From a bacterium (GTDB lineage: Bacteria > Armatimonadota > Zipacnadia > Zipacnadales > Zipacnadaceae), in assembly GCA_030603495.1 (NCBI GenBank), contig JAUVXR010000009.1, positions 1-64,000 on the forward strand: a DNA stretch of 64,000 nt. Direction: 5' to 3'. The position numbers and the translations under genes are program-made. Positions 1 through 64,000 of this stretch are shown one piece after another. Under the pieces are notes generated by a model. The model saw nothing but the letters and a program-made list of their open reading frames with translations, was not told the origin of the DNA and did no database searches. Each line of letters begins with the position of its first letter. Position 1 is the first letter of the stretch.

Positions 1-876
1 TTCGATAATGGGGCGCTGTTTTTGGCTTTTGCGATTGGCCTGGCCGATGACCTGCGGATTGGTGCGATTATCTTTGATCATTATGCTGGAGCGCTGGCCG
101 CGCTCTTTCAGTCGCTGGTGGTTAGCATCGGTATCGTAGCCTTTGTCCGCTGTCACCTCCCGGGCGTGGGGATCTATCAGTGGTCCCAGCATCTGGCTGT
201 CAGCCACATTGCCCGGGGTAAGGCTGACTGCGGTGACCAGCTCACTATCAGCGTCGATGCCCATATGCTCTTTATAGCCGTAGAAGCTCTTCGTTTCGCT
301 TTTGCGTCCGAACCGCGCGTCTGGGTCCGGTGAGCCTGGTGCCTGAGCAGGCGGTGTATCTGCAGACGCCTGAGGCAGCCGAAATAGGTCAACTTTTGCC
401 TGCAGGTGAGTAGCATCAATGATCTGTAGCCGATCGCTTACCAACCCGGCCTGGCGCGCCTGGGTGATGATCTCATTAAATATCTGCTGGAACTTCTCTG
501 GCCCTAATCGGTTGCGGAAGCGGCATAACGTGGAGTGATCAGGAGCACGCTCTTCCGGCTCCAGACCGGCAAACCATTTGCAGGCCAGATGGAGGTTGGC
601 TTGCTCCTCTACTTCGCGGTCAGACAGGTCGTAAAGAAATTACAAGAACACCACTTTGAATAACACCAGCGGATCCCAGGAGGGGCGGCCATTGTCTGGG
701 CAATAGCAATCACTGACTAACTCCGAGATGAAACTAAGGTCCACGGCTGCCGCCAGTTTGCACAGCAGATGGTCGGCGGGGATCAACTCTTCATAGATCA
801 TGCTAAAGAAGCTGCTTTGATTGCTGTGTTCGCCTTGCATAAGCTCAATCACCATTGCTACAGAATAATGGTTCAA
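1..876 (-). pseudogene. IS1182-type DDE transposase, interrupted by a stop codon, runs off the window
   Basis: The minus strand reads an IS1182-like transposase N-terminus (residues such as MIYEELIPADHLLCKL and CPDNGRPSWDPLVLFKVVFL). It then meets TAA at 642-640, after which the same frame continues without a break to base 1 (FLYDLSDREVEEQ, HSTLCRFRNRLG, IIDATHLQAK, TADKGYDTDA). Relatives usually have Gln at this position, so CAA to TAA is the simplest lesion. The first two catalytic Asp regions (IDAT and ADKGYD) are visible; the glutamate and C-terminus lie outside the window. The likely start is TTG at 876. Either the copy is dead or this is one base-call error. Family assignment is from motif recognition. 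Confidence 0.85.
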
Positions 877-888
877 TTACTACCGATG

Positions 889-917
889 ATTCTAGCACAT
901 CGCCCACTTGACAGCAA
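889..917 (-). promoter_or_regulatory. probable transposase promoter
   Basis: On the minus strand TTGCTG (917-912) is followed after 17 bases by TAGAAT (894-889). The -10 lies 12 bases upstream of the transposase start at 876. The -10 is a good match and the -35 is only partial. Its -35 overlaps the -35 of the opposing promoter at 908-935. Confidence 0.5.
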
Positions 918-935
918 GCCCCCCTCTGCTATAAT
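908..935 (+). promoter_or_regulatory. consensus sigma-70-type promoter pointing out of the IS
   Basis: TTGACA (908-913), a 16-base spacer and TATAAT (930-935) form a perfect two-hexamer promoter facing right, towards the gene beginning near 977. It sits just upstream of the transposase start and so probably lies inside the terminal region of the IS. Transcription should start near 942. Confidence 0.75.
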
Positions 936-976
936 GAGAATGTAACTTTCGCAACAGTTTCATTTTATATAACGTC

Positions 977-2812
977 GTGGGGCCAATAACCGGAAAGGAG
1001 GCGCTTATACGTCACTATGAACTTGGTCGTGGAAAATGGGTGTTTGTTGATTGGATGGGCATCGAACCGGGGTATGGTACCAAATGGGTTAATGTGATAA
1101 TGGTTGTCCTGATTTGTGCAGCCTTGGCCACAACAGCAGAGGAGGTCCGTTTTGTCGTCCGGGGACCCCAGCAGGTCACCGATGGCTGGGTAGCTAGCTC
1201 GGGCAGCGCATTTGACAGCCCTGTGCTGCGTAACGAGGGCGACCCTGGCGACGGAGGCTACCCGCGAGCATTCATAAAGTTTGACCTTAGTGAGATCAAT
1301 CCCGGCAATTATGCCCATGTCAAGCGCGCCACGCTGCAATTGGACGTCACTGCGGTCAATAATCCCGAGGAAGAAGTGACCACAGCGGCGGCAGCAACCG
1401 TCCCGTGGACGCAGCGGGCCACGTGGAACAGTCGCGACGGCGACCAGCCCTGGCCGGAGGAGTCCAAGCGCACAAGCATCGATTACGCCGCCCGCGAGAC
1501 AGACAGTACCTCCCAGGTCATAACGCGGCCCGGCTTAGTGGATATTGACGTAACCGGCATCGTAGATGCCTGGCTCTACCAGGACCTTCCCAACTATGGC
1601 TTGCTTATCCACACGGGTGGCGATATCTCCGGGCCCGGTTCAGAACAAGAGGTCGGAAGCTGGGAGCTGAGCTTTGCCAGTACCGAAGCCGAGAGCGCAC
1701 GCCGACCAGCACTGGTCATAGAGATGACCGGCACAGCGCCTACGCCAGAGACGATCGCCGAGCGCACGTTACGGTGGTTTCCCTCGGCGCTGCTGGCGCC
1801 TGTGCGTGATCCTTACATCTTCTACTGGGGGTTCGGTACGGCGCCGGACTTCCCCGGTGCAGTCGCCAACGTACAGCAGGTCAGCAGCGGCCGGTTGGAC
1901 TCGGCACAGAGAGGCCTGCTGCCGTTAAACTGGCACTATGGCCCACAGGGAAACTGGGCCAATGAGCAGGGAGTTATCAACCACTACGTGGGCCGGGCGC
2001 AGTCGGGAATGCTGGGGATCATGGTGGACGAGTGGCAAGGCCCTCGCGACTCCGCTCCAGGACACCCCTTGAATTCCGACAATCCGTTTGGCATCACCGG
2101 TTCGATCAAGGGTATGGTCCAGGCGAAGAAGCTCAATCCGAGCTTCTTCATCACCGTGGCCTGGCGGGGCGAAATGTCAATTGAGCCGGCAACGGAGGTC
2201 GGGCTGCCGGACATGCTATTGATCGAGTCATACTCACATCTTCGGCAGAAGCACGATCCGACCTGGAACATCGACCTATCTGGTGTGAAGAAGCGTATTG
2301 ATACGGCCCGCAAGCTGGGTATGATCGAGCGGACCATCCCCTGGTTGGGTATGATTCTCCAGCGTGATGACTACAATGAGGCGCACGGTGTGCTCACTGC
2401 GGAAATCGTCGAGGAGCAGATCGCTGAATTGCGCCGCTACGCTCCGGAGATGCCAGGAGTGGCCTTCTACCGCAATGACGATCCGGAACTGGCACAGGCC
2501 TGCGATCGCCTGTGCCGCAAGTACTTCGTCGAGCCGGCCCCGAAAGTGGAAATCACCAACCCTCAGTACGAGGCTGCGTTGGGGACCACCGATCACGTTC
2601 CTATCCGATGTGCCGCAACACCCAAGGAGAACCGCACCATAAGGGAGTATAAGTGGTTTATTGATAATCGCCTGGTGGCAATCACCAATCAGCCGCAGTA
2701 TATATGGGACCTGCGCGGCGAGACTAACGGGTATCACTTCGTCACAGTTCACGCCGTTGACGACGCCTACAACCGGGCAGCCTCCCAGATTATGGTCAAT
2801 GTCGAGCGCTGA
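977..2812 (+). CDS. secreted DNRLRE-domain protein with glycosidase-like middle and Ig-like C-terminus
   Basis: About 611 residues from GTG 977, but the start is uncertain. The hydrophobic stretch VIMVVLICAALATTA (residues 40-54) looks like the signal-peptide core, so translation may begin further in (ATG 1055, GTG 1094 or ATG 1100). Residues ~57-230 resemble a DNRLRE beta-sandwich (AFIKFDLSEI, VDIDVTGIVDAWL). Residues ~255-520 form an unassigned domain that may be a TIM-barrel glycosidase (GIMVDEWQGPR). Residues ~525-611 look like an Ig-like fold (REYKWFIDNRLVA). Proteins of this kind are exported and bind or process glycans; the substrate is not evident. It lies downstream of an IS-borne consensus promoter. 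Confidence 0.7.
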   Translation: MGPITGKEALIRHYELGRGKWVFVDWMGIEPGYGTKWVNVIMVVLICAALATTAEEVRFVVRGPQQVTDGWVASSGSAFDSPVLRNEGDPGDGGYPRAFIKFDLSEINPGNYAHVKRATLQLDVTAVNNPEEEVTTAAAATVPWTQRATWNSRDGDQPWPEESKRTSIDYAARETDSTSQVITRPGLVDIDVTGIVDAWLYQDLPNYGLLIHTGGDISGPGSEQEVGSWELSFASTEAESARRPALVIEMTGTAPTPETIAERTLRWFPSALLAPVRDPYIFYWGFGTAPDFPGAVANVQQVSSGRLDSAQRGLLPLNWHYGPQGNWANEQGVINHYVGRAQSGMLGIMVDEWQGPRDSAPGHPLNSDNPFGITGSIKGMVQAKKLNPSFFITVAWRGEMSIEPATEVGLPDMLLIESYSHLRQKHDPTWNIDLSGVKKRIDTARKLGMIERTIPWLGMILQRDDYNEAHGVLTAEIVEEQIAELRRYAPEMPGVAFYRNDDPELAQACDRLCRKYFVEPAPKVEITNPQYEAALGTTDHVPIRCAATPKENRTIREYKWFIDNRLVAITNQPQYIWDLRGETNGYHFVTVHAVDDAYNRAASQIMVNVER

Positions 2813-3284
2813 TCCATGCCCCTACCCGGGCAGATAGCGTTGTGTCCTGTTAATAACGGTTCTGTATATTACGCTACCAACGGCCTGCGACGAGCTCAGT
2901 CGAGTCGGACGCAACGTCCAGCACGACCAGGTGGCGCTGCTGCGCCAGTCCGTCTACGCGTGCGGTAGCGGGCAGAAGAGTACTTTGATAAATCAGGTCA
3001 GCAGGCCTGTGCAGACCCGCCAGATTTCCCTGAAGTCGTTGAGTTCCCAATATGGGATTGAGGGCTGCAAGCCACCGACGTTAACTTGTCTCTCAGAAGA
3101 CCCATAGCGGAGTGTGTGTCCTGGTTGTCAAAGCCTGACTGAGCTGGACCCAGCGGTAGGAAGCCTTCACCAAATCCTACCGACAACAAAACCTACCTTT
3201 CGTCTTGACAGACGCGTTCTATAGCAGAAATCCCAGTTTATGACCCAGAAGGCCACAACGAAAGGCCAAAGGAGACCAGGCACG
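2813..3284 (+). other. intergenic stretch, no recognisable gene
   Basis: No reading frame here carries recognisable motifs. A small perfect stem, TGGCGC/GCGCCA with a TGCT loop, lies at 2932-2947 and lacks a T-run. A TTGACA at 3205-3210 has no -10 at proper spacing. An open stretch at about 2860-3000 (+) looks faintly protein-like but matches nothing I know. Confidence 0.4.
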
Positions 3285-3841
3285 ATGCCTGCTGTCAGTC
3301 GGGTTGGTCTGCCCAACCGTATTGCTATTGTCAGCTGTGGGAGTCAAGGCGAGGCGCTCGCCTTGCGGCAGGCTATCGAAGAAGTGAGCAATGGGAGGAT
3401 GCCCGTGGACCTGGTGGGAGTAGGCCGATGCGCGCACCTCATCGCAGCTTTGCGGGGCGAGGCCAGCTCCGCGCACCATATCGTCCTGTGCTGTCACGGC
3501 GACGAAAGCGGCATATTCCTGCCTGAGCTTAATCCTTCGCTTGCTGCTGATGAGCCTACACTGGCCAATTCGGACCCAAAGCAGTAGCACAAGAAGCCCG
3601 CCTCAACGGTCATGTTGTGCTCTCCACCGGTTGCTCCACCGCTACGCTGGCCGCTCCTTTCCTAGAGGCCGGGGCATCAGTCTACATCGCGCCGACCGGC
3701 GATCCCTACGGACCAGCACCGTTCATGGTCGTGGTCACTCTCTACTACCACCTGCTCGCGCTCGGCCAGGACCTCAGTGCGGCTTTTGAGGCCGCCCGCA
3801 GCGTGGGCGGCGATACCGCAATGTTCGCGCTTTACGATTGA
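3285..3841 (+). pseudogene. small His/Cys-dyad (caspase/CHAT-like?) protein, frameshifted
   Basis: ATG 3285 has GGAG (3271-3274) at good spacing and opens MPAVSRVGLPNRIAIVSCG. The frame reads through HIVLCCHGDESGIFLPEL and ends at a TAG at 3585-3587. The +1-related frame immediately resumes a coherent sequence (KAVAQEARLNGHVVLSTGC, then GASVYIAPTGDPYGPAPF) to a stop at 3841. One indel near 3572-3585, at the run gacccaaag, restores a single protein of about 185 residues. CHG followed by STGC suggests a His-Cys peptidase-like fold as in CHAT/caspase-type proteins; this is inference from two motifs only. It precedes a sugar isomerase-like gene with no obvious functional link. Confidence 0.55.
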
Positions 3842-3978
3842 CTACTCACCACTGCTGTTTGGCAACAAGCATGTTATTGTGGGAATGGAGGTTGGGAGTA
3901 GCAAGAAACCATACGGGTGATTCCGGCTAACTCTCACCTTGACAGCTGGTCCCATGGTCGGAAAAAGGAAGGCCTGAA

Positions 3979-4836
3979 ATGGCCAAAGTGACGGCGCTTT
4001 CGTCGTTGGGATGGGCACATTATACCCTATATGAAGCAATACCGCGGATGGCGGCCAGAGGATTCACCCGAGTTGAGATTGCCAGCTTTAGCAGCTATTG
4101 CTTCCACTTCAACTTCGGCAGTCCTATCCCTGGAGAGTTGAGGGAACTACTCGCAGAGTTTTCTTTGGAGCCTATTTGTCTGAACTACTACGCCGATCAT
4201 CACAGGGCGTGGGTGTCGCAGGAGAGCGATGACTTTGTTGCCCAGTGGACACGGAAAATCGAGCAACTCAACGGAGTCGGCATCCCCATGATGACCATGG
4301 GATTCGGCATCCGCAACGAGCGAAGTGATCAACAAGTCCAGCTGGCGAATGCCGTGAAAGCATATGACGAGGTGGGGAGGATTGCAGAGCGCTATCAAGT
4401 ACGCATGCTGCTGGAGGCACCACATTTGTACGGTATTATGCCCAGCCCCGAACAGGTTCTCTGGGTCTGTGAGCGATTGACATCCTCTAATATCGGGGTC
4501 CTTGTGGACAGCAGTCACTGGGGAATCATTGGTTACGATATTGATGAGTTCCTCAGCAATATTGGCAATCGTCTGTGGCACGTTCATCTACGCGATTCCC
4601 GAGGACCGGATACAGCAGACTTCCGGCAAGAATTGGAGTTGACGCCCGGGAGGGGCACGGTCGATTTTCAGCAGTTTGGTGAAGCCTTAGATCGGGTCGG
4701 CTATGACGGTGACGTCTCCATTGAGTTTGAATACCGTGATATGCCATTTGACACCATTGAGCAGGAATTTGACTGCGGGCTGCGATACCTGGATGATGTC
4801 GGATGGGAGCTTCCCGATGGGGTAAGGCGCGGGTAG
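3979..4836 (+). CDS. sugar phosphate isomerase/epimerase-like TIM barrel (AP endonuclease 2 superfamily)
   Basis: 285 residues from ATG 3979, with AAGGAAGG just upstream as ribosome site. The pattern is that of xylose-isomerase-like TIM barrels, which isomerise or epimerise sugars, keto-acids or inositols using a divalent metal. Candidate ligands are Glu in LLEAPH (~residue 141), Asp in VLVDSSHWG (~175), His in LWHVHLRDS (~201) and Glu in VSIEFEY (~250). Length is typical. The substrate cannot be read from sequence. The gene stands alone, 137 bases after the frameshifted gene. Confidence 0.85.
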   Translation: MAKVTALSSLGWAHYTLYEAIPRMAARGFTRVEIASFSSYCFHFNFGSPIPGELRELLAEFSLEPICLNYYADHHRAWVSQESDDFVAQWTRKIEQLNGVGIPMMTMGFGIRNERSDQQVQLANAVKAYDEVGRIAERYQVRMLLEAPHLYGIMPSPEQVLWVCERLTSSNIGVLVDSSHWGIIGYDIDEFLSNIGNRLWHVHLRDSRGPDTADFRQELELTPGRGTVDFQQFGEALDRVGYDGDVSIEFEYRDMPFDTIEQEFDCGLRYLDDVGWELPDGVRRG

Positions 4837-5006
4837 TGCGCGGGACAGGTCTGGATAGCTACAGTCTGCACGTGGCCTGGCTCCCTGTCTGCGAGGTTTT
4901 CCGTCGGTATGTTTGCCATTTTGTCCATTGCCTGTGACTGTCCTTCGCCTCCGGGAGCGGACGAGAAGCACGCGGGCAGAGAAGTTCTCCTAAAGGAAAT
5001 AGAGCA

Positions 5007-5414
5007 ATGGACACAGACTCGAGCGAAGGTATGAACCCAGCCCCCAGTTTTCTCCCTCGGCCGCCCAATGATTTCCCGGAATTCATTGAGACCTATTACC
5101 ATGAGTGCCGCGCGCAGGTGCCCCAAATCGAGGCCATTGCCGCCAAATGGATATTTGAGGACCTCATCCCGGGCCTGAGCGATTTTGATGCTCGCTTCAT
5201 TTGCAGCGATACCATGACGGCTGAGGACTGGTGCAAGATGTCCATGGCCGTGGGGCAGGTGCATCTGGACTTATGCCAGCGGCATCCCAAATGGACCCGG
5301 ATTCTTGAGCACCTGCCTGGGGTTAACCTGACGTGGGATGAGCTCACCAGCGAGGAGACCTATTATCCCGAATACAAGCAAAAGACTGGCACTCTACATG
5401 AAGCCGGACCGTAA
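5007..5414 (+). CDS. unrecognised small protein, probably 3'-truncated
   Basis: 135 residues from ATG 5007, preceded by AAAGGAAATAGAG. The sequence has well-structured, soluble-looking content (DFDARFICSDTMTAEDWCK, VGQVHLDLCQRHPKW) and then ends in a low-quality tail (QKTGTLHEAGP). I do not recognise the family. The abrupt change near 5375-5385, followed by scraps of other genes, suggests the 3' part was lost at a junction. There are no signal peptide or membrane segments. Confidence 0.55.
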   Translation: MDTDSSEGMNPAPSFLPRPPNDFPEFIETYYHECRAQVPQIEAIAAKWIFEDLIPGLSDFDARFICSDTMTAEDWCKMSMAVGQVHLDLCQRHPKWTRILEHLPGVNLTWDELTSEETYYPEYKQKTGTLHEAGP

Positions 5415-5503
5415 CAAGGCTCCAGCAGCTCATCAACAAGGCCGAAGCTACCCAGGCTTCTCAGGGTGGTTCTACGAATGGAGATAACAGCAGTGGCGAC
5501 TGA
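5408..5503 (+). other. possible 3' tail of a lost gene
   Basis: In the frame starting at 5408 the sequence reads TRLQQLINKAEATQASQGG and ends in a Ser/Asn/Gly-rich tail with TGA at 5501-5503. This resembles the C-terminus of a longer protein (helix then disordered tail), but there is no start and a stop lies directly upstream. It may be a remnant created by the deletion that truncated the preceding gene. Low certainty. Confidence 0.2.
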
Positions 5504-5537
5504 GGACGACAACGACGCCCAAGTAGCCGACTCCGTA

Positions 5538-5768
5538 GCATCTGAGCGAGTGGGGCAGAGCCTCCACCTATTTGGCTCGATCAGGCCCTTGCGCGCTTGG
5601 GCGGTACCTGCTGCTAAAAGGCGGTATCCTTGACGGATGGCGAGGGGTAGTGTACGCAATGATGACGGGCATTCCACTCTGCTGGCCTATGCTAAGGCAG
5701 TAGAGTCGAATATGCGGGCTGAGCAAGCAGACAGACGCAATTCCAGTCGCGACGACCCCAATCTCTAA
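5538..5768 (+). pseudogene. C-terminal remnant of a family-2 glycosyltransferase (LgtF/WaaE-like)
   Basis: The frame through 5602 reads GRYLLLKGGILDGWRGVVYA MMTGI (one run). After a frame change near 5672 it continues TLLAYAKAVESNMRAEQ to TAA at 5766-5768. The pattern, a KxGxLDGWxG motif followed ~20 residues later by LxYAKxxE, is the typical C-terminus of GT2 enzymes that build LPS-core or surface glycans. No catalytic domain is present upstream, so this is a fragment with at least one frameshift. It ends 35 bases before an intact GT4 gene, as expected for a former polysaccharide operon. Confidence 0.55.
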
Positions 5769-5803
5769 CTGGCAACATACACAGTGAGTATAGGCAGGAT
5801 ACG

Positions 5804-6880
5804 ATGCGAGTTCTGTTTACCAACAATGCTCTGGTCTGGGGCGGGGCAGAGAAGAACACGCTGCAAATCATGGCGGGCTTGCGTGAGCGTTGCCATGAGG
5901 CTGTGTTGGCCTGCCCTCCGTGGGACAGTATGATGGAGCCGGCACGAGCACAGGGTTTCCCGATTGTCTCCACGCCATTTCGTCACAAACGCAACCCCCT
6001 GGGGATCATTTACACCTGGCGGGCAATTCGTCAGGTTCGCCCCGATGTGGTATTGGCGAACGGTACGCGCACGGTGATGAGCGCGGGCCTAGCTTCCCAA
6101 CTGACTGGAACACCTTTTGCAGTGCGGGCGGTGGCAGAAATCGGCCCGCCGATTCCCTTGCGCATTGCGCAGCTCGTTATCTGCCTCTCTGCGTCAATGG
6201 TGCAGTTTGCCCGAAAGTATGGAGTTTCTGCCGAGCGTATCCAGCTTATCCCTAACAGCATCGAGACCGACTCATTCTGTCCTGATCCGCAGTTGCGCGG
6301 GCAGACCCGCCGCGAACTCGGCCTCAGCGAGGATCATTTCGTGCTGGTGCTGGTGGGGCGAATAGCGGAGGGCAAGGGGCACAGATACGCGGTGCAGGCC
6401 CTGTCACAGGTGCTTGGGCGGTTGCCGAGTACTGTCTTGTTGATCGTTGGCGAAGGTAGTCTGGAGCAGGAAGTGCAGGAGCAGATCGCCTCATTGGGCC
6501 TGGAAAGTCAGGTCAAGATGTTGGGCTTCCGCGCTGATCCGCGGCCCTATTATGCTGCCGCTGACATCGCGCTTGTTCCCTCTCATTGGCAGGAGGCCGC
6601 CGCCAACGTAAATCTGGGGGCACAGGCGATGGGGCTGCCGCTAATTGCCTCCCGGGACGGTGGCCTGCCGGAATATATTGCCGAAGGGGAGACCGGCATT
6701 CTCGTTCCACCAGCTGATGCCCAGAGTCTGGGCGAGGCAATCATGTTTCTCAGCGAATCACCTCAGCGGTGCCAGGCGATGGGCCGTGCCGCCCGCCGGC
6801 GTGTTATGAATCTTTACAGTATCGAGAAGATGATTGACCGGTACGCCGAAGTGCTGGTGGAGCTCACTAAAGCTGTTTAG
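5804..6880 (+). CDS. glycosyltransferase family 4 (GT-B fold)
   Basis: 358 residues from ATG 5804. The N-terminal acceptor domain starts MRVLFTNNALVWGGAEKNT (the GGAE loop near residues 13-16). The C-terminal nucleotide-sugar domain carries LVLVGRIAEGKGH (~185-197) and ADIALVPSHWQEAAANVN (~247-264). In the usual E-x7-E motif the first Glu is present (WQEAAA) but the second is replaced by Gly (NLGAQAMG). It would transfer a sugar from a nucleotide donor to a cell-surface glycan or lipid. It is the only intact glycan gene in an eroded cluster. Donor and acceptor are unknown. Confidence 0.88.
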   Translation: MRVLFTNNALVWGGAEKNTLQIMAGLRERCHEAVLACPPWDSMMEPARAQGFPIVSTPFRHKRNPLGIIYTWRAIRQVRPDVVLANGTRTVMSAGLASQLTGTPFAVRAVAEIGPPIPLRIAQLVICLSASMVQFARKYGVSAERIQLIPNSIETDSFCPDPQLRGQTRRELGLSEDHFVLVLVGRIAEGKGHRYAVQALSQVLGRLPSTVLLIVGEGSLEQEVQEQIASLGLESQVKMLGFRADPRPYYAAADIALVPSHWQEAAANVNLGAQAMGLPLIASRDGGLPEYIAEGETGILVPPADAQSLGEAIMFLSESPQRCQAMGRAARRRVMNLYSIEKMIDRYAEVLVELTKAV

Positions 6881-6904
6881 CGTTACGACGCAGCTTGGTC
6901 TATA

Positions 6905-7137
6905 GTGGACCCCAAAAACTGGACACCAGAAATGGGGTACCATAGGTAGCATGACCAAGCGAAAGATGTATACGGCAGCCTTCAAGGCTAAGGTAGTGTT
7001 AGAGTTCTTGCGGGATGAAGAGTCGCTGACGCAAGTGGCGGCCGAGTACGAGGTGCCTCCTCGCTATCTGCGCAAATGGAAGCGGCTGGCGGTGGAGCAT
7101 CTGCCTAGCCTGTTTGCGGACAGCAAGCGGGAGGGTC
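6905..7137 (+). mobile_element. left end of an IS3-family element with truncated orfA
   Basis: The terminal repeat TGGACCCC..AACTGGACA lies at 6905-6925, and orfA begins at ATG 6951 (MTKRKMYTAAFKAKVVLEFL). The helix-turn-helix continues through VAAEYEVPPRYLRKWKRLA and LPSLFADSKRE, typical of IS3/IS911-type OrfA. Similarity stops near 7137. The continuing frame is only the antisense of the neighbouring minus-strand gene. The orfB integrase is absent, so the element is a dead fragment. A matching right-end repeat may lie at 9050-9069. Confidence 0.8.
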
Positions 7138-8558
7138 ATGACCTGCTTTGCAAACAGCATCGAGCTGAGCTCAACTGTCTTCTGCAGCGCGCCGGTATCC
7201 GGGTCCCGCCGGGCGAGCTTGGCGTTACTACGATGCGCGCAGAACAGATATTTGCTGTTGGCGGCGAGCTTATCGCCGTAGACGCGGCTCTCTTCTTGCC
7301 CGTGCCAGATCTTCTTCATCGTATCAACGTTGATACCCAGCACCGGGCAGCCGGCCTCGTCGTGGTGGTAGCCGACGTAGGTGTGCCGCCCGCCGCAGGC
7401 CACGGCGGTCGGACAGGCATGATCTGACCCCCAACTGCCGGTGCCGTCGCCAATCTGCCACGGCGGGTCGCCGGGATTGTAGTACGAGAGCATATAGGTG
7501 ACGTCGAGGCCCTCATGACTCAGGCCCTTCACGCGGTACGTGCCCGGTTCAACGGGGTTACCGTCGTCGTCGAGCCCGTCCCACATCACCTCTATAGTGC
7601 GTCTGTCGCCCTCTTGGCTGACCTGGTACTGTTTCACTGGTGTATCTTCTATCAGATTGCGGACCCGCTTGCCGGCAGTATCGTCAATCGCGATAGTGAA
7701 TTTCTTCGCTGACCGTGGCACCTCCACGGTGCTAGGGATTACTCCTTGGAGCCGCTCGGCAACCTCCTCTTGGGGTGTAGACTGCGGCAGGTTACCTTGC
7801 GGTTCCAGCACGCACTCGCCCCAGGCAGTGGTCGTTTTCGAGGGATGTGTCTTTGCCATCCAGCTACGCGGCCGATCAGCGCCTGCTCTGACCAGGTCCA
7901 GACACTGGGTGACCAAGGAGCCGGCCGTGCCCTGGCTGAAGCTCCAGCGGGGGCCGAAGAGCATGGCGAACCGTGCGCCGGGCACAAAACGCTGTTCCCC
8001 GCGGAAGAGCACACTCCAGGGCAGCTTCAGTTCGTGGACGTAGCCCTGGCCGTCGGCATCCTTCCGGTATGCCGCCTCGAGGCCCTCCGCGGAGGGGTCG
8101 TCCACTCGGATATCTTGGGACAGGTGAGGATTCAGGATCCTGCCCGCGCTCATACGCAGCAGCGGCTTCTGGTCGATGGTGTAGTACCAGGTGTCGATGC
8201 GCCAGGCGACATCGGTCTGCATAAAGATTATCAGGCAATCGCCCCTGTCCGGCTTGTACGGCAGCCGGTTAACCATCGGCGACAGGTCCCGCCGGACCCC
8301 GGACAGGTAGAACGCTTCGTCATCATACATCGCGGCAATGCGCACACTATTGGCATCGCGGGTGCCCCGGTCGGGATACAGCCAGATCTGCCCGGAGAGG
8401 TCCCATTCACTCACTGAGCCGTCAATAGTCACCGGCCCCGGCGCGGGCACCGCCCGCAGCACGTGATTGAGGCTGGGTTGGCCGAACGCCGCAAGCTGCC
8501 TCCCAAGCACCAACAGAACCATTATAGTTACCAGCAATGCCGTGCGCGATCCAGTCAT
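6999..8558 (-). pseudogene. secreted CBM9/DOMON-like + FlgD-Ig + beta-propeller protein, 3' end lost at IS3
   Basis: Start ATG 8558 with AGGAGG upstream, then a signal peptide (LLVTIMVLLVLGRQLAAFG). Residues ~35-225 resemble a family-9 carbohydrate-binding module (VTIDGSVSEWDLSGQIW; DDEAFYLSGV). Residues ~290-350 match a FlgD-type Ig repeat (VMWDGLDDDGNPVEPGTYRV). A beta-propeller then begins (~385-470) but is cut at about 7137, where the IS3 fragment starts. The last ~46 codons are antisense IS sequence ending at a chance stop at 6999. The product would be an exported glycan-binding protein missing most of its propeller. Confidence 0.7.
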
Positions 8559-8688
8559 TATGACTTTCCTCCTTGTTGGTATACTGCCTGATGAGACAGC
8601 AGGCTTTCGGCGAGGACGGCTATACAGGTCATTGCTTGCGGTAACATTGCGTGCTCAGTCTGTGAATTCCTGTCCGTTAGGCACAGGA
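8559..8688. other. short spacer upstream of the minus-strand secreted-protein gene
   Basis: It contains the ribosome site of the minus-strand gene (AGGAGG on the minus strand near 8568-8573). I see no other gene or clear promoter. Confidence 0.4.
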
Positions 8689-8993
8689 GATTGGGCTTTA
8701 CGCCTGGCCCCGGCTGGTAGCATTGAGTCCCGCCGGCTGGCTGACTGTACCCAGTAGGGTCTATGGCGGGACCACCGGCTGGAGATGATGCCCCACGGTT
8801 TGGACACCGAGATCTTCCGGCCTGTGCCCAAGCCAATTGCACGGCAAGCCTTCAATCTGCCAACTGATCGCCCCATTGTCATGATGGCGACGGCCCTGGT
8901 CAACGATTCCAGGAAGGGGGGAGAGCTCTTGGCGAGGCCCTGAGCCAAGTCGAGAGGCCTGTGACCGTGTTGTTGGCGGGGCACAGCAACCAG
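8689..8993 (+). pseudogene. GT4 glycosyltransferase remnant with stop and frameshift
   Basis: One frame reads SRRLADCTQ, a TAG at 8755-8757, then LWRDHRLEMMPHGLDTEIF, RQAFNLPTDRPIVMMATAL and VNDSRKGGELL. A frame change near 8930-8935 then gives EALSQVERPVTVLLAGHSN. This is the hinge and start of the donor-binding domain of a GT4 enzyme (PxGLDTxxF, NDxRKG). Neither the N-terminal domain nor the C-terminal half is present. The remnant runs towards a putative IS3 right end at 9050-9069. It supports loss of a glycan gene at this IS. Confidence 0.6.
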
Positions 8994-9049
8994 CTCTCTC
9001 CGGCCCTACCGAGGCTAGCACAATGCACCTTAACAACAGCCCTATGCCT

Positions 9050-9069
9050 GTCTTGACAATGGGGTCCAC
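9050..9069 (+). repeat. putative right inverted repeat of an IS3-family element
   Basis: TGTCTTGACAATGGGGTCCA matches the reverse complement of the left end at 6905-6924 at 14 of 20 positions. The match includes the outer GGGGTCCA and the inner TGTC. Family ends of this type are expected here. No clear flanking duplication was seen on comparing the bases next to both ends. Confidence 0.5.
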
Positions 9070-9304
9070 CTAGGCGAGTGTAAGATCGCTGCAGGCTGAC
9101 GGTTCGTGTGGGTCTGCCGTCTGTAAGCTCATGTTGCGGACATATTATTCGCTTGATTGCCCGCCACTAAGCTCGGGCCAGGCTATGAATTATTGGTTCT
9201 TGCGCTTACGTCGGCAGCACGAGAAGGAATTGACCACAGTTTCGAAGAATACACAACTCAGGTACAAGCAAATGGAAAATTCGGGCTAAAGCGAGGTATT
9301 GCGC

Positions 9305-10306
9305 GTGTCAGAGGTCTTTCTTCTGGGTGCAGGGTTCTCGCGGGCCATCTCTGCGCACATCCCGCTGTTGGCAGATCTCGGATTGTCACTTGATCAGCAG
9401 TTATCCGAGAGACCTCAACTGTCACCCTACCGCAATATACTAGCGGGGCTCGGCGGCGACATAGAGCTTTATCTGAGCTACCGCAGTGAAAAGTGTCCAT
9501 GGCAAAAGGAGACCGAGGCACTCCACCAGCGTGCGCGCTTTCTTGATGCGCAGAGCTCCATTGCCGAGACTATTCGCGAGGCAGAATCTAAAGCCTTCAG
9601 CCATGCAATCCCTGAATGGCTTGGCACGTTGATCCAGTGCTGGCACGCAAGACAGTCCACCGTTATCACCCTGAACTATGACACGTGTGTGGAAAGGCAC
9701 GTCAGTTCCACAATGGACGAAGTCCGCCACGCCGACCTCTATCGTGCTCCGCTCCAGAACGTACGTGCCCGGGGAGGCGCAGGCTTGTTTGGGTCACACC
9801 CGGTCAACACGTTTAGACTCCTCAAGCTTCACGGCTCCGTGAACTGGTTCTATTCAGGCAGCTTGGATTTCTCTGGGGAGCAGGTCTACTATGATCGCCT
9901 AGATTCTCACAATAACGATGGCGAGGAGTACCTCCACGCGGACCTAGTTCCCTTCATTGTGCCACCAGTTGCAGCCAAGAGCCCCTTCTTTGCGAGTCTT
10001 ACCTTACAGTCTATCTGGCGCGCTGCCGCCGCTGCCTTGCGTCAGGCTCGTGCCATATACTGTCTTGGGTATTCCATGCCGCTGACGGACCTTACTATGA
10101 GACTCTTCCTTGCCTCGTCAATTTCGGAAGAGAAGGCAGACATCTACATCGTGAATCTGGCATCGGACGAGGGAATCCGCGAGCGATATGAGACTGCCTT
10201 GCCTCAACCCCCTGCTTCGTACACGCTTCATAATGACTTCTTGAGTGACAATGACCCAATCCCCCATTTCGCCACTTGGCTAGAACAGGCAGCCAAGGGG
10301 ACGTAG
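9305..10306 (+). CDS. SIR2-like NAD-binding protein (possible anti-phage defence)
   Basis: 333 residues if GTG 9305 is used (GAGG at 9293-9296, 8 bases away); TTG 9299 is too close to that site. Motifs run in the sirtuin-like order: FLLGAGFS (6-12), VITLNYDT (~120-127), LLKLHGSVNW (~172-181, with the presumed catalytic His) and IYCLGYSMPLTD (~255-266). The family is the SIR2_2 type used in many phage-defence effectors that deplete NAD, but some members are simple deacylases. There is no partner gene (no TIR, Argonaute or helicase) next to it. It lies between an IS end and a truncated permease, which suggests recent arrival. Confidence 0.8.
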   Translation: MSEVFLLGAGFSRAISAHIPLLADLGLSLDQQLSERPQLSPYRNILAGLGGDIELYLSYRSEKCPWQKETEALHQRARFLDAQSSIAETIREAESKAFSHAIPEWLGTLIQCWHARQSTVITLNYDTCVERHVSSTMDEVRHADLYRAPLQNVRARGGAGLFGSHPVNTFRLLKLHGSVNWFYSGSLDFSGEQVYYDRLDSHNNDGEEYLHADLVPFIVPPVAAKSPFFASLTLQSIWRAAAAALRQARAIYCLGYSMPLTDLTMRLFLASSISEEKADIYIVNLASDEGIRERYETALPQPPASYTLHNDFLSDNDPIPHFATWLEQAAKGT

Positions 10307-10318
10307 CACCACTGTTAG

Positions 10319-10951
10319 ATGACGGTTCGGGTTATCAAACCCAAGTCTGGGCTGGTCCCCATAGATTTCGGAGAGCTATGGGAGTATCGGGAGCGGCTCT
10401 GGTTCCTGGCCTGGCGGAACATGGCAGTGCGCTACAAACAGACCGCTATCGGCATCACCTGGGCAATTATCCGCCCTCTGTTCACCATGATAGTGCTCAC
10501 CATCATATTCGGGAACATCGCCAAGTTACCCTCAGACGATATTGCCTACCCGCTTCTGGTGCTGGCGGGGACACTGCCGTGGCAGTTGTTTGCCAGCTCA
10601 CTCGCTGAGAGCAGCAACTTGCTGGTCACTAACGCAGCTATGATCTCGAAGATCTGTTTCCCCAGGCTGGTGCTGCCGGCGGCTGCGGTAGTATCGAGCG
10701 CCTGCTGCGGACGGAGTTGTACCATGGTGTGGGGCTGGTGGCCAGGGCAGGGCCAATATTTCGTCTATCTCGCGGTGTCGGATGGAGGGTGCCCAGCAGG
10801 CGGTCGGCGCGGTGCACGGTATCCAGAACAGCGTTGTCTTTGGGGCACAGGGTTCCCTCGCTCACGGGGTGTTCAGTCAAGTCCGTCGGGGAGGATGAAG
10901 CGGGGCGGTGAGCGAATCTGCGTGCTGGCGCTACTCCCGACCGGCCTGTGA
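10319..10951 (+). pseudogene. ABC-2 polysaccharide exporter permease (Wzm-like), truncated
   Basis: Residues 1-127 match the N-terminal half of Wzm/TagG-type permeases (LWFLAWRNMAVRYKQTAIG; GITWAIIRPLFTMIVL; ISKICFPRLVLPAAAVV), which export O-antigen or teichoic-type glycans with an ATPase partner. From about 10700 the frame turns into Cys/Trp/Gly-rich sequence without membrane segments and ends at 10951. A full permease has ~260-280 residues, so half is missing. No ATPase gene is nearby. In 10700-10954 I recognise nothing in any frame. Confidence 0.75.
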
Positions 10952-10954
10952 AAT

Positions 10955-11704
10955 ATGGACCCGACCAACTTCATAATTGCAGTAGACGATACTGACACGC
11001 CTGAGGAGGGCGGCACCGGCAAGCTATGCCGAGAGCTGGCCCAACGGCTTAGCCGCTACGGCGATATCTGGGGTGTCACCCGCCATCAGTTGGCGGTGCT
11101 CCCCGGAATTCCCTATACGCGCAGGAATAGCGCGAACGCGATCCATCTGGTCTGCGCGCCTCGGGATTTTCGGGAAGTGGCCGAGTATGCTATACAGTGG
11201 GTTGCGGAGCATTGTTGCCCGGGAAGTGAGCCAGGTCTGTGTATGGGGACTACCGAGGCGCTGAAAGTTGTCGCCGTGGGGCGCGCGGCCCAACAGCGTG
11301 TGGTCAGCGTAGAAGAAGCCTGGCAAGCGGCCCGCGCCGCCGAGGTCACCTTGCGGTCTGTTTTGGGCAGTGGCCAGGGAGTCGTAGGGGCGCTGGCTGC
11401 CGCAGCCCTGGCCAGTTGCGGCAACGACGGCCGGTTTGTCGAGCGGGAGGGCGTGCGGGATCTGCACGGCTCAGTTGCCGTGGCCGAAGTGCTGGCAGCA
11501 GGCGTGGACGAGGTCAGGACGGCAGACGGGGAGACCCTAACCGAGGGCGAAGTTATCGCACCAAGGGGTCTCCGGCCTGCTCTATGCGAGGGCAAGTGTC
11601 TGCTATTCGTCACTAGGCAAGACGACCACTGGCTGCCGCTGAAGGGCTGGCCGTGCGAGGATCTGAATCAGGTGCGGGTAGAAGGAGACATCCGGGATTT
11701 ATGA
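10955..11704 (+). CDS. DDTD-motif protein, resembles the N-terminal domain of TiaS-type enzymes
   Basis: 249 residues from ATG 10955. It begins FIIAVDDTDTPEEGGTGKL, the DDTD signature found at the N-terminus of archaeal TiaS (tRNA-Ile2 agmatinylcytidine synthetase). The rest contains glycine-rich stretches (VLGSGQGVVGALAAAALAS). Bacterial homologues are short and not characterised to my knowledge; nucleotide or phosphate binding by DDTD is inference. The stop overlaps the next ATG as ATGA (11701-11704), so the two genes were translationally coupled. The neighbourhood is molybdenum-cofactor synthesis. Confidence 0.6.
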   Translation: MDPTNFIIAVDDTDTPEEGGTGKLCRELAQRLSRYGDIWGVTRHQLAVLPGIPYTRRNSANAIHLVCAPRDFREVAEYAIQWVAEHCCPGSEPGLCMGTTEALKVVAVGRAAQQRVVSVEEAWQAARAAEVTLRSVLGSGQGVVGALAAAALASCGNDGRFVEREGVRDLHGSVAVAEVLAAGVDEVRTADGETLTEGEVIAPRGLRPALCEGKCLLFVTRQDDHWLPLKGWPCEDLNQVRVEGDIRDL

Positions 11705-11949
11705 GTTACGTGTCTGTTAGCGCAGCGGACAAGAATAGGGTGCGTAGTGTTTGGCTGACCAATGTGGCGCTGGTCGGAGGTTGCGTCGCTGTCTTCGTAG
11801 TGGCTTTGGCACGTCCCCCGCTGCATCTGGGCATTCCCGGGCACCGCGCGCTGTTCTGGCTCCCGCCTCTGCTGGCAGCCGCGACGTGGGGCCCGCGCGG
11901 CGGGGGAAGCTTGACCGCGGCACTGGGAGTAGGGGCTCGCCGCCGGTAA
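11701..11949 (+). pseudogene. N-terminal fragment of a membrane protein
   Basis: ATG 11701 overlaps the preceding stop and has GAAGGAG upstream. The 82-residue product has two hydrophobic segments (WLTNVALVGGCVAVFVVAL and ALFWLPPLLAAATWG) and then a short Arg-rich tail ending at 11949. Coherent sequence stops near 11935, exactly where a moaA gene on the other strand is also cut. It was probably a small transporter-type membrane protein; I do not recognise the family. Confidence 0.5.
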
Positions 11950-12145
11950 GCCGGATATGCCTCACGCCCAGGCTGGCGGCTGCCTGGGCCACCGTGACGA
12001 TCTCCTCGAGGCTCAGTTCCTCGCTGGGTAGGGTAGAGCAGGCATGCCCGAGCGGGCGACAGTACAGGCAATTGAGGTCGCAGCGGCTGGTAACCGAAAT
12101 GCGCAGGTAGTCTATGGTCCGGCCGAAACAATCAGTCAAGAGCAT
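11935..12145 (-). pseudogene. moaA: moaA fragment (GTP 3',8-cyclase N-terminus)
   Basis: From ATG 12145 the minus strand encodes the first ~70 residues of MoaA, the radical-SAM enzyme that starts molybdopterin synthesis. It includes DCFGRTIDYLRISVTSRC, the CDLNCLYC iron-sulfur triad, and RLTGGEPLL. Just after GEPLL, near 11935, similarity ends and the frame enters the antisense of a membrane-protein gene. A full MoaA has ~320-340 residues. The start overlaps the end of the mog-type gene by 10 bases, so it belonged to the same operon. Its truncation would disable the pathway unless another copy exists. Confidence 0.85.
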
Positions 12146-12672
12146 GATAGAGAGCCGCTCTCCGCTCCATCATTATGAGCCGTCTGACCGCGAAGCAGAG
12201 CTGTGGCATGAGCCAGGACCGGTGCCAGGACCTCGAACTGTTGGGCAACCGCCGCAGGACTCCCGGGCAGGTTCACCACCAGCGTGCTGCCGATGACGCC
12301 CGCCACCGCTCGCGAGAGCATGGCATATGGGGTATAGTGCAGGCCAGCGGCACGCAGTGCTTCGGCTATGCCGGGCACCTGATAGTCAATGACCTCGACA
12401 GTCGCCTCGGGCGTCACGTCACGGCGGCTAAGTCCGGTGCCGCCGCAGGTTAGCAGCACGTCAGCCTCCGGGGCTGTGCTTCGTAGCCAGGCAGCAATTT
12501 CCTGTTTCTCATCCGGGACTCTTTCCACACCCACCACCTCCATGCCTTCTGCTTCTACCAATTCGCGGAGGGTCGGGCCGCTGATATCCTCCCGCTCCCT
12601 GTGGTAGGCCGAGTCGCTAACAGTCAGTATGGCGACACGTATCACGCTGCCGGCGCGGTTCTCATTGCTCAT
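12136..12672 (-). CDS. mog: MogA/MoaB-type molybdopterin adenylyltransferase
   Basis: 178 residues from ATG 12672, which overlaps the end of the upstream moeA-like gene by 11 bases. Longer readings upstream are antisense-like, so this start is preferred. The protein adenylylates molybdopterin before Mo insertion. Visible features are VAILTVSDSAYHREREDIS, VLLTCGGTGLSRRDVTPEA (GGTGxxxRDxTPEA, the MPT-binding signature) and STLVVNLPGSPAAV. Length is normal. Third gene of the minus-strand Moco operon. Confidence 0.92.
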   Translation of the reverse strand: MSNENRAGSVIRVAILTVSDSAYHREREDISGPTLRELVEAEGMEVVGVERVPDEKQEIAAWLRSTAPEADVLLTCGGTGLSRRDVTPEATVEVIDYQVPGIAEALRAAGLHYTPYAMLSRAVAGVIGSTLVVNLPGSPAAVAQQFEVLAPVLAHATALLRGQTAHNDGAESGSLSCS

Positions 12673-14131
12673 AGACAATCTCTCCTGTCTTCCGCACCGA
12701 GTAGCCGCCGAGTTGCTCGATTGCGGCATGTACAGCAGGGCTCCGCAAGGTCTGTAGTAATGCCGAGATTTTGGAAAGCTCAAGTAGCGCCTTAGGAACG
12801 GCCAGGTCATAGCGCTCCTCGGTGACCGGAACGAAGTCCAGTCCAAAAGCCTGCGCTGCCGCCCGGATGCCCAGGCCGACGTCGGCACTGCCCTGGCGAA
12901 TCGCCTCAGCGACCATCGTATGAGTGTAAGCTTCCCGCTCATATCCCGTGACGGCTGCAGTGGCGATATTGCGCTGGTGGAGCAGGAAATCGAGCAGCAC
13001 CCGCGTGCCCGAGCCTGGTTGACGGTTGATAAAGGTTACGTCATGGCGGGTTAGGTCGGCAAGCTCACGCAGCGCCTGCGGATTCCCCTTCCTGACCAGT
13101 AGTCCGACCTCGCGGAAGGCCAGGTTGACCAGGACAAGTGGCAAGTCCGCCAACCAGCGCTGGACGTAGGGAACGTTATACTCTTGGGTTGCTGCGTCGA
13201 GTAGATGCGTGCCGGCGATATGCCCCTCACCTCGTCCCAGGGCTGCCAGTCCCTCGGTGCTGCCCGTGCTCAGACAGACGAGGTGCAACAGCGGCGGATG
13301 CTGGGCTAAGTGCTCGGCGACGGCGGCCAGCGCCAGGTCGTGGCTGCCCACCGCTACTATGCTGCGCTCGATCTGGTCAGGTGGCACAAGCAGCTCAACA
13401 TCCGCTACGTCACTGCTGTCGGCGGCCTGATTGATGGCTGTGGACAGTAGCTTCGCATCGTTAGCGACTGGTGGGAGTAAACGGGGTTGGGCGCCCCATT
13501 GAGTCAGCGCAGCAGCGAGCATCGGGCCGTTGTATTCCACAAATTGGTCCTTGGCGGGTTCCTGTCCCGCCGGAATGCACTCGGCGCCAGTTGGCACTAT
13601 CGTAACCGCTGGCTTGCGCCGCACCGCTACGGACCAGACCTGTGCCGCGAGTAGGAGTCCAATATGTCGGGGTGTCAACCGTTGTCCCGAGGTGACGAGC
13701 AGTTCCCCAGCAGCGACCTCCTCGCCGACCAGGCGGACATGCTGGCCCGGCCAGGCCGCCGCCAGCACGGTAATAGCCTCGGGCTGTTCGTGAACATCCT
13801 CGATCTTGCACACTGCGTCTTTCCCGACAGGCAAGGCCTCGCCGGTGTCCACTGGTTCTGCCTCTCGTGGAACAGCGAGGGTCACCGGCTCGGCTTCAGA
13901 AGCAGCGAAGGTGAGGGCTGATGCTACAGCGTAGCCATCCATCGCCGCTGCGGGGAAGGTAGGCGAGGAGGCATGGGCATAGATTGCGACAGCGGTCACC
14001 CGATCCAGTGCTGCTGTGGTCGGGATTGTCTCCGCGGGTAGCTCGGATAGCTCTGCGGCGCGAGCGAGCAACAGGCTCAGAGCCTCTTCGGGATCGGTCA
14101 TCTTCAAGTAGATTCGTCTGCCTGTAGACAT
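12662..14131 (-). CDS. MoeA / periplasmic-binding-like fusion with an internal deletion
   Basis: 489 residues from ATG 14131 (ATG 14101 also possible). Residues ~12-240 are MoeA domains (TFPAAAMDGYAVA, PGQHVRLVGEE, VTIVPTGAECIPAG). Residues ~255-489 are a type-2 periplasmic-binding-like domain (FINRQPGSGTRVLLDFLL, GSADVGLGIRAAAQAFGLDF). Fusions of these two parts are normally ~640 residues. Here the expected NAGSSAG and GLPGxPVS parts of MoeA are absent: the sequence passes directly from NQAADSSDV to ADVELLV near 13405, in frame. The MoeA half therefore cannot be a complete molybdenum insertase. The fusion may sense molybdate or MPT; this is inference. Confidence 0.8.
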   Translation of the reverse strand: MSTGRRIYLKMTDPEEALSLLLARAAELSELPAETIPTTAALDRVTAVAIYAHASSPTFPAAAMDGYAVASALTFAASEAEPVTLAVPREAEPVDTGEALPVGKDAVCKIEDVHEQPEAITVLAAAWPGQHVRLVGEEVAAGELLVTSGQRLTPRHIGLLLAAQVWSVAVRRKPAVTIVPTGAECIPAGQEPAKDQFVEYNGPMLAAALTQWGAQPRLLPPVANDAKLLSTAINQAADSSDVADVELLVPPDQIERSIVAVGSHDLALAAVAEHLAQHPPLLHLVCLSTGSTEGLAALGRGEGHIAGTHLLDAATQEYNVPYVQRWLADLPLVLVNLAFREVGLLVRKGNPQALRELADLTRHDVTFINRQPGSGTRVLLDFLLHQRNIATAAVTGYEREAYTHTMVAEAIRQGSADVGLGIRAAAQAFGLDFVPVTEERYDLAVPKALLELSKISALLQTLRSPAVHAAIEQLGGYSVRKTGEIVYEQ

Positions 14132-14141
14132 AGTGCGGTGC

Positions 14142-15379
14142 TCAACTCCATAGGATTACTTGTACGGATTGGCCTTCGGTTACGCCTTCGGCTCCTTGGG
14201 CGATCTCAATCATCCCGTCAGCCTCAGCCAGCGGGGCGAGGGTGGCCGACTTGCCGAAAAGTGGCTCGGCCAACCACTCGCCGCTTTCCGAGTACAGACG
14301 CACCCGGACGTACTCGGTGTACCCGGACCGAGATGATATATTGCGCGTGACGCGGGCGGTCAGACACAAGTCGCGTAGCTCGCTGCCGGTTAGCCAGGAG
14401 AGCACGGGTCGAACGAGCCGGTGGAAAACGATCAGAGCAGAGACGGGATGGCCGGGCAACCCGAAAGCGAGCTTGCCCGCAGACGAGGCGATGATCGTGG
14501 GCTTGCCCGGGCGTAGCGCGATTCCGTTGACGAAGACGCCGGGCGCGCCCAGGTGCTGGAGCACCTCGAAGGTCAGGTCATGGGCGCCCGCCGAGCTGCC
14601 CCCGGAGATGGTGAGCACGTCACAGTCGGCCAGAGCTTCGGCGGCGGCCTGCTGCAAGGCTTCCACCTGGTCGGGCACTATCCCCATCGGCACTGGCTCC
14701 CCGCCGCTCTGCCAACACAGCGCCGCCAGGCCATGTCTGTTAGCATCTCGCGTCTGCCCGGGAGCGGGCTTGGCCTCAACCGGAACAATCTCATCACCCG
14801 TACTGACCAGACCCACACGAGGGCGGGCGGCGACTTCTACCTCGGTTTTGCCCAACGCCGCCAGCAGGCAATGTGAGCGCTGGTCAGCAGCATTCCCGCC
14901 CGTAGCGCCTCAGCTCCCTCGGGCATGTCCTCGCCCACGTGCTGGACGTGCTGGCCAGGAGCTACCGGACGGAAGGCCTGAATGTCGTTTCCGCCGAGCC
15001 GCTCGGCATATTCGAGCATCAGCACGGCATCCGCGCCACCGGGCAGCATTCCGCCAGTGGGTATCTCCACCGCTTGACCGGCTTGCAGAGTGAGGTAGGG
15101 GGGGTGCCCTATCTGCACCGTGCCCACGAGCTCCAGCATGCCGGGGGCGGCAGGCGAGGCGCTAAACGTATCACTGGCGCGGACCGCGTAGCCGTCCATC
15201 GTTGACCGAGGGAAGTGAGGCAATGGTGCATCTGCCTGCACGGAAACGGCCAGAACCTGGCCAGCCGCCTCGCTCAGTGGTACCACTTGGCAGCTGGTGT
15301 CGCGGGCACCAATATGCTCGCGGCACAGTCCCAGGGCTTCGGCCAAAGATGTCAACTCGCGAAATGTATGGTCAGGCAT
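14142..15379 (-). pseudogene. moeA: moeA, molybdopterin molybdenumtransferase, single-base frameshift
   Basis: ATG 15379 (GTG 15388 is also in frame) opens an N-terminal MoeA half (FPRSTMDGYAVRASDTF; EIPTGGMLPGGADAV; GMLLTSAHI) that runs out at 14837. The C-terminal half lies in another frame (ALGKTEVEVAARPRVGLVS; TISGGSSAGAHD; KLAFGLPGHPVSALIVFH) and ends at 14142. The join is at about 14866-14873, where the minus strand reads CACATTGCCTG; one extra G (ATTGGCCTG) restores IGLLAALG. All MoeA motifs are otherwise intact, so a sequencing error or a very recent mutation is likely. MoeA inserts Mo into adenylated MPT. Confidence 0.85.
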
Positions 15380-15514
15380 AGCAACCACACCTAATTTCGC
15401 CCGCCTGGCAAAAGAATCCTTTGCCGGGGCGCTTTCGAGCGAAGGTCGTCACTGCAAGCGCAACGAATGGCTCAGATGATAGGTTCAAACTGCTGACTGA
15501 TTAGGGGAGAGCGG

Positions 15515-16111
15515 ATGAGTGAGGCTGATATCGTAGGTCTGGTGCTGGCGGGGGGCCAGGGCCGTCGGCTGAGGCGGGAAAAGGGCTGGCATGAAGTCGG
15601 CGGGATTCCGATGATAGAGCGGGTCCTGGATGCAGTAGCGGCAGTGGTAGGTGAGGTGGTCGTGGTCGGAGGCGAACGAGCTCCGGCGGGCGCCCGTTTT
15701 GTAGCTGACGACAGTCCCGGAGCTGGGCCGCTCGCGGCCATCTATACCGGTATGAAGGCGGCTTCCGCCGATGTGTATTTGGTGGTGGCGTGTGATATGC
15801 CCTTCATCACAAGCGAGTTACTCCGTCATCTCCTGGTCGCCAGTCGTGGCTTCGACGCGGTAGTGCCAGTGATCGGGGGACGAGACCAGCCGCTGTGCGC
15901 GGCCTACACCTGCGCCTGCCTACCGGCCATCGTCGAGGCCCTGGCAGCCGGCGGCACCCGGGTCGCTGACTTCTTCCCTAAAGTGAGGGTGTGCCGGCTT
16001 GACGAGGCGGAAGTTGAGCAGTTTGGGCCACCCGAAGTGCTATTCTTCAACGTCAATACCCCCGAACAACTTGCCCGGGCTGAGCAGATAGCCCTGGGGA
16101 GCATTGCCTAG
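15515..16111 (+). CDS. mobA: molybdenum cofactor guanylyltransferase MobA
   Basis: 198 residues from ATG 15515, with GGGGAGAG upstream. It attaches GMP to Mo-molybdopterin, giving the bis-MGD cofactor of formate dehydrogenases and related enzymes. Signature GLVLAGGQGRRLRREKG (residues 8-24, GTP-binding loop), VVACDMPFI (~91-99, metal Asp) and FFNVNTPEQLARAE near the end. Length is typical. It is divergent from the moeA operon and 17 bases upstream of fdhD, so the two are co-transcribed. Confidence 0.93.
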   Translation: MSEADIVGLVLAGGQGRRLRREKGWHEVGGIPMIERVLDAVAAVVGEVVVVGGERAPAGARFVADDSPGAGPLAAIYTGMKAASADVYLVVACDMPFITSELLRHLLVASRGFDAVVPVIGGRDQPLCAAYTCACLPAIVEALAAGGTRVADFFPKVRVCRLDEAEVEQFGPPEVLFFNVNTPEQLARAEQIALGSIA

Positions 16112-16128
16112 ACTCTGGTGGTGAGCTG

Positions 16129-16926
16129 ATGCGCAGTAAGCCGCACATTGCTAGTTTTTTTGACCAAGAGGACCGGGTATCTGAACGGGAGTTCCAGGTC
16201 CCAGTTGAGCAGCCGCTTGCTTTATCGATCAACGAGCAGCCTGCTGCCGTGATAATGCGTCAGCCCGGCGATGATATCGAGCTGGCCGTCGGCTACTGTC
16301 TGACGGAGGGACTGGTCGGAGATGTGAGCGAAATACTCTCGGCTCGCCACTGTGAATCCGGACCCGATGCAGTTAACGTGTTTATTGAGGGCACGCCACC
16401 GAGCCATGTGCGCCGAGTAGGCACCGGTTGCACCGACGCGCAAGAATCGCCAGAAAGCTTACCTGATGCTTTGACGCCCGGAGGTGAGGTCGTGTGGGAT
16501 GCTGCTGACCTGTTGAGTATGTTGCCCCAGTTTCGCGACCACCAGGAGCAGCGCCGCCAGTCCGGCGGCACGCATGGGGCAGCGCTCTTTGACCGTAGTG
16601 GGAAGCTGGTGGTCCTGCATGAAGATATTGGACGGCATAACGCCGTAGACAAGGTAGTCGGCCATTGCCTCCTGCGGAAGGTGGCGCTGTCAGAGATGGC
16701 GCTGGTGGTGACTGGCCGAGCCAGTTCGACAATGGTGACCAAGACGGTGCGTGCCGGAATCCCGTTGCTGGCCACGATGTCCAATGCTACCTCCCTGGGG
16801 CTGGAGCTGGCCGAGAAGTTGGGTTTGACGCTGGTTACCTATCTGCGGGGCAAGCGCTTTCGGATATGCAGCCACTTGTATCGCATCGCGACCCCTAGCG
16901 CAGAAGCTAGGCCTGAAGAAGCATAG
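16129..16926 (+). CDS. fdhD: FdhD, sulfur carrier for formate dehydrogenase maturation
   Basis: 265 residues from ATG 16129, after GGTGAG. FdhD transfers sulfur to the Mo-bisMGD cofactor of formate dehydrogenase. Family motifs: QPGDDIELAVGYCLTEGL, GGTHGAALFD, HEDIGRHNAVDKVVG, TGRASSTMVTK, GIPLLATMSNATSLG. The cysteine loop reads GTGCTDAQE, so only one of the two loop cysteines (CxxC in E. coli) is present. With mobA it implies that a bis-MGD formate dehydrogenase is encoded elsewhere. Confidence 0.92.
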   Translation: MRSKPHIASFFDQEDRVSEREFQVPVEQPLALSINEQPAAVIMRQPGDDIELAVGYCLTEGLVGDVSEILSARHCESGPDAVNVFIEGTPPSHVRRVGTGCTDAQESPESLPDALTPGGEVVWDAADLLSMLPQFRDHQEQRRQSGGTHGAALFDRSGKLVVLHEDIGRHNAVDKVVGHCLLRKVALSEMALVVTGRASSTMVTKTVRAGIPLLATMSNATSLGLELAEKLGLTLVTYLRGKRFRICSHLYRIATPSAEARPEEA

Positions 16927-17048
16927 CCCAGGACCAAGCCACCCAGGAGATGCCTGCCCATGGCACTGTATCCATATCACTCGGGAAATCCGCAATGCAA
17001 GAGAGTATTAGCAAGGCCACTGTGCCAGCTGAGCTTCGCGGCAGTTAC

Positions 17049-17077
17049 TTGCTTGAGATGCGTTTTCGTGCTAAGAT
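17049..17077 (+). promoter_or_regulatory. weak promoter candidate for the SPOR gene
   Basis: TTGCTT (17049-17054), 17 bases, TAAGAT (17072-17077). Spacing is ideal but both hexamers are partial matches. It lies 66 bases upstream of the start at 17144. Confidence 0.3.
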
Positions 17078-17143
17078 TTGCCTGAGTCTTTCTCGCGTGA
17101 CGCAGAACTGTTGAGTAGGCCAACCAGGCGGGGGGAGCAGATT

Positions 17144-17776
17144 ATGCCAGCCCGAAAGAGCACAGAACAGCAAAGGCGTGAGACTATTGGCTTCTGGCTG
17201 ATAGTGCTGCTCATCTGTGTAATTGCCGGGATTGTCAGCTACCAGGCGGGCCGCAACTGGGTGGGGCAGCGCTTGGCCGAGGTGGACCTGCAGACTAAGC
17301 AGGAGATTGCTGAGCCTACTGATGAGGCTACTATCCCGACCGTGACCATTTCGGAAGAGGCTGAGCTGCCCCTGCAACCGGTGGTCGAGGTCGAAGAGCG
17401 CGCTCCCTCCGAGGGTGAGAAGCTGGAGATGAAGCTGCGGGAGGCCGAAGAGCGCGCGCAGGAGCACGAGCCCCAAGATGGGGCGGAACTTCATGCGCTG
17501 GAGAGCGACCGGGATGCGGCCAGCCAGGAGTCGGAGGGGAGTGGGGCCGGGGAGTGGGTGGTGGTGGCAGGGTCGTTTGTACAGAGCGAAAATGCGCAGA
17601 ATCAGGCTGCGAAGCTGACTGCCAAAGGCTATAGCCCGCTCGTCACGGATATTACCAAGGATGGCATCACCTACCACCGCGTGAACGCGGGCAGCTTCGC
17701 TAAGCGCGAGCAGGCACAGGAGCTCGTGCAGAAGCTGCGCGACGACGACTTCGACGCTACAATCGCCCATCGATAG
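17144..17776 (+). CDS. inner-membrane SPOR-domain protein
   Basis: 210 residues from ATG 17144, with GGGGGGAG 8 bases upstream; the longer reading from 17078 lacks such a site. There is a short cytoplasmic N-terminus, one membrane helix (~17-37, FWLIVLLICVIAGIVSYQAG), a long Glu-rich linker (~55-135, probably helical), then a SPOR domain (~140-210: EWVVVAGSFVQSENAQNQAA, VNAGSFAKREQAQELVQKL). SPOR domains bind peptidoglycan stripped of stem peptides at division sites, so a role at the septum or envelope is likely. Next to a tldE homologue. Confidence 0.85.
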   Translation: MPARKSTEQQRRETIGFWLIVLLICVIAGIVSYQAGRNWVGQRLAEVDLQTKQEIAEPTDEATIPTVTISEEAELPLQPVVEVEERAPSEGEKLEMKLREAEERAQEHEPQDGAELHALESDRDAASQESEGSGAGEWVVVAGSFVQSENAQNQAAKLTAKGYSPLVTDITKDGITYHRVNAGSFAKREQAQELVQKLRDDDFDATIAHR

Positions 17777-17831
17777 GCGGTAAGTAGTACTTCCTCAAGT
17801 CGCTTTGGACAGAACCATAGGAGGGTGTTTG

Positions 17832-19169
17832 TTGACTAGCTTGCTTGATATTGCTCAGGCGGCAGTAGACGCGGCGATGGCCGGAGGGGCGGAATGGGCC
17901 GATGCGGTCTGTGCCTCGGCCCGATCGGTGCAGGTCGAGGTCGAGAAGAGCAGCATTAGCGACTGCCGCGTAACGCGGGACTACGGCGTGGGCGTGCGTG
18001 CCTTCGTCAACGGTGGTATAGGACTGGCGAGCAACCAGAGCCTGGAGCTGTCCGAAGTACGGGCCTGCGGCGAGCAGGCGGCCGCACTGGCCCAGGCTAC
18101 TCATGCCGATCCGGATTTCCTCGCGCTGCCCCCGCCGGCTGAGGTGCAGGCAGTAGCCGATCTCTTTGACGACGAAGTCGCCGGCCTGCCTTCCGCCCAG
18201 GTGGTGCAGTGGTGCCAGGCGGGGATTGAGGAGGCTCGGGAGGTCAGCACCGACGTGGCGCTCTCCGGCGGGGCCAGCCTGGGTGTGGGCGAATCCGCCG
18301 TGGCCAGCTCCACCGGCATCGCTCTAGGCATCCCTAGTACCTCAACGCAGATTGTCTTTATGGCGGTAGTGCACGAGGGCGAGGAAGTCGGCACTTACTT
18401 CGAGTACGACGTCGCCCGCCGTCTGGCTGATTTCGTGCCGGTGGGGGTAGGTCGCCAGGCCACCGAGCAGGCCCGCAGGTTCCTGGGTGCTCGGCACGTC
18501 AAGACCGCCTGCTGGCCAGTGGTTATGGGACCGTTGAGCGCTGGGGGGTTTCTGACAAGCCCTGTTGCTGCTGCCAATGCCGAAAGCGTCCAGCGCAACC
18601 GGACCTTTATGGTGGGCAAAGCCGGGGAACAAATCGCTAGCGCGCTGGTTAGCGTGACTGAAGACCCCTTCGTTCCCGCCGGAATTAGCTCACGGGCCTG
18701 GGACGGCGAGGGGGTAGCTAAGCAGAGGCGCATGCTGCTGGACAAGGGTATTCTCACCACCTATCTGCACAACTCCTACACGGCCAACAAGGCGGGAGTC
18801 GAGAATACCGCGCACGCTGCGCGCGGCGGCTATACGCCGGACGTTGGCATCGGGCCGAGCAACTTGCTCATCCAGCCCGGCGAGCGTAGCGAAGCCGAGT
18901 TGATTGGTGAAATTGAGGAGGGCTTGTACATCAACTCCGCGCAGGTCGAGCCCGATTCGGCCAGCGGCGATGTCTCGGCCACAGTTGACTTCGGTTTCAA
19001 GATCGAAAAGGGCGAGCTGGCCTATCCAGTCAAGAACACGATGATCGGTGGCGACATCTTCGAGCTGCTCGGGCAAGTTGATGCAGTCTCCAGCGACTAT
19101 CGCGAGGAACCCGGCAGCATCATCCCCAGCGTGCGGCTGTCCTCGGCCCAGATCATCGGAGGCGAGTAA
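17832..19169 (+). CDS. TldE/PmbA-type peptidase subunit
   Basis: About 445 residues from TTG 17832, 6 bases after AGGAGGG (17819-17825); TTG 17829 and 17805 are also in frame. The sequence follows the TldD/PmbA family: VEVEKSSISDC near the N-terminus, MGPLSAGGFLTSPVAAANAE in the middle and YLHNSYTANKAGVENTAHAA near 310-330. The HExxxH zinc motif of TldD is absent, as expected for the TldE (PmbA) subunit, which pairs with TldD to degrade peptides such as microcins. No TldD gene is in the window. Confidence 0.88.
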   Translation: MTSLLDIAQAAVDAAMAGGAEWADAVCASARSVQVEVEKSSISDCRVTRDYGVGVRAFVNGGIGLASNQSLELSEVRACGEQAAALAQATHADPDFLALPPPAEVQAVADLFDDEVAGLPSAQVVQWCQAGIEEAREVSTDVALSGGASLGVGESAVASSTGIALGIPSTSTQIVFMAVVHEGEEVGTYFEYDVARRLADFVPVGVGRQATEQARRFLGARHVKTACWPVVMGPLSAGGFLTSPVAAANAESVQRNRTFMVGKAGEQIASALVSVTEDPFVPAGISSRAWDGEGVAKQRRMLLDKGILTTYLHNSYTANKAGVENTAHAARGGYTPDVGIGPSNLLIQPGERSEAELIGEIEEGLYINSAQVEPDSASGDVSATVDFGFKIEKGELAYPVKNTMIGGDIFELLGQVDAVSSDYREEPGSIIPSVRLSSAQIIGGE

Positions 19170-19212
19170 GGGCTTACGGACAACTCGCTTCTTGAATAGA
19201 GACTGCTGCAAA

Positions 19213-19304
19213 AGTCGTGGGAGGGGCACCCTTGCCCCGACTATGTGTCGTGAACTCGTCGAGGACTCTGGTCAATATGGTAGGAGCGACATTCCTGTCG
19301 CGAC
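19213..19304. repeat. two related extragenic palindromes
   Basis: Two hairpins lie between the convergent tldE and ybeY genes. The first is GGGGC-ACCCTT-GCCCC (19223-19238), within flanking AGTCG/CGACT. The second is GCGACA-TTCC-TGTCGC (19286-19301). Both share the layout GGAG-GxCA-YYCYTG-CGAC, like REP-type extragenic palindromes common in some phyla. They may also help terminate both genes. I noticed no further copy in the window. Confidence 0.45.
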
Positions 19305-19317
19305 ACAAATGTTGCTC

Positions 19318-19758
19318 TTACGGAGGGCAGATCTCGGTCATTAGCTGCTGCTGGATGCGCTCCATCTTGGCACGCTTCGTCTCCGGCTCGTCTTCGTAGC
19401 CCAGAACGTGCAGTAGTCCGTGCACCGCCAGCAGGCAAAGCTCCCGCTCTAGGCTGTGTCCGTACTCCTGCGCCTGGCGTGCGGCAGCCTCGACCGAAAT
19501 TATGATCTCGCCGCCCTGCCCCTCTTCGTCTTCTTCCGCCTGGAAGGCAATCACGTCGGTCGGACCTGAGCGGTCCAGGAGCCGTTGATTGAGGGCGGCC
19601 ATCCGCTCGTCATCCACCAGCACAATACTCAGGTTGTCAAGCGCCGCTGCCATTCTCTCGGCGGCGGCTTGCACCACCTGCTCTAGCTGGCTGAGGTCAG
19701 CGGAGATATCCTGGAGACTGCGGATTTCTACTATCATTGGCTCGGCGGTTGGGCCCAT
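19318..19758 (-). CDS. ybeY: YbeY endoribonuclease (rRNA maturation factor)
   Basis: 146 residues from ATG 19758 (ATG 19737 also possible), 2 bases after pgpH. YbeY is a zinc RNase for 16S rRNA 3'-end processing and quality control. Recognisable parts: LNQRLLDRSGPTDVIAF (~57-72), GEIIISVEAAARQAQEYG and the active site AVHGLLHVLGYEDE (111-124). The usual HGxLHxxGYxH has His113 and His117, but the third zinc ligand (position 123) is Asp. Asp can bind zinc, so activity may persist. Genome position next to pgpH and phoH is typical. Confidence 0.9.
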   Translation of the reverse strand: MGPTAEPMIVEIRSLQDISADLSQLEQVVQAAAERMAAALDNLSIVLVDDERMAALNQRLLDRSGPTDVIAFQAEEDEEGQGGEIIISVEAAARQAQEYGHSLERELCLLAVHGLLHVLGYEDEPETKRAKMERIQQQLMTEICPP

Positions 19759-19760
19759 TT

Positions 19761-21923
19761 TCAGTCGCGGACTTCTTCTGGCTGCCCGTACGCCTTGGCC
19801 ACCTCTTCGGCATCGCGCTCAATTTGATCAGGGTACTTGATCCGTTGGTGGAACATCGTGTTGATGCCGTCAATGAGACTACGCCTGAGCCGCTTGACAT
19901 CGGCGAAGGTCAGTGGGCACTCGTCTAACTGCCCCTCGGCGACTTTTTCGTCCACGAGCTTGTTTACCAGCCTCTCGACGTTGGATGGAGTCGGTTCGTC
20001 GAGGGTGCGCGCGGCGGCCTCGACAATGTCAGCGAGCATAACCAGCGCATTCTCTTTCGTCTGGGGCTTGGGCCCGGGATAGCGGAAGCTCTCCTCAGAG
20101 ACTTCTTCGTCTTCCCCCGCTTGCTCGCGGGCCTTCTGGTAAAAGTACTGGATCAGATAAGTGCCATGGCTTTGCGGGATGGCGCTGGCGATGGCCGGGG
20201 GTAAGCCGATCTCTTGGGCTATTTCCAGGCCGTCTTTGACGTGGGCGCTGATGACCATTGCGCTGAGGTGCGGCGTGAGTTTCTCGTGGGGGTTCTCCCC
20301 ACCGAATTGGTTCTCCACGAAGAAGTACGGTCGCCTTATCTTGCCGATGTCGTGGTAGAGGGCTGCAGTGTGGGCTAGTAGCCCGTTGGCGCCGATCGCC
20401 TCGGCAGCTTGCTCGGCTAGGCTGGCCACCATCGTGGCCGACTGGTACGTCGCTGGCGCCTCCCGGCGAAGCTGGCGCAGAATCGGTTCGTTGGGATTCG
20501 ACAGCTCCATCAGACGTAGGTCAGTGAGCAGGCCCAGCGGGCGTTCCAGGACAATAATCGCGCCGATAGCGAGCAGCGTGGCGGCCACCCCGCCCAGCGC
20601 CGTGGCGCCAACTACATTCCATTGGACAACTGAACTGAAGGCCTCGGTAGTAGCAAGCAGGATCACGGGGTTGGCTAATGCGACCATCACGGCAGCCTGT
20701 GCGACGGTCCGGCTCCAACTGCCCCGGATGGCGCTGACATTGGCGGCGAACAACCCACATATAATCGTGGCCACCACCAACCGCACATCACTGGACGGGG
20801 TAACGACGCCCACTAGCAAGCCTAGTATCGCGGCAGTCCCGGAGGCGAGCAACGGCCGCGTGGCTAAAGCCAGCAGCATGCATGCGGCCGTAGCGGCAGT
20901 GAGCACGATGGCTTCGAAGTGGGCGGATTGGTGGCTGATGCGGAAGATTAGCGCGGCGGTGATGATCACCACACTGAGCAGGGCTAACCGACCTACATCG
21001 TCATAGACTCCAGGAGCTAGCCGAGCAGCAAAGGCCCACAGCAGGATGACTATCAGGGTCAGCAGAGCTAGCATGGCCAGTCCCTGGGTGTAGTCAATGA
21101 GCGGGTTGATCAGGCCCACGGCCCGCAGCATATCGAGGTGCAGTGTGGTTACAGTGTCGCCCTCGGCGATAATTACCTCGCGAGCCTGCACAGTCCGCTC
21201 GATGGGCTGGACCGCCTCGCGCGCAAGTCTCCGCTTTCCTTCGGTCGCCTCGTGATCGAAGGACTGATTGGGCTTGAGACTGAGCCGAGCGATTTCAGCG
21301 GCCGCTGCGGCAGCCGCGGCCGTCAGGTTCAATCTCTTTGCTCGTTCGGCAATTCGCTCTTGGGCTTGGGCTATGTCGTTGGTGTTCTCGCGGAGGGGTT
21401 TGCCCATTTCGGTTGCAGCCAGGTCCTGCGCTGCAGCCTCGACCTGCTCCAACGTGGTTAGCGGCTTTTCCACCGCTGTCCGCAGCGTTGCATTGCTGAG
21501 GCCAATGGCCAGGCGCTCCTGGAGCTGTGTCATCTTATCAATAGTCGGCAAGTCCGGCGCGGAATTCTGCCGAATATCACGGGCCTGCGCGAAGATGTCG
21601 CTGATCACCCGCAGTACCTTGTCTTTAGCGTCAGCAATAGGGCGGTATTCGTAGGGGACTCTATCTGCGGCCTCCTCGCGGAGCCTCTCCGTCTGCTCGG
21701 TGGCAATGTAGACTGCGCTGCGGGGAGCAGTAATGGTCCGCTCGGCGGTATCTCCCACCGACCAGTCGACCTTGGTGGGAAGCACCTGAGCCCACAGACT
21801 AAAGAACAGCAGCCCGATTGTGAGTACCGCCAGCAGGATGCGCCGCTGCTGGAGCTCGCTCAATCCGGCCAGCCGCGAGAGCAGGAAGGAGCGGTTGGTA
21901 TGCCGGTTCTTTATTGGGGGCAT
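19761..21923 (-). CDS. PgpH-like 7TM HD-family cyclic-di-AMP phosphodiesterase
   Basis: 720 residues from ATG 21923, preceded by GGGAG; a longer reading to 22019 would overlap phoH and lacks a better site. One N-terminal helix (~35-55) is followed by a large extracytoplasmic domain (~60-300) containing an Ala-run coiled stretch. Seven membrane helices (~305-510) and an HD domain follow (~530-700; HTAALYHDIGKIRRPYFFVE, with HD ligands, and later AIPQSHGTYLIQYFY). Homologues (PgpH/YqfF) hydrolyse c-di-AMP to pApA. The order ybeY-pgpH-phoH is conserved in many Gram-positive and deep-branching lineages. Confidence 0.9.
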   Translation of the reverse strand: MPPIKNRHTNRSFLLSRLAGLSELQQRRILLAVLTIGLLFFSLWAQVLPTKVDWSVGDTAERTITAPRSAVYIATEQTERLREEAADRVPYEYRPIADAKDKVLRVISDIFAQARDIRQNSAPDLPTIDKMTQLQERLAIGLSNATLRTAVEKPLTTLEQVEAAAQDLAATEMGKPLRENTNDIAQAQERIAERAKRLNLTAAAAAAAAEIARLSLKPNQSFDHEATEGKRRLAREAVQPIERTVQAREVIIAEGDTVTTLHLDMLRAVGLINPLIDYTQGLAMLALLTLIVILLWAFAARLAPGVYDDVGRLALLSVVIITAALIFRISHQSAHFEAIVLTAATAACMLLALATRPLLASGTAAILGLLVGVVTPSSDVRLVVATIICGLFAANVSAIRGSWSRTVAQAAVMVALANPVILLATTEAFSSVVQWNVVGATALGGVAATLLAIGAIIVLERPLGLLTDLRLMELSNPNEPILRQLRREAPATYQSATMVASLAEQAAEAIGANGLLAHTAALYHDIGKIRRPYFFVENQFGGENPHEKLTPHLSAMVISAHVKDGLEIAQEIGLPPAIASAIPQSHGTYLIQYFYQKAREQAGEDEEVSEESFRYPGPKPQTKENALVMLADIVEAAARTLDEPTPSNVERLVNKLVDEKVAEGQLDECPLTFADVKRLRRSLIDGINTMFHQRIKYPDQIERDAEEVAKAYGQPEEVRD

Positions 21924-21957
21924 CTGTGGCGCACTCCCTTGTCGGTGACCCGGCGGC

Positions 21958-23052
21958 TTAGCTACCGCCCTCAGCCGCCGCTGTGGAGTTCGTCTGGGCC
22001 TGTTCGTAGGCCTCGACAATGCGCTGGACCAGGTCGTGCCGCACTATGTCGTGGCCGGTGAGCCGGGAGATGGCGATGCCTGGGACTGCGCCCAGGACCT
22101 CAGTGGCGTGCACCAGCCCTGACGTGGCGGACGGGGGCAGATCAATCTGAGTAACGTCGCCGGTGACGATCATTTTAGACCCCAGGCCCACGCGCGTCAG
22201 TGCCATCTTCATCTGGCCGGTCGAGGTATTCTGGGCCTCGTCGAGCACGATGAAGGCATCATTGATGGTCCGCCCGCGCATGTATGCCAGTGGCACGACC
22301 TCGATCGTGCCACGGCGCAGGTGACGTTGGAGGCGGTCGGCACCCATAACATCAATGAGAGCGTCATAGAGAGGGCGCAGGTACGGGTCCACTTTGTCCA
22401 TCACATCGCCGGGCAGGAAGCCCAGCTCTTCTCCCGCCTCGACGATCGGACGAGTCAGAACGATGCGGTTTACCTGGCCCTCTTTCATGGCGTTGACTGC
22501 CATGGCCATGGCCAGGTAAGTCTTGCCAGTCCCCGCAGGGCCAGTGCAGAAGACCACATCGTTGTCGGCCACCACCTGAACGTACTCAACCTGGCCGGCG
22601 GTCTTGGGCCGGATGGGCTTGCCGCGTGGGCTCACCAGTAGCGCTTCGGCCAGCAGGGCGTCAGCGTCATCGGCAGCCTCGCGCTGTACCGCCTGCAGCG
22701 CATACTTGAGGTCCTGGTCGCTAAGGCTGTGTCGCTGGCGGATGATCGCCAGCAGTCGCTTGAGCAACTGCACGGTGTCCTCCGCTGCCGCCTCCTCACC
22801 GAACACCTGAAGCTGATCGTCGCGGGGAACAATCTGGACGCCGAATTGCTCCTCTATCACCTTCAGGTTCCGGTCGTGGGGTCCGACCAGGACTTCCAGT
22901 TCGCGATCGCGGTACGTTAGCGACCGCGCGGGTAACCTATTCTCTGTTCTCGTGCTCTCGGAATTCGTAACAGATTCCTCCTCATATAAGATCGGTAGTC
23001 GCCGCCACGCCCTCTGCACTAGGGGGTACTCGCGCCTACCTGACGTCCCCAC
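21958..23052 (-). CDS. PhoH-like ATPase
   Basis: Up to 364 residues from GTG 23052. The first ~30 residues overlap the upstream gene by 34 bases and may not be translated, so the exact start is unresolved. An N-terminal KH-like region (VLVGPHDRNLKVIEEQFGV) precedes a RecA-like ATPase with Walker A TGPAGTGKTYLAMAMAV and Walker B FIVLDEAQNTSTGQMKMAL. PhoH-like proteins act on RNA together with YbeY; the mechanism is not settled. It belongs to the minus-strand operon. Confidence 0.9.
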   Translation of the reverse strand: MGTSGRREYPLVQRAWRRLPILYEEESVTNSESTRTENRLPARSLTYRDRELEVLVGPHDRNLKVIEEQFGVQIVPRDDQLQVFGEEAAAEDTVQLLKRLLAIIRQRHSLSDQDLKYALQAVQREAADDADALLAEALLVSPRGKPIRPKTAGQVEYVQVVADNDVVFCTGPAGTGKTYLAMAMAVNAMKEGQVNRIVLTRPIVEAGEELGFLPGDVMDKVDPYLRPLYDALIDVMGADRLQRHLRRGTIEVVPLAYMRGRTINDAFIVLDEAQNTSTGQMKMALTRVGLGSKMIVTGDVTQIDLPPSATSGLVHATEVLGAVPGIAISRLTGHDIVRHDLVQRIVEAYEQAQTNSTAAAEGGS

Positions 23053-23486
23053 TTGGCTTGCATCTTCTCATAGATCATTGCTCCAACCAGTCCGCCCGCT
23101 ATTGCACCAAGTAGCCCGGCAACCGCAAGGGTGATTCGCATCACCCAGAACCATGAAAGTGCGGGGAAGGGCAAGTCGACAAACCAGACCTCCAGGCCTT
23201 GCAGAAAGCATACTGTCCACGCCACTGTACCACCAATGACTCCAGCCTTACGCCCCCAAGTTGGGGTCGCGACGAGTCCTGCTACGATGCCAGCCGGAAT
23301 ACAAGCGATGAAAAAGAGCGATATGTCATAGAGATATATTTCGACTATCAATGCCACTTTGCTGGTGCCAAGGGGCCCGATTCGGACAGCCAACAAGGCG
23401 TACACTGCGATGATGACAAGAATCGCAACATATGCCACCACTGCCGCAATGAGCACGGCACCAAGATTCCGCATGTGGTGTCCCAT
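23019..23486 (-). CDS. small four-helix membrane protein of unknown function
   Basis: 155 residues from ATG 23486 (ATG 23474 also possible). Four hydrophobic segments are visible: AVLIAAVVAYVAILVIIAVY, FFIACIPAGIVAGLVA, VIGGTVAWTVCFLQ, and ITLAVAGLLGAIAGGLVGAM near the end. The C-terminus is short and basic. Codon use resembles its neighbours. It sits inside the HIT-phoH run and overlaps the longest phoH reading. No family recognised. Confidence 0.6.
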   Translation of the reverse strand: MGHHMRNLGAVLIAAVVAYVAILVIIAVYALLAVRIGPLGTSKVALIVEIYLYDISLFFIACIPAGIVAGLVATPTWGRKAGVIGGTVAWTVCFLQGLEVWFVDLPFPALSWFWVMRITLAVAGLLGAIAGGLVGAMIYEKMQAKWGRQVGASTP

Positions 23487-23507
23487 TTTTTCTTTGGCCT
23501 ACCGCGA

Positions 23508-23849
23508 TTAACCTGGCGGCCAATGCATGCGCCGCCCGGCCAGCAGGTGGAAGTGCAGATGGTCCACGCTCTGCCCGCCGTCGGGGCCCACATTAGTCAC
23601 AAGGCGGTAACCACCCTCGGCGAAGCCCTCCGCCCGGGCGATCTCCGCAGCGACTAGCGCGCAGTGCCCCAACAGAGCAGCATTGGCTGCTGAGGCCCCA
23701 TCCAGATTAGTGATATGCTCCCGCGGAATGATCAAAATGTGGACAGGCGCTTGGGGATTGAGATCGCGGAATGCTACCACCTGTTCATCCTGGTAGACGA
23801 TTTCGCTATCAATTTTACCGGTGGCGATCTGGCAGAATATGCAGCTCAT
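23508..23849 (-). CDS. HIT-family nucleotide hydrolase (HinT-like)
   Basis: 113 residues from ATG 23849 (MSCIFCQIATGKIDSEIVY), the usual HinT N-terminus; the longer reading to 23864 adds four unneeded residues. The histidine triad is DHLHFHLLAGR with His97, His99 and His101, the middle one of the HxHxHxx set being near the AMP-binding site. The family hydrolyses purine phosphoramidates such as aminoacyl-AMP. Full length for the family. Lies between the MreB-like gene and the membrane-protein gene. Confidence 0.92.
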   Translation of the reverse strand: MSCIFCQIATGKIDSEIVYQDEQVVAFRDLNPQAPVHILIIPREHITNLDGASAANAALLGHCALVAAEIARAEGFAEGGYRLVTNVGPDGGQSVDHLHFHLLAGRRMHWPPG

Positions 23850-23876
23850 TGCCAACACTCCCAACTGCCTTGTTGT

Positions 23877-24914
23877 TCATACCCGTATCGCCCCGAAGCG
23901 TTGGCCGCCCAGGGAGAGGGCCTCAATATCGGACAGTACGGCCTCCAGACCCAGGATGGTGCACGAGATCGGATCGGTAGCGACTGTACAGGGCAGATGC
24001 AGCGCTGACCCCAGCAACTGGTCCAGGCCATGCAAGAGGGCGGTGCCGCCGCTCAAGACGATCCCGCCACCGGCGACCTGCTGTTTCTGCGCGCGGGGCA
24101 GCTCCTCGATTAGCCAGTTCAGCTCGTCAATCAACGGCACCAAGGCCTTGGCTAGGATCTGCGGTATCTGCTCAACCTCGATTTCATACGACTCGACGTA
24201 CTGATCGTCCTCAACCATGACCACGTCATCTATGTGAACGGGGCCATTATGCAGGGCGCTGTGCACCGAGCCAGCTTCGTGCTTGAGGTGCTGGGCGGCT
24301 GGATAGGCGATGCGGATTCCGCGTTCAGACTTGACGGCGCGAATGATCATCTCATCGAGGTCATCGCCCCCGAATCGGAACGAGCGGATGGAGGTGACAA
24401 GTCCGTTGTGGAAGACACCGGCGTCGGTACACCCAGCACCGATATCAACCAGAAGGTGGCTATCCTCAGAGTGGAATGGTAGTCCGGAACCCAGGCCAAC
24501 AGCGAGCAGCCGCTGTACGGTTACTATCTGGCCGGCACCGGCTGCGGTCAGGGCGTCGCGCAGGGCCCGCTCTTCCACTTGGGTACCGCCAGCCGGCATC
24601 GCTGTCACCACCAGCGGCGAGAGTAGAGGACGATGGCCCAGAGCCCGGCGGATGAACTGGCGCAGCATCGCGACGGCGGCGTCGAAGTCGGCCACCACGC
24701 CACTTCGAACTGGCCGAACGACCTCGACTTCGGCCACACCTCGTGCCCAGAACTGGTGGGCCTCCGTGCCCACGGCTACTGGTTTATGTCGGCGGTCCTC
24801 GAAGGCAACGAAGCTAGGCTCGCGTAATACGACGCCTTCGCCTTTTGCCGCGATGTGCACCCAAGCGCTGCCGATGTCAACGGCAAGTTGTTCCGTCCAG
24901 GGAAGTATAGGCAT
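23877..24914 (-). CDS. MreB-like bacterial actin
   Basis: 345 residues from ATG 24914 (MPILPWTEQLAVDIGSAWV); the reading beyond is Cys-rich and non-homologous. The actin-fold motifs are present: phosphate-1 loop LAVDIGSAW, phosphate-2 HLLVDIGAGCTDAGVF (~residues 158-173), GGDDLDEMI, adenosine loop GGIVLSGGTALLHGLDQLL (~288-306). MreB polymerises under the membrane and guides wall growth with RodA. This copy is rather divergent and not next to mreC/mreD, so it may be a paralogue (Mbl type). It has its own good promoter. Confidence 0.85.
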   Translation of the reverse strand: MPILPWTEQLAVDIGSAWVHIAAKGEGVVLREPSFVAFEDRRHKPVAVGTEAHQFWARGVAEVEVVRPVRSGVVADFDAAVAMLRQFIRRALGHRPLLSPLVVTAMPAGGTQVEERALRDALTAAGAGQIVTVQRLLAVGLGSGLPFHSEDSHLLVDIGAGCTDAGVFHNGLVTSIRSFRFGGDDLDEMIIRAVKSERGIRIAYPAAQHLKHEAGSVHSALHNGPVHIDDVVMVEDDQYVESYEIEVEQIPQILAKALVPLIDELNWLIEELPRAQKQQVAGGGIVLSGGTALLHGLDQLLGSALHLPCTVATDPISCTILGLEAVLSDIEALSLGGQRFGAIRV

Positions 24915-24967
24915 ATAGCTAGGCGTAGGACACAGGGACTGACCTGCTATCGGCCAGCTTGGCTGAA

Positions 24968-24996
24968 ATTGTAACACAGGGTCTCGAAAAACGCAA
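24968..24996 (-). promoter_or_regulatory. promoter of the MreB-like operon
   Basis: On the minus strand TTGCGT (24996-24991), 17 bases, then TACAAT (24973-24968). Five of six -10 bases match consensus. Start expected near 24961, leaving a leader of ~46 bases before ATG 24914. Confidence 0.6.
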
Positions 24997-25041
24997 CGAT
25001 TGGTCAAACATACGTTCACCTGCGCACTGGGCGCGACGAGT

Positions 25042-25071
25042 TTGACAATCCACGTTGCTGACTGCTATAAT
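25042..25071 (+). promoter_or_regulatory. consensus promoter for the M24-smc-ftsY operon
   Basis: TTGACA (25042-25047), an 18-base spacer and TATAAT (25066-25071): both hexamers perfect. Transcription should begin near 25078, ~92 bases before ATG 25170. Divergent from the promoter at 24968-24996. Confidence 0.75.
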
Positions 25072-25169
25072 CCCCGCAGCAGAACCAGCAGACTGCTCGC
25101 CTACTTGTACCTGCTCACAGTAACGACGCTTCATTCTGCCCAGTGGCGAACATAGGGAAGTGGTCAACG

Positions 25170-26270
25170 ATGACACGCCAGGAAGAGATGCAAGCGAAAC
25201 TGGGCCGCATCCGCGAGTTCATGGTCGAGCACGAACTCGATGCGGTTGTCTTCAACAACAAGATCAACTTCCAGTGGCTCACCGGCGGGGCGGACAACCA
25301 TGTCGTTATTGACAGTGATGACGGCATAGCACCGGCTGTGGTTACCCGTGATGGCCAGCACATCATCACCAACAACATCGAAGCGGGCCGGCTCGAAGAT
25401 GAGGAGATCGGCGACCTACCGTTCGAGATTCATTTTATGAACTGGCACGATGAGAATCGCGAGGCCATACTGGAGCAGATTGTGCACGGCGACATCGCCA
25501 CTGATGGCGCGTGGCCGAGCCAGGCAAAGCCAATGGGCGCAGAACTGGCGCGGCTGCGCTGGAGTCTCCTGGAGCCGGAAATCGAACGCTATCGCAAGCT
25601 GGGCGGGATTGCTGCGCGCGCATTGACTGAGACCGCGCGCGAGATTGAACCGGCAATGACCGAGCATGAAATCGGTGCGCGCCTGGCTGGTAAGCTCGTG
25701 GCCCAGAATGTCATCGTCTCGGTCCTGCTTGTTGCCGTGGACGAGCGGGTCGCCAGCTATCGTCATCCCATCCCCACCGACAAGCGCCTGGAGCGAAAAG
25801 CTATGCTGGTCGTCGGCGCGCGCAAGTGGGGGCTGGACATATCGGCCACGCGGCTGGTGCACTTTGGCGATCTGCCGGCCGAACTGGTGGACAAACACCA
25901 GGCGGTCTGCCAGGTGGATGCCGCCTTCATCGCTGAAACCCGACCGGGTGCTGCCGTGCGGAATATCTTCCGCACTGGTGTTGAGGCGTATGGGGCAGCC
26001 GGACATCCGAACGAGTGGAAGCTTCATCACCAGGGTGGTGCCACCGGCTACGCACCACGCGACTACAAGGGTACTATGGATTGCGACGAGACGGTTATGG
26101 TAGACCAGGCCTTCGCTTGGAATCCGTCAATAGCCGGGACAAAGTCAGAGGATACCATCGTAGCAAGAGCGGACCAAACCGAGGTCCTTAGCCTCGATGA
26201 GCAGTGGCCGATGCTGGTGGTCGAATACGCAGGCCAGGCAGTGACTCGGCCTGATATCCTGGTGCGCTAA
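25170..26270 (+). CDS. M24-family (Xaa-Pro peptidase/creatinase-like) protein lacking key metal ligands
   Basis: 366 residues from ATG 25170, with AGGGAAGTGG 7 bases upstream. A creatinase-type N-terminal domain (~1-130; FNNKINFQWLTGG) is followed by a pita-bread fold (~135-366; HHQGGATGYAPRDYKG). In true M24 peptidases five residues (D, D, H, E, E) bind two metals. Here the region is VVGARKWGLDISATRLVHFG, where the second Asp (SDxTR) is Ala (SATR) and the first is not apparent. The first Glu region reads DQAFAWNP. One His and one late Glu (KSEDTIV) remain. A canonical two-metal mechanism is therefore doubtful. It starts the operon with smc. Confidence 0.8.
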   Translation: MTRQEEMQAKLGRIREFMVEHELDAVVFNNKINFQWLTGGADNHVVIDSDDGIAPAVVTRDGQHIITNNIEAGRLEDEEIGDLPFEIHFMNWHDENREAILEQIVHGDIATDGAWPSQAKPMGAELARLRWSLLEPEIERYRKLGGIAARALTETAREIEPAMTEHEIGARLAGKLVAQNVIVSVLLVAVDERVASYRHPIPTDKRLERKAMLVVGARKWGLDISATRLVHFGDLPAELVDKHQAVCQVDAAFIAETRPGAAVRNIFRTGVEAYGAAGHPNEWKLHHQGGATGYAPRDYKGTMDCDETVMVDQAFAWNPSIAGTKSEDTIVARADQTEVLSLDEQWPMLVVEYAGQAVTRPDILVR

Positions 26271-26293
26271 ACCGCAGCAAACGAGGCAGCAAA

Positions 26294-29200
26294 GTGCAGC
26301 TAGAAAAGGTCCAGATGCGAGGGTTCAAGACCTTCGCTGACAAGACTGAGTTGACGTTCGGGCCGGGCATAACGGCTATTGTTGGCCCCAACGGGGTGGG
26401 TAAGAGCAATATTACTGATGCAGTGCTGTGGGTTCTTGGTGAGCAGGGCCAGCGTGCCCTGCGCGTCGAGAGTGCGGAGGACGTTATCTTCGTGGGCTCG
26501 GAGAACCGCCGTGCTCTGGGCATGGCCGAGGTCAAGCTGACGCTGGACAACTCCGACCGCCGGTTAGCCACCGAATACTCCGAGATCGAGATCGCCCGCC
26601 GGCTCTTTCGCACCGGCAAGAGCGAGTACATCATCAACCGCGACCAGGTGCGACTGCGCGATGTTCGCGACCTGCTGGTAGACAGCGGGATGGGCGCGGA
26701 CTCGTATTCTGTGGTCGGCCAGGGCGAACTTGAAGCGATTCTTAGCGCCCGGCCCGAGGATCGTCGCGAGCTGCTCGAGGAGGTCGCGGGCGTACGCAAG
26801 TATCGGATCCGCCGTACCGAGGCCGAGCGCAAGCTATCCAGTACCGAAGATAACCTCGTGCGCGTGCGCGATATCATTTATGAACTTCGTGCCCAGCGTG
26901 AACCTTTGGAAAAGCAGGCCGAGGTCGCCCGCGAGTACCAAGGGCTCGCTGAGCGGCTGCACGACTTGCAGCGTGACCTGCTCGCCGTTGAATATGCCCG
27001 GCGCCGTGAGCAGCGGGGTGCCCTCCTCAACGACAGCGCCGTCGTCGAAGCCGACCTCCAGACTACCCGTAACCAGCTCAGTGTACTTGAGGCCGAGTAC
27101 GAGCAGGCGTCAACTCAAGCGACCAAGCTGGCTGATGCGCTTGACGAACTTCGCCGGCAGGCTGGGGACGCTGAGCGTGAGGTGGAGAAGCGGCGCAACG
27201 CTCAGGCATTGGCTGCTGAGAAGCTGCGCAGCGTCAGCGAACGCCGCGGGCAGCTTCAGCAGGCTGCGAAGCAAGCCGAGCAGCGAGACAGGGAACTGCG
27301 TAAAGCTCTCCAGAAGCTCGAGCAGACGCAATCTCGCCACCAGACCGTCGTTGATGCTGAGAAGCAGCGGCTGGAGCAGTTGGCCGCGTCGCATGAGCAG
27401 GAGGAAGCGGAGTATCGCCAACATATCGAGGCCCGAGAAAGCCTGCGAGCGCGGGACGGGGAACTGTCGGCCCAGTCGGCTGCGGTGGAGAATGAAGTCG
27501 CTGCTATGCAAGGCTTGCAGGTCGAGCTGGACGAGCGTCTCGAGCGGCTCTCCGGGCAGCAAGAGCAGCTCGAGCAGCAGCGTGACCAGCTTCAGAGCCG
27601 ATTAGGGGAGCTGCGGGAGGAGAATACCACCCGCCAGCAGCAGGAAGAAGAGATTCGCGGGGGCCTGCGCGAGATGCGTGAGCAGCACGCCGCCCTGGTC
27701 AGGACGCTGCGCGAGCACCGCCGCAAACGTGACCAGCTTGGTGAGGCGGTGGCGGCGGCCGAATCCCGCGAGTCTCTGCTCCAGGAGCTGCAGCAGAGCC
27801 ACGAGGGCTACCCCGACGGCCCCCGGGCGCTCCTGGCCGCGGCTGATAAGGGGGAGTTGATCGGGGTTGAGGGGCTGCTCGCTGACTTCCTGGATGTTCC
27901 TAGGCAGCTGGAGGTGGCTGTGGAAGCCGGATTGGGCGAGCGCCTCCATTGGGTGCTAGTGGCCTCAGAAGAAGACGGCCGCCGCTGCCTGGAATACCTG
28001 CGCGAGAACGGCCTGGGCCGCGCCACAGTCCTCGCCACCAACATGCCGCCACCTAGCTTCGCCCCCCGCGGGGCGGCCGGCGTCAGCCGTGCTGCCCAAG
28101 GCGTGGTGGGGGCGATCTCTGCACTAGTCAAATACCCCAGGAAACTGAAACACGTGCTCGACCATGTGCTGGGGGATGTACTCATTGTCGAGGATCTGAC
28201 GGCGGAGGCGCGGATTCGCCCGATGCTCGGCGGTCCGGCCCGGGTAGTGACGTTGAGCGGCGAGGTAGTTGGTCCGCTGGGTGAAATCACCGCAGGCGAT
28301 CTCGAGGAAGGTGCAGCCCAGTCCTTCAGTCGCAGACACCAGTTGGCTGAACTCGAAGCGAACTTGCAGCAGCTCCGGCGCCACTTGGCTGCGATGTGGG
28401 AGACTGAGGAGAAGCTGGAAAGTCGGGATCAAGAGCTCGCTCAGCAAGTGCGCGAGTTCGAGGGACAACTGGGGGAAGCCAACAAACAGGCGATGGCCCT
28501 CGAGGGGGAACTCGGCCACACTGCCGACCGCTTCCGGGCAGCCAGGTCAGCTTGCGAGGAGTTGGTTGGAGAGATCACGGCCCTGCGCGAACGCCACCAG
28601 GAAACTGATACAAGGCTGGCAGAGGGCGAGCGGCAGCGGCTGGGGTTCCGCCACGAACTGGACCAGTTGGAAGGCGAGCTCCAGGGCCTGTCTTCCGAGC
28701 AAGTTATGGCGGAGCACCGCGAGAACCAACGCGATAAGCTGACTGCTGCCCAGATCAAAGTGGCGGAGTTGCAGGAGAAGTTTCGCTCCGGCCAGCTTAT
28801 GGCTCAGCAGCACGAGCAGGAGCTGAGTCGGGTCGAGCAAGAGATTGCCCACCAACAAGCGCAGTTGGCCGAACTTGAGGACATTGAGCAGCAGGCCGAG
28901 CAAACCTTGCAATCGGGCGGCGGAGACAACGGCGACCTCGAACACCAGGCGGAAACGCTGCACGAGCAGGCCGAAAGCTGCCAGCAGGAACTCTCCAAAC
29001 TGCGTCACACTACCACCGAGCTTGAGCTGGCTCGACGCAAGTTGGTCAATTTGCGGGAAGAGCAAACCGAACAGTTGCACCGGCTTGAGCTGCGCCAGGC
29101 CCGGCATGACTCTGAGCTGGAGCATATCGTCGTAGAGCTGCAGGAAGTCTACGAGCTGACGCCGGAAGAGGCGTTGGCGCAACGCCCGGAGGAGTTCAAG

Positions 29201-29932
29201 CTGACGGCGGCTCGGCGTGAAGCTAATGAGCTCAAACAGCAGATCCGCGCGCTCGGGTACGTCAATGTCAGCGCGATTGAGGAGTGCCAGCGCCTGCGCG
29301 ATCGGGAGGACTATCTCAGCTCCCAGCTCGACGACCTGAAGCAGGCCCGGGACGACCTCGAGCAGGTAATTGCGGAGATTGATGAGACCGCCAAGGACGT
29401 TTTTCTGAAGAGCTTCGAGCAGGTGGCCCAGTTCTTTGACGATCTATTCCGGCGGCTATTCGACGGCGGCAGCACGCGCCTAGAGCTAACCGAGCCCCAG
29501 GACCCGCTCAGTGGGGGAGTCGAGGTAATCGTACAGCAGCCCGGGCGTCGCTTCCAAAACCTGATGGCACTGTCGGGCGGCGAGAAGGCGATGACGGCTC
29601 TTGCCCTGCTCTTTGCGATGATTCGAGTCAAACCAGCGCCCTTCTGTATTCTTGACGAGATTGATGCTGCTTTGGATGCCGCAAACTCCCGTCGCTTTGC
29701 CGAGATGCTCCGGGACTTTGCCCAGGACTCACAGTTCATCATTATCACCCACAATCCCGAAACGATGGAGATTGCCGATACGCTGCATGGCGTGACCATG
29801 GAGCAGCCTGGTGTCTCGAAGTTGATATCTGTGGAGTTGGCAACGGCCCAAAAGGAAGCCGAACGCTGGGCGGCGAGCAATGGGCAGCAGTCTCGGGAGC
29901 CGGTTCCCGACGTGGAGTCTGCGCCGGCCTGA
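26294..29932 (+). CDS. smc: SMC chromosome condensation ATPase
   Basis: 1212 residues from GTG 26294, 24 bases after the M24-like gene. Head: MRGFKTFADKTELTFGPGIT and Walker A IVGPNGVGKSNITDAVLWVL (~27-46). Long coiled coil ~165-510; hinge ~515-690 (LIGVEGLLADFLDVPRQL; GRATVLATN); returning coiled coil ~690-1010. C-terminal head: signature MALSGGEKAMTALALLFAM and Walker B FCILDEIDAALDAANSRRF. SMC with ScpA/ScpB loops and compacts DNA during segregation. Length is standard. ScpAB is not in this window. Confidence 0.97.
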   Translation: MQLEKVQMRGFKTFADKTELTFGPGITAIVGPNGVGKSNITDAVLWVLGEQGQRALRVESAEDVIFVGSENRRALGMAEVKLTLDNSDRRLATEYSEIEIARRLFRTGKSEYIINRDQVRLRDVRDLLVDSGMGADSYSVVGQGELEAILSARPEDRRELLEEVAGVRKYRIRRTEAERKLSSTEDNLVRVRDIIYELRAQREPLEKQAEVAREYQGLAERLHDLQRDLLAVEYARRREQRGALLNDSAVVEADLQTTRNQLSVLEAEYEQASTQATKLADALDELRRQAGDAEREVEKRRNAQALAAEKLRSVSERRGQLQQAAKQAEQRDRELRKALQKLEQTQSRHQTVVDAEKQRLEQLAASHEQEEAEYRQHIEARESLRARDGELSAQSAAVENEVAAMQGLQVELDERLERLSGQQEQLEQQRDQLQSRLGELREENTTRQQQEEEIRGGLREMREQHAALVRTLREHRRKRDQLGEAVAAAESRESLLQELQQSHEGYPDGPRALLAAADKGELIGVEGLLADFLDVPRQLEVAVEAGLGERLHWVLVASEEDGRRCLEYLRENGLGRATVLATNMPPPSFAPRGAAGVSRAAQGVVGAISALVKYPRKLKHVLDHVLGDVLIVEDLTAEARIRPMLGGPARVVTLSGEVVGPLGEITAGDLEEGAAQSFSRRHQLAELEANLQQLRRHLAAMWETEEKLESRDQELAQQVREFEGQLGEANKQAMALEGELGHTADRFRAARSACEELVGEITALRERHQETDTRLAEGERQRLGFRHELDQLEGELQGLSSEQVMAEHRENQRDKLTAAQIKVAELQEKFRSGQLMAQQHEQELSRVEQEIAHQQAQLAELEDIEQQAEQTLQSGGGDNGDLEHQAETLHEQAESCQQELSKLRHTTTELELARRKLVNLREEQTEQLHRLELRQARHDSELEHIVVELQEVYELTPEEALAQRPEEFKLTAARREANELKQQIRALGYVNVSAIEECQRLRDREDYLSSQLDDLKQARDDLEQVIAEIDETAKDVFLKSFEQVAQFFDDLFRRLFDGGSTRLELTEPQDPLSGGVEVIVQQPGRRFQNLMALSGGEKAMTALALLFAMIRVKPAPFCILDEIDAALDAANSRRFAEMLRDFAQDSQFIIITHNPETMEIADTLHGVTMEQPGVSKLISVELATAQKEAERWAASNGQQSREPVPDVESAPA

Positions 29933-30075
29933 TGTGCTACGGTTGCTGGGTGGTTTGTGGAGGGAGAGCCGGTCTCCTGTGCGCCGTGGCTTTAGCGAAA
30001 GCGTATAGCCCACCTACTATCGCGGCAGGGCGCTGCTTCTACAAGGTCTTGCATACCCAGAAAGGAATTACACCC

Positions 30076-30948
30076 TTGCTCAAGGGACTGTTTCGCCGCG
30101 TCGGTGCGGTGCTAACCGGGCGCGCGGTTATTGATGACGAACTCCTGGAAGACCTCGAAGCTGCCCTGATCCAGGGCGACGTCAGTGTGCCCGTGGCCGA
30201 GCAGATGGTCGAGCAGCTTCACCAAGAGGCCGAGTCGCGGCAGATCACGGAACCCGTGGGCCTGCTCAAGCTGTTGGCCGAGCAAGTCGAGCAGATGCTC
30301 AAGCCGTACGAAGCGCCTCTCAACGTCGGCGAGCAGAGGCCGACGGTCTTTCTGATGTTGGGCGTCAACGGCGTGGGCAAGACCACCTGCATCGCCAAGA
30401 TCGCCCACTGGTACCAGTCCGCCGGCAACAAGGTGCTGCTGGTGGCTGGTGATACTTTCCGCGCAGCGGCGGCGGAGCAACTTGAGGTATGGGCAGAGCG
30501 GGTGGGCTGTGACATCGTCCGCCAGCAGTCCGGCTCCGATCCGGCCGCAGTGGTCTATGATGGATTGGAGGCTGCTAAGGCTCGGGGCTGCAACCTGGTC
30601 ATCGTGGACACCGCTGGTCGCCTGCACACCAAGCGCAATCTGATGGAAGAGTTGCGCAAGATGGACCGGGTGATCGAGCGCCAGCTCGGCCGACCCGCCG
30701 ACGAACGGCTGCTGGTCATTGACGCGACCACTGGTCAGAACGCCATCAATCAGGCGCGGGTGTTCAACGAGGCGGTGGGGGTGACCGGCCTGCTGGTCGC
30801 CAAGCTCGACGGCACGGCCAAGGGCGGGGTAATGCTGAGCGTCACGCAGGAGCTGGGCCTACCGATCAAGCTCATCGGGGTAGGGGAGAAGGTGGGCGAC
30901 CTCCGCCTCTTCTCCGCGCAAGAGTTTGCAGGGCAGATGTTCAATTAG
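30076..30948 (+). CDS. ftsY: FtsY, signal recognition particle receptor GTPase
   Basis: 290 residues from TTG 30076, 9 bases after AAAGGA; the longer in-frame reading to 29932 is Cys-rich and unlike the family. An N domain (~1-85) precedes the G domain: G1 MLGVNGVGKTTCIAKIA, DTFRAAAAEQL, G3 VIVDTAGRLHTKRNLMEEL, G4 VAKLDGTAKGGVML, and GVGEKVGDLRLF at the end. FtsY receives SRP-ribosome complexes at the membrane. The acidic A domain is missing, as in many bacteria. It follows smc, a common pairing. Confidence 0.96.
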   Translation: MLKGLFRRVGAVLTGRAVIDDELLEDLEAALIQGDVSVPVAEQMVEQLHQEAESRQITEPVGLLKLLAEQVEQMLKPYEAPLNVGEQRPTVFLMLGVNGVGKTTCIAKIAHWYQSAGNKVLLVAGDTFRAAAAEQLEVWAERVGCDIVRQQSGSDPAAVVYDGLEAAKARGCNLVIVDTAGRLHTKRNLMEELRKMDRVIERQLGRPADERLLVIDATTGQNAINQARVFNEAVGVTGLLVAKLDGTAKGGVMLSVTQELGLPIKLIGVGEKVGDLRLFSAQEFAGQMFN

Positions 30949-31180
30949 GAGCGGGGCCAACGAGTGACAGAGGATTTGGTCACCAGAGGTTTTGCTGCCC
31001 GGTGCGGTCCTCAGCTATCCGTGGCGGTCCGCGATTATATGCCCTGGGACCAGCAACACCTTCACCTGCGGTTGCATCCGGCCTCCTCACGAAAGACGGA
31101 GGGAGCATAAGGGAGATGAATAAGCATGTCGGAACATGGTAAAGGAAATGCCGTGGTCCACTGTGAGGAGGCGATCCGTT

Positions 31181-33313
31181 ATGAGAACTCTCTGGCTATT
31201 GGTTCTTGTGCTGCTTCTCAGCCCCACTGTTGCATTTGCTGATGGTGGCTTCTTCAAGCAGGCTCCGCTCCCAGGAAGAGTGGCCGGGGCAGGGGAGGTC
31301 AGTTCCGCCTCTCAGAAGGCCATCGTAATCCGGGAAGGCGACAGCGAGGTACTGCTACTGCAGACTACGTACGGCGGCCCCGCTGCTGAGTTTGCCTGGG
31401 TGATTCCTGTGCCTGGGCGGCCAACCGCAACCGATGTTTTCCCTGCTTCTACGGAGTTCGTCGATGCGATATTCCTCGCGACGCAGCCCACCATCCAGAC
31501 ACATATAGTTGACCCGCTCAGGCGCTATGGCCGTGGCATGAAGGCGGGGCTGCAAGCCCCAGCAGCACCTCCCGGAGGCCTGCCTGGCGCACCGGAGCGG
31601 GTAACAGTGTGGGAGCGCATGGAGGTGGGCGACTACGATGCAGCAGTGCTGTCAGCCACAAGTGCAGCAATACTCGTTGAATGGCTCAACGAAAACGGCT
31701 TTGTATTCCCGCCCGAGGCCGAGGAGATTGCGGCTGGCTATGTACAGAAGCAATGGTATTTTGTAGCCTTGCGAATACGCCCCGGGTTGCAGCAGGAACA
31801 GCCGGTGCTGCAAGATGTTGAACCCATTGGTATCCGGTTCCCCGCCGAACGGCTAACCTATCCACTAGGAATCTCGGCGGTGAGCGCTCCGGAGAAGACG
31901 TCACTGCTCCTGGCTGTGCTGGCCGATGCGCCAGTCACCTGCAATGAGTTAATAGTAATGGAACCAGAAGTCAAAACAGAGCGCCCGCCGGGTTCATGTT
32001 ATACGTCCGTGGTCAAGGAACTCCTCGACCGGGGCAATGGGGAGGCGCTTTTCTGTGAGTACCGAGGTGCGGTTGACACGAACCGGTACGGGCAAATGAT
32101 ACATCGTGCCCTAAGAAGTGTACGCTCAACCGACGAAGATGCGTGGAAGATGGGTCAGCTTGACCTCACGGAGATGTCGTATGATGCCAGCGAGATAGAT
32201 CCCGCTGCGCCCCGTGATTGGTCGCAGTTGCAGGCCACGCGTTTCTTCGGGCTACTGCCCAAAGTGGCACTCTTGGACTTGACATTTTCTCCCGCCCGAC
32301 AGGATGCTATAGTAGTACATGTCACGCGGCGGGCAACCTTGCCTGTGCCTCGGTGGGCACAGATTTCGGGGTCGCCGCTCTTTGTGGTCACACTACACGT
32401 CATCCTATTTGCACTGTTACTGGTCGGTTTCCAGCGACTTTTGCGCAGGCCTCGCGCCGCAGCGGACCAGGCGCCGGAGCTGGACCGGACCGCTATGCTT
32501 ACCTTTAGCATACTGGTAGGCATTTTGCTATCCCTGGCGGTAGGGCTGCTTACGCTAAACGCCATTGACTGGGAGGTCGCTCAAGCACTGGCAGCAGCGC
32601 TTGTTGGTGCCGAAGATACTGGCGACTACGCACTCCTCATACTGCAACTGCTTTATTGCCTAGTCGCCTGGTGGGCGGCCTCAAAGCTCATCCGCGGCGC
32701 TTCCGCGGGGCAATGGGCGAGAGCCATGGTGCTCACGATAGTCTTCGGAGGAGTCTTTACGTGGCTTTTCAGTGAACTGTTCTTCATCGACCCCGACGAC
32801 TTTGCTAGTCCGCATCTGGCTATGTCTCTGCTTACCCTCTGGGCACTGGCCTGTGCCGCATCTGCCCTTATAGTCCGGAGCCCTCTTGGCTCAGCAAGGG
32901 CCCATCTGCCAGGTGATGCAATCCTGTTCGCTCTTGTGAGTACTGCAGTCCTTAGCCCGTTCTTAATGAAAACGCACAATGCTGTGCTGGAGACCCGGCC
33001 CTCCCGATACGAGATTACGCAGCAGTTGGACGAGGCTCTGCAAGAATTGGACGAAGCTCTCGGCGCGTTCAAGGATCAGACTGGTTGCTATCCAGAGCGC
33101 CTGCTTGACCTGACTAAGACTCAGTCGACCTATGGTCTGGACTCAAGCGGCAATCGGGTGCCCCTCACCTCGCCACTGCAAACTGCCGTGCTCCAAGAGT
33201 TGCCCACCGACCCACTGACCGGGCGTTCGGATACGTGGGTCTATGATGTGCTGGCTCCTCAGGTAGTAGACTCCGGCGCTTACGAGATCATGGTGGAACG
33301 TTCAAGCCCGTGA
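31181..33313 (+). CDS. DUF2330-type exported/membrane protein
   Basis: 710 residues from ATG 31181, with GAGGAGG 9 bases upstream; ATG/GTG codons further upstream have no ribosome site. Signal peptide LWLLVLVLLLSPTVAFA, then DGGFFKQAPLPGRVAGAGEV and WVIPVPGRPTATDVFPAS, characteristic of DUF2330. Residues ~60-390 are probably extracytoplasmic, followed by about five to six membrane segments (~405-615) and a C-terminal soluble part containing paired Glu/Leu heptads (~620-650). Function unknown in the family. Monocistronic, with a terminator candidate after it. Confidence 0.75.
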   Translation: MRTLWLLVLVLLLSPTVAFADGGFFKQAPLPGRVAGAGEVSSASQKAIVIREGDSEVLLLQTTYGGPAAEFAWVIPVPGRPTATDVFPASTEFVDAIFLATQPTIQTHIVDPLRRYGRGMKAGLQAPAAPPGGLPGAPERVTVWERMEVGDYDAAVLSATSAAILVEWLNENGFVFPPEAEEIAAGYVQKQWYFVALRIRPGLQQEQPVLQDVEPIGIRFPAERLTYPLGISAVSAPEKTSLLLAVLADAPVTCNELIVMEPEVKTERPPGSCYTSVVKELLDRGNGEALFCEYRGAVDTNRYGQMIHRALRSVRSTDEDAWKMGQLDLTEMSYDASEIDPAAPRDWSQLQATRFFGLLPKVALLDLTFSPARQDAIVVHVTRRATLPVPRWAQISGSPLFVVTLHVILFALLLVGFQRLLRRPRAAADQAPELDRTAMLTFSILVGILLSLAVGLLTLNAIDWEVAQALAAALVGAEDTGDYALLILQLLYCLVAWWAASKLIRGASAGQWARAMVLTIVFGGVFTWLFSELFFIDPDDFASPHLAMSLLTLWALACAASALIVRSPLGSARAHLPGDAILFALVSTAVLSPFLMKTHNAVLETRPSRYEITQQLDEALQELDEALGAFKDQTGCYPERLLDLTKTQSTYGLDSSGNRVPLTSPLQTAVLQELPTDPLTGRSDTWVYDVLAPQVVDSGAYEIMVERSSP

Positions 33314-33342
33314 TGCCTAGAATAATCACTGGGCTCACCGGT

Positions 33343-33385
33343 AAGCCTCCGTGCGAGGGCAGCGCCGGGGGGCCAGGCTTGTTTT
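33343..33385 (+). terminator. possible intrinsic terminator between convergent genes
   Basis: AAGCCT (33343-33348) pairs with AGGCTT (33375-33380), enclosing a GC-rich interior, and is followed by TTGTTTT. It sits between the DUF2330 gene (+) and the TPR/HELGH gene (-). The interior pairing is imperfect, so this is a moderate call. Confidence 0.35.
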
Positions 33386-33443
33386 GTGCAGGTTAAGCAA
33401 CTAGACGGAGACGATCGCCAAATTTACGCTCGGCAGGCTGGTG

Positions 33444-35186
33444 TTATACCTGCGGAGCCTGTTCTATTCGTATGCCCTGGAGGTGCAACTGGTCGGTGTC
33501 ACCGCCGACGGAGAGGCGGACGGTATGCCAGCCAGCCTCGTCAGTGAAGATAGTCAGGGGACTGGGGCTGACCAGCGTTTGCTCGCCCAGTCTGAATTCC
33601 AGGTTCACACTCTCGCCGGACGGGACTGCCTCAGCGGCAATCACCCAGGCGCCGGCCGGCAGGAAGACCGGCAGCAGGGCGGTGTCGCCGGGGCCCAAGG
33701 TTATCTCCTCGCGGCGCACGGCGCCTTCCTGAGTAAGCTGAGCCAGTCGGCTTTGGGCTGGGTTCAACGCGCCGGCATTCACGCGCCACGCCTGGACTTC
33801 CAGGTTGCGGGTTACGATCTCGCGGTAGGTCGCAAGAAAGTCGGTCGGGGCTGGGTTTTCGCCGGGAGTATTGTCGAGAATCTCAGCCAGGACCTGAGGC
33901 CCCTGCGCGGCCAGCACCCACAGGCAGAAGCCGGTGAAGTAGTCCATCGCCTCGGCAGACTTGGCCTGGACCAGCGCCGATTCCGGCCCCTCCCGCAACC
34001 ACAGGTCCAGGGCTGGCCGACACTGTTCCTGGATGTAATCGGCCACCTTCTGGCCGTCACCATTTAGGACTGCTCCCACCGCATCAGCTACTGTCTGGCT
34101 TGGCCAGCGCGCGCCGGTGACCAGCTCCGCCTCCGCCGCCAGCCACTGCGTGAAGAGCCGCTCACCCAGCAGTCCGCCACCCATTTCCTCGGGTTCATCG
34201 AAGCGACCAACGGCGGGGAGCAGCGAGTGGCCCAGTTCGTGGGCGACCTCCCGCGCCCATTCCGCCGCGGTGCGCGGCTGATCAATGTCGTAGAAATAGA
34301 TGTTGTTCTCGTATTGCTCGGCGCCCGCCGGACCGGGTTCGCACAGATAGACGTGCACCAGGCCTTCATCGTCGCCCGTGGGCGGCCGGTTCAGGTACAT
34401 GGCCGCATACCCAGAAAAGCGCAGGAGCAGGTGAGTGATGGTTGTGGCCAGTTGAGAGTAGTCATTATCCGCGTGGCTGATGGTCTGGGAGGGGTATTGC
34501 ACCACGAAGCGGAGGTCCGTTACCTGCGAATTGGGCCGCCCCACCAAGCCGTAACAGACGCGGTTCACTGTGGCATAGGCGCGCCCGTATTGGCCCGCGG
34601 GAATCGGTATCCGTGGCGCCGGGTCGCTGCGTCCCATCTCCTCGGGGAAGAGCAGCGAGGTAGTATATGCGAAATCAAGGCGGCGCCTGGACCTCAGCGC
34701 ATCAGCGCCCGGCAGCCTAACCTGACACTTATCAACTACCACGGAAATTGGACTGTATTTCAGATAGTCCAGCTTCACCCAGCGAGGAAAGCGAGCTTGG
34801 TAGAACACATAGCGCATCCGTGCCCGTGCATGGCTATGATTGGGCGCCAATTGCAGGACTTGCCCATAGCAGTCAACAGCCCGTTCGATCTCACCGCTGG
34901 CCTCGTGCAAGAATCCGAGCTGGGCATGGACCTCAGGATAAGTCGGATCCGCCTTCAGTGCGACCGCAAGCTGCTTCCTGGCCTGTTCATGCTGGCCCTG
35001 GTCGAGTAGCTCCTGCGCCTGCTCGACCAGCTCTACAGCCTCGGTCCGATCCGCGTAAGCGGGGGCTATCGCCCACGGCAAAACGAGGACCACCACCATA
35101 GTGGCTGCCACGCTTGCGGCAGACCGGATAGCCTTATCGGCGAGGGCTTTGGCTACGGCGGGATGCTGATGCGTTGTCCATCTCAT
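33444..35186 (-). CDS. exported TPR protein with a zinc-protease-like HELGH motif
   Basis: 580 residues from ATG 35186, which overlaps the upstream stop as ATGA. An N-terminal hydrophobic segment (AATMVVVLVLPWAIAPAYA, ~25-45) looks like a signal peptide or anchor. TPR units follow at ~50-125 (ARKQLAVALKADPTYPEVHA; AVDCYGQVLQLAPNHSHAR). A central domain carries REVAHELGHSLLPAVG (~315-330), a candidate HExxH metal site, with GERLFTQWLAAEAEL downstream supplying a possible third ligand. The C-terminal ~100 residues form a beta-rich domain (VFLPAGAWVIAAEAVP). A gluzincin-type peptidase is suggested but not proven. Confidence 0.7.
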   Translation of the reverse strand: MRWTTHQHPAVAKALADKAIRSAASVAATMVVVLVLPWAIAPAYADRTEAVELVEQAQELLDQGQHEQARKQLAVALKADPTYPEVHAQLGFLHEASGEIERAVDCYGQVLQLAPNHSHARARMRYVFYQARFPRWVKLDYLKYSPISVVVDKCQVRLPGADALRSRRRLDFAYTTSLLFPEEMGRSDPAPRIPIPAGQYGRAYATVNRVCYGLVGRPNSQVTDLRFVVQYPSQTISHADNDYSQLATTITHLLLRFSGYAAMYLNRPPTGDDEGLVHVYLCEPGPAGAEQYENNIYFYDIDQPRTAAEWAREVAHELGHSLLPAVGRFDEPEEMGGGLLGERLFTQWLAAEAELVTGARWPSQTVADAVGAVLNGDGQKVADYIQEQCRPALDLWLREGPESALVQAKSAEAMDYFTGFCLWVLAAQGPQVLAEILDNTPGENPAPTDFLATYREIVTRNLEVQAWRVNAGALNPAQSRLAQLTQEGAVRREEITLGPGDTALLPVFLPAGAWVIAAEAVPSGESVNLEFRLGEQTLVSPSPLTIFTDEAGWHTVRLSVGGDTDQLHLQGIRIEQAPQV

Positions 35187-36160
35187 TGGTGGCACTCGAT
35201 GTGGTTGGCGATCTCTTCGGCTAGATCATAGTTGGCCCGGTCCAGCAGCGCATAGCAGACAAATATCTTGTTCTCCTGTTGACAATGCCAGGCATAGCCC
35301 AGCAATCGGTCCGCGCACTGCCGTCCGGTAATGTGCCGTGCAAAACTCTTCAACCCCCACAAGGGCGTCATACGGTTACCGCTGAACGAAACTGCGGGGT
35401 GGCCGCGAAACTCCCGCTCCTGGGACTGCGGGCCATACCGGCGCAGCTCCTTGCCCAGCGCTGTCTGAAGCCACTCATTGAGACTCTCCTCGCGAAGCAG
35501 GGTTGCGGCCATGCCCCAGCGTCCCACGGTTACCGTCTCGGTCTCGCGGGCAAATGACAGCTTTATGAGGCCGGGAAACATCTCCTGGGTACTGAGCGCG
35601 AAATCCTTGGGCATCTGACAGGCAAAGCCGTAGGCGGCCCAGGTCACCCAGTCATCACCGGGATGGTCCTTGATTGTGCTCAGCACTTGCTGGGCCGTGG
35701 CCAGAAGTTGAGCGTCGTCAGGCAAGCCCATAACCTGGGCAACGACTGTGCGCTCGCACTGCTTACAGACCCAGACTACCCCGTAAGCCTGTTGTACGTC
35801 TTCCCGGCCACGTGGACGCCCAGGCGACGAGGTGCTCCATGCAAAAGTCTGGAGACTATCTTTGTGCATCTGCCGCTTACTGACGACGTGTGCATCCCGC
35901 TCACTGGTGAACTGCCGCTTATCTCGCCGCGCCCGCTTCTCGATAGAGGCCAAGTACTTGTCAAGGGTCTCTGGCAGATCCACGAAGCCGGGTGTACTCA
36001 CCCACTTGATTTCCAGCCGCGGCATGTCACGGTCGTCAACTCGCAGATAGCCTTCTTTCTCGTCGGCGGAGACAGATGCCAGCGACCAGTCCGCCGGCAC
36101 GCGGACGGTCATGCCGTCCCATCCGATTAACTGTTGGCCCTGCTGGTTGCCTTTAGTCAT
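35183..36160 (-). CDS. unrecognised soluble protein in the rodA operon
   Basis: 325 residues from ATG 36160, 24 bases after rodA. No signal peptide or membrane helix. Two similar-looking halves each begin with a beta-strand pattern around a conserved W (MTVRVPADWSLASVSADEKE near residue 20; YGFACQMPKDFALSTQEMF near 180). A CxxC (VCKQCERT, ~132-138) may bind metal. The layout resembles a duplicated PsbP-like alpha/beta fold, but I do not recognise a named family. Translationally coupled to the TPR protease-like gene. Confidence 0.65.
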   Translation of the reverse strand: MTKGNQQGQQLIGWDGMTVRVPADWSLASVSADEKEGYLRVDDRDMPRLEIKWVSTPGFVDLPETLDKYLASIEKRARRDKRQFTSERDAHVVSKRQMHKDSLQTFAWSTSSPGRPRGREDVQQAYGVVWVCKQCERTVVAQVMGLPDDAQLLATAQQVLSTIKDHPGDDWVTWAAYGFACQMPKDFALSTQEMFPGLIKLSFARETETVTVGRWGMAATLLREESLNEWLQTALGKELRRYGPQSQEREFRGHPAVSFSGNRMTPLWGLKSFARHITGRQCADRLLGYAWHCQQENKIFVCYALLDRANYDLAEEIANHIECHQ

Positions 36161-36184
36161 TTCGTGGCCAAGGGTACGGGCTAG

Positions 36185-37303
36185 TCAGAAAGCTATCTTC
36201 CGTTTGCGCATATGAATGCTCTGGAGGATGCCGACTGCGGCAAAGTTCGCTACCATACTGCTGCCGCCGTAGCTAACAAAGGGCAGCGTCATTCCCTTAA
36301 CCGGGGCCAGGCCCAACGCCATCCCAATGTTGGCGACGATATGAATGAGGAACATTGCAGCTACTCCCGCCGCCAGCAGGCGGCCTAGGATGTCTTTGGC
36401 CGCCCAGGATATGGCTAGACTCCGCCACATTAGCATCGCCAGCAGCCCCAGCATCACCGTTGATCCGACGAATCCCCATTCCTCGCCGACGACCGTGAAT
36501 ATGAAGTCCTTTTCCTGATGAGGTATGAACGACAGACGGCTCTGAGTGCCCTGGTAGAGGCCCTTGCCCAGAAAGTGCCCTGAGCCGATGGCAATCAGCG
36601 ACTGCCGAATCTGCCAGCCAGCTCCATACTGCTCATTCTCCGGATGCATAAAGGCGGTGAGTCGCTCCTTGTGATATGGGCGAATAATGTCGGCGCCCCA
36701 GGCGGCAGCAAACAGCATCATCAAGGCGAAGCCAAAGGCAGCCAGGTGGGTCAGCTTCGCCCCCGCCAGGAAGAGAACAAAAAACCAGATGAATCCTAGC
36801 ACCACCGGTGTCCCCAGGTCCGGCTGCAGGAATATCAGTGCTGAGGGCACCAGGATATAGGCCAGCGAGCGTACTACGGTCTCAAAGGTCTGCTGCTCTC
36901 CACGCATCCGGCTAGCAAGGTATGTACCCAGGACAATAATGACGGCAATCTTGGCCAATTCCCCGGGCTGCACGCTGAGCGGGCCAAGTGACAGTCGCCG
37001 CGCGCTGCCATAGGCGATCGGGCCGATGGCAAGCACTAGCAGTAGCAACGCCATCACCAGCCCGTAAATGAAGGGGCTGAGAGTGGGCAGGCGGTTGTAG
37101 TCAACCATCATCACCAGGAGCATAACCACCAGCCCGACGAGTATCCAAATAAGCTGGAGGCTTACAGTACGGGTAGGAGGCTCGTCGGCCATGGCTAGCT
37201 GGGCCTGGGTGCAGCTATATATCATCAGCGCCCCGTAGGCGCACAGCAACAGTACGACGGCAAGGAGCATCAAATCAGTTCGCGAAAACAAGGCTCTGTC
37301 CAT
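36185..37303 (-). CDS. rodA: RodA/FtsW-type SEDS peptidoglycan polymerase
   Basis: 372 residues from ATG 37303. About ten membrane helices. Family motifs: RRLSLGPLSVQPGELAKIAV (~100-120), FIWFFVLFLAGAKL, PENEQYGAGWQIRQSLIAIG, GTQSRLSFIPHQEKDFIFTV (extracellular loop) and VKGMTLPFVSYGGSSMVANF near the C-terminus. SEDS proteins polymerise lipid II glycan strands with a class-B PBP; RodA works with MreB in side-wall growth. It is the first gene of a three-gene minus-strand operon. No PBP2 gene is seen here. Confidence 0.93.
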   Translation of the reverse strand: MDRALFSRTDLMLLAVVLLLCAYGALMIYSCTQAQLAMADEPPTRTVSLQLIWILVGLVVMLLVMMVDYNRLPTLSPFIYGLVMALLLLVLAIGPIAYGSARRLSLGPLSVQPGELAKIAVIIVLGTYLASRMRGEQQTFETVVRSLAYILVPSALIFLQPDLGTPVVLGFIWFFVLFLAGAKLTHLAAFGFALMMLFAAAWGADIIRPYHKERLTAFMHPENEQYGAGWQIRQSLIAIGSGHFLGKGLYQGTQSRLSFIPHQEKDFIFTVVGEEWGFVGSTVMLGLLAMLMWRSLAISWAAKDILGRLLAAGVAAMFLIHIVANIGMALGLAPVKGMTLPFVSYGGSSMVANFAAVGILQSIHMRKRKIAF

Positions 37304-37321
37304 AGCTCTTCAGTGCCCTTT

Positions 37322-37327
37322 AGTATA
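37322..37327 (-). promoter_or_regulatory. -10 element for the rodA operon
   Basis: TATACT on the minus strand, 18 bases upstream of the rodA ATG at 37303. No good -35 is seen at 16-18 bases (nearest TTCCCT). The predicted leader is only ~12 bases. Confidence 0.4.
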
Positions 37328-37375
37328 ACAGAAACACAAGGGGCAGGGAAGGTTTCCCGATTCGGCCGGCTGGGG

Positions 37376-37381
37376 TATAAT
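37376..37381 (+). promoter_or_regulatory. -10 element directly in front of the methyltransferase gene
   Basis: A perfect TATAAT preceded by TGGGG. The -35 region (37353-37358, TTTCCC) is poor. The start codon GTG at 37388 lies just where transcription would be expected to start, so the message may be leaderless. Confidence 0.5.
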
Positions 37382-37387
37382 GACACT

Positions 37388-37942
37388 GTGCGCAGACCGT
37401 CAGATCGTGGGGGCTACCACAACCGTTCTGCTGGGGCCATAGCCAAGCTCCTATTCGAGACAGACTGGGGCTGGTGTGGGGTGGTGGGTGACGCACGGGG
37501 CATTACCCGGGTAGTATTGCCTGGACCGACCAGAAAGGCCGTCGCCGCGGCAATCGGTGGCTCGGGGAAGGATGGGAACTCCGTTGTCCGTCAGGCGGCG
37601 CGGCAGATCCAGGAATATCTGGGGTGCCGGCGCCAGTACTTCACTGTACCAGTTGATTGGGAACTTATCTCGGGCTTTGCGCGTCAAATACTTAAGGCCT
37701 GTGTGCGAATTTCCTATGGGGAGACGGTCAGTTACGGTGAGTTGGCGACTCGGCTGGGTAAACCTGGGGCGGCGCGAGCGGTGGGGCAAGCGCTGGCGGC
37801 GAATCCGGTGCCGCTGCTCGTGCCCTGTCACCGCGTAATGCGCGCGGACGGCAGTCTCGGAGGCTTTTCGGGGGGGCTTGAGCTCAAGTGCCGCCTGCTG
37901 CGGCTGGAGGGTGCTTTGTTAATAGGAGGGGCGGGTGAGTAG
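37388..37942 (+). CDS. ogt: methylated-DNA-protein cysteine methyltransferase (O6-alkylguanine repair)
   Basis: 184 residues from GTG 37388; an in-frame start at 37313 would precede the TATAAT and add residues unlike the family. The suicide repair protein transfers the alkyl group from O6-alkylguanine to Cys147 in LLVPCHRVMRADGSLGGFSG. Other motifs: SYGETVSYGELATRLGKPGA (DNA-binding helix-turn-helix), RAVGQALAANPVP (Arg finger). Length is normal for Ogt. Divergent from rodA. Confidence 0.92.
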   Translation: MRRPSDRGGYHNRSAGAIAKLLFETDWGWCGVVGDARGITRVVLPGPTRKAVAAAIGGSGKDGNSVVRQAARQIQEYLGCRRQYFTVPVDWELISGFARQILKACVRISYGETVSYGELATRLGKPGAARAVGQALAANPVPLLVPCHRVMRADGSLGGFSGGLELKCRLLRLEGALLIGGAGE

Positions 37943-37994
37943 GTGCTCTATAGCCACGGTGCGACCGGCCCAGGCATTTAGCCTGTCAATACAG

Positions 37995-38023
37995 TTGACT
38001 TCTTTCGCGTGTTGTTGTAGAAT
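37995..38023 (+). promoter_or_regulatory. promoter of the giant secreted protein gene
   Basis: TTGACT (37995-38000), 17-base spacer, TAGAAT (38018-38023): five of six matches in each hexamer. The start expected near 38030 leaves an unusually long leader of ~214 bases before ATG 38244. The rest of 37943-38243 holds no gene that I can support. Confidence 0.6.
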
Positions 38024-38243
38024 TGCATGGGATTAGGTTTGGCATTCACGCTCAGCTAGGGTTGCATGGTGCTGAGACGGGCAGTTTTGGTGCCGGGGGC
38101 CGGATGGGGTGGGCAAGTGCCCGGTTGCAGCAGATGGCAGGCTGAGAATCCGCAAGAGGATCGGCCGTCCCGACATGCCAGATACGCGGCACAAAACGCA
38201 GCACAGCTCGCGTCAACCCGCTCGAACTCCAGGAGGGAGAGTA

Positions 38244-41200
38244 ATGCTGACACGGCACAGCTCTTTTGTTATCCTCGCTCTTGCTCTAATTCTCGTTGCC
38301 ACCTTCACCGGTGCTAGTATCCTACCTGTAGACGCGGCAAGTCTCAGCTTGGGTTACGGTGGCAACGGTGTGTGGCCACAGACGGCCACGGCCAACTCCC
38401 AGAGATGGTTCCGGGTTCACCTTAACTGGAATGCCACGAAAAACACTGAGGGCTTCGCCGCTGAGAGAATTGACGGTCTGCGTCTGTACGGGCCTTCCTA
38501 CAGTTGGTACCCAGCCGCACCCAGCGGTGCGACGTATGCGTGGGAATTGTACTCGAGCAAGGGCATATTTGACGCAGGGACGCGATACGCAGGTCCGGAC
38601 GGCGTTCGGTTAACGTTCGTGGCCTCACCGACGAAGGTGTATTATATCCCTGAGCCTGGTGTTAGCTACGACGCCGGGGAGATGGCCGGCTGGGAGCTGA
38701 CAATTACCACCGGGCTGGGGGATGGCAACAACTATCTTATTGATGACAATGCCAGTGACTTCGGCGGCACCTATATCACTCTGGATACCGGTGACCCCCT
38801 CGACGATGAGGTATGCCCTGACCTGGAGATAACGTCCAAGCCTTCCGATACCAGAGTCTACTACGATCCGATTCCGGCAGTCAGCTATTATCCCAACCAT
38901 ACCCTGGGTGGATTTATCTTGAGATTCTCGCTTGGAGAGGCCCGGGGCCAGGAGTTTGACATTGTAGATAACAGCCAGACCGGCTTCGGCTATTTCATAG
39001 ACGTCGACGAAGATCTGCCGACCGACCTGCTACAAACATTGGACGCCGACAGCATAGCTTCGACGACAAAGTTCTATTACAGCGGTGCGACCTTTGATGA
39101 GAATGAGCTGGAGGGTCAGGTAATAGTTATTACCAGCGGCACGGCTACAGGGGATGAGCGGGAAATCTCGTACAACGGCACAGACGGCACTGGTGACTAC
39201 ATTGAGACGACCACAAATCTGCCCGCTGGCTTTGCTGCAACCGATACTTTCGAACTGAAAGACGTAATGAACGTCTGTGATCTCGCCCAGGTCGAGAACG
39301 TGCTGGCTGCCAACGACCTGCCCGTCCATTTCGGCGTGGTCAGGAACACTCCCGAAGCTTCCACCGGGGACAATCCCATGCGCGTTTTCACTGTGGGCCC
39401 GTTCTCCAACTACCACGATGACTACCTGGTGGGCTGGATACCGACCACGTGTCCCAACCCCGAATTTGACAATTTCGAGTTCTGGCTGTATTACAGCACG
39501 TTTGACGCCGATCAGCCGGACAATTATAAGAGCGAGGATCCCATAAAGGCCAAGGGCAAGCACGTTACGGTGCCGGTCGCGCGCCGCTCCTGGGAGGTAG
39601 AGGAACTCTCGGAGTGTGGCGAGCTGCAGGCATGGTATTCCGGGGTGGGGACCGGAGTTGATCCCTTGGTTACCGCCCGGTCGGCAGCGGGCGGCCCGAC
39701 TGACCCGGACAACGGCTCCGGCAGCGATGAGTACACCTTCCGCATCAAGTATTTCAGCGGGACGTGGAATTGGCCGGAACTCCGCAACCATTGGTGGCGT
39801 CATACTACGCCTTATGAGGAATTCGGCAACGAGGGCGTTATTGGCGGTTGTGGTTACGCCCGCTTCGACTGGTTTGGCTACAACGTAATGAAGGTGTGGG
39901 GAAACAATACGGCGGTGTGGAACCATGATGACAAGTATGGGATGCCCGATCTTCTCCCTGACCTTTTCGAGGACCGTTGGATATACACTCCTCACGATGA
40001 CCCGTACGCGGATATGACGGGAGATGTCCTCGAGTTGGTCATCGAGTCGTATGGACTGGATCCGGAGGCGGTGCTGATAGTTGATGGCGACTATAATCGG
40101 CCCCATTTTATGGTTCGGGAGAGCGGGAGCACCTGGGCGGGGGGCTTTGTCTACAGGTATATTGTGCGGCCCACCAACTATCTACAATTGTTCCACAACA
40201 TCTTCACGCTGCAGTTTGATACACCGTATATCGACGCCTGGGACGTCGCCTATTTGGGCTTGCACGGTGAGCCCACAAGCAACGTCTACACCAGTATGCG
40301 TGCTGGCGGGCACACCTACGAATTCTTGACCTGCCGCGACTGGGAACCGCCGGTGTGGGGAGTCGGGGGGGCCACCGAAAATGACGTGGGTAACTTCACG
40401 GCGGCCGGCCCGTGCGGGCTGGCCCTGCAAGGTCGGCCCGGGTATGCCATTGAGGCCGCCCATGTGGTCAACGATCAGTGGGACGCTCTTCTATATGGCC
40501 CCTGTGATCTTAACGTCCGTGTGGAGACGGTTGAGACGTGGTATGAAGATGCTGAGCCGGCCGGATACGGCTACCCCTACGATAGCCAGGATCCCACCCA
40601 ATACCCGAAAGTTGATCCAGTGCTGACGGCCCATCCTTACTTCGAGGATGGTCTGCTCAGTGCGGCCGAACGGGGCTTCATCTGGCCCCTCTATTACTTG
40701 GAGGCCCTCGGGCCCCAGGCACCAGGGTCGTTGCCTAACCCCTTCAACCATAACCCGACGACTGAGCCGTGGGGACCGTTGGCTGGCCCCACATACCCGA
40801 CGGATGTGTATGGCGGCTATAATCCAGGCAATCCCCTTGACCCGTCGGTTAAGGCCATCTCACCATTCCGCTTCACCAACGAGGACACCATCTGGCCCAA
40901 CTACGTCAATATCCACAAGGACATTCATCCTACCACGCCCTTCCGGGGCGGCAAGTGGACGACTGATACCACCTTCGTCTTCCGCATCAAGTATTGGCAG
41001 TCCGACAACCTGACTCCGACCTCTATGCAGGTATGGATCCGCAAGACCGGCGAAGACGGCACCCCGGCGGGCGACTGGGCCAGGAAGTCGATGGGGAAGG
41101 TCTATCCGGCCGACATTACCTATACCGACGGCGTGGTGTATTACTACGAGATAGACGCGGCCGACTTGCCCGGTGGAGGCGGGGTCGGCGACTACCAGTA

Positions 41201-44200
41201 CTACTTCCGCTCCAGCGATGGTACGCACATCGCGATCTATCCGAATCGGCCCGCCGATGGCCCGGGCTATATTGGCGTGCCGCCGGGGGACAACGATTAC
41301 TACTGGTTCCGCGTGAATACGCAGCCAGTGTTGCTCAACCAGTCGGTGACACCCATGGCAAGGCCGTCGGCTGAGCCTCCCCAGGGGGACTTCCTCTGGG
41401 ATGTCACCTATGCCGACGATGACGGCGAGGTGCGCGATGCGGGTCGCCTGGGCGACCGGCCCTTCAAGAGCATCCTGTGGATAGACCTGTTCGGCGATGT
41501 CGAAGGCCAGGCCGAAGTGGTCTCGGTTGCGGGCAATGTCATCACTTACGAGGTGGACGGCGGCAGCGGTGACCCGTATGCGGCGAGTTCGCTCGTGGGC
41601 ATGCAGGTGCTAATGGAGACGGGTTCGGCAGAGGGAGACGAGTTTGCTATTACCGCCAACACTGTCTCCGGGCCCCAGGGGACGATAACCTGTACCGGCC
41701 TGAGCGGAGTCGGGGCGACCGACGAGTTCGATATAGTGGACTGGTTCGCTGCGCAGATGGACGAAGCCAATCCGGCCGACACCAACTACCGTAATGGCGC
41801 AGAGTATACTACTGACACCACCAAGCTAGGCTTCCAGTTGGCTCCTGGCATGCATTTGTACTACTACGAGTTCTGGGATAACTGGGCATACTGGATAGAC
41901 TGGCAGCAGTACTTCATGACCTCCGATCCCGATCCGATTGACCAGAAGGTCGAAGGCGAGATGGTCCGCCTGCCCGAGACGGGATACTATGAGACTCCCT
42001 ACACGCCGCCACCGGCGCCGACTTACTCCATATCGGGCACGGTGTATGACACCGACGGCACAACGGCGCTTGAGGGTGCCACCCTCAAGTGTTATGATGG
42101 TGCGTTCCTAGACCCCGATAACCTGGTTGACGAGCAGACTAGTGCCTCCGATGGCACCTATGAATTCGAAGGCCTTCCTGACGACGATTATCGCGTCATA
42201 CCGAGCTACGGTGTGTGGTTCTTCGATCCTACTGAGGAAGATGTGACGGTGTCGGGGGCGGACGAGACCGGCTGGGACTTCAAACTGGTAGCGACCTACT
42301 CGATATCGGGCACGGTGTACGATATTGGTGGTAGCGACCCGCTGGAGGGGGCCACCCTTAAGTGTTATCGTACCCCCTACGGGGATCCCGCTGACCTGGT
42401 TGACGAGCAGGACAGCGGGTCGGATGGCACCTACGAATTCGAAGGTCTGATCAACGACGACTACCGCGTGATCCCGAGCTACGGTACATATACCTTCGAC
42501 CCCACCCAGACAGATGTGATTGGGTTGGCGGCGGACGAGATCGACGTGGACTTCGAGATGCAACCCGGTGACTGGAGCATATCGGGAACCATTCTCGACA
42601 CCGGCAGTGACCCCGTCGAGGGCGTCACCGTCAGCACAAACGGCACCTCGGATGTGACTGATTCATCCGGTGACTACATACTGGGCGATCTGCCCAATGG
42701 CAGTTATGATGTGGACCTGACTTCGCCGGTTGGCGAGTACTATACCTACTCTCCGACTCCGCCGGTGACAGTAGTCATCAGCGATGACGACGAGATTCAG
42801 GACTTCACGGCCACGGAAACGACCTTCAGTGTGAGCGGCACGGTTCTGGACTTTGAGGACAATCCCATAAGCGGCATTGACGTGACCGACGGGACCAACA
42901 CAGACACCACGGTTGGCGATGGCACCTATACCATCACTGGCGTCTCAGCGGGTTTGGTTACGATCACGGCCGAGCCGGGCGGAGGCTTTGTATTTGTGCC
43001 CCAGAGCCAAGATATCACCGTACCGGGGCCTGGGGATACAGACGTGACGGGTGTGGACTTCACCGGCTATGCAGGAGTCGGGCACAGCTATTCGGCCGGT
43101 CTGCACCTGACGGGCGTGCCGCTGCAGCCGATTCCAGGCGCGGGCTATGCTGAGGATGTCTTCCTGACCGACCAGGTCTGGTGGTGGGATCCGACGCAGT
43201 CGCCGCCGTATATCGGCGCCACCCACCCGGATGCGGATAGCCTGCTCCAGGTAACGGCGGGTAAAGGTTTCTTCGTCAACTATGCTACCGCCACTGACAT
43301 AAATGTGGCGGGCACCGCCGTGCCCACCGGCGTACCGTTGGTTATGCCCCTGGGCGACCAATGGAATATGATCGCTAACCCGTTCACGAACAACCTGGAG
43401 ATGACGAATGTTAGGTACACGGACAGCGGGACACGCCTACCGTTCGCTTACGTGTACGACCCGATTGATGGTTATCTGCTGGTAACATACCGCACAGGCG
43501 TCAATGTCGAGCGCAGTTACATCGAGCCGTGGGAGGGCGCCTGGGTGCATGCCAAAACCCCTCAAACCACGACAACTATCCAGATGACGGCTAGCCCGCT
43601 GGGCGTTGAAGAAGAAGGTTCGCAGGAGCTTGACCTCGGCGAGTTGGGCTGGGTTATCCCCGTAGCGGCACGGATCGGCGACCGCAAGGACCTCACCGGG
43701 GCAGTGGGTGTTACCGACGGTGGCGTCGAGCCGTACAGCATACCCAATCCGCCGCGGGCGCCGGAGAGCGTGGACCTCTACTTCGTGGGCGAGGGCGGCA
43801 CTCAGCTCGCTCAGTCAATCACTGCGGCAACCGGCGGATCGGCGAGCTGGGACTTCGTCGTCGCTACTGACATTCCCGATAGCGATGTGGAGGTGCTGCT
43901 GCCGGATCTTAGTCGGGTGCCGAACGACCTTTCAATCATCATCACCGACCTGGACGCGGGCCAGATGGTCTACGGACGGACAACGCCAAGCTATGTCTTC
44001 CGCAGCGGCGAGCAAGGCGCAGTCCGGCGCTTCCGGCTTGAGGTCGTACCCCAGCAGATCGGTGGGCTGGTGATTACCAGCGCGACGGCACAGGCGGCTG
44101 GGGCCGGAGCCGTCATTACCTACGGGGTCAGCCAGGCGTGCGCGGTCAGCGTGGAGGTTATGAATATCTCCGGGCAGGTCATCAAGACTGTAATCGCCGA

Positions 44201-44357
44201 GCAGGCAGTTACCGCCGGTATGCATACGCAGTCATGGAACCTGCGTAGCAACAGCGGCACAGTCGTGCCCCGGGGTATGTACCTGGTCAAGATCGAGGCT
44301 GTGGCCGACAATGGGCAGTGCACTACCGCAGTCTGCCCCATGAGCATAAATCGCTAG
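38244..44357 (+). CDS. giant secreted multidomain surface protein
   Basis: 2037 residues from ATG 38244 (GGAGGGAG upstream; the longer reading from 38109 is Arg-rich and non-signal-like). Signal peptide FVILALALILVATFTGASIL. Three ~70-residue repeats follow at ~130, ~202 and ~274 (TKVYYIPEPG, TRVYYDPIPA, TKFYYSGATF) and a fourth relative near 1097. A long unassigned beta-rich region spans ~340-1250. Four carboxypeptidase-regulatory-like units come next (~1261-1350, 1351-1440, 1441-1525, 1528-1610; SISGTVYD...LEGATLKCY). Then a domain with QWNMIANPFTNNLEM (~1700) and a FlgD-type Ig end (VMNISGQVIKTVIAEQAV, ~1972). Probably a cell-surface or released protein binding glycans; no catalytic motif seen. 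Confidence 0.8.
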   Translation: MLTRHSSFVILALALILVATFTGASILPVDAASLSLGYGGNGVWPQTATANSQRWFRVHLNWNATKNTEGFAAERIDGLRLYGPSYSWYPAAPSGATYAWELYSSKGIFDAGTRYAGPDGVRLTFVASPTKVYYIPEPGVSYDAGEMAGWELTITTGLGDGNNYLIDDNASDFGGTYITLDTGDPLDDEVCPDLEITSKPSDTRVYYDPIPAVSYYPNHTLGGFILRFSLGEARGQEFDIVDNSQTGFGYFIDVDEDLPTDLLQTLDADSIASTTKFYYSGATFDENELEGQVIVITSGTATGDEREISYNGTDGTGDYIETTTNLPAGFAATDTFELKDVMNVCDLAQVENVLAANDLPVHFGVVRNTPEASTGDNPMRVFTVGPFSNYHDDYLVGWIPTTCPNPEFDNFEFWLYYSTFDADQPDNYKSEDPIKAKGKHVTVPVARRSWEVEELSECGELQAWYSGVGTGVDPLVTARSAAGGPTDPDNGSGSDEYTFRIKYFSGTWNWPELRNHWWRHTTPYEEFGNEGVIGGCGYARFDWFGYNVMKVWGNNTAVWNHDDKYGMPDLLPDLFEDRWIYTPHDDPYADMTGDVLELVIESYGLDPEAVLIVDGDYNRPHFMVRESGSTWAGGFVYRYIVRPTNYLQLFHNIFTLQFDTPYIDAWDVAYLGLHGEPTSNVYTSMRAGGHTYEFLTCRDWEPPVWGVGGATENDVGNFTAAGPCGLALQGRPGYAIEAAHVVNDQWDALLYGPCDLNVRVETVETWYEDAEPAGYGYPYDSQDPTQYPKVDPVLTAHPYFEDGLLSAAERGFIWPLYYLEALGPQAPGSLPNPFNHNPTTEPWGPLAGPTYPTDVYGGYNPGNPLDPSVKAISPFRFTNEDTIWPNYVNIHKDIHPTTPFRGGKWTTDTTFVFRIKYWQSDNLTPTSMQVWIRKTGEDGTPAGDWARKSMGKVYPADITYTDGVVYYYEIDAADLPGGGGVGDYQYYFRSSDGTHIAIYPNRPADGPGYIGVPPGDNDYYWFRVNTQPVLLNQSVTPMARPSAEPPQGDFLWDVTYADDDGEVRDAGRLGDRPFKSILWIDLFGDVEGQAEVVSVAGNVITYEVDGGSGDPYAASSLVGMQVLMETGSAEGDEFAITANTVSGPQGTITCTGLSGVGATDEFDIVDWFAAQMDEANPADTNYRNGAEYTTDTTKLGFQLAPGMHLYYYEFWDNWAYWIDWQQYFMTSDPDPIDQKVEGEMVRLPETGYYETPYTPPPAPTYSISGTVYDTDGTTALEGATLKCYDGAFLDPDNLVDEQTSASDGTYEFEGLPDDDYRVIPSYGVWFFDPTEEDVTVSGADETGWDFKLVATYSISGTVYDIGGSDPLEGATLKCYRTPYGDPADLVDEQDSGSDGTYEFEGLINDDYRVIPSYGTYTFDPTQTDVIGLAADEIDVDFEMQPGDWSISGTILDTGSDPVEGVTVSTNGTSDVTDSSGDYILGDLPNGSYDVDLTSPVGEYYTYSPTPPVTVVISDDDEIQDFTATETTFSVSGTVLDFEDNPISGIDVTDGTNTDTTVGDGTYTITGVSAGLVTITAEPGGGFVFVPQSQDITVPGPGDTDVTGVDFTGYAGVGHSYSAGLHLTGVPLQPIPGAGYAEDVFLTDQVWWWDPTQSPPYIGATHPDADSLLQVTAGKGFFVNYATATDINVAGTAVPTGVPLVMPLGDQWNMIANPFTNNLEMTNVRYTDSGTRLPFAYVYDPIDGYLLVTYRTGVNVERSYIEPWEGAWVHAKTPQTTTTIQMTASPLGVEEEGSQELDLGELGWVIPVAARIGDRKDLTGAVGVTDGGVEPYSIPNPPRAPESVDLYFVGEGGTQLAQSITAATGGSASWDFVVATDIPDSDVEVLLPDLSRVPNDLSIIITDLDAGQMVYGRTTPSYVFRSGEQGAVRRFRLEVVPQQIGGLVITSATAQAAGAGAVITYGVSQACAVSVEVMNISGQVIKTVIAEQAVTAGMHTQSWNLRSNSGTVVPRGMYLVKIEAVADNGQCTTAVCPMSINR
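42024..42560 (+). repeat. tandem repeat encoding two near-identical carboxypeptidase-regulatory-like domains
   Basis: Two ~270-base units, 42024-42293 and 42294-42560, encode closely similar ~90-residue domains (GATLKCY, VDEQ, SDGTYEFEGL, DDYRVIPSYG in both). The DNA is also strongly similar, so the duplication is fairly recent relative to the two more diverged units that follow. Confidence 0.8.
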
Positions 44358-44409
44358 TCGTTGACCCCTCACTGAACACCGAGCGATTCGAGAGGGTGTA
44401 TGTCTGAGA

Positions 44410-44811
44410 ATGCATACTAACAGTACCAATATCGTCGTGGCAGCAATTGCAGCAGTAGCCATCACCGTCGTGGTGATAGCAGGGTGTGGTGGAGGGGCGG
44501 CGGGGCCGACGAATGTCGGGAGCGTGACCGGGTACATCCTAGATGTTGTGAGTGACGATGGCATCGGCAACATGGTGGTGACCATTGGCGGACAGCAGGG
44601 CACGTCCGATGCTGGATTGAGCGGGTTCTTTACGGTCAGCAGCATCCCCCCAGGCGACCACGATGTGTTCGTTACGCCCACACCACTTTTCACGCCGATC
44701 GGCGGCTCGCCGGTTGCCGAGGTGCCGGTGACCGCCAATGCGACCTACTACATGGGCACCATCCTGGTGATTGACCCCCAATACGACGAAGATGAGCTAC
44801 CCCCGTTATAG
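44410..44811 (+). CDS. small lipoprotein with a carboxypeptidase-regulatory-like domain
   Basis: 133 residues from ATG 44410. The N-terminal hydrophobic segment AAIAAVAITVVVIAGCGGG contains a lipobox (VIAGC), so the mature protein should be lipid-anchored at Cys26. The remainder (GSVTGYILDVVSDDGIGNMV to VTANATYYMGTILV) is one beta-sandwich unit of the same type as in the preceding giant protein. It lies 52 bases downstream and is probably co-transcribed, suggesting that the two act together at the cell surface. Confidence 0.75.
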   Translation: MHTNSTNIVVAAIAAVAITVVVIAGCGGGAAGPTNVGSVTGYILDVVSDDGIGNMVVTIGGQQGTSDAGLSGFFTVSSIPPGDHDVFVTPTPLFTPIGGSPVAEVPVTANATYYMGTILVIDPQYDEDELPPL

Positions 44812-44861
44812 GTGAAGGATCGCCGGCTTAGGCGATTGCAGAGCATTACTGTGAAGCATGT

Positions 44862-44888
44862 CGCGCCGTCCTCGTGGAGGGCGGCGCG
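44862..44888 (+). terminator. strong GC hairpin after the lipoprotein gene
   Basis: CGCGCCGTCCTC and GAGGGCGGCGCG form a 12-bp stem (one G-T pair) around a GTG loop. There is no T-run behind it, so it may be a factor-assisted terminator or simply stabilise the 3' end. Confidence 0.4.
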
Positions 44889-44931
44889 TCACTGTTATGA
44901 GGTAGATGACGTGGGGATAAGCGCACTATTG

Positions 44932-45054
44932 CGCGACACCGGAGTCGCACGGCACAGATTGCCTCTGGGGACGAATATCTACTCTTCTACGGCCATCGCC
45001 GACGGGCGTCTCTACATTGGTGCTGGCAATGGCTGGCTTTGTTGTGTGGAGTAG
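44932..45054 (+). pseudogene. C-terminal scrap of a PQQ-like beta-propeller protein
   Basis: The frame ending at TAG 45052-45054 reads LPLGTNIYSSTAIADGRLYI followed by GAGNGWLCCVE. This is the typical final blade of PQQ-like propellers (SSPxxADGRxYxGxxNGxLYxxE). Upstream the frame is Arg/His-rich and unlike a propeller, with no other blades. It is therefore a short remnant left after loss of a larger gene. In 44812-45153 I see no other gene. Confidence 0.45.
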
Positions 45055-45057
45055 TAA

Positions 45058-45086
45058 TTGCGTCGGCCGTCCCCTTGTGCTAAACT
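45058..45086 (+). promoter_or_regulatory. weak promoter candidate for gmk
   Basis: TTGCGT (45058-45063), 17 bases, TAAACT (45081-45086). Spacing is ideal but the hexamers are only partial. The predicted leader before ATG 45154 is ~60 bases. Confidence 0.3.
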
Positions 45087-45153
45087 ATGAGAGGTGCATT
45101 GGATGCTGCTTGATCCCGGGATAGCTAGTCCGCAATCCGATCTGTGCTCTATT

Positions 45154-45801
45154 ATGAATGATGCTCGCCCAGGTATCTTGATAGTGGTATCGGGCCCTTC
45201 TGGTGTGGGAAAAGGGACCATCATCAATGCCTTGCTCGAGTCGAATCCGGAGATTGAGGTGTCGGTATCTTGCACGACGCGTCAGGCTCGAGCAGGTGAC
45301 TGCGACGGTGTGGACTATCATTTCGTCAGCGGGGCCCGGTTCGACGAGCTGCGCGAGTCCGGCCAGCTTCTGGAGTGGGCCTGTGTACACAACAAGGACC
45401 TCTACGGCACGCCCCGCGGGCCGGTGGAGAAGGCTCTGGCTGCGGGGCGGACGATAGTGCTGGAAATTGACTACCAGGGCGCGAAATCGGTCAAAGAACA
45501 GCTCGGGGAGGAGGCTGTACTTGTCTTTGTTGCTCCGCCCTCCTGGGAGGTGCTGCTGGAACGGCTGCAAAAGCGGCATACTGAATCGCGGGAGGCCATC
45601 AAAGAGCGCCTGGCCAGTGCCCACCGGGAAATCAGTAACATCGGCATGTACGATTATGTTATAATCAATGATGAGCTATCGGCAGCGATCGCTGAGTTGC
45701 AGGCAATCCTGCTCGCCGAGTACCAGTGCACGGCTAGATTTGATTGGCGACAACTCCAGAAGCGCTTGCTTGAGCAGGCGGCGGTCTTCGACTCATCCTA
45801 A
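45154..45801 (+). CDS. gmk: guanylate kinase
   Basis: 215 residues from ATG 45154 (MNDARPGILIVVSGPSGVGK); earlier in-frame starts at 45094 and 45103 add a tail not expected in the family. It phosphorylates GMP to GDP with ATP. P-loop SGPSGVGKGTI, GMP-binding SVSCTTRQARAGDCDGVDYH, lid region RLQKRHTESREAIKERLASA, and YDYVIINDELSAA at the end. The classical TRxPRxGE motif is slightly altered (TRQARAGD). It begins the gmk-coaC-coaB-metK-priA-def-fmt run; in many bacteria gmk, coaBC and priA are likewise adjacent. Confidence 0.95.
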   Translation: MNDARPGILIVVSGPSGVGKGTIINALLESNPEIEVSVSCTTRQARAGDCDGVDYHFVSGARFDELRESGQLLEWACVHNKDLYGTPRGPVEKALAAGRTIVLEIDYQGAKSVKEQLGEEAVLVFVAPPSWEVLLERLQKRHTESREAIKERLASAHREISNIGMYDYVIINDELSAAIAELQAILLAEYQCTARFDWRQLQKRLLEQAAVFDSS

Positions 45802-45822
45802 GCGGGGCATTGACGATAGGAT

Positions 45823-46416
45823 ATGAACGAGAAGGCTATTGCGGAAATCGGTAAGCAGGTAGCGGGACGGCGCATTGTCGTGGCGGTGACCGGGGGCATC
45901 GCCGCGTACAAGGCGTGCGAGCTGGTCAGCACTCTGGTCAAGTTGGGGGCAGAGGTCCGGGTGGCTATGACCCCGAATGCCACCCAATTCGTGGGGGCTG
46001 CAACCTTTCGCGCGCTGTCCGGCCATCCGGTCGCCTGCGATATGTTCGCTGAGCCGCAGAGTGATGAGATAGCCCATGTCTCCCTCGCAGAGTTCGCGGA
46101 GCTGATTGCAGTAGTACCGGCCACGGCCAATCTGCTGGGGAAGGTCGCGGCGGGCATCTGCGACGACTTCGTTACCACCATAATCTGTGCTGGACGGGGG
46201 CCGGTGCTGGTGGCACCGGCAATGAACTGGCGAATGTGGGAGAACCCGATCGTCCAGCGCAACTGTCAGACTCTAGCCGAGTTGGGCTACCACATCGTGG
46301 CACCTGAAATAGGTCGTCTGGCCGATGGCGAGGAGGGGTGGGGCCGCTTGGCCGGTTTGGAGACGATCCTCGCTGCCATTGTGCAAGCTTTGGAGGAGCC
46401 GGGAACTGGTGGCTGA
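45823..46416 (+). CDS. coaC: phosphopantothenoylcysteine decarboxylase (CoaC half, separate)
   Basis: 197 residues from ATG 45823. A flavoprotein that decarboxylates 4'-phosphopantothenoylcysteine in coenzyme A synthesis. Motifs: VAVTGGIAAYKACELVS (FMN site), AHVSLAE (catalytic His), LVAPAMNWRMWENPIVQ (substrate clamp). In most bacteria this is the N-terminal half of a CoaBC fusion. Here it stops at TGA 46414-46416, 8 bases into the next gene. Either a natural split or one frameshift in a fused gene. Confidence 0.92.
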   Translation: MNEKAIAEIGKQVAGRRIVVAVTGGIAAYKACELVSTLVKLGAEVRVAMTPNATQFVGAATFRALSGHPVACDMFAEPQSDEIAHVSLAEFAELIAVVPATANLLGKVAAGICDDFVTTIICAGRGPVLVAPAMNWRMWENPIVQRNCQTLAELGYHIVAPEIGRLADGEEGWGRLAGLETILAAIVQALEEPGTGG

Positions 46417-47080
46417 TTCGCCTCTTACGGGCCAACGGGTGCTTGTTACTGCCGGGCCGACCCGCGAGTATCTCGATCCGGTGCGGTTCATCAGCAACCC
46501 GTCCTCCGGCAAGATGGGCTTTGCCCTGGCCCGAGCCGCCCAGGCACGCGGGGCGCAGGCAACGCTGGTTAGCGGGCCGACCGCTCTGAGAGCGCCGCCA
46601 GGAGTCAAGCTAGTCGCCGTCGAAAGCGCTGAACAGATGCACGAGGCGGTAATGGCCGGGCTGGCCGGGACTGATGTTTTCATTGGTGCTGCAGCGGTGG
46701 CCAACTTAAGACCGCAGGTGCGGGCTGAGCAGAAGATACCCGCCCGCGAAGCAGGCCTGACGGTGGAACTGGTGCCGACGCCTCATATTCTGGGCGACGT
46801 GGCGGTTTCCCGGCACCGTCCGGCCGTGGTAGTGGGCTTTGCCGCCGAGACAGAGCACCTGCGGGAGAATGCGGCACGGAAACTGCGGGAGCGGCATCTG
46901 GACCTCATCGTGGCCAACGATCTGACCGTCGCCGGCGCGGGCTTTGCCACAGATAGCAACGAGGTCACCATAATACGTGCAGACGGTATGCTGCGCGAGG
47001 TGAGCCAGCGGTCCAAGAGCGATGTCGCTGAGATCATCCTCGACGAGGTTGAGCAGATATTGCCTGCCGCGCCCGAATAG
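46409..47080 (+). CDS. coaB: phosphopantothenate-cysteine ligase (CoaB half, separate)
   Basis: 223 residues from GTG 46409, with GGAGG at 46391-46395; it overlaps coaC by 8 bases. CoaB joins 4'-phosphopantothenate and cysteine using CTP. Motifs: [79 protein letters not shown]. The domain is complete. The in-frame GTG with a ribosome site supports a real separate start, but a fusion broken by one base cannot be excluded. Confidence 0.9.
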
Positions 47081-47103
47081 AAGTTAGAAGGGAGACAACG
47101 TCA

Positions 47104-48258
47104 TTGGCCAACCGAGTTTTCCAATTTACCTCAGAATCAGTTACCGAGGGACACCCCGACAAGATCTGTGATCAGGTCTCGGATGCCATTCTGGACCGAA
47201 TCATCGCCGATGACCCAGTAGCTCGTGTGGCAGTCGAGACAATGGTGACCACCGGGACATGCCTGGTGGCCGGGGAGGTGACTACCCAGACATACTGCCC
47301 GGTCGAGCACGTGGTCCGCGAGACCGTGCGAGAGATCGGTTATACCCGGGCCAAGTACGGCTTTGACTGCGATACTATCGGGGTGCTGACTGCGATTCAT
47401 GAGCAGTCCCCGGACATCGCCCAGGGCGTGGATACTGGTGGAGCAGGCGACCAGGGAATGATGATCGGCTACGCCAGCAACGAAACCCCAGAGTATATGC
47501 CGATGCCGATTATGTTGGCGCACAAGCTGTGCCAGCGGCTGGCAGTGGTACGTAAGACCGGCGAGCTTGCTTACCTGCGCCCTGACGGCAAGAGTCAAGT
47601 AACGGTTCGCTATGAGGATAACCAGCCGGTGGAAGTTACCAAGGTTCTGCTAGCCGTGCAGCACCGGCCCCGCATGAGCCAGACTCAGATCCGGGCCGAT
47701 ATGATTGAGACAGTTGTGTTGCCGGTCATTCCTGATCAGCTACGCGCTGGCGACCTGGTCGACAACGTACTTGTCAACGGTACGGGCAGCTTCTGTGTGG
47801 GTGGACCGCAGGCTGATACTGGCCTGACTGGCCGCAAGATAATCGTGGACACCTATGGCGGATGGGCGCGGCATGGGGGCGGCTGCTTCAGTGGCAAGGA
47901 CCCGACCAAGGTTGACCGCAGTGCCAGCTACATGATGCGCTATCTGGCCAAGAACATCGTCGCCGCTGGTCTGGCGGAGCGCTGCGAGGTGCACATCGCC
48001 TATGCCATCGGTGATGCCGAACCGTTTTCGCTGAGCGTATTCGGCCTCGGCACAGAGAAGCTACCGGAGGCTGAGATCGAGAGGCTTATCGCTGAGAACT
48101 TCGATCTTACTCCGGGAGGGATCATTCAGTACCTCGATCTGCTTCGGCCCATCTACAAGAAGACTGCCGCGTACGGCCATTTCGGGCGAGAGGAGCCGGA
48201 GTTTACCTGGGAAGGGCTGGATGCCGTGGACCTGCTGCGAGAGAAGGCGGGAATCTGA
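47104..48258 (+). CDS. metK: S-adenosylmethionine synthetase
   Basis: 384 residues from TTG 47104, after AAGGGAG. It makes SAM from ATP and methionine. Motifs: [35 protein letters not shown] (ATP-binding), [20 protein letters not shown] (P-loop-like), [11 protein letters not shown]. Length and order are textbook. Its TGA at 48256-48258 overlaps the proposed CTG start of priA. Note the corrinoid-activation genes downstream, which would also handle methyl groups. Confidence 0.97.
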
Positions 48259-50774
48259 GCGCCTCGCGACCACCACAGGACGCGTTACCCTCCAGGGCGG
48301 GGACTTATGCTCAGGTACTGGTAGACTACGCTGCCCGCGACGTTGACCGACCCTTTACTTATGGGATCCCACGTGAGTTGGCCCCACAGGTTGTCATCGG
48401 CAGTCGCGTGCTCGTACCGTTTGGTCGGCAAAGGCTGGCCGGCGACGTTGTGGGATTCACTGCTGAGCCGCCGCCCGCCCGGTTGAGATATGTTATCTCC
48501 TTACTGGTTGACGCGCCGGTCTTTGACCAAGACCAGTTGGAACTGGCGCGGTGGGTGGCTGACCGATACGGCTGTTCGCTGCGCGACGCTCTGCGGTGCG
48601 TCACGCCCCCGGGAATCTCCCGCTCGCGCTTCACCACAGTTTCGCTGACCAGCACGGGTGAGGAGCTGGTGGTGACCGAGGCGCTTAGCCAGGCACCTCG
48701 CCAGGGGCAAGTCCTGCGCCTGCTGCAGGAAGCTGGGGGTGTGATGGATCTTGATGACCTGGTGCAGGCGCTGGGACAGGACGAAGGACAAGGCCTGTCG
48801 CGTAGTGCGGTGGGCTCAGCGGTGCGCAGTTTGGAAAAGAAAGAGCTATTGGTCCGCAAGCGCGGCTTGCGGCCGGCGGCCACTGGGCAGCACATGCAGC
48901 AGGTGGTGGAGCTCTTAGAAGAGGCCGGGAACAGGCCTGAGCTCGTGCAGACGCTGTCTAAACGGGCACCACGTCAGGCGGAGGTTATGCGAATACTTGC
49001 ACAAGCGGGCGGTCCGGTACCGGTCGCCGAGCTTTCCCGCAGCGCGGTAGGTGCGTTGTCCCGCAAGGGTCTCGTGCGAGTACTGCAGCGACGTTGCCAT
49101 CGTCTGCCCTACGAGCCGGGGCTCGGTAATGTCGACAAACACCCTCTCCCGCCCACGGAATCTCAAAGGAAGATTCTCCAGCACATACAGAAAGCGCTCA
49201 CCGCGCGCCGGCACGAAGCCCTTCTGCTGCACGGGATTACTGCCAGCGGTAAGACCGAAGTCTACCTCCAGGCGATTGAGACAGCGGTGAGGCTCGGGCA
49301 CTCGGCGATTGTACTGGTGCCGGAGATCGCCCTGACACCGCAGATGGTAGGCCGATTCCGGGCGCGATTCGGGGAGCGCCTGGCCCTGCTGCACAGCAGG
49401 CTGAGCGCCGGAGAGCGCTATGACGAGTGGGAGCGCATCCAGCGCGGCCAGGCAGACATCGTTATTGGCGCCCGTTCGGCGGTCTTCGCGCCTTGTCGTG
49501 ACCTGGGTATAATCGTGGTGGACGAAGAGCACGAGCGGGCTTACAAGCAGGAGAGTGCACCACGGTATCAGGCAACTGCGGTGGCGGCTGAGCGGGCGCG
49601 CCGCAGTGAGGCTGTGCTGCTAATGGGCTCCGCCACGCCCTCGCTGGAAGCCTACTACCGTGCCCTGTCGGGTCAAGATTTGTCGCTGATGACACTGCCG
49701 GAGCGCATTGACAGGCGCCCGCTGCCCCAGGTCGAGATCATTGACCTGCGCAGCGAGACGCTGATGGGTAAAGGTGGCACCTTCAGCCAGATGATGCTGG
49801 AGGCGATTGAGGATCGGCTGACGCGCGGCGAGCAGACTATCCTGTTTCTGAACCGTCGAGGCTTCTCAACCTTTGTGATGTGCCGCGAGTGCGGCCATGT
49901 CCTGCGCTGTCCCGACTGCGCGGTGTCGCTCACCTACCATCACGGCAGTCGCACTATGCGCTGTCACCACTGTGATTACAGTCTACCTGTGCCCGACATT
50001 TGTCCCAATTGCGAAGGTGTGGACATCGGTTTTCACGGCCTGGGCACTGAGCGGGTTGCCGACCAGGTGCAGCGGGAATTCGAGCAGGCAGTAGTAGCGC
50101 GGATGGACCGAGATACGGTCCGCCGCAAGGGCGCTCACGGGGATATTCTGCGGTCCTTTGCCCAGGGCGAGGCCAATATATTGGTGGGCACCCAGATGAT
50201 CGCCAAAGGCCTGGACCTAGCTAACGTCACACTCGTGGGGGTGTTGAATGCCGACGTGGGGCTGTACCGGCCCGACTTCCGGGCCGCGGAGCATACCTTT
50301 CAACTGCTGACACAGGTGGCCGGGCGCGCCGGGCGCGCCGATAAGCCCGGCGAAGTGCTGGTGCAGACCTACAACCCCGACCACTATGCTGTAATCGCTG
50401 CGCAGGGGCACGACTATGTCGCGTTCTATGAACGGGAGATCACCGCTCGTCGTGAGAATCTGTATCCGCCTTTTGTGGAGTTGGCTAATCTCGTCTTTAC
50501 TGATGAAGACGAGGATAGAGCGCTCGGCATAGCCCGACGCGCGGCGGTTTGCCTCCAGGAGATAGGGGTCTTCTTCAAGCAGGGCGAGGTCCAGTTTCTG
50601 GGACCTGCCGAGGCCCCCTTGCACAAGCTGCGCGGCCGCTATCGCTACCAGATGCTGCTAAAGGCGAAGGATATACCCAGCCTGCGTCGAACGATTGAGC
50701 AGCTTACGGTGGCTCTAGGCGATACTGAGCCGACGCAGATCTTGTGCGATATTGAGCCAGTAGATATGATGTAG
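48255..50774 (+). CDS. priA: PriA primosomal helicase with a non-standard start codon
   Basis: Up to 839 residues. PriA-type N-terminal sequence ([20 protein letters not shown]) begins at ~48306, yet this frame has no ATG, GTG or TTG until 48378. The best candidate is CTG 48255, overlapping the metK stop (CTGA) with GGCGGG upstream. Helicase motifs: [16 protein letters not shown] (Walker A), [20 protein letters not shown] (DEEH). A zinc-binding Cys cluster follows ([34 protein letters not shown]), then FLNRRGFS and [17 protein letters not shown]. PriA restarts collapsed forks. The start is inferred. Confidence 0.93.
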
Positions 50775-50810
50775 AGCAAGACGGGATCTTTCCTTAGGAA
50801 GTGGAGACGC

Positions 50811-51398
50811 ATGGCCAGGCTGCCAATTCGAATTTACGGGGACAGGGTGCTGCAAAAAAGGGCTAAGCCTGTACGGCAGGTAGATGCCGCCCTGCTAGAG
50901 TTGATCGAGGCGATGATCGAGACAATGTCTGTGGAGATAGGAGCGGGACTGGCCGCGCCCCAGGTAGGCGAGTCGAGTCGCCTTATTGTCGTTGGAGCAG
51001 GCGGCGACGAAGACGGCGAGATACTGCGTCTGATAAACCCGCGCATTGTAGCTGCCTTGGGCAGCCAGGACAGCATGGAGGGATGCTTGAGCCTGCCCAC
51101 GCTACGGGGCCAGGTGCAGCGAAACGAAGAGGTAGCTGTTAAAGCTACCACCCCCGCCGGTAGCGAGATCACCATCGAGGCTGCGGGGCTGCTGGCACGC
51201 GTTCTTCAACACGAGATTGACCACCTTGACGGCGTCCTGTTCACCGATCGGGCCGACCTTGATAGCCTCTGCTGGCTGCTTCCCGATGCGGATACTGAGG
51301 ATGGCTACCGGTTGGAGCCGACCACTATGAAAGAGGCCCAACGTTGCTTTGCGCGGATGCGACGTAAGCGCGCGGGGGAAGGAGGATCGGAGCCGTGA
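50811..51398 (+). CDS. def: peptide deformylase
   Basis: 195 residues from ATG 50811, after AGGAAGTGGAG. It removes the formyl group from nascent chains. The three signatures are GAGLAAPQVGES (box 1; GxGLAAxQ), EGCLSLP (box 2, metal Cys) and LQHEIDHLDG (box 3, HExxH). The C-terminus is somewhat longer than in E. coli Def (168). It ends in GTGA overlapping fmt, the usual def-fmt pairing. Confidence 0.96.
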   Translation: MARLPIRIYGDRVLQKRAKPVRQVDAALLELIEAMIETMSVEIGAGLAAPQVGESSRLIVVGAGGDEDGEILRLINPRIVAALGSQDSMEGCLSLPTLRGQVQRNEEVAVKATTPAGSEITIEAAGLLARVLQHEIDHLDGVLFTDRADLDSLCWLLPDADTEDGYRLEPTTMKEAQRCFARMRRKRAGEGGSEP

Positions 51399-52342
51399 GG
51401 GTAGTCTTCTTTGGCACACCTGCGGTGGCGGCTGAATATCTGCGAGCGATTGACCGACGACACCAACTCGTCGGGGTGGTCACGCAGCCTGACCGACCCC
51501 GGGGGCGGGGGCGAAAGGTCTCTCCGTCGCCTGTGAAGCAGACAGCTCTGGAGTTGGGGATTGCTGTGGCCCAGCCGACGAACTTGTTGGCTGACGCTTT
51601 CCCGCAACAACTGCGTGCCTGGGCCGCCGAGGTTTTTGTGGTGGTCTCGTACGGTGAAATACTGCCTCTGAGCCTTATTAAGATGCCCCCGCAGGGGAGT
51701 GTGAATGTGCACTACTCACTGCTGCCCAAGCTGCGGGGGGCGGCGCCGGTTCAGCGGGCGCTGATGGAGGGGTTGACAGAAACGGGGATTACAGTACAAT
51801 ATATACACGAGGAGTTCGATGCAGGTGACGTCATCCTGCAAACGATGCTGGCCATCGAGCCGGAGGACAACGCGGTCACCCTGACGCAGCGACTGACGGT
51901 CCCAGGCATTCCGTTGCTGATGCAGGTCCTGGATCTGCTGGTAGCCGGCGAAGTCGAGGCCCAGCCTCAAGATCGCGAAGCGGCGACCTTGGCACCGTCC
52001 CTGACCCGGGAAGATGGCCTTATTGACTGGTGTCGGCCGGCTCGGGAGGTCGTCAACCAGGTCCGCGGATGCTTCCCATGGCCCGGTGCGAACTGCTTGT
52101 TCGGCGACCAGCGTCTCAAGATCACCCAGGCCGCCGTAGTGGGGGCTGAGCAGTACGGGGGAGGAGACTGCGGGGAAGTCGTAGAAATCATATCTGGCGA
52201 AGGTTTCGTGGTCCAAGCCAAGCCCGGTGCAGTTCTAATAAGAGAGTTACAACCTGCCGGCCGACGGATAATGTCTGCAGCCGATTTCGTAAGGGGAGCT
52301 CGACTCAAAGAGGGCACCCGACTTGAGCCCATCTCGATCTAG
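51395..52342 (+). CDS. fmt: methionyl-tRNA formyltransferase
   Basis: 315 residues from GTG 51395, overlapping the def stop by 4 bases with AAGGAGG upstream. It formylates initiator Met-tRNA. Motifs: VVFFGTPAVAAEYLRAI, VVTQPDRPRGRGRKVSPSPV, VNVHYSLLPKLRGAAPVQRA (Asn-His catalytic site), EEFDAGDVILQ (Asp). The C-terminal OB domain ends at LKEGTRLEPISI. Normal length. Confidence 0.96.
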   Translation: MRVVFFGTPAVAAEYLRAIDRRHQLVGVVTQPDRPRGRGRKVSPSPVKQTALELGIAVAQPTNLLADAFPQQLRAWAAEVFVVVSYGEILPLSLIKMPPQGSVNVHYSLLPKLRGAAPVQRALMEGLTETGITVQYIHEEFDAGDVILQTMLAIEPEDNAVTLTQRLTVPGIPLLMQVLDLLVAGEVEAQPQDREAATLAPSLTREDGLIDWCRPAREVVNQVRGCFPWPGANCLFGDQRLKITQAAVVGAEQYGGGDCGEVVEIISGEGFVVQAKPGAVLIRELQPAGRRIMSAADFVRGARLKEGTRLEPISI

Positions 52343-52401
52343 ACTGTCGGGTTGCTTCCGGCTCTTATACGCTCACGGATTTTCGTGCCAAGGAGCTTCC
52401 C

Positions 52402-52749
52402 ATGGACCGGCTTCTGGAACAAGCAGACGAGTTGCGGCGCAGCGGGCAATACGATAAGGCACTTAGCTTATACGAGCAAGTCCTGGCCGAGCAGCCAGAG
52501 CTGGTCATGGGCTGGTCGGGTCTAGCCCATACGGTAATGAACCAGGGGGAGTTCGAGCTGGCGCTGCAGCATTTCCAACGGGCTGCCGCGCTTGCCCCCC
52601 AGGAACAGCGCGTTGTCTACGATATAGCCATGCTCCACACAATGTTGGGGGACTACGACAAAGCACGGCCGCTGTTTAGTCGTGTTGTGGAGATAGACCC
52701 GAAGAGCAAAGCGGGGACCGAGGCCCAAAAACAGTTGAGTTATTACTAA
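52402..52749 (+). CDS. small TPR protein
   Basis: 115 residues from ATG 52402, after AAGGAG. About three tetratricopeptide repeats fill the protein (GQYDKALSLYEQVLAEQPEL; GEFELALQHFQRAAALAPQE; GDYDKARPLFSRVVEIDPKS). No signal peptide. TPRs bind partner proteins; the partner is not evident. It lies between fmt and the corrinoid activator. Confidence 0.8.
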   Translation: MDRLLEQADELRRSGQYDKALSLYEQVLAEQPELVMGWSGLAHTVMNQGEFELALQHFQRAAALAPQEQRVVYDIAMLHTMLGDYDKARPLFSRVVEIDPKSKAGTEAQKQLSYY

Positions 52750-52777
52750 CAAGCGGTTGCCTTATGGAGTGGGTTGT

Positions 52778-54619
52778 ATGCCACAGTTTGGCCAGGTCAC
52801 TTTCGAGCCGGCGGGGATAAGTGTTCAGATTCCCGCCGGTAGCACGATATATGAAGCGGCGCAGGCGGCCGGTGTGAGCATTGATGCCCCGTGCGGCGGC
52901 CAGGGCAAGTGCGGCAAGTGCCAGGTCGTCGTGACCAGGGGGCTGGTGAGCGAGCCAAGTGTCCTGGAAGAGGAGCACCTGACCGCGGGGGAAATGCAGC
53001 AGGGAGCTCGGCTCGCCTGCCAGACCCAGGTACAAGGTGAGGTCGTCGTCCGTCTCCTGACCGAGGAGACAGTGATCACTGGGAAGGCCTTGGACGGGGA
53101 CGGATTACGCTCTGTGCCAGTGGCCCCCAACGTGCACCGGTACGATCTAGAGATTCCTGCGCCTAGTCTCGACGACCAGCGCAGTGATTTCCGCCGGGTC
53201 GCGGACGCCCTGCCCGACACATGGACGGAGTTGACTGCCTCCGTGGGCGCTCTGCGTAGTCTCGCCTCGGCGCTGCGTGCGGACGAACAGAAGATATCAC
53301 TTTGCACGGTCGGCACCGAGCTGGTTGACGTCCGCCCGGCCTTCGCCCGTAGCCATTGCCTGGGCGTGGCGGTGGACCTGGGCACCTCCACGGTGGCGGC
53401 TTACCTGCTGGACTTGGAGACGGGCGCGCAACTGGCTACGGCGGCCACGGGCAATCCCCAGGCGCAGTTCGGCGCCGATGTTATTTCCCGTATCGAACAC
53501 TCGAACAGTAACCCCGACGGCCTGCGTCAACTGCGCGCCGAAGCGGTCCAGGTTGTCAACGAGTTGATTCAGCAGGCAGTAGCGCAGGCGGGTGCCGATC
53601 TGCGCGATGTCTACGAAGTGACCGTGGTCGGCAATACCTGCATGCACCACCTTTTCCTGGGACTGGAGCCGCGCTACTTGGCGCAGAGTCCCTACGTTCC
53701 CGTGACTACTGAGCTGCTTAGCCTGGGCGCTGCAGAGGTGGGTATAGATATCCACCCCCGCGGCAAAGTGTTCTGCTTGCCATGTATCGCAGGCTTTGTG
53801 GGCGCGGACGCCGTGGGGGTAATCGTTGCCGGTGAGTTGACGCGGCGCAGCAGGCCGGTGCTTGCGGTAGATATCGGGACCAACGGTGAGCTGGCGCTGT
53901 GGTCCGGGCAGCGTTTGCTTACGGCGTCTTGCGCAGCCGGACCGGCCTTTGAAGGGGCTGAGATAGAACACGGTATGCGCGCGGCGCCCGGCGCGATAGA
54001 TCATATCGCAGTGGTGCAGGGCGATATTGTGGTGCATACTATTGGCGACGAACCGGCGCGCGGCATCTGCGGTTCGGGTTTGGTTGATGCCATGGCAGTC
54101 GTCTTGGAGATGGGGTTGGTAGACAAGGCGGGACGAATCGTCAACGATGAGGTCTCATCGGACCTGCCTGGCACCTTGGCCCAGCGCCTGCAAGGGAAGG
54201 GCCCCCAGCGGCAGATAGTACTGGCCGACTCGTCCCAGAGCGCCGACGGCCCCGTGACTTTTACGCAAAAGGATATCCGCGAACTGCAGTTGGCCAAAAG
54301 TGCAATTCGGGCCAGTAGCGAGATGTTGCTGGAACGGGTGGGCCTGAGCGCGGACGACCTGGCGGAGATTCTCATCGCCGGAGCCTTCGGCAACTTCATT
54401 GACCCGGCCAGTGCCCTGCGGATGGGGTTGCTTCCTGAGGTCCCGGCAGATAGAATATCGGCGATAGGCAACGCTGCTGGCGCCGGCGCAATTCTGGCCC
54501 TGCGCTCATGTGTTGAGCGTGAATACAGCCGCCACATCGCGCAGGTCGCGGAGCATATTGAACTGTTCCGCAGCTCTGAATTCCAGACGAGATTTGCAGA
54601 ATATATGATGTTCGAGTAG
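52778..54619 (+). CDS. RACo-type reductive activator of corrinoid proteins (2Fe-2S + ASKHA ATPase)
   Basis: 613 residues from ATG 52778, with GGAG upstream. A plant-type 2Fe-2S domain has Cys39, Cys45, Cys48 (APCGGQGKCGKCQVVV) and Cys81 (ARLACQT). A linker follows, then the DUF4445/RACo ATPase core: LGVAVDLGTSTVAAYLLDLE, VLAVDIGTNGELALWSGQRL, GICGSGLVDAMAVVLEMG, ILIAGAFGNFIDPASALRMG. These proteins use ATP to reduce inactive Co(II) corrinoid proteins to Co(I). A corrinoid protein gene follows immediately, the expected partner. Confidence 0.93.
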   Translation: MPQFGQVTFEPAGISVQIPAGSTIYEAAQAAGVSIDAPCGGQGKCGKCQVVVTRGLVSEPSVLEEEHLTAGEMQQGARLACQTQVQGEVVVRLLTEETVITGKALDGDGLRSVPVAPNVHRYDLEIPAPSLDDQRSDFRRVADALPDTWTELTASVGALRSLASALRADEQKISLCTVGTELVDVRPAFARSHCLGVAVDLGTSTVAAYLLDLETGAQLATAATGNPQAQFGADVISRIEHSNSNPDGLRQLRAEAVQVVNELIQQAVAQAGADLRDVYEVTVVGNTCMHHLFLGLEPRYLAQSPYVPVTTELLSLGAAEVGIDIHPRGKVFCLPCIAGFVGADAVGVIVAGELTRRSRPVLAVDIGTNGELALWSGQRLLTASCAAGPAFEGAEIEHGMRAAPGAIDHIAVVQGDIVVHTIGDEPARGICGSGLVDAMAVVLEMGLVDKAGRIVNDEVSSDLPGTLAQRLQGKGPQRQIVLADSSQSADGPVTFTQKDIRELQLAKSAIRASSEMLLERVGLSADDLAEILIAGAFGNFIDPASALRMGLLPEVPADRISAIGNAAGAGAILALRSCVEREYSRHIAQVAEHIELFRSSEFQTRFAEYMMFE

Positions 54620-54630
54620 AATCTAGAGGT

Positions 54631-54682
54631 ATCTGCACAGCAGATGAGGAACCATCTGCCCGTGGTCTACGAAATCACCACG
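54631..54682 (+). promoter_or_regulatory. structured leader in front of the corrinoid protein gene
   Basis: Three short stems: ATCTGC-ACA-GCAGAT (54631-54645), GCAGATG-AGGAAC-CATCTGC (54640-54659) and CGTGGT-N10-ACCACG (54661-54682). The first two share GCAGAT and are mutually exclusive, as in a switching leader. No match to the cobalamin riboswitch core is apparent. Regulation is speculative. Confidence 0.3.
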
Positions 54683-54727
54683 CAGTAGATGCTATTAGTG
54701 AGACCTATAAAAACAGGAGGATGACAG

Positions 54728-55366
54728 ATGGCAGACTTACAAGCTCTAGCGGAAATGGTAATCAATGGTAATCGTGACGAGGTGACCCGGATGGTACAGG
54801 AGGCGGTTGACGAGGGAGTTAGCCCCGAGTCAATCGTCAACGAGGCACTGATTGCGGGAATGAATGAGGTAGGCCGACGGTTCAAGGCCAACGAGTTCTA
54901 TGTGCCGGAGGTGTTGATTGCTGCACGGGCTATGCACGCGGGAATGGACATCGTCAAGCCGCTGCTGGCCGAAAGCGGAGTCCAACCGCGTGGCGTCGTG
55001 GCTGTTGGCACGGTCCAGGGCGACCTCCACGACATCGGCAAGAACCTGGTGGCGATGATGCTTGAGGGCGGCGGCTATGAGGTCGTTGACCTGGAAGTCG
55101 ATGTCACTGCCGATGCCTTTGTGGCGGCGGTAAGCGAGCACTCTCCCAACATCCTGGCACTGTCGGCGTTGCTGACCACCACTATGCCGGCAATGCAGAC
55201 CACGATTGACGCGCTGAGTGCCGCTGGCGTGCGCGACAGCGTCAAGGTTATGATCGGCGGGGCACCGGTTACCCAGGCCTATGCGGACGAGATCGGCGCC
55301 GACGGATACGCGCCGGATGCCGCCTCCGCCGTTGACCTGGCCAACGAGCTTGCGCCGGCCGGATAG
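54728..55366 (+). CDS. corrinoid-binding protein of a methyltransferase system (MtaC/MtbC-like)
   Basis: 212 residues from ATG 54728, 8 bases after AGGAGG. An N-terminal helical cap domain (~1-88; EAVDEGVSPESIVNEALIAG) precedes a Rossmann B12-binding domain carrying GDLHDIGKNLVAMMLEGGGY (DxHxxG with Asp99, His101, Gly104; His ligates cobalt) and MIGGAPVTQAYADEIGADGY. Such proteins carry methyl groups between a substrate-specific methyltransferase and an acceptor (THF or CoM). Neither methyltransferase is present, so the methyl donor is unknown; RACo upstream would keep it active. Confidence 0.93.
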   Translation: MADLQALAEMVINGNRDEVTRMVQEAVDEGVSPESIVNEALIAGMNEVGRRFKANEFYVPEVLIAARAMHAGMDIVKPLLAESGVQPRGVVAVGTVQGDLHDIGKNLVAMMLEGGGYEVVDLEVDVTADAFVAAVSEHSPNILALSALLTTTMPAMQTTIDALSAAGVRDSVKVMIGGAPVTQAYADEIGADGYAPDAASAVDLANELAPAG

Positions 55367-55474
55367 CAACTGTGCGCACCAGGCCAACGGTCGTGCGTAG
55401 GATTCGTGGCATGCTAGTTGCACGGAGGCTAGGGGCCTATTGGCGGCCATGCGTAGCTTGCTTACGTCTATCAA

Positions 55475-55503
55475 GCCGCAGCTACTGTCTGTGTAGCTGC
55501 GGC
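55475..55503 (+). terminator. perfect 11-bp hairpin between the corrinoid and EamA-like genes
   Basis: GCCGCAGCTAC pairs with GTAGCTGCGGC around TGTCTGT. There is no T-run. It ends just before the GAGG ribosome site of the gene at 55521, so it could terminate the upstream message or modulate translation. Confidence 0.4.
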
Positions 55504-55520
55504 CTGAGGTACTAGCACAG

Positions 55521-56000
55521 ATGAATGCTGACCAATCAACTGGCGATGCCCAAGATCGCAAAGGACGGCCTGCTATGTGGGTCCCACTTGTCGTGCTGCT
55601 TGGTGCGATACTCCTGGGGGCGGCCGGCCAGATCTGTTTGAAGTTCGGCTTGGCCGACCTCGGCGCCAAGTCGCTGTTCGTGGTGATCACCGCGATGTTC
55701 CGTAACTGGTTTGTGCTGGGCGGGTTCCTTGCCTACGGTGCAAGCTCCCTGCTTTATCTGTTCGTGTTGTCCCGCCTGGATGTTAGCTATGCCTACCCTA
55801 TGGTCGCCCTGAACTACATATTCGTGACCATCCTCGCCTGGTTGATCCTCAAAGAGAGCGTACCAGCGGTGCGGATATTGGGGCTGGCGATAATCCTTGT
55901 AGGGGTGATGGTCTTCGCCACGGGCTACCGTGGCTCAGATACTGGGGAAGGCGACCAGCTCAGCAGCGCGGTCATCGAAGATGCCCACGCTCAAGGATAG
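55521..56000 (+). CDS. EamA/DMT-type small membrane transporter
   Basis: 159 residues from ATG 55521 with TGAGGT upstream. Four membrane helices (VPLVVLLGAILLGAAGQICL; FVLGGFLAYGASSLLYLFVL; AYPMVALNYIFVTILAWLIL; ILGLAIILVGVMVFATG), the layout of EmrE/ArnE-type 4TM carriers. YPMVALNYIFVT and LKESVP resemble EamA members. It probably works as a dimer; ArnE-like versions flip glycolipid precursors, which would fit the membrane glycan-type genes that follow. Confidence 0.8.
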   Translation: MNADQSTGDAQDRKGRPAMWVPLVVLLGAILLGAAGQICLKFGLADLGAKSLFVVITAMFRNWFVLGGFLAYGASSLLYLFVLSRLDVSYAYPMVALNYIFVTILAWLILKESVPAVRILGLAIILVGVMVFATGYRGSDTGEGDQLSSAVIEDAHAQG

Positions 56001-56069
56001 CTGGCGGACAGGGGCCTCCCAGGCCAGGGAGCACGTCAGAAGGTGAGCACTTTCGTGGTGGTGGTATGA

Positions 56070-58196
56070 GTGCCGTTGTGCGGCAGAGCTAACTGTGCGC
56101 GAATGATTGCTGTCCTCGTGTTGGCTGCTGTGAGCATCGGCTTCTGGTATCCCTGTCTGTTCGAAGGCAAGGTGCCGGTGGCTGGCCAGCACCAGACGTG
56201 GATGCTGCCCTGGCGGGAGGCCCAGCCGCCAGAGATGACCACGAGGCACTGGGACCCGTTGCTCTGGGATAGCGTTGCCCAGTTTTATCCGTGGCGGCTG
56301 CTGCTGGAACGCGGGCTGCGCAGCGGCGAAATCCCGATGTGGTCCCCTTATCAGTACTGCGGCTACCCCCTGGTGGGCAACGGGCAGTCCGGCATCTTCT
56401 ATCCGCCTAACTGGCTGCTGGCGCTGCTGCCAACCGGCAAGTTCCTGGGGCTAAGTCTCGCTCTGCATTTTTTCTTCGCGGGCCTGCTCACCTTTTGTTT
56501 CTGTCGCCTGTTGCGTCTGTCGATTCTGCCGGCGTTGTTTGCCGGCCTGGCGTATTCCTATGGCGGATTCATGGTCACGTGGGCGCTGCTGCCTACACTG
56601 GTGGCCGGCGCTGCTTGGCTGCCCGGTGCCTTGGCCGGTATTGAGTTGGCACTGCGGGCGCGAGCGCGGGCAGGGATGGTACTGCTGGCTGCCTGCCTGG
56701 GGTTGACACTACTGGCCGGGCATATGCAGATTGCCGCCTACGTGTGGATGATCGCCGGGACATACGCAGTAGGCCGGGTGTTGTATCGCCTGCTGCACAG
56801 GCAGCCGGTCGTGTGGTGGCCACTTGTTGCCGGCGCCGGCCTGGGGCTGATGCTGGGGATGGCCCAGGTGCTGCCCACAGTCGAGCTGGGCCTATACTCC
56901 CCACGCGGCAGCGACGTGGTCAGCGAGGCGGGTTGGCAATTTCAACTGCAACGCTTCCTCAAGCCGCACGAGCTGGTTACCTTTGTTTTCCCTGATGCGC
57001 TAGGTACCTCGGCAGCCGGTGACTACCGGGGGATGAAGCTCGGCATCCCCTACAGTGAGCATTGCGGCTTCGCGGGCGTGGTAACCTTGCTCCTGGCTCT
57101 GGTCGCTGTAGTATACCGGCGCGACCGGCTCAGTTGGGCTTTCCTGGCGGCCACACTGGTTGTACTTGCCGTGATTATGGGCGGGCCGCTGGCGCGGCTG
57201 CTTTACTTCTATGTGCCGAAGATCGGCCTCACCGGCAGCTTTGCCCGCCTGCTGTTTGTCTACATCTTGTGCGTCGCAGTGCTGGCGGCTCTGGGGTTGG
57301 ATCATCTAATGCGCCGGATATCTCCGACTCATCGCTTCCAAAGCGTGGTCTATTATCTTCTTGGAATAGGACTCATTGCGGTGTTGCTCGGGGAGTTGTT
57401 GCCCTGGGGCCGGCGGTTCATACCGATGATCTCAACCGAGCGAGTATATGCCCAGACGGAGCTGACGCGCCAGCTTCAGCGGTGCGATCCCGCGGAGGGC
57501 CGTGTCCTGGCGATCACGCCGCGCCACGCCTGGAGCCTGTTTGAGACTCCCCCAGCACTCCTGCCTCCCAACTCAGCTACGGTCTACGGTTATCACAGCG
57601 TGCAAGGGTACGATTCGCTGTCTATTGACCAGTACTATTCAGGACTTGCGGCGAAGATAGCCGTAGGCACACCGGCCCCAATTGAAAACGGCAACATGAT
57701 GCTGCTGCAGAACTACAGTTCGCCATTGCTAGCGGCCGCGGCGGTAAAGTGGATTGTTTCAAGGGAGCCGCTCCGCTCGGCCAACCTAGAGTTGCTCTGG
57801 TACGGCGAAGGTGCCTATCTCTACCAGACCAACGCGCTTCCCCGTTTTATGGTGCTGGGCCGGGAGGGAGCGATCACCGAGCCTACTGCCGTAGATCTCT
57901 GCCTCAACTCTATGCGGTTAGACCTGCCTGATTCCTCTGGGAGCAGTTTGCTTGCCGCAGATGCCTGGTACCCGGGTTGGCACTGTTTCGCGGAGCAGAA
58001 GGCCGTGCCTATTGAGCAGTCGGGGGATGCTTTCCGTCGGGTGGCGATCCCTGACGGAGCCACCCGTCTGTTTATGGCCTACTACCCGGCCACCGTCTTG
58101 TGCGGCCTGTTCCTATCGCTGACGGCGCTGGCGGTCGTAATAGCTGTAGGTTGCGGGTCATTGTCTTACTTTCGCGGAACAAATAAACCAATATGA
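56070..58196 (+). CDS. YfhO-like polytopic membrane protein (putative GT-C glycosyltransferase)
   Basis: Up to 708 residues from GTG 56070; ATG 56103 is an alternative. One N-terminal helix is followed by a periplasmic loop with WDPLLWDSVAQFYPWRLLLE (~60-80), then about ten helices to residue ~465 and a soluble C-terminal part (~470-670). A last helix lies near 685 (GLFLSLTALAVVIAVG). YfhO-family proteins are GT-C enzymes that glycosylate lipid-linked or teichoic polymers. The first-loop acidic residues match that idea. Stop overlaps the next start (ATGA). Confidence 0.72.
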   Translation: MPLCGRANCARMIAVLVLAAVSIGFWYPCLFEGKVPVAGQHQTWMLPWREAQPPEMTTRHWDPLLWDSVAQFYPWRLLLERGLRSGEIPMWSPYQYCGYPLVGNGQSGIFYPPNWLLALLPTGKFLGLSLALHFFFAGLLTFCFCRLLRLSILPALFAGLAYSYGGFMVTWALLPTLVAGAAWLPGALAGIELALRARARAGMVLLAACLGLTLLAGHMQIAAYVWMIAGTYAVGRVLYRLLHRQPVVWWPLVAGAGLGLMLGMAQVLPTVELGLYSPRGSDVVSEAGWQFQLQRFLKPHELVTFVFPDALGTSAAGDYRGMKLGIPYSEHCGFAGVVTLLLALVAVVYRRDRLSWAFLAATLVVLAVIMGGPLARLLYFYVPKIGLTGSFARLLFVYILCVAVLAALGLDHLMRRISPTHRFQSVVYYLLGIGLIAVLLGELLPWGRRFIPMISTERVYAQTELTRQLQRCDPAEGRVLAITPRHAWSLFETPPALLPPNSATVYGYHSVQGYDSLSIDQYYSGLAAKIAVGTPAPIENGNMMLLQNYSSPLLAAAAVKWIVSREPLRSANLELLWYGEGAYLYQTNALPRFMVLGREGAITEPTAVDLCLNSMRLDLPDSSGSSLLAADAWYPGWHCFAEQKAVPIEQSGDAFRRVAIPDGATRLFMAYYPATVLCGLFLSLTALAVVIAVGCGSLSYFRGTNKPI

Positions 58197-59560
58197 AAAT
58201 ACTGCTTATCTTTCCCAGATTCAGATACGCCTCGGGCGATCCCCCGCTGGGCATAGCTTACCTGGCGGCGGTGCTGCGCCAAATTGGCGCCGAGGTCGAG
58301 ATACTTGACGCCACGTTCGTCAAGCAGCCGCTGCGGGTGCTGCGCGATAAGCTGCAAGCAGCGCACTACGATGTCGTCGGCATCACCGCCCTGACCTCGA
58401 TGATCTCGGAGGTCCGCGACATTGCCGCGCTGGTAGAGCGAATAGACCCAGCGACAACGGTGGTGGTTGGTGGGCCGCATGCGACGATGCTCCCCGATGA
58501 GACTCTTGAGCTGCCCGGAGTGGATGCGGTGGCCGTCGGCGAGGGCGAAGTGAGCTTCCGGCGGCTGGTCGAGGCAGATTTGGACTTCTCGCGGGTTCCG
58601 GGGTTTCGCTACCGCAGCGACGGACAGACTGTGGACACCGGCTCCCCGCCGCTCGTCGAGGACCTGAACACCATCCCGTATCCGGCCTGGGACCTACTGC
58701 CAATGGCGCAGTACCTGCGCGTGTGGTATCAGCTAGACGCGGTGGCATACGGCCTGCGCGGTACTTCCATAATCGCCTCACGCGGGTGTCCCTATGATTG
58801 TGCTTACTGTCAGCCGACCCTACGCGAGATCTTTGGGCGGCGCATGCGCTTCCGCTCTGTAGACAACATACTGGGTGAGCTGGCTGAACTTGAGGCCCGC
58901 TACGCCGTTGATGGCGTGATGTGGCTGGACGATACATTCGGCATGAATCGCCTCTGGCTCACCGAGCTATGCCGCGCGCTTATTGACTGGAACAGCGGGC
59001 TGGTCTGGGGCTGCAATCTGCGTGCGGATATTGTCGAGCGGGAGACACTGGCCATGATGCAGGAGGCGGGGCTCCGGATCGTCCACCTGGGGATTGAATC
59101 AGCCACCCAGCGAATCCTCGACGAGGTCTACCAGAAGGGCATCACTGTCGAGCAGGTGCGTGAGGCGGTGTATACCGCCAAGGACCTGGGCCTGTGTGTG
59201 CGCGCCTATTTCATGCTGGGAGCGCCGACCGAGACCGATGAGGAGATTCGGGCCACCATTCGCCTGGCCAACGAACTACCGCTCGATGACGTCACCTTCA
59301 GCATCACCACGCCCCTGCCCGGGACTCATCTGTACGAGAAGACTCGGGAGCTGATTGGTGGCGACTTCTCGGCGTTTGACTACTACAAGAGCGCGGTTTA
59401 TGATAGCCACAGCGTTCTGCCAGCGCCTCGCCTGGATCGGCTAAAGAAAGCCGGTTATGCGCAGTTCTATTTGGGCCGCAAGCGCCTCTGGCGGACCATC
59501 CGCTCGGTGCTGGGTATATCTGGGCTGCGCAAAGCGCTGCTCAAGATAGAGCGCTTCTGA
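58193..59560 (+). CDS. B12-binding-domain radical SAM enzyme
   Basis: 455 residues from ATG 58193, overlapping the upstream stop. An N-terminal cobalamin-binding-like domain (~1-140; PPLGIAYLAAVLRQIGAEVE, VVVGGPHATMLPDETL) lacks the DxHxxG cobalt-ligand motif. The radical SAM core has ASRGCPYDCAYCQP (CxxxCxxC at ~199, 203, 206) and GVMWLDDTFGMNR, HLGIESATQRILDEVYQKGI. Members methylate unreactive carbons or rearrange lipids (for example HpnP and related enzymes). The location between two polytopic membrane proteins suggests a lipid or glycolipid substrate. Confidence 0.9.
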   Translation: MKILLIFPRFRYASGDPPLGIAYLAAVLRQIGAEVEILDATFVKQPLRVLRDKLQAAHYDVVGITALTSMISEVRDIAALVERIDPATTVVVGGPHATMLPDETLELPGVDAVAVGEGEVSFRRLVEADLDFSRVPGFRYRSDGQTVDTGSPPLVEDLNTIPYPAWDLLPMAQYLRVWYQLDAVAYGLRGTSIIASRGCPYDCAYCQPTLREIFGRRMRFRSVDNILGELAELEARYAVDGVMWLDDTFGMNRLWLTELCRALIDWNSGLVWGCNLRADIVERETLAMMQEAGLRIVHLGIESATQRILDEVYQKGITVEQVREAVYTAKDLGLCVRAYFMLGAPTETDEEIRATIRLANELPLDDVTFSITTPLPGTHLYEKTRELIGGDFSAFDYYKSAVYDSHSVLPAPRLDRLKKAGYAQFYLGRKRLWRTIRSVLGISGLRKALLKIERF

Positions 59561-59573
59561 GTAACTGAGTGTT

Positions 59574-61307
59574 ATGACAGCAGCTAAGCGCCCGATAATC
59601 AGTCGCTCCGAAACCCTAATCGTGCTGGGGCTGGCCGTCGTGGTGATGGCCCTGACCACACTGCCCTACTTGTGGGCGCTGCAGATGGCCAACCCGGGCG
59701 ATTACTTCGCCGGCTTCATCTGGGGTGTGGACGACGGCAATGTCTATCTCTCGTGGATTCGCCAGGCAGCTGAAGGCCAGTGGCTGCTGGCCAATCAATA
59801 CACCATCGCGCCGCAGGACCCGCACTTCTTCAATATCTTCCTTCTGCTCCTGGGTAAGATTTGCGCTTTGACGGGCCTCGCGCCTGTCGTCGTCTTCCAC
59901 CTCGCCCGCCTGCTTGGCGGCATATTCCTGCTTTACGCCTTCTTCTTGCTTGTTGCGGAGGTGACGGCAAGCTGGCGTATCCGCTTGGCCAGCGTAGCGA
60001 TCGCGGCGCTGTCGTCAGGATTAGGATGGATCGTCTACCTCCAGGCGCGAGCCAGCGGCTTGCCGCTGGGAGTATGGTCCGATAGGGGGCCGATGGATGT
60101 CGCCTTCGGTTGGCAGGTCCAGCCCGAAGCTGTCACCGCTCTCGCGCTGCTCCTGAACCCTCTGTTTGTCACCGCAATGGGTCTGCTGTGTCTGGTCTTC
60201 CGGCACGGGCTGCGGGCTGCGCGGCCAGAGTCTGGCCTGCGCGATGCTGTCATCTGCGGCGCCCTGCTACTGATTCTGGGCAACATTCATTCCTACGATG
60301 TCTTTATCGCGTATTCGGTGCTGTTTGTGTGGTTCATGATAGCTGCGGCGAAGGGCCGACTCCAGTGGAGTTGGGCGGTCGCGCGCTACGCAGTGATCGC
60401 GCTGCTGGGCGCAGCCGCTCCGCTGTGGGCCTACTATGCTTCACATGCTGACCCAGCCTACCTCGTCAAGGTCCAGACGCCCACCTACTCGCCGGCACCA
60501 ATTCACTATGTGGTGGGCTACGGCCTGGTGCTGTTGGCAGCGATAGGCGGGGTTGTCTGGGTGATCCGTGGGATGAGAACATCTGCCAGTGATCGGGGGG
60601 AGAGCCTCAGCGCAGAGTGGCTGTTTCCTGTAGTCTGGGTGGTGCTCGGGTCAGGGCTGTTGTATCTGCCGGTCTCGTTCCAGCGCAAGCTCATTGAGGG
60701 GCTGCACCTGCCGCTATGTCTTCTGGCGGCGGCCGGGTTGGTCAGAGTGCATGAGTGGGTTGGTCGCCGGGTGTCATTCGCATTGCTCCTCGTAGTGTTC
60801 GTGCTGCTGACCGTCCCGTCCAACATTGTGTTTGTGGCCGACTCCCTCGAGCACGTGGCGGTCAATAATGTTGATATGCTCCGCTACCTGATGCCGCCGG
60901 TATACCTGACGGCGGCAGAGAAAACAGGTTTGACATGGCTGGCGACGAATGCTCCGCCCGATGCGGTGGTATTAGCCTCTTCGCTTATCGGCAATCATAT
61001 TCCCGCGCACACCTCCTGCCGGGTGGTCGCTGGTCATTGGGCAGAGACACTGAATCTGGGCGAAATGCTCGAGCAGTTGGGGTATTTCTACTGGCCAGGC
61101 CTGGACCCAGCGGCCCGTGAGCAGATCCTGCGCAACACCGGCACCGACTTCGTTTTCTATGGGCCCTTGGAGAAGCTCGTCCAGCAGGGCATGGCGCGCA
61201 GCGGCCGATTTGACCCCGAGGCCGCTTGGGACCCGACCCTCGGCTTGCCTGACTTGAAGCTTGTGTTCGTCGGTGGAGATGTGCGCATATATCAGGTGCG
61301 AAAATAG
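59574..61307 (+). CDS. polytopic membrane protein, possible GT-C type
   Basis: 577 residues from ATG 59574. About ten to eleven hydrophobic helices: the first is ~15-35 (IVLGLAVVVMALTTLPYLWA), followed by a loop with GFIWGVDDGNVYLSWIRQAA whose DD resembles the catalytic pair of GT-C enzymes. The C-terminal ~120 residues are soluble (GLTWLATNAPPDAVVLASSL; RNTGTDFVFYGPLEKL). No close family recognised. 13 bases after the radical SAM gene, hence same operon. Confidence 0.7.
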   Translation: MTAAKRPIISRSETLIVLGLAVVVMALTTLPYLWALQMANPGDYFAGFIWGVDDGNVYLSWIRQAAEGQWLLANQYTIAPQDPHFFNIFLLLLGKICALTGLAPVVVFHLARLLGGIFLLYAFFLLVAEVTASWRIRLASVAIAALSSGLGWIVYLQARASGLPLGVWSDRGPMDVAFGWQVQPEAVTALALLLNPLFVTAMGLLCLVFRHGLRAARPESGLRDAVICGALLLILGNIHSYDVFIAYSVLFVWFMIAAAKGRLQWSWAVARYAVIALLGAAAPLWAYYASHADPAYLVKVQTPTYSPAPIHYVVGYGLVLLAAIGGVVWVIRGMRTSASDRGESLSAEWLFPVVWVVLGSGLLYLPVSFQRKLIEGLHLPLCLLAAAGLVRVHEWVGRRVSFALLLVVFVLLTVPSNIVFVADSLEHVAVNNVDMLRYLMPPVYLTAAEKTGLTWLATNAPPDAVVLASSLIGNHIPAHTSCRVVAGHWAETLNLGEMLEQLGYFYWPGLDPAAREQILRNTGTDFVFYGPLEKLVQQGMARSGRFDPEAAWDPTLGLPDLKLVFVGGDVRIYQVRK

Positions 61308-61400
61308 CCGCGTCGGTTGTGTAGTCTCCTGGGCCAATTTTCCCGCGCGCTGCCAGAACATTGCGACGGGTAGAGCGTCTAACTATCTGGAGGCAAGTTG

Positions 61401-62549
61401 GTGAACCGGTTTGCACATAACAAAGCTCTGATTGCTGTCACCCTCGCAGTGGCCCTGACTGTGGCCCCGGCGTCAGCGCGTGAGTGGAGCGAGGAGTACG
61501 AAAAGAAGGTGGGTGATAGGGCGGTTGAGGCTGTCCTCGAAGAGTACGAATTGTATGAAGACGAGGAAGCTCAGCAACATATTGAGCAGATAGTAGCGCG
61601 GCTGGTCCCCTACACCCAGCGCCCCGACCTGAAGTACAAGGCTTACTTGATAGACCGTGACGAAGCCAATGCCTTCACCGTGCCGGGAGGGCATGTCTTT
61701 GTCACCAAGGGGCTCCTCGAGGAGGTCGAATCTGAGGCGCAACTGGCCGGTGTAGTTGCTCACGAGATGGCCCATAATTGCACATACGACTCGCTCGACC
61801 AACTCAAGCGTGCCCAGGATATGTCTTTGGCTATGGCGGCGGCCGTTCTGGTGGCTGTGCTCACTGGGCGCGGCAGTGAAGCCACATACGGGGTAATGAT
61901 CGGGGGGGAGATAGTCACCCGGGGGGTGCTGTCCACCTACTCGATTGAGATCGAGACCCGAGCCGACCGCAATGCCGTCGCATACCTGCTGGCGGCTGGG
62001 TACGACGTGGTGGGGCTACTCACCTTTATGGAGGAGCTGGCCCGGGAGGAACGCAAGAAGCCTACTACAGAGCTGGGCATTCTTCAGACTCACCCCCTCT
62101 CCACCAAGCGCGTTGCAGATCTGATTGACTTGCTGGACGAGGCCGACGTGATAATAAACCGCCGGGCCGTCACTAAGTGGGACCTGCCCGTCGTCGAGAC
62201 CGGCGAAATAGGCGGCAAGCCTGTCCAGATTCTCAAGCTGTGGGACGAGCCGCTGTTCGCCTTCGCCCACTCGCCTGGTGGCGGCGACGTTGCCTCGCGA
62301 GGGGAGCGGATGGTTGAAGTGCTCACCGAGCTGCTGCGCGAGGGTGTGCGAGCTTTTGAGTTCTATATAGTCCAGGAGAAGAGCGAAACCGCGGTTTCCG
62401 CCCGTGGACAGAAGCTGCTTACCGTATATCCTGAGGACGCCGCGCTGGCGGGCAAGTCAGTGGGCGACACCGCTGCGGCAGCCAGTCAGGCTATTCGGCG
62501 GGCACTGTACCAGGAGCGGCTGAATCGCCTTTACGGCGACGCCGAGTAA
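61401..62549 (+). CDS. exported M48-family metalloprotease
   Basis: 382 residues from GTG 61401, 7 bases after GGAGG; TTG 61398 is also in frame but too close. Signal peptide ALIAVTLAVALTVAPASA. Zinc site VVAHEMAHNCTYDSL (His121, Glu122, His125) with third ligand Glu in EIETRADRNAVAYLLAAGYD. NAFTVPGGHVFVTKGLL is the family signature preceding it. LQTHPLSTKRVADLIDLL closes the catalytic domain; the ~130-residue C-terminal part is unassigned. BepA/YfgC-like members control outer-membrane assembly, fitting the LPS-export genes next door. Confidence 0.92.
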   Translation: MNRFAHNKALIAVTLAVALTVAPASAREWSEEYEKKVGDRAVEAVLEEYELYEDEEAQQHIEQIVARLVPYTQRPDLKYKAYLIDRDEANAFTVPGGHVFVTKGLLEEVESEAQLAGVVAHEMAHNCTYDSLDQLKRAQDMSLAMAAAVLVAVLTGRGSEATYGVMIGGEIVTRGVLSTYSIEIETRADRNAVAYLLAAGYDVVGLLTFMEELAREERKKPTTELGILQTHPLSTKRVADLIDLLDEADVIINRRAVTKWDLPVVETGEIGGKPVQILKLWDEPLFAFAHSPGGGDVASRGERMVEVLTELLREGVRAFEFYIVQEKSETAVSARGQKLLTVYPEDAALAGKSVGDTAAAASQAIRRALYQERLNRLYGDAE

Positions 62550-62666
62550 CCATTTAGGGGCAATTGTTGCTGCCATGGGGATCCACGGGCTTTGTCTGGT
62601 CGGCAACGGGGAGCACAGGCTCGGCGACCGCAGGCAATAGAAGACGATGATAACGGCGCGGCTGCC

Positions 62667-63482
62667 TTACTCTTCTTTCTTCTTGCGGAAGGTTATCCCG
62701 GTGACATCTGTGGCTCTCATCCACTCATCCTCGACCGAGATAACGACCTGGGGCGAGCGGAATTCTTCGCCTTTTTCCGTCTTCACCCGCACGTTGCCGG
62801 TCAGAGTGACAATGTCCTCGATCTCTTCGTAAACAGCCTTATCCGCCCAAGCGGTCTTGTCCTCCTGTACTGCCTTCACCGGTCCGGGGAACGTGACCCG
62901 CTTGACATCGTCGGCATACTCATAGACTATCTTTGGGCAGGTGATGGTGGTCTTCTTCTCGCGGTACTCTTCGAACTTGCTGGGCTTCTCTTCCTCTTCT
63001 GGGGACTCCTCGACTTCGGAGTTCTCATCTTGCTTCTTTTGCGTAATTACAGTTACATTGCCGACTACAGTCGTGATTTCAGCGTCGAAGTCAGTAGTAG
63101 CCAGGTCTCCGGTAATGGTTGATTCGGGTCCTACGATTTTCAGGTGGCCGGTGGCTCGAGCGGTGTCGTCGGCCTCGTTGTACCATGCTTCGTCGCAGTA
63201 CAGCTTTATGTCCTGGTGACTGAAAACGACATCGCCGGAGAGGTAATAGACTTCCTGCGTGGCGTTGTATGCCAGCTCCTTAGCATACTCGAGCCTGACA
63301 ACATCATCGTCCTCTTCGCTAGCTTCCTCGGCCTCGGAGTCCGGCGATGGTGATGCTGAGGGACTAGACTCCCCGGCCCTATCATCGCCACGCTGAGCCA
63401 GCGCCGGCAAACCAGATATGAATGGCCCCGCCAGCAGAATCACTCCACCCAGCATTACGCTCACAGTCAACCAGCGTTTCAT
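62667..63482 (-). CDS. lptA: LptA/OstA-like LPS transport protein
   Basis: 271 residues from ATG 63482, overlapping the upstream stop as ATGA. Signal peptide LTVSVMLGGVILLAGPF, a Ser/Glu-rich linker (~38-62), then beta-jellyroll (OstA) repeats: YNATQEVYYLSGDVVFSHQD, IKLYCDEAWYNEADDTARAT, a charged Glu insert (~150-172) and EIEDIVTLTGNVRVKTEKGE. LptA forms the periplasmic bridge that carries LPS to the outer membrane. It is longer than E. coli LptA (185) because of the acidic linkers. Confidence 0.85.
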   Translation of the reverse strand: MKRWLTVSVMLGGVILLAGPFISGLPALAQRGDDRAGESSPSASPSPDSEAEEASEEDDDVVRLEYAKELAYNATQEVYYLSGDVVFSHQDIKLYCDEAWYNEADDTARATGHLKIVGPESTITGDLATTDFDAEITTVVGNVTVITQKKQDENSEVEESPEEEEKPSKFEEYREKKTTITCPKIVYEYADDVKRVTFPGPVKAVQEDKTAWADKAVYEEIEDIVTLTGNVRVKTEKGEEFRSPQVVISVEDEWMRATDVTGITFRKKKEE

Positions 63483-64000
63483 GGCTCCTGCAGCTCCCTT
63501 ATATCTCTTAGCTTCTCCTGGGCCTCTTCCGCGTGGAAGACCATCTGTATGTCCTCCAGCCGGAAATCGCCGTTCTCGATGTTGTATTCCAGGTTGCGGC
63601 CGATGACCATGTTATCTCCCGTGTATATTCGGACCTGCTCCGGACACTTAACCAAGTCTTGGTCAACGAAGTAGTCCAGGTTCCCGGCGGTAACGATCGC
63701 CTGCTTGCTCTTGAGCGTCACCTGCCCCGGACACTTGACTAGTTGCTCCTCCTGGTGCCAGCTTACCTTCTCTGTCGTGATAATTGCGCTGCGGTAGGAG
63801 ACAACGCGCACGTTCCCAACGACCTCAAAATCTCGGCTGGTCGTCTGGCCGCTGATCTCATCGGCAGTAACTCGCACCAGCGGAGCGCCCGCCTGGCCGT
63901 AGATGATGGCCTCTTCCAGTCCTTTGGCCTCGAGAATTTGACCCCCGCTGGCCATGCGAAGTTCCCGAAGCAGGGCGCGCCACGCCAACTGGCCGTCCTC
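63479..64000 (-). CDS. LptC/OstA-like protein, 5' end outside the window
   Basis: The frame is open to the window edge, so the N-terminus (normally a membrane anchor) is missing. The visible ~174 residues are strand-rich jellyroll repeats: AIIYGQAGAPLVRVTADEIS, RDFEVVGNVRVVSYRSAIIT, KVSWHQEEQLVKCPGQVTLK, NLDYFVDQDLVKCPEQVRIY. LptC links the LptBFG transporter to LptA; a second OstA-type protein is the alternative. It is translationally coupled to lptA. Confidence 0.75.
   Translation of the reverse strand, partial: EDGQLAWRALLRELRMASGGQILEAKGLEEAIIYGQAGAPLVRVTADEISGQTTSRDFEVVGNVRVVSYRSAIITTEKVSWHQEEQLVKCPGQVTLKSKQAIVTAGNLDYFVDQDLVKCPEQVRIYTGDNMVIGRNLEYNIENGDFRLEDIQMVFHAEEAQEKLRDIRELQEP

Follow-up and report, generated by a model that had tools for sequence, protein, structure and literature searches.

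A conserved Armatimonadota gene cassette with an optional radical SAM member and a predicted role in extracytoplasmic glycosylation

Three- and multi-component transmembrane glycosylation systems, CsbB-GtcA-YfhO among them, have been reviewed (PMC8035078). In Citrobacter youngae O1/O2, a tailoring epimerase encoded in the cassette sets which pentofuranose sugar is added; in the sister serotype, remnants of the epimerase gene remain and a promiscuous GT-C accepts both sugars (PMC11127046). The Arn pathway of E. coli (ArnC, ArnT, ArnE/F) uses an ArnE-type flippase for its undecaprenyl-phosphate sugar, which is modified and then handed to an outer acceptor. Radical SAM enzymes that act on sugars include AprD4, which deoxygenates paromamine, GenK and GenD1, which methylate aminoglycoside sugars (PMC5461906), and HpnJ, which forms a cyclitol ether from glucosamine-bearing bacteriohopanetetrol (PMC12583986).

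The four-gene locus described here lies in a 64,000-nt stretch of DNA (the window, G000:C27:1-64000) from a draft genome of 2.67 Mb in 62 contigs, 93.5% complete. It resembles CsbB-GtcA-YfhO in its predicted small flippase, its predicted YfhO-type polytopic transferase and, in cis in relatives, a GT2 donor synthase candidate. It differs in having an ArnE-type instead of a GtrA/GtcA flippase, two distinct polytopic proteins and an added cobalamin radical SAM gene, and in that the window itself lacks a GT2 gene in cis. Like Citrobacter O1/O2, the locus would be a three-component cassette to which a sugar-tailoring enzyme has been added that is lost in sister lineages while the GT-C is kept; however, Citrobacter relies on an SDR epimerase, a MATE family flippase and a GT136 GT-C, whereas radical chemistry is proposed here. 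The Arn pathway is matched in its type of flippase and, on the proposed reading, in the modification of a sugar before transfer to an outer acceptor, but the cassette has no detectable ArnT similarity and no adjacent ArnA/B/D genes, and its tailoring is proposed to be by a radical SAM enzyme. Given that the core appears to belong to this known class of multi-component transmembrane glycosylation, the original prediction that no named pathway contains these genes is true only of the set that includes the radical SAM gene. No paper connecting radical SAM enzymes to three-component glycosylation cassettes came up in full-text literature searches.

All four genes were recovered by ORF calling at the predicted coordinates and with the tight spacing that had been noted (Table 1). 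The stop codon of the 708-aa gene overlaps the start of the radical SAM gene in an ATGA at 58193-58196; the spacer between the carrier and 708-aa genes is 69 nt, and 13 nt separate the radical SAM stop from the 577-aa start. Since the same gene order recurs in a separately assembled sister record (L036), the locus is no artefact of joining during assembly. In comparison with L036, dN/dS was 0.25, 0.15, 0.12 and 0.13 for the genes in order, and all four are therefore under purifying selection. Because the order is also kept where the proteins are only 40-50% identical, the arrangement is not a product of chance. Scanning 52-64 kb against Rfam gave no match, and a promoter and terminator scan gave nothing beyond chance level. 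A strong 11-bp hairpin without a T tail occurs between the corrinoid and carrier genes (55475-55505); folding of the spacer as a whole is just a little better than that of shuffled sequences (z -1.5).

Table 1. Positions of the cassette genes and their immediate neighbours in the window
Feature	Position	Strand	Basis
Corrinoid protein, conserved upstream neighbour	54728..55366	+	Pfam, neighbourhood
159-aa EMR-fold protein of ArnE/ArnF type, predicted subunit of a polyprenyl-phosphate-sugar flippase	55521..56000	+	NCBIfam ArnE, hhalign, PDB EmrE
708-aa polytopic protein related to YfhO, predicted GT-C glycosyltransferase	56070..58196	+	Pfam YfhO, topology, conservation
Optional 455-aa protein with radical SAM and cobalamin-binding domains	58193..59560	+	Pfam domains, orthologue positions
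577-aa polytopic protein, predicted GT-C-like, with a soluble C-terminal domain	59574..61307	+	distribution, invariant residues
M48 peptidase, neighbour on the downstream side in the genus and family of the window	61398..62549	+	Pfam, neighbourhood

The best curated families for the carrier were ArnE and ArnF. It scored 51.9 bits against NCBIfam ArnE (E 7.3e-14), short of the ArnE equivalog (NF011625) cut-off of 92, and is by these scores a relative of ArnE rather than ArnE itself. Alignment to E. coli ArnE using hhalign gave a probability of 98.1% (E 7.8e-14), EmrE in the PDB was matched at E 1.6e-5, and five short segments were returned by a crude hydropathy scan. Its profile similarity to ArnE marks the protein as a predicted small flippase of the polyprenyl-phosphate-sugar type. 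The label of EamA carrier that it had been given holds for the superfamily, but the ArnE profile and hhalign results make ArnE-type EMR flippase the more precise name.

The carrier, YfhO-type and 577-aa genes occur together as a conserved locus in much of Armatimonadota. At 34 of 53 relative loci, the gene directly upstream of the 577-aa homologue was the YfhO-type gene or, next to a contig end, the radical SAM gene. As to the predicted conservation of the four-gene order, the neighbourhood was indeed kept, with the carrier, YfhO-type, (radical SAM) and 577-aa genes complete and in that order at 27 of the 53 loci and several others cut by contig ends, but the radical SAM gene proved optional and appears to have been lost repeatedly. 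In nine genomes (G007, G039, G018, G042, G035, G024, G031, G028 and G017) from five families (f1, f4, f5, f6 and f8), a GT2 gene lies at most about 120 nt after the 577-aa gene and is followed by a second YfhO-type gene. These GT2 proteins score with polyprenyl-/dolichyl-phosphate-sugar synthases and AglJ-type enzymes, all below cut-offs. The gene string runs on into PMT_2-type and GT2 genes in G040 and G018. No GT2 gene was present in cis in the window's own cassette; an M48 peptidase fills the downstream slot in this genus, while GT2 and/or second YfhO-type genes are found there in other families. Further GT2 matches in the window's genome lie on contigs C20 and C1, and these could act in trans. 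A third contig of that genome (C55, L122:7005-10571) carries overlapping genes for a YfhO-type protein (827 aa), a GT2 (237 aa) and an ArnF-like protein (127 aa), by homology a complete three-component set of counterparts to cassette members. Kdo-pathway-like genes are also present on C55.

With moderate confidence, we read the cassette as a multi-component (three-component) system for extracytoplasmic glycosylation in which radical tailoring is optional, and infer its catalytic steps and their substrates as follows. In the cytoplasm, a sugar would be placed on polyprenyl phosphate by a GT2 enzyme, for which candidate genes lie in cis in several relatives and at other sites in this genome. The radical SAM enzyme would then alter the lipid-carried sugar by using SAM, a [4Fe-4S] cluster and probably cobalamin, with C-methylation, deoxygenation or ring rearrangement as candidate reactions; this step would most likely precede flipping, given that the enzyme has no membrane segment. 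The lipid-linked sugar would be flipped by the ArnE-type protein, and the YfhO-type and 577-aa GT-C-like proteins would move it to an outside acceptor, candidates being LPS, other surface polysaccharide or protein. Where the radical SAM gene is missing, transfer would continue with the unmodified sugar. Points that weigh against this reading are the lack of a GT2 gene in cis in the window, the YfhO score of the 708-aa protein just under the Pfam cut-off, the missing ArnT similarity, the lack of a Pfam family for the 577-aa protein, the low-confidence structure models and the separate location of the radical SAM orthologue in G020. The earlier suggestion that these proteins flip and glycosylate thus gains support from the ArnE-like carrier, the YfhO-related protein and the candidate donor-making GT2 in the gene strings of relatives. 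Methylation, which had also been suggested, stays among the possible reactions but is not favoured by family scores, the nearest families (BchE and HpnJ) being non-methylating. A sugar substrate is plausible because relatives of the radical SAM protein (AprD4, GenK, GenD1 and HpnJ) act on sugars, although the substrate may instead be a lipid or a protein. Published descriptions place Zipacnadia in marine sediments that are hypoxic and anoxic (PMC10290634), a habitat that suits an oxygen-sensitive radical SAM enzyme. If the tailoring is real, radical chemistry would join the means by which carrier-lipid-bound surface sugars are diversified in bacteria. A natural comparison is offered by close relatives with and without the gene, among them members of one genus that carry it (G000, G001 and G005) or lack it (G003, G004 and G006). 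The cassette would also offer an entry point to how surface glycans are assembled in Armatimonadota, a phylum with few cultures.

The assignment of the third gene as a B12/radical SAM enzyme was confirmed at the level of domains and cluster motif. The protein matches PF04055 (E 9.9e-26) and PF02310 (B12, E 1.8e-24), with the B12-binding domain preceding a radical SAM domain whose CxxxCxxC reads CxxxCxYC, an arrangement indicative of a cobalamin radical SAM enzyme; hydropathy gave no transmembrane segment. Of 15 orthologues aligned, 14 retain all three cluster cysteines. At the position of the cobalt-binding His of methionine synthase, a Thr is found (D39-A-T41, the mapping being inferred from motif order), which likens the family to other cobalamin radical SAM enzymes whose binding of the cofactor involves no His (PMC13331322). 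Its top-scoring curated relatives are BchE (181.5 bits) and HpnJ (172.9 bits), but both scores fall far below the cut-offs (481.35 for TIGR02026 and 577.6 for TIGR03471), and the AprD4 radical SAM diol-dehydratase model (NF033070) gave 121.4 bits against a cut-off of 500. By these scores the protein appears nearest to BchE and HpnJ while belonging to neither family. Solved relatives include 9ccb (the best PDB match), TokK and AprD4, the structure of which (6fd2) was matched at E 2.6e-29.

The kinship with HpnJ, and the presence of a ladderane-type lipid radical SAM family among the closest curated families, could mean that the target of the enzyme is a membrane lipid, whether fatty acyl, isoprenoid or hopanoid, which the polytopic proteins glycosylate or move, the cassette serving lipid remodelling. 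Several cobalamin radical SAM enzymes do act on lipids (PMC13142503). This reading is considered unlikely. Scores to the HpnJ and ladderane-type families are far below cut-offs, the core is unchanged where the radical SAM gene is missing, and the carrier, YfhO-type protein and neighbouring GT2 are all related to sugar-carrier enzymes. Among ten radical-SAM carriers tested, no hopene cyclase above the cut-off was found in the window's genome (best match 20.6 bits against 26.1, in a genome 93.5% complete) or in four others, while several of the remaining carriers have matches above it. A hopanoid role is therefore opposed in the window's genome, and is disfavoured for the cassette.

Distribution across the phylum also speaks for glycosylation with optional tailoring. 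Searching 291 genomes of the phylum with a profile gave 17 radical SAM orthologues at 330-862 bits, separated by a clear gap from the next matches (≤268 bits). Clustering with an unrelated pathway, which would have spoken against the original prediction, was not observed: 16 of the 17 lie directly 5' of the 577-aa gene, across five families, and only the copy in G020 is not beside a 577-aa homologue. The full order of ArnE-type, YfhO-type, radical SAM and 577-aa genes is seen at 12 of the 17 loci, the window included, and four further loci agree with it but are cut by contig ends. The gene is absent from about half of otherwise similar loci (counts are from draft genomes, with absence at intact loci read directly), and is an optional insert at one fixed site. 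On a tree of the 577-aa protein, its presence and absence correspond to eight changes, at least seven of which are forced by well-supported branches. In their own tree the radical SAM proteins cluster by family, with many deep forks unresolved; because of this grouping, repeated loss is likelier than repeated gain at one spot. The copy in G032 (L054:7671-9023) has RGCPFDRADS in place of RGCPxxCxYC, and with two of three cluster cysteines gone it is probably inactive and likely a step towards loss. Its reading frame is still open and its branch is long.

Absence from so many loci, the separate location of the G020 copy and the position of the whole locus inside a housekeeping run (PriA, Def, Fmt and RACo) could also be explained if the radical SAM gene were a mere passenger in a conserved gene string, with a function unrelated to the cassette. 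Little probability was assigned to this, since a passenger ought also to turn up elsewhere, whereas all orthologues but one in the 291 genomes occupy exactly one site in five families; in the window, moreover, its start overlaps the preceding stop, and purifying selection acts on it (dN/dS 0.12). A specific tie to the upstream corrinoid protein and RACo pair was rejected because those genes persist where the radical SAM gene is gone; the corrinoid protein is probably not functionally tied to it. In G058 (L079:5588-9204), a different B12/radical SAM gene, about 30% identical, converges on a YfhO-type gene next to the 577-aa homologue and overlaps the end of that YfhO-type gene; G256 and G257 of the same genus also carry it.

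The glycosylation reading further depends on the two polytopic proteins. The 708-aa protein matched Pfam YfhO (PF09586) at E 3.5e-6 and 26.1 bits, just under the gathering cut-off of 28.5, and 23 of 26 aligned orthologues matched it at E ≤ 0.01 (best E 1.3e-17). It has 10 hydropathy segments, the last two of which are separated by a large outer loop (445-675) as in the topology published for B. subtilis YfhO (PMC5836110). For the 577-aa protein, 12 hydropathy segments were counted and no Pfam family was found; it is an undescribed polytopic family that is near-universal in the phylum (246 of 291 genomes) and mostly single-copy. A 75%-identical homologue occurs in a Candidatus Zipacnadia MAG (phylum Armatimonadota). 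Acidic first loops had been noted in both proteins, and each indeed holds an invariant Asp in its first outer loop: D67 (26/26), within an invariant W66-D67, in the 708-aa family and D53 (46/46) in the 577-aa family. Further invariants in the latter are H239, R371-K372 and, in the C-terminal domain, H488-W489-E491. This domain gave a weak profile match (E 0.021) to 3vu0_A, which we take to be an archaeal AglB domain, over the SWWDYG stretch of that chain. Similarity to ArnT/PMT was not detected for either family by hhalign against one E. coli ArnT sequence (probability under 1%), and alignment of the two families to each other returned 4.9%, nothing usable. AlphaFold models made with one added sequence (L036) only were unusable, with mean pLDDT of 35.4 and 37.6. 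That both are some other kind of membrane protein and transfer no sugar, as the lack of a Pfam match for the 577-aa protein and the unusable models would allow, is very doubtful in light of the YfhO homology, the invariant Asp residues, the weak oligosaccharyltransferase-type match of the C-terminal domain and the GT2 and PMT-type genes that repeatedly adjoin in relatives. Three members of the 577-aa family touch DUF6541, and in L050 and L055 (family f2) the homologue is found by itself, apart from the other three kinds of cassette gene.

A search of viral contigs with the 577-aa family gave no match. A 36%-identical homologue of the radical SAM protein was found on a viral contig amid glycosyltransferases and a DegT aminotransferase, a setting that favours the sugar-tailoring reading. 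On an IMG/VR viral contig (L126:7977-12111), three consecutive radical SAM genes adjoin glycosyltransferase, DegT aminotransferase and methyltransferase-like genes.
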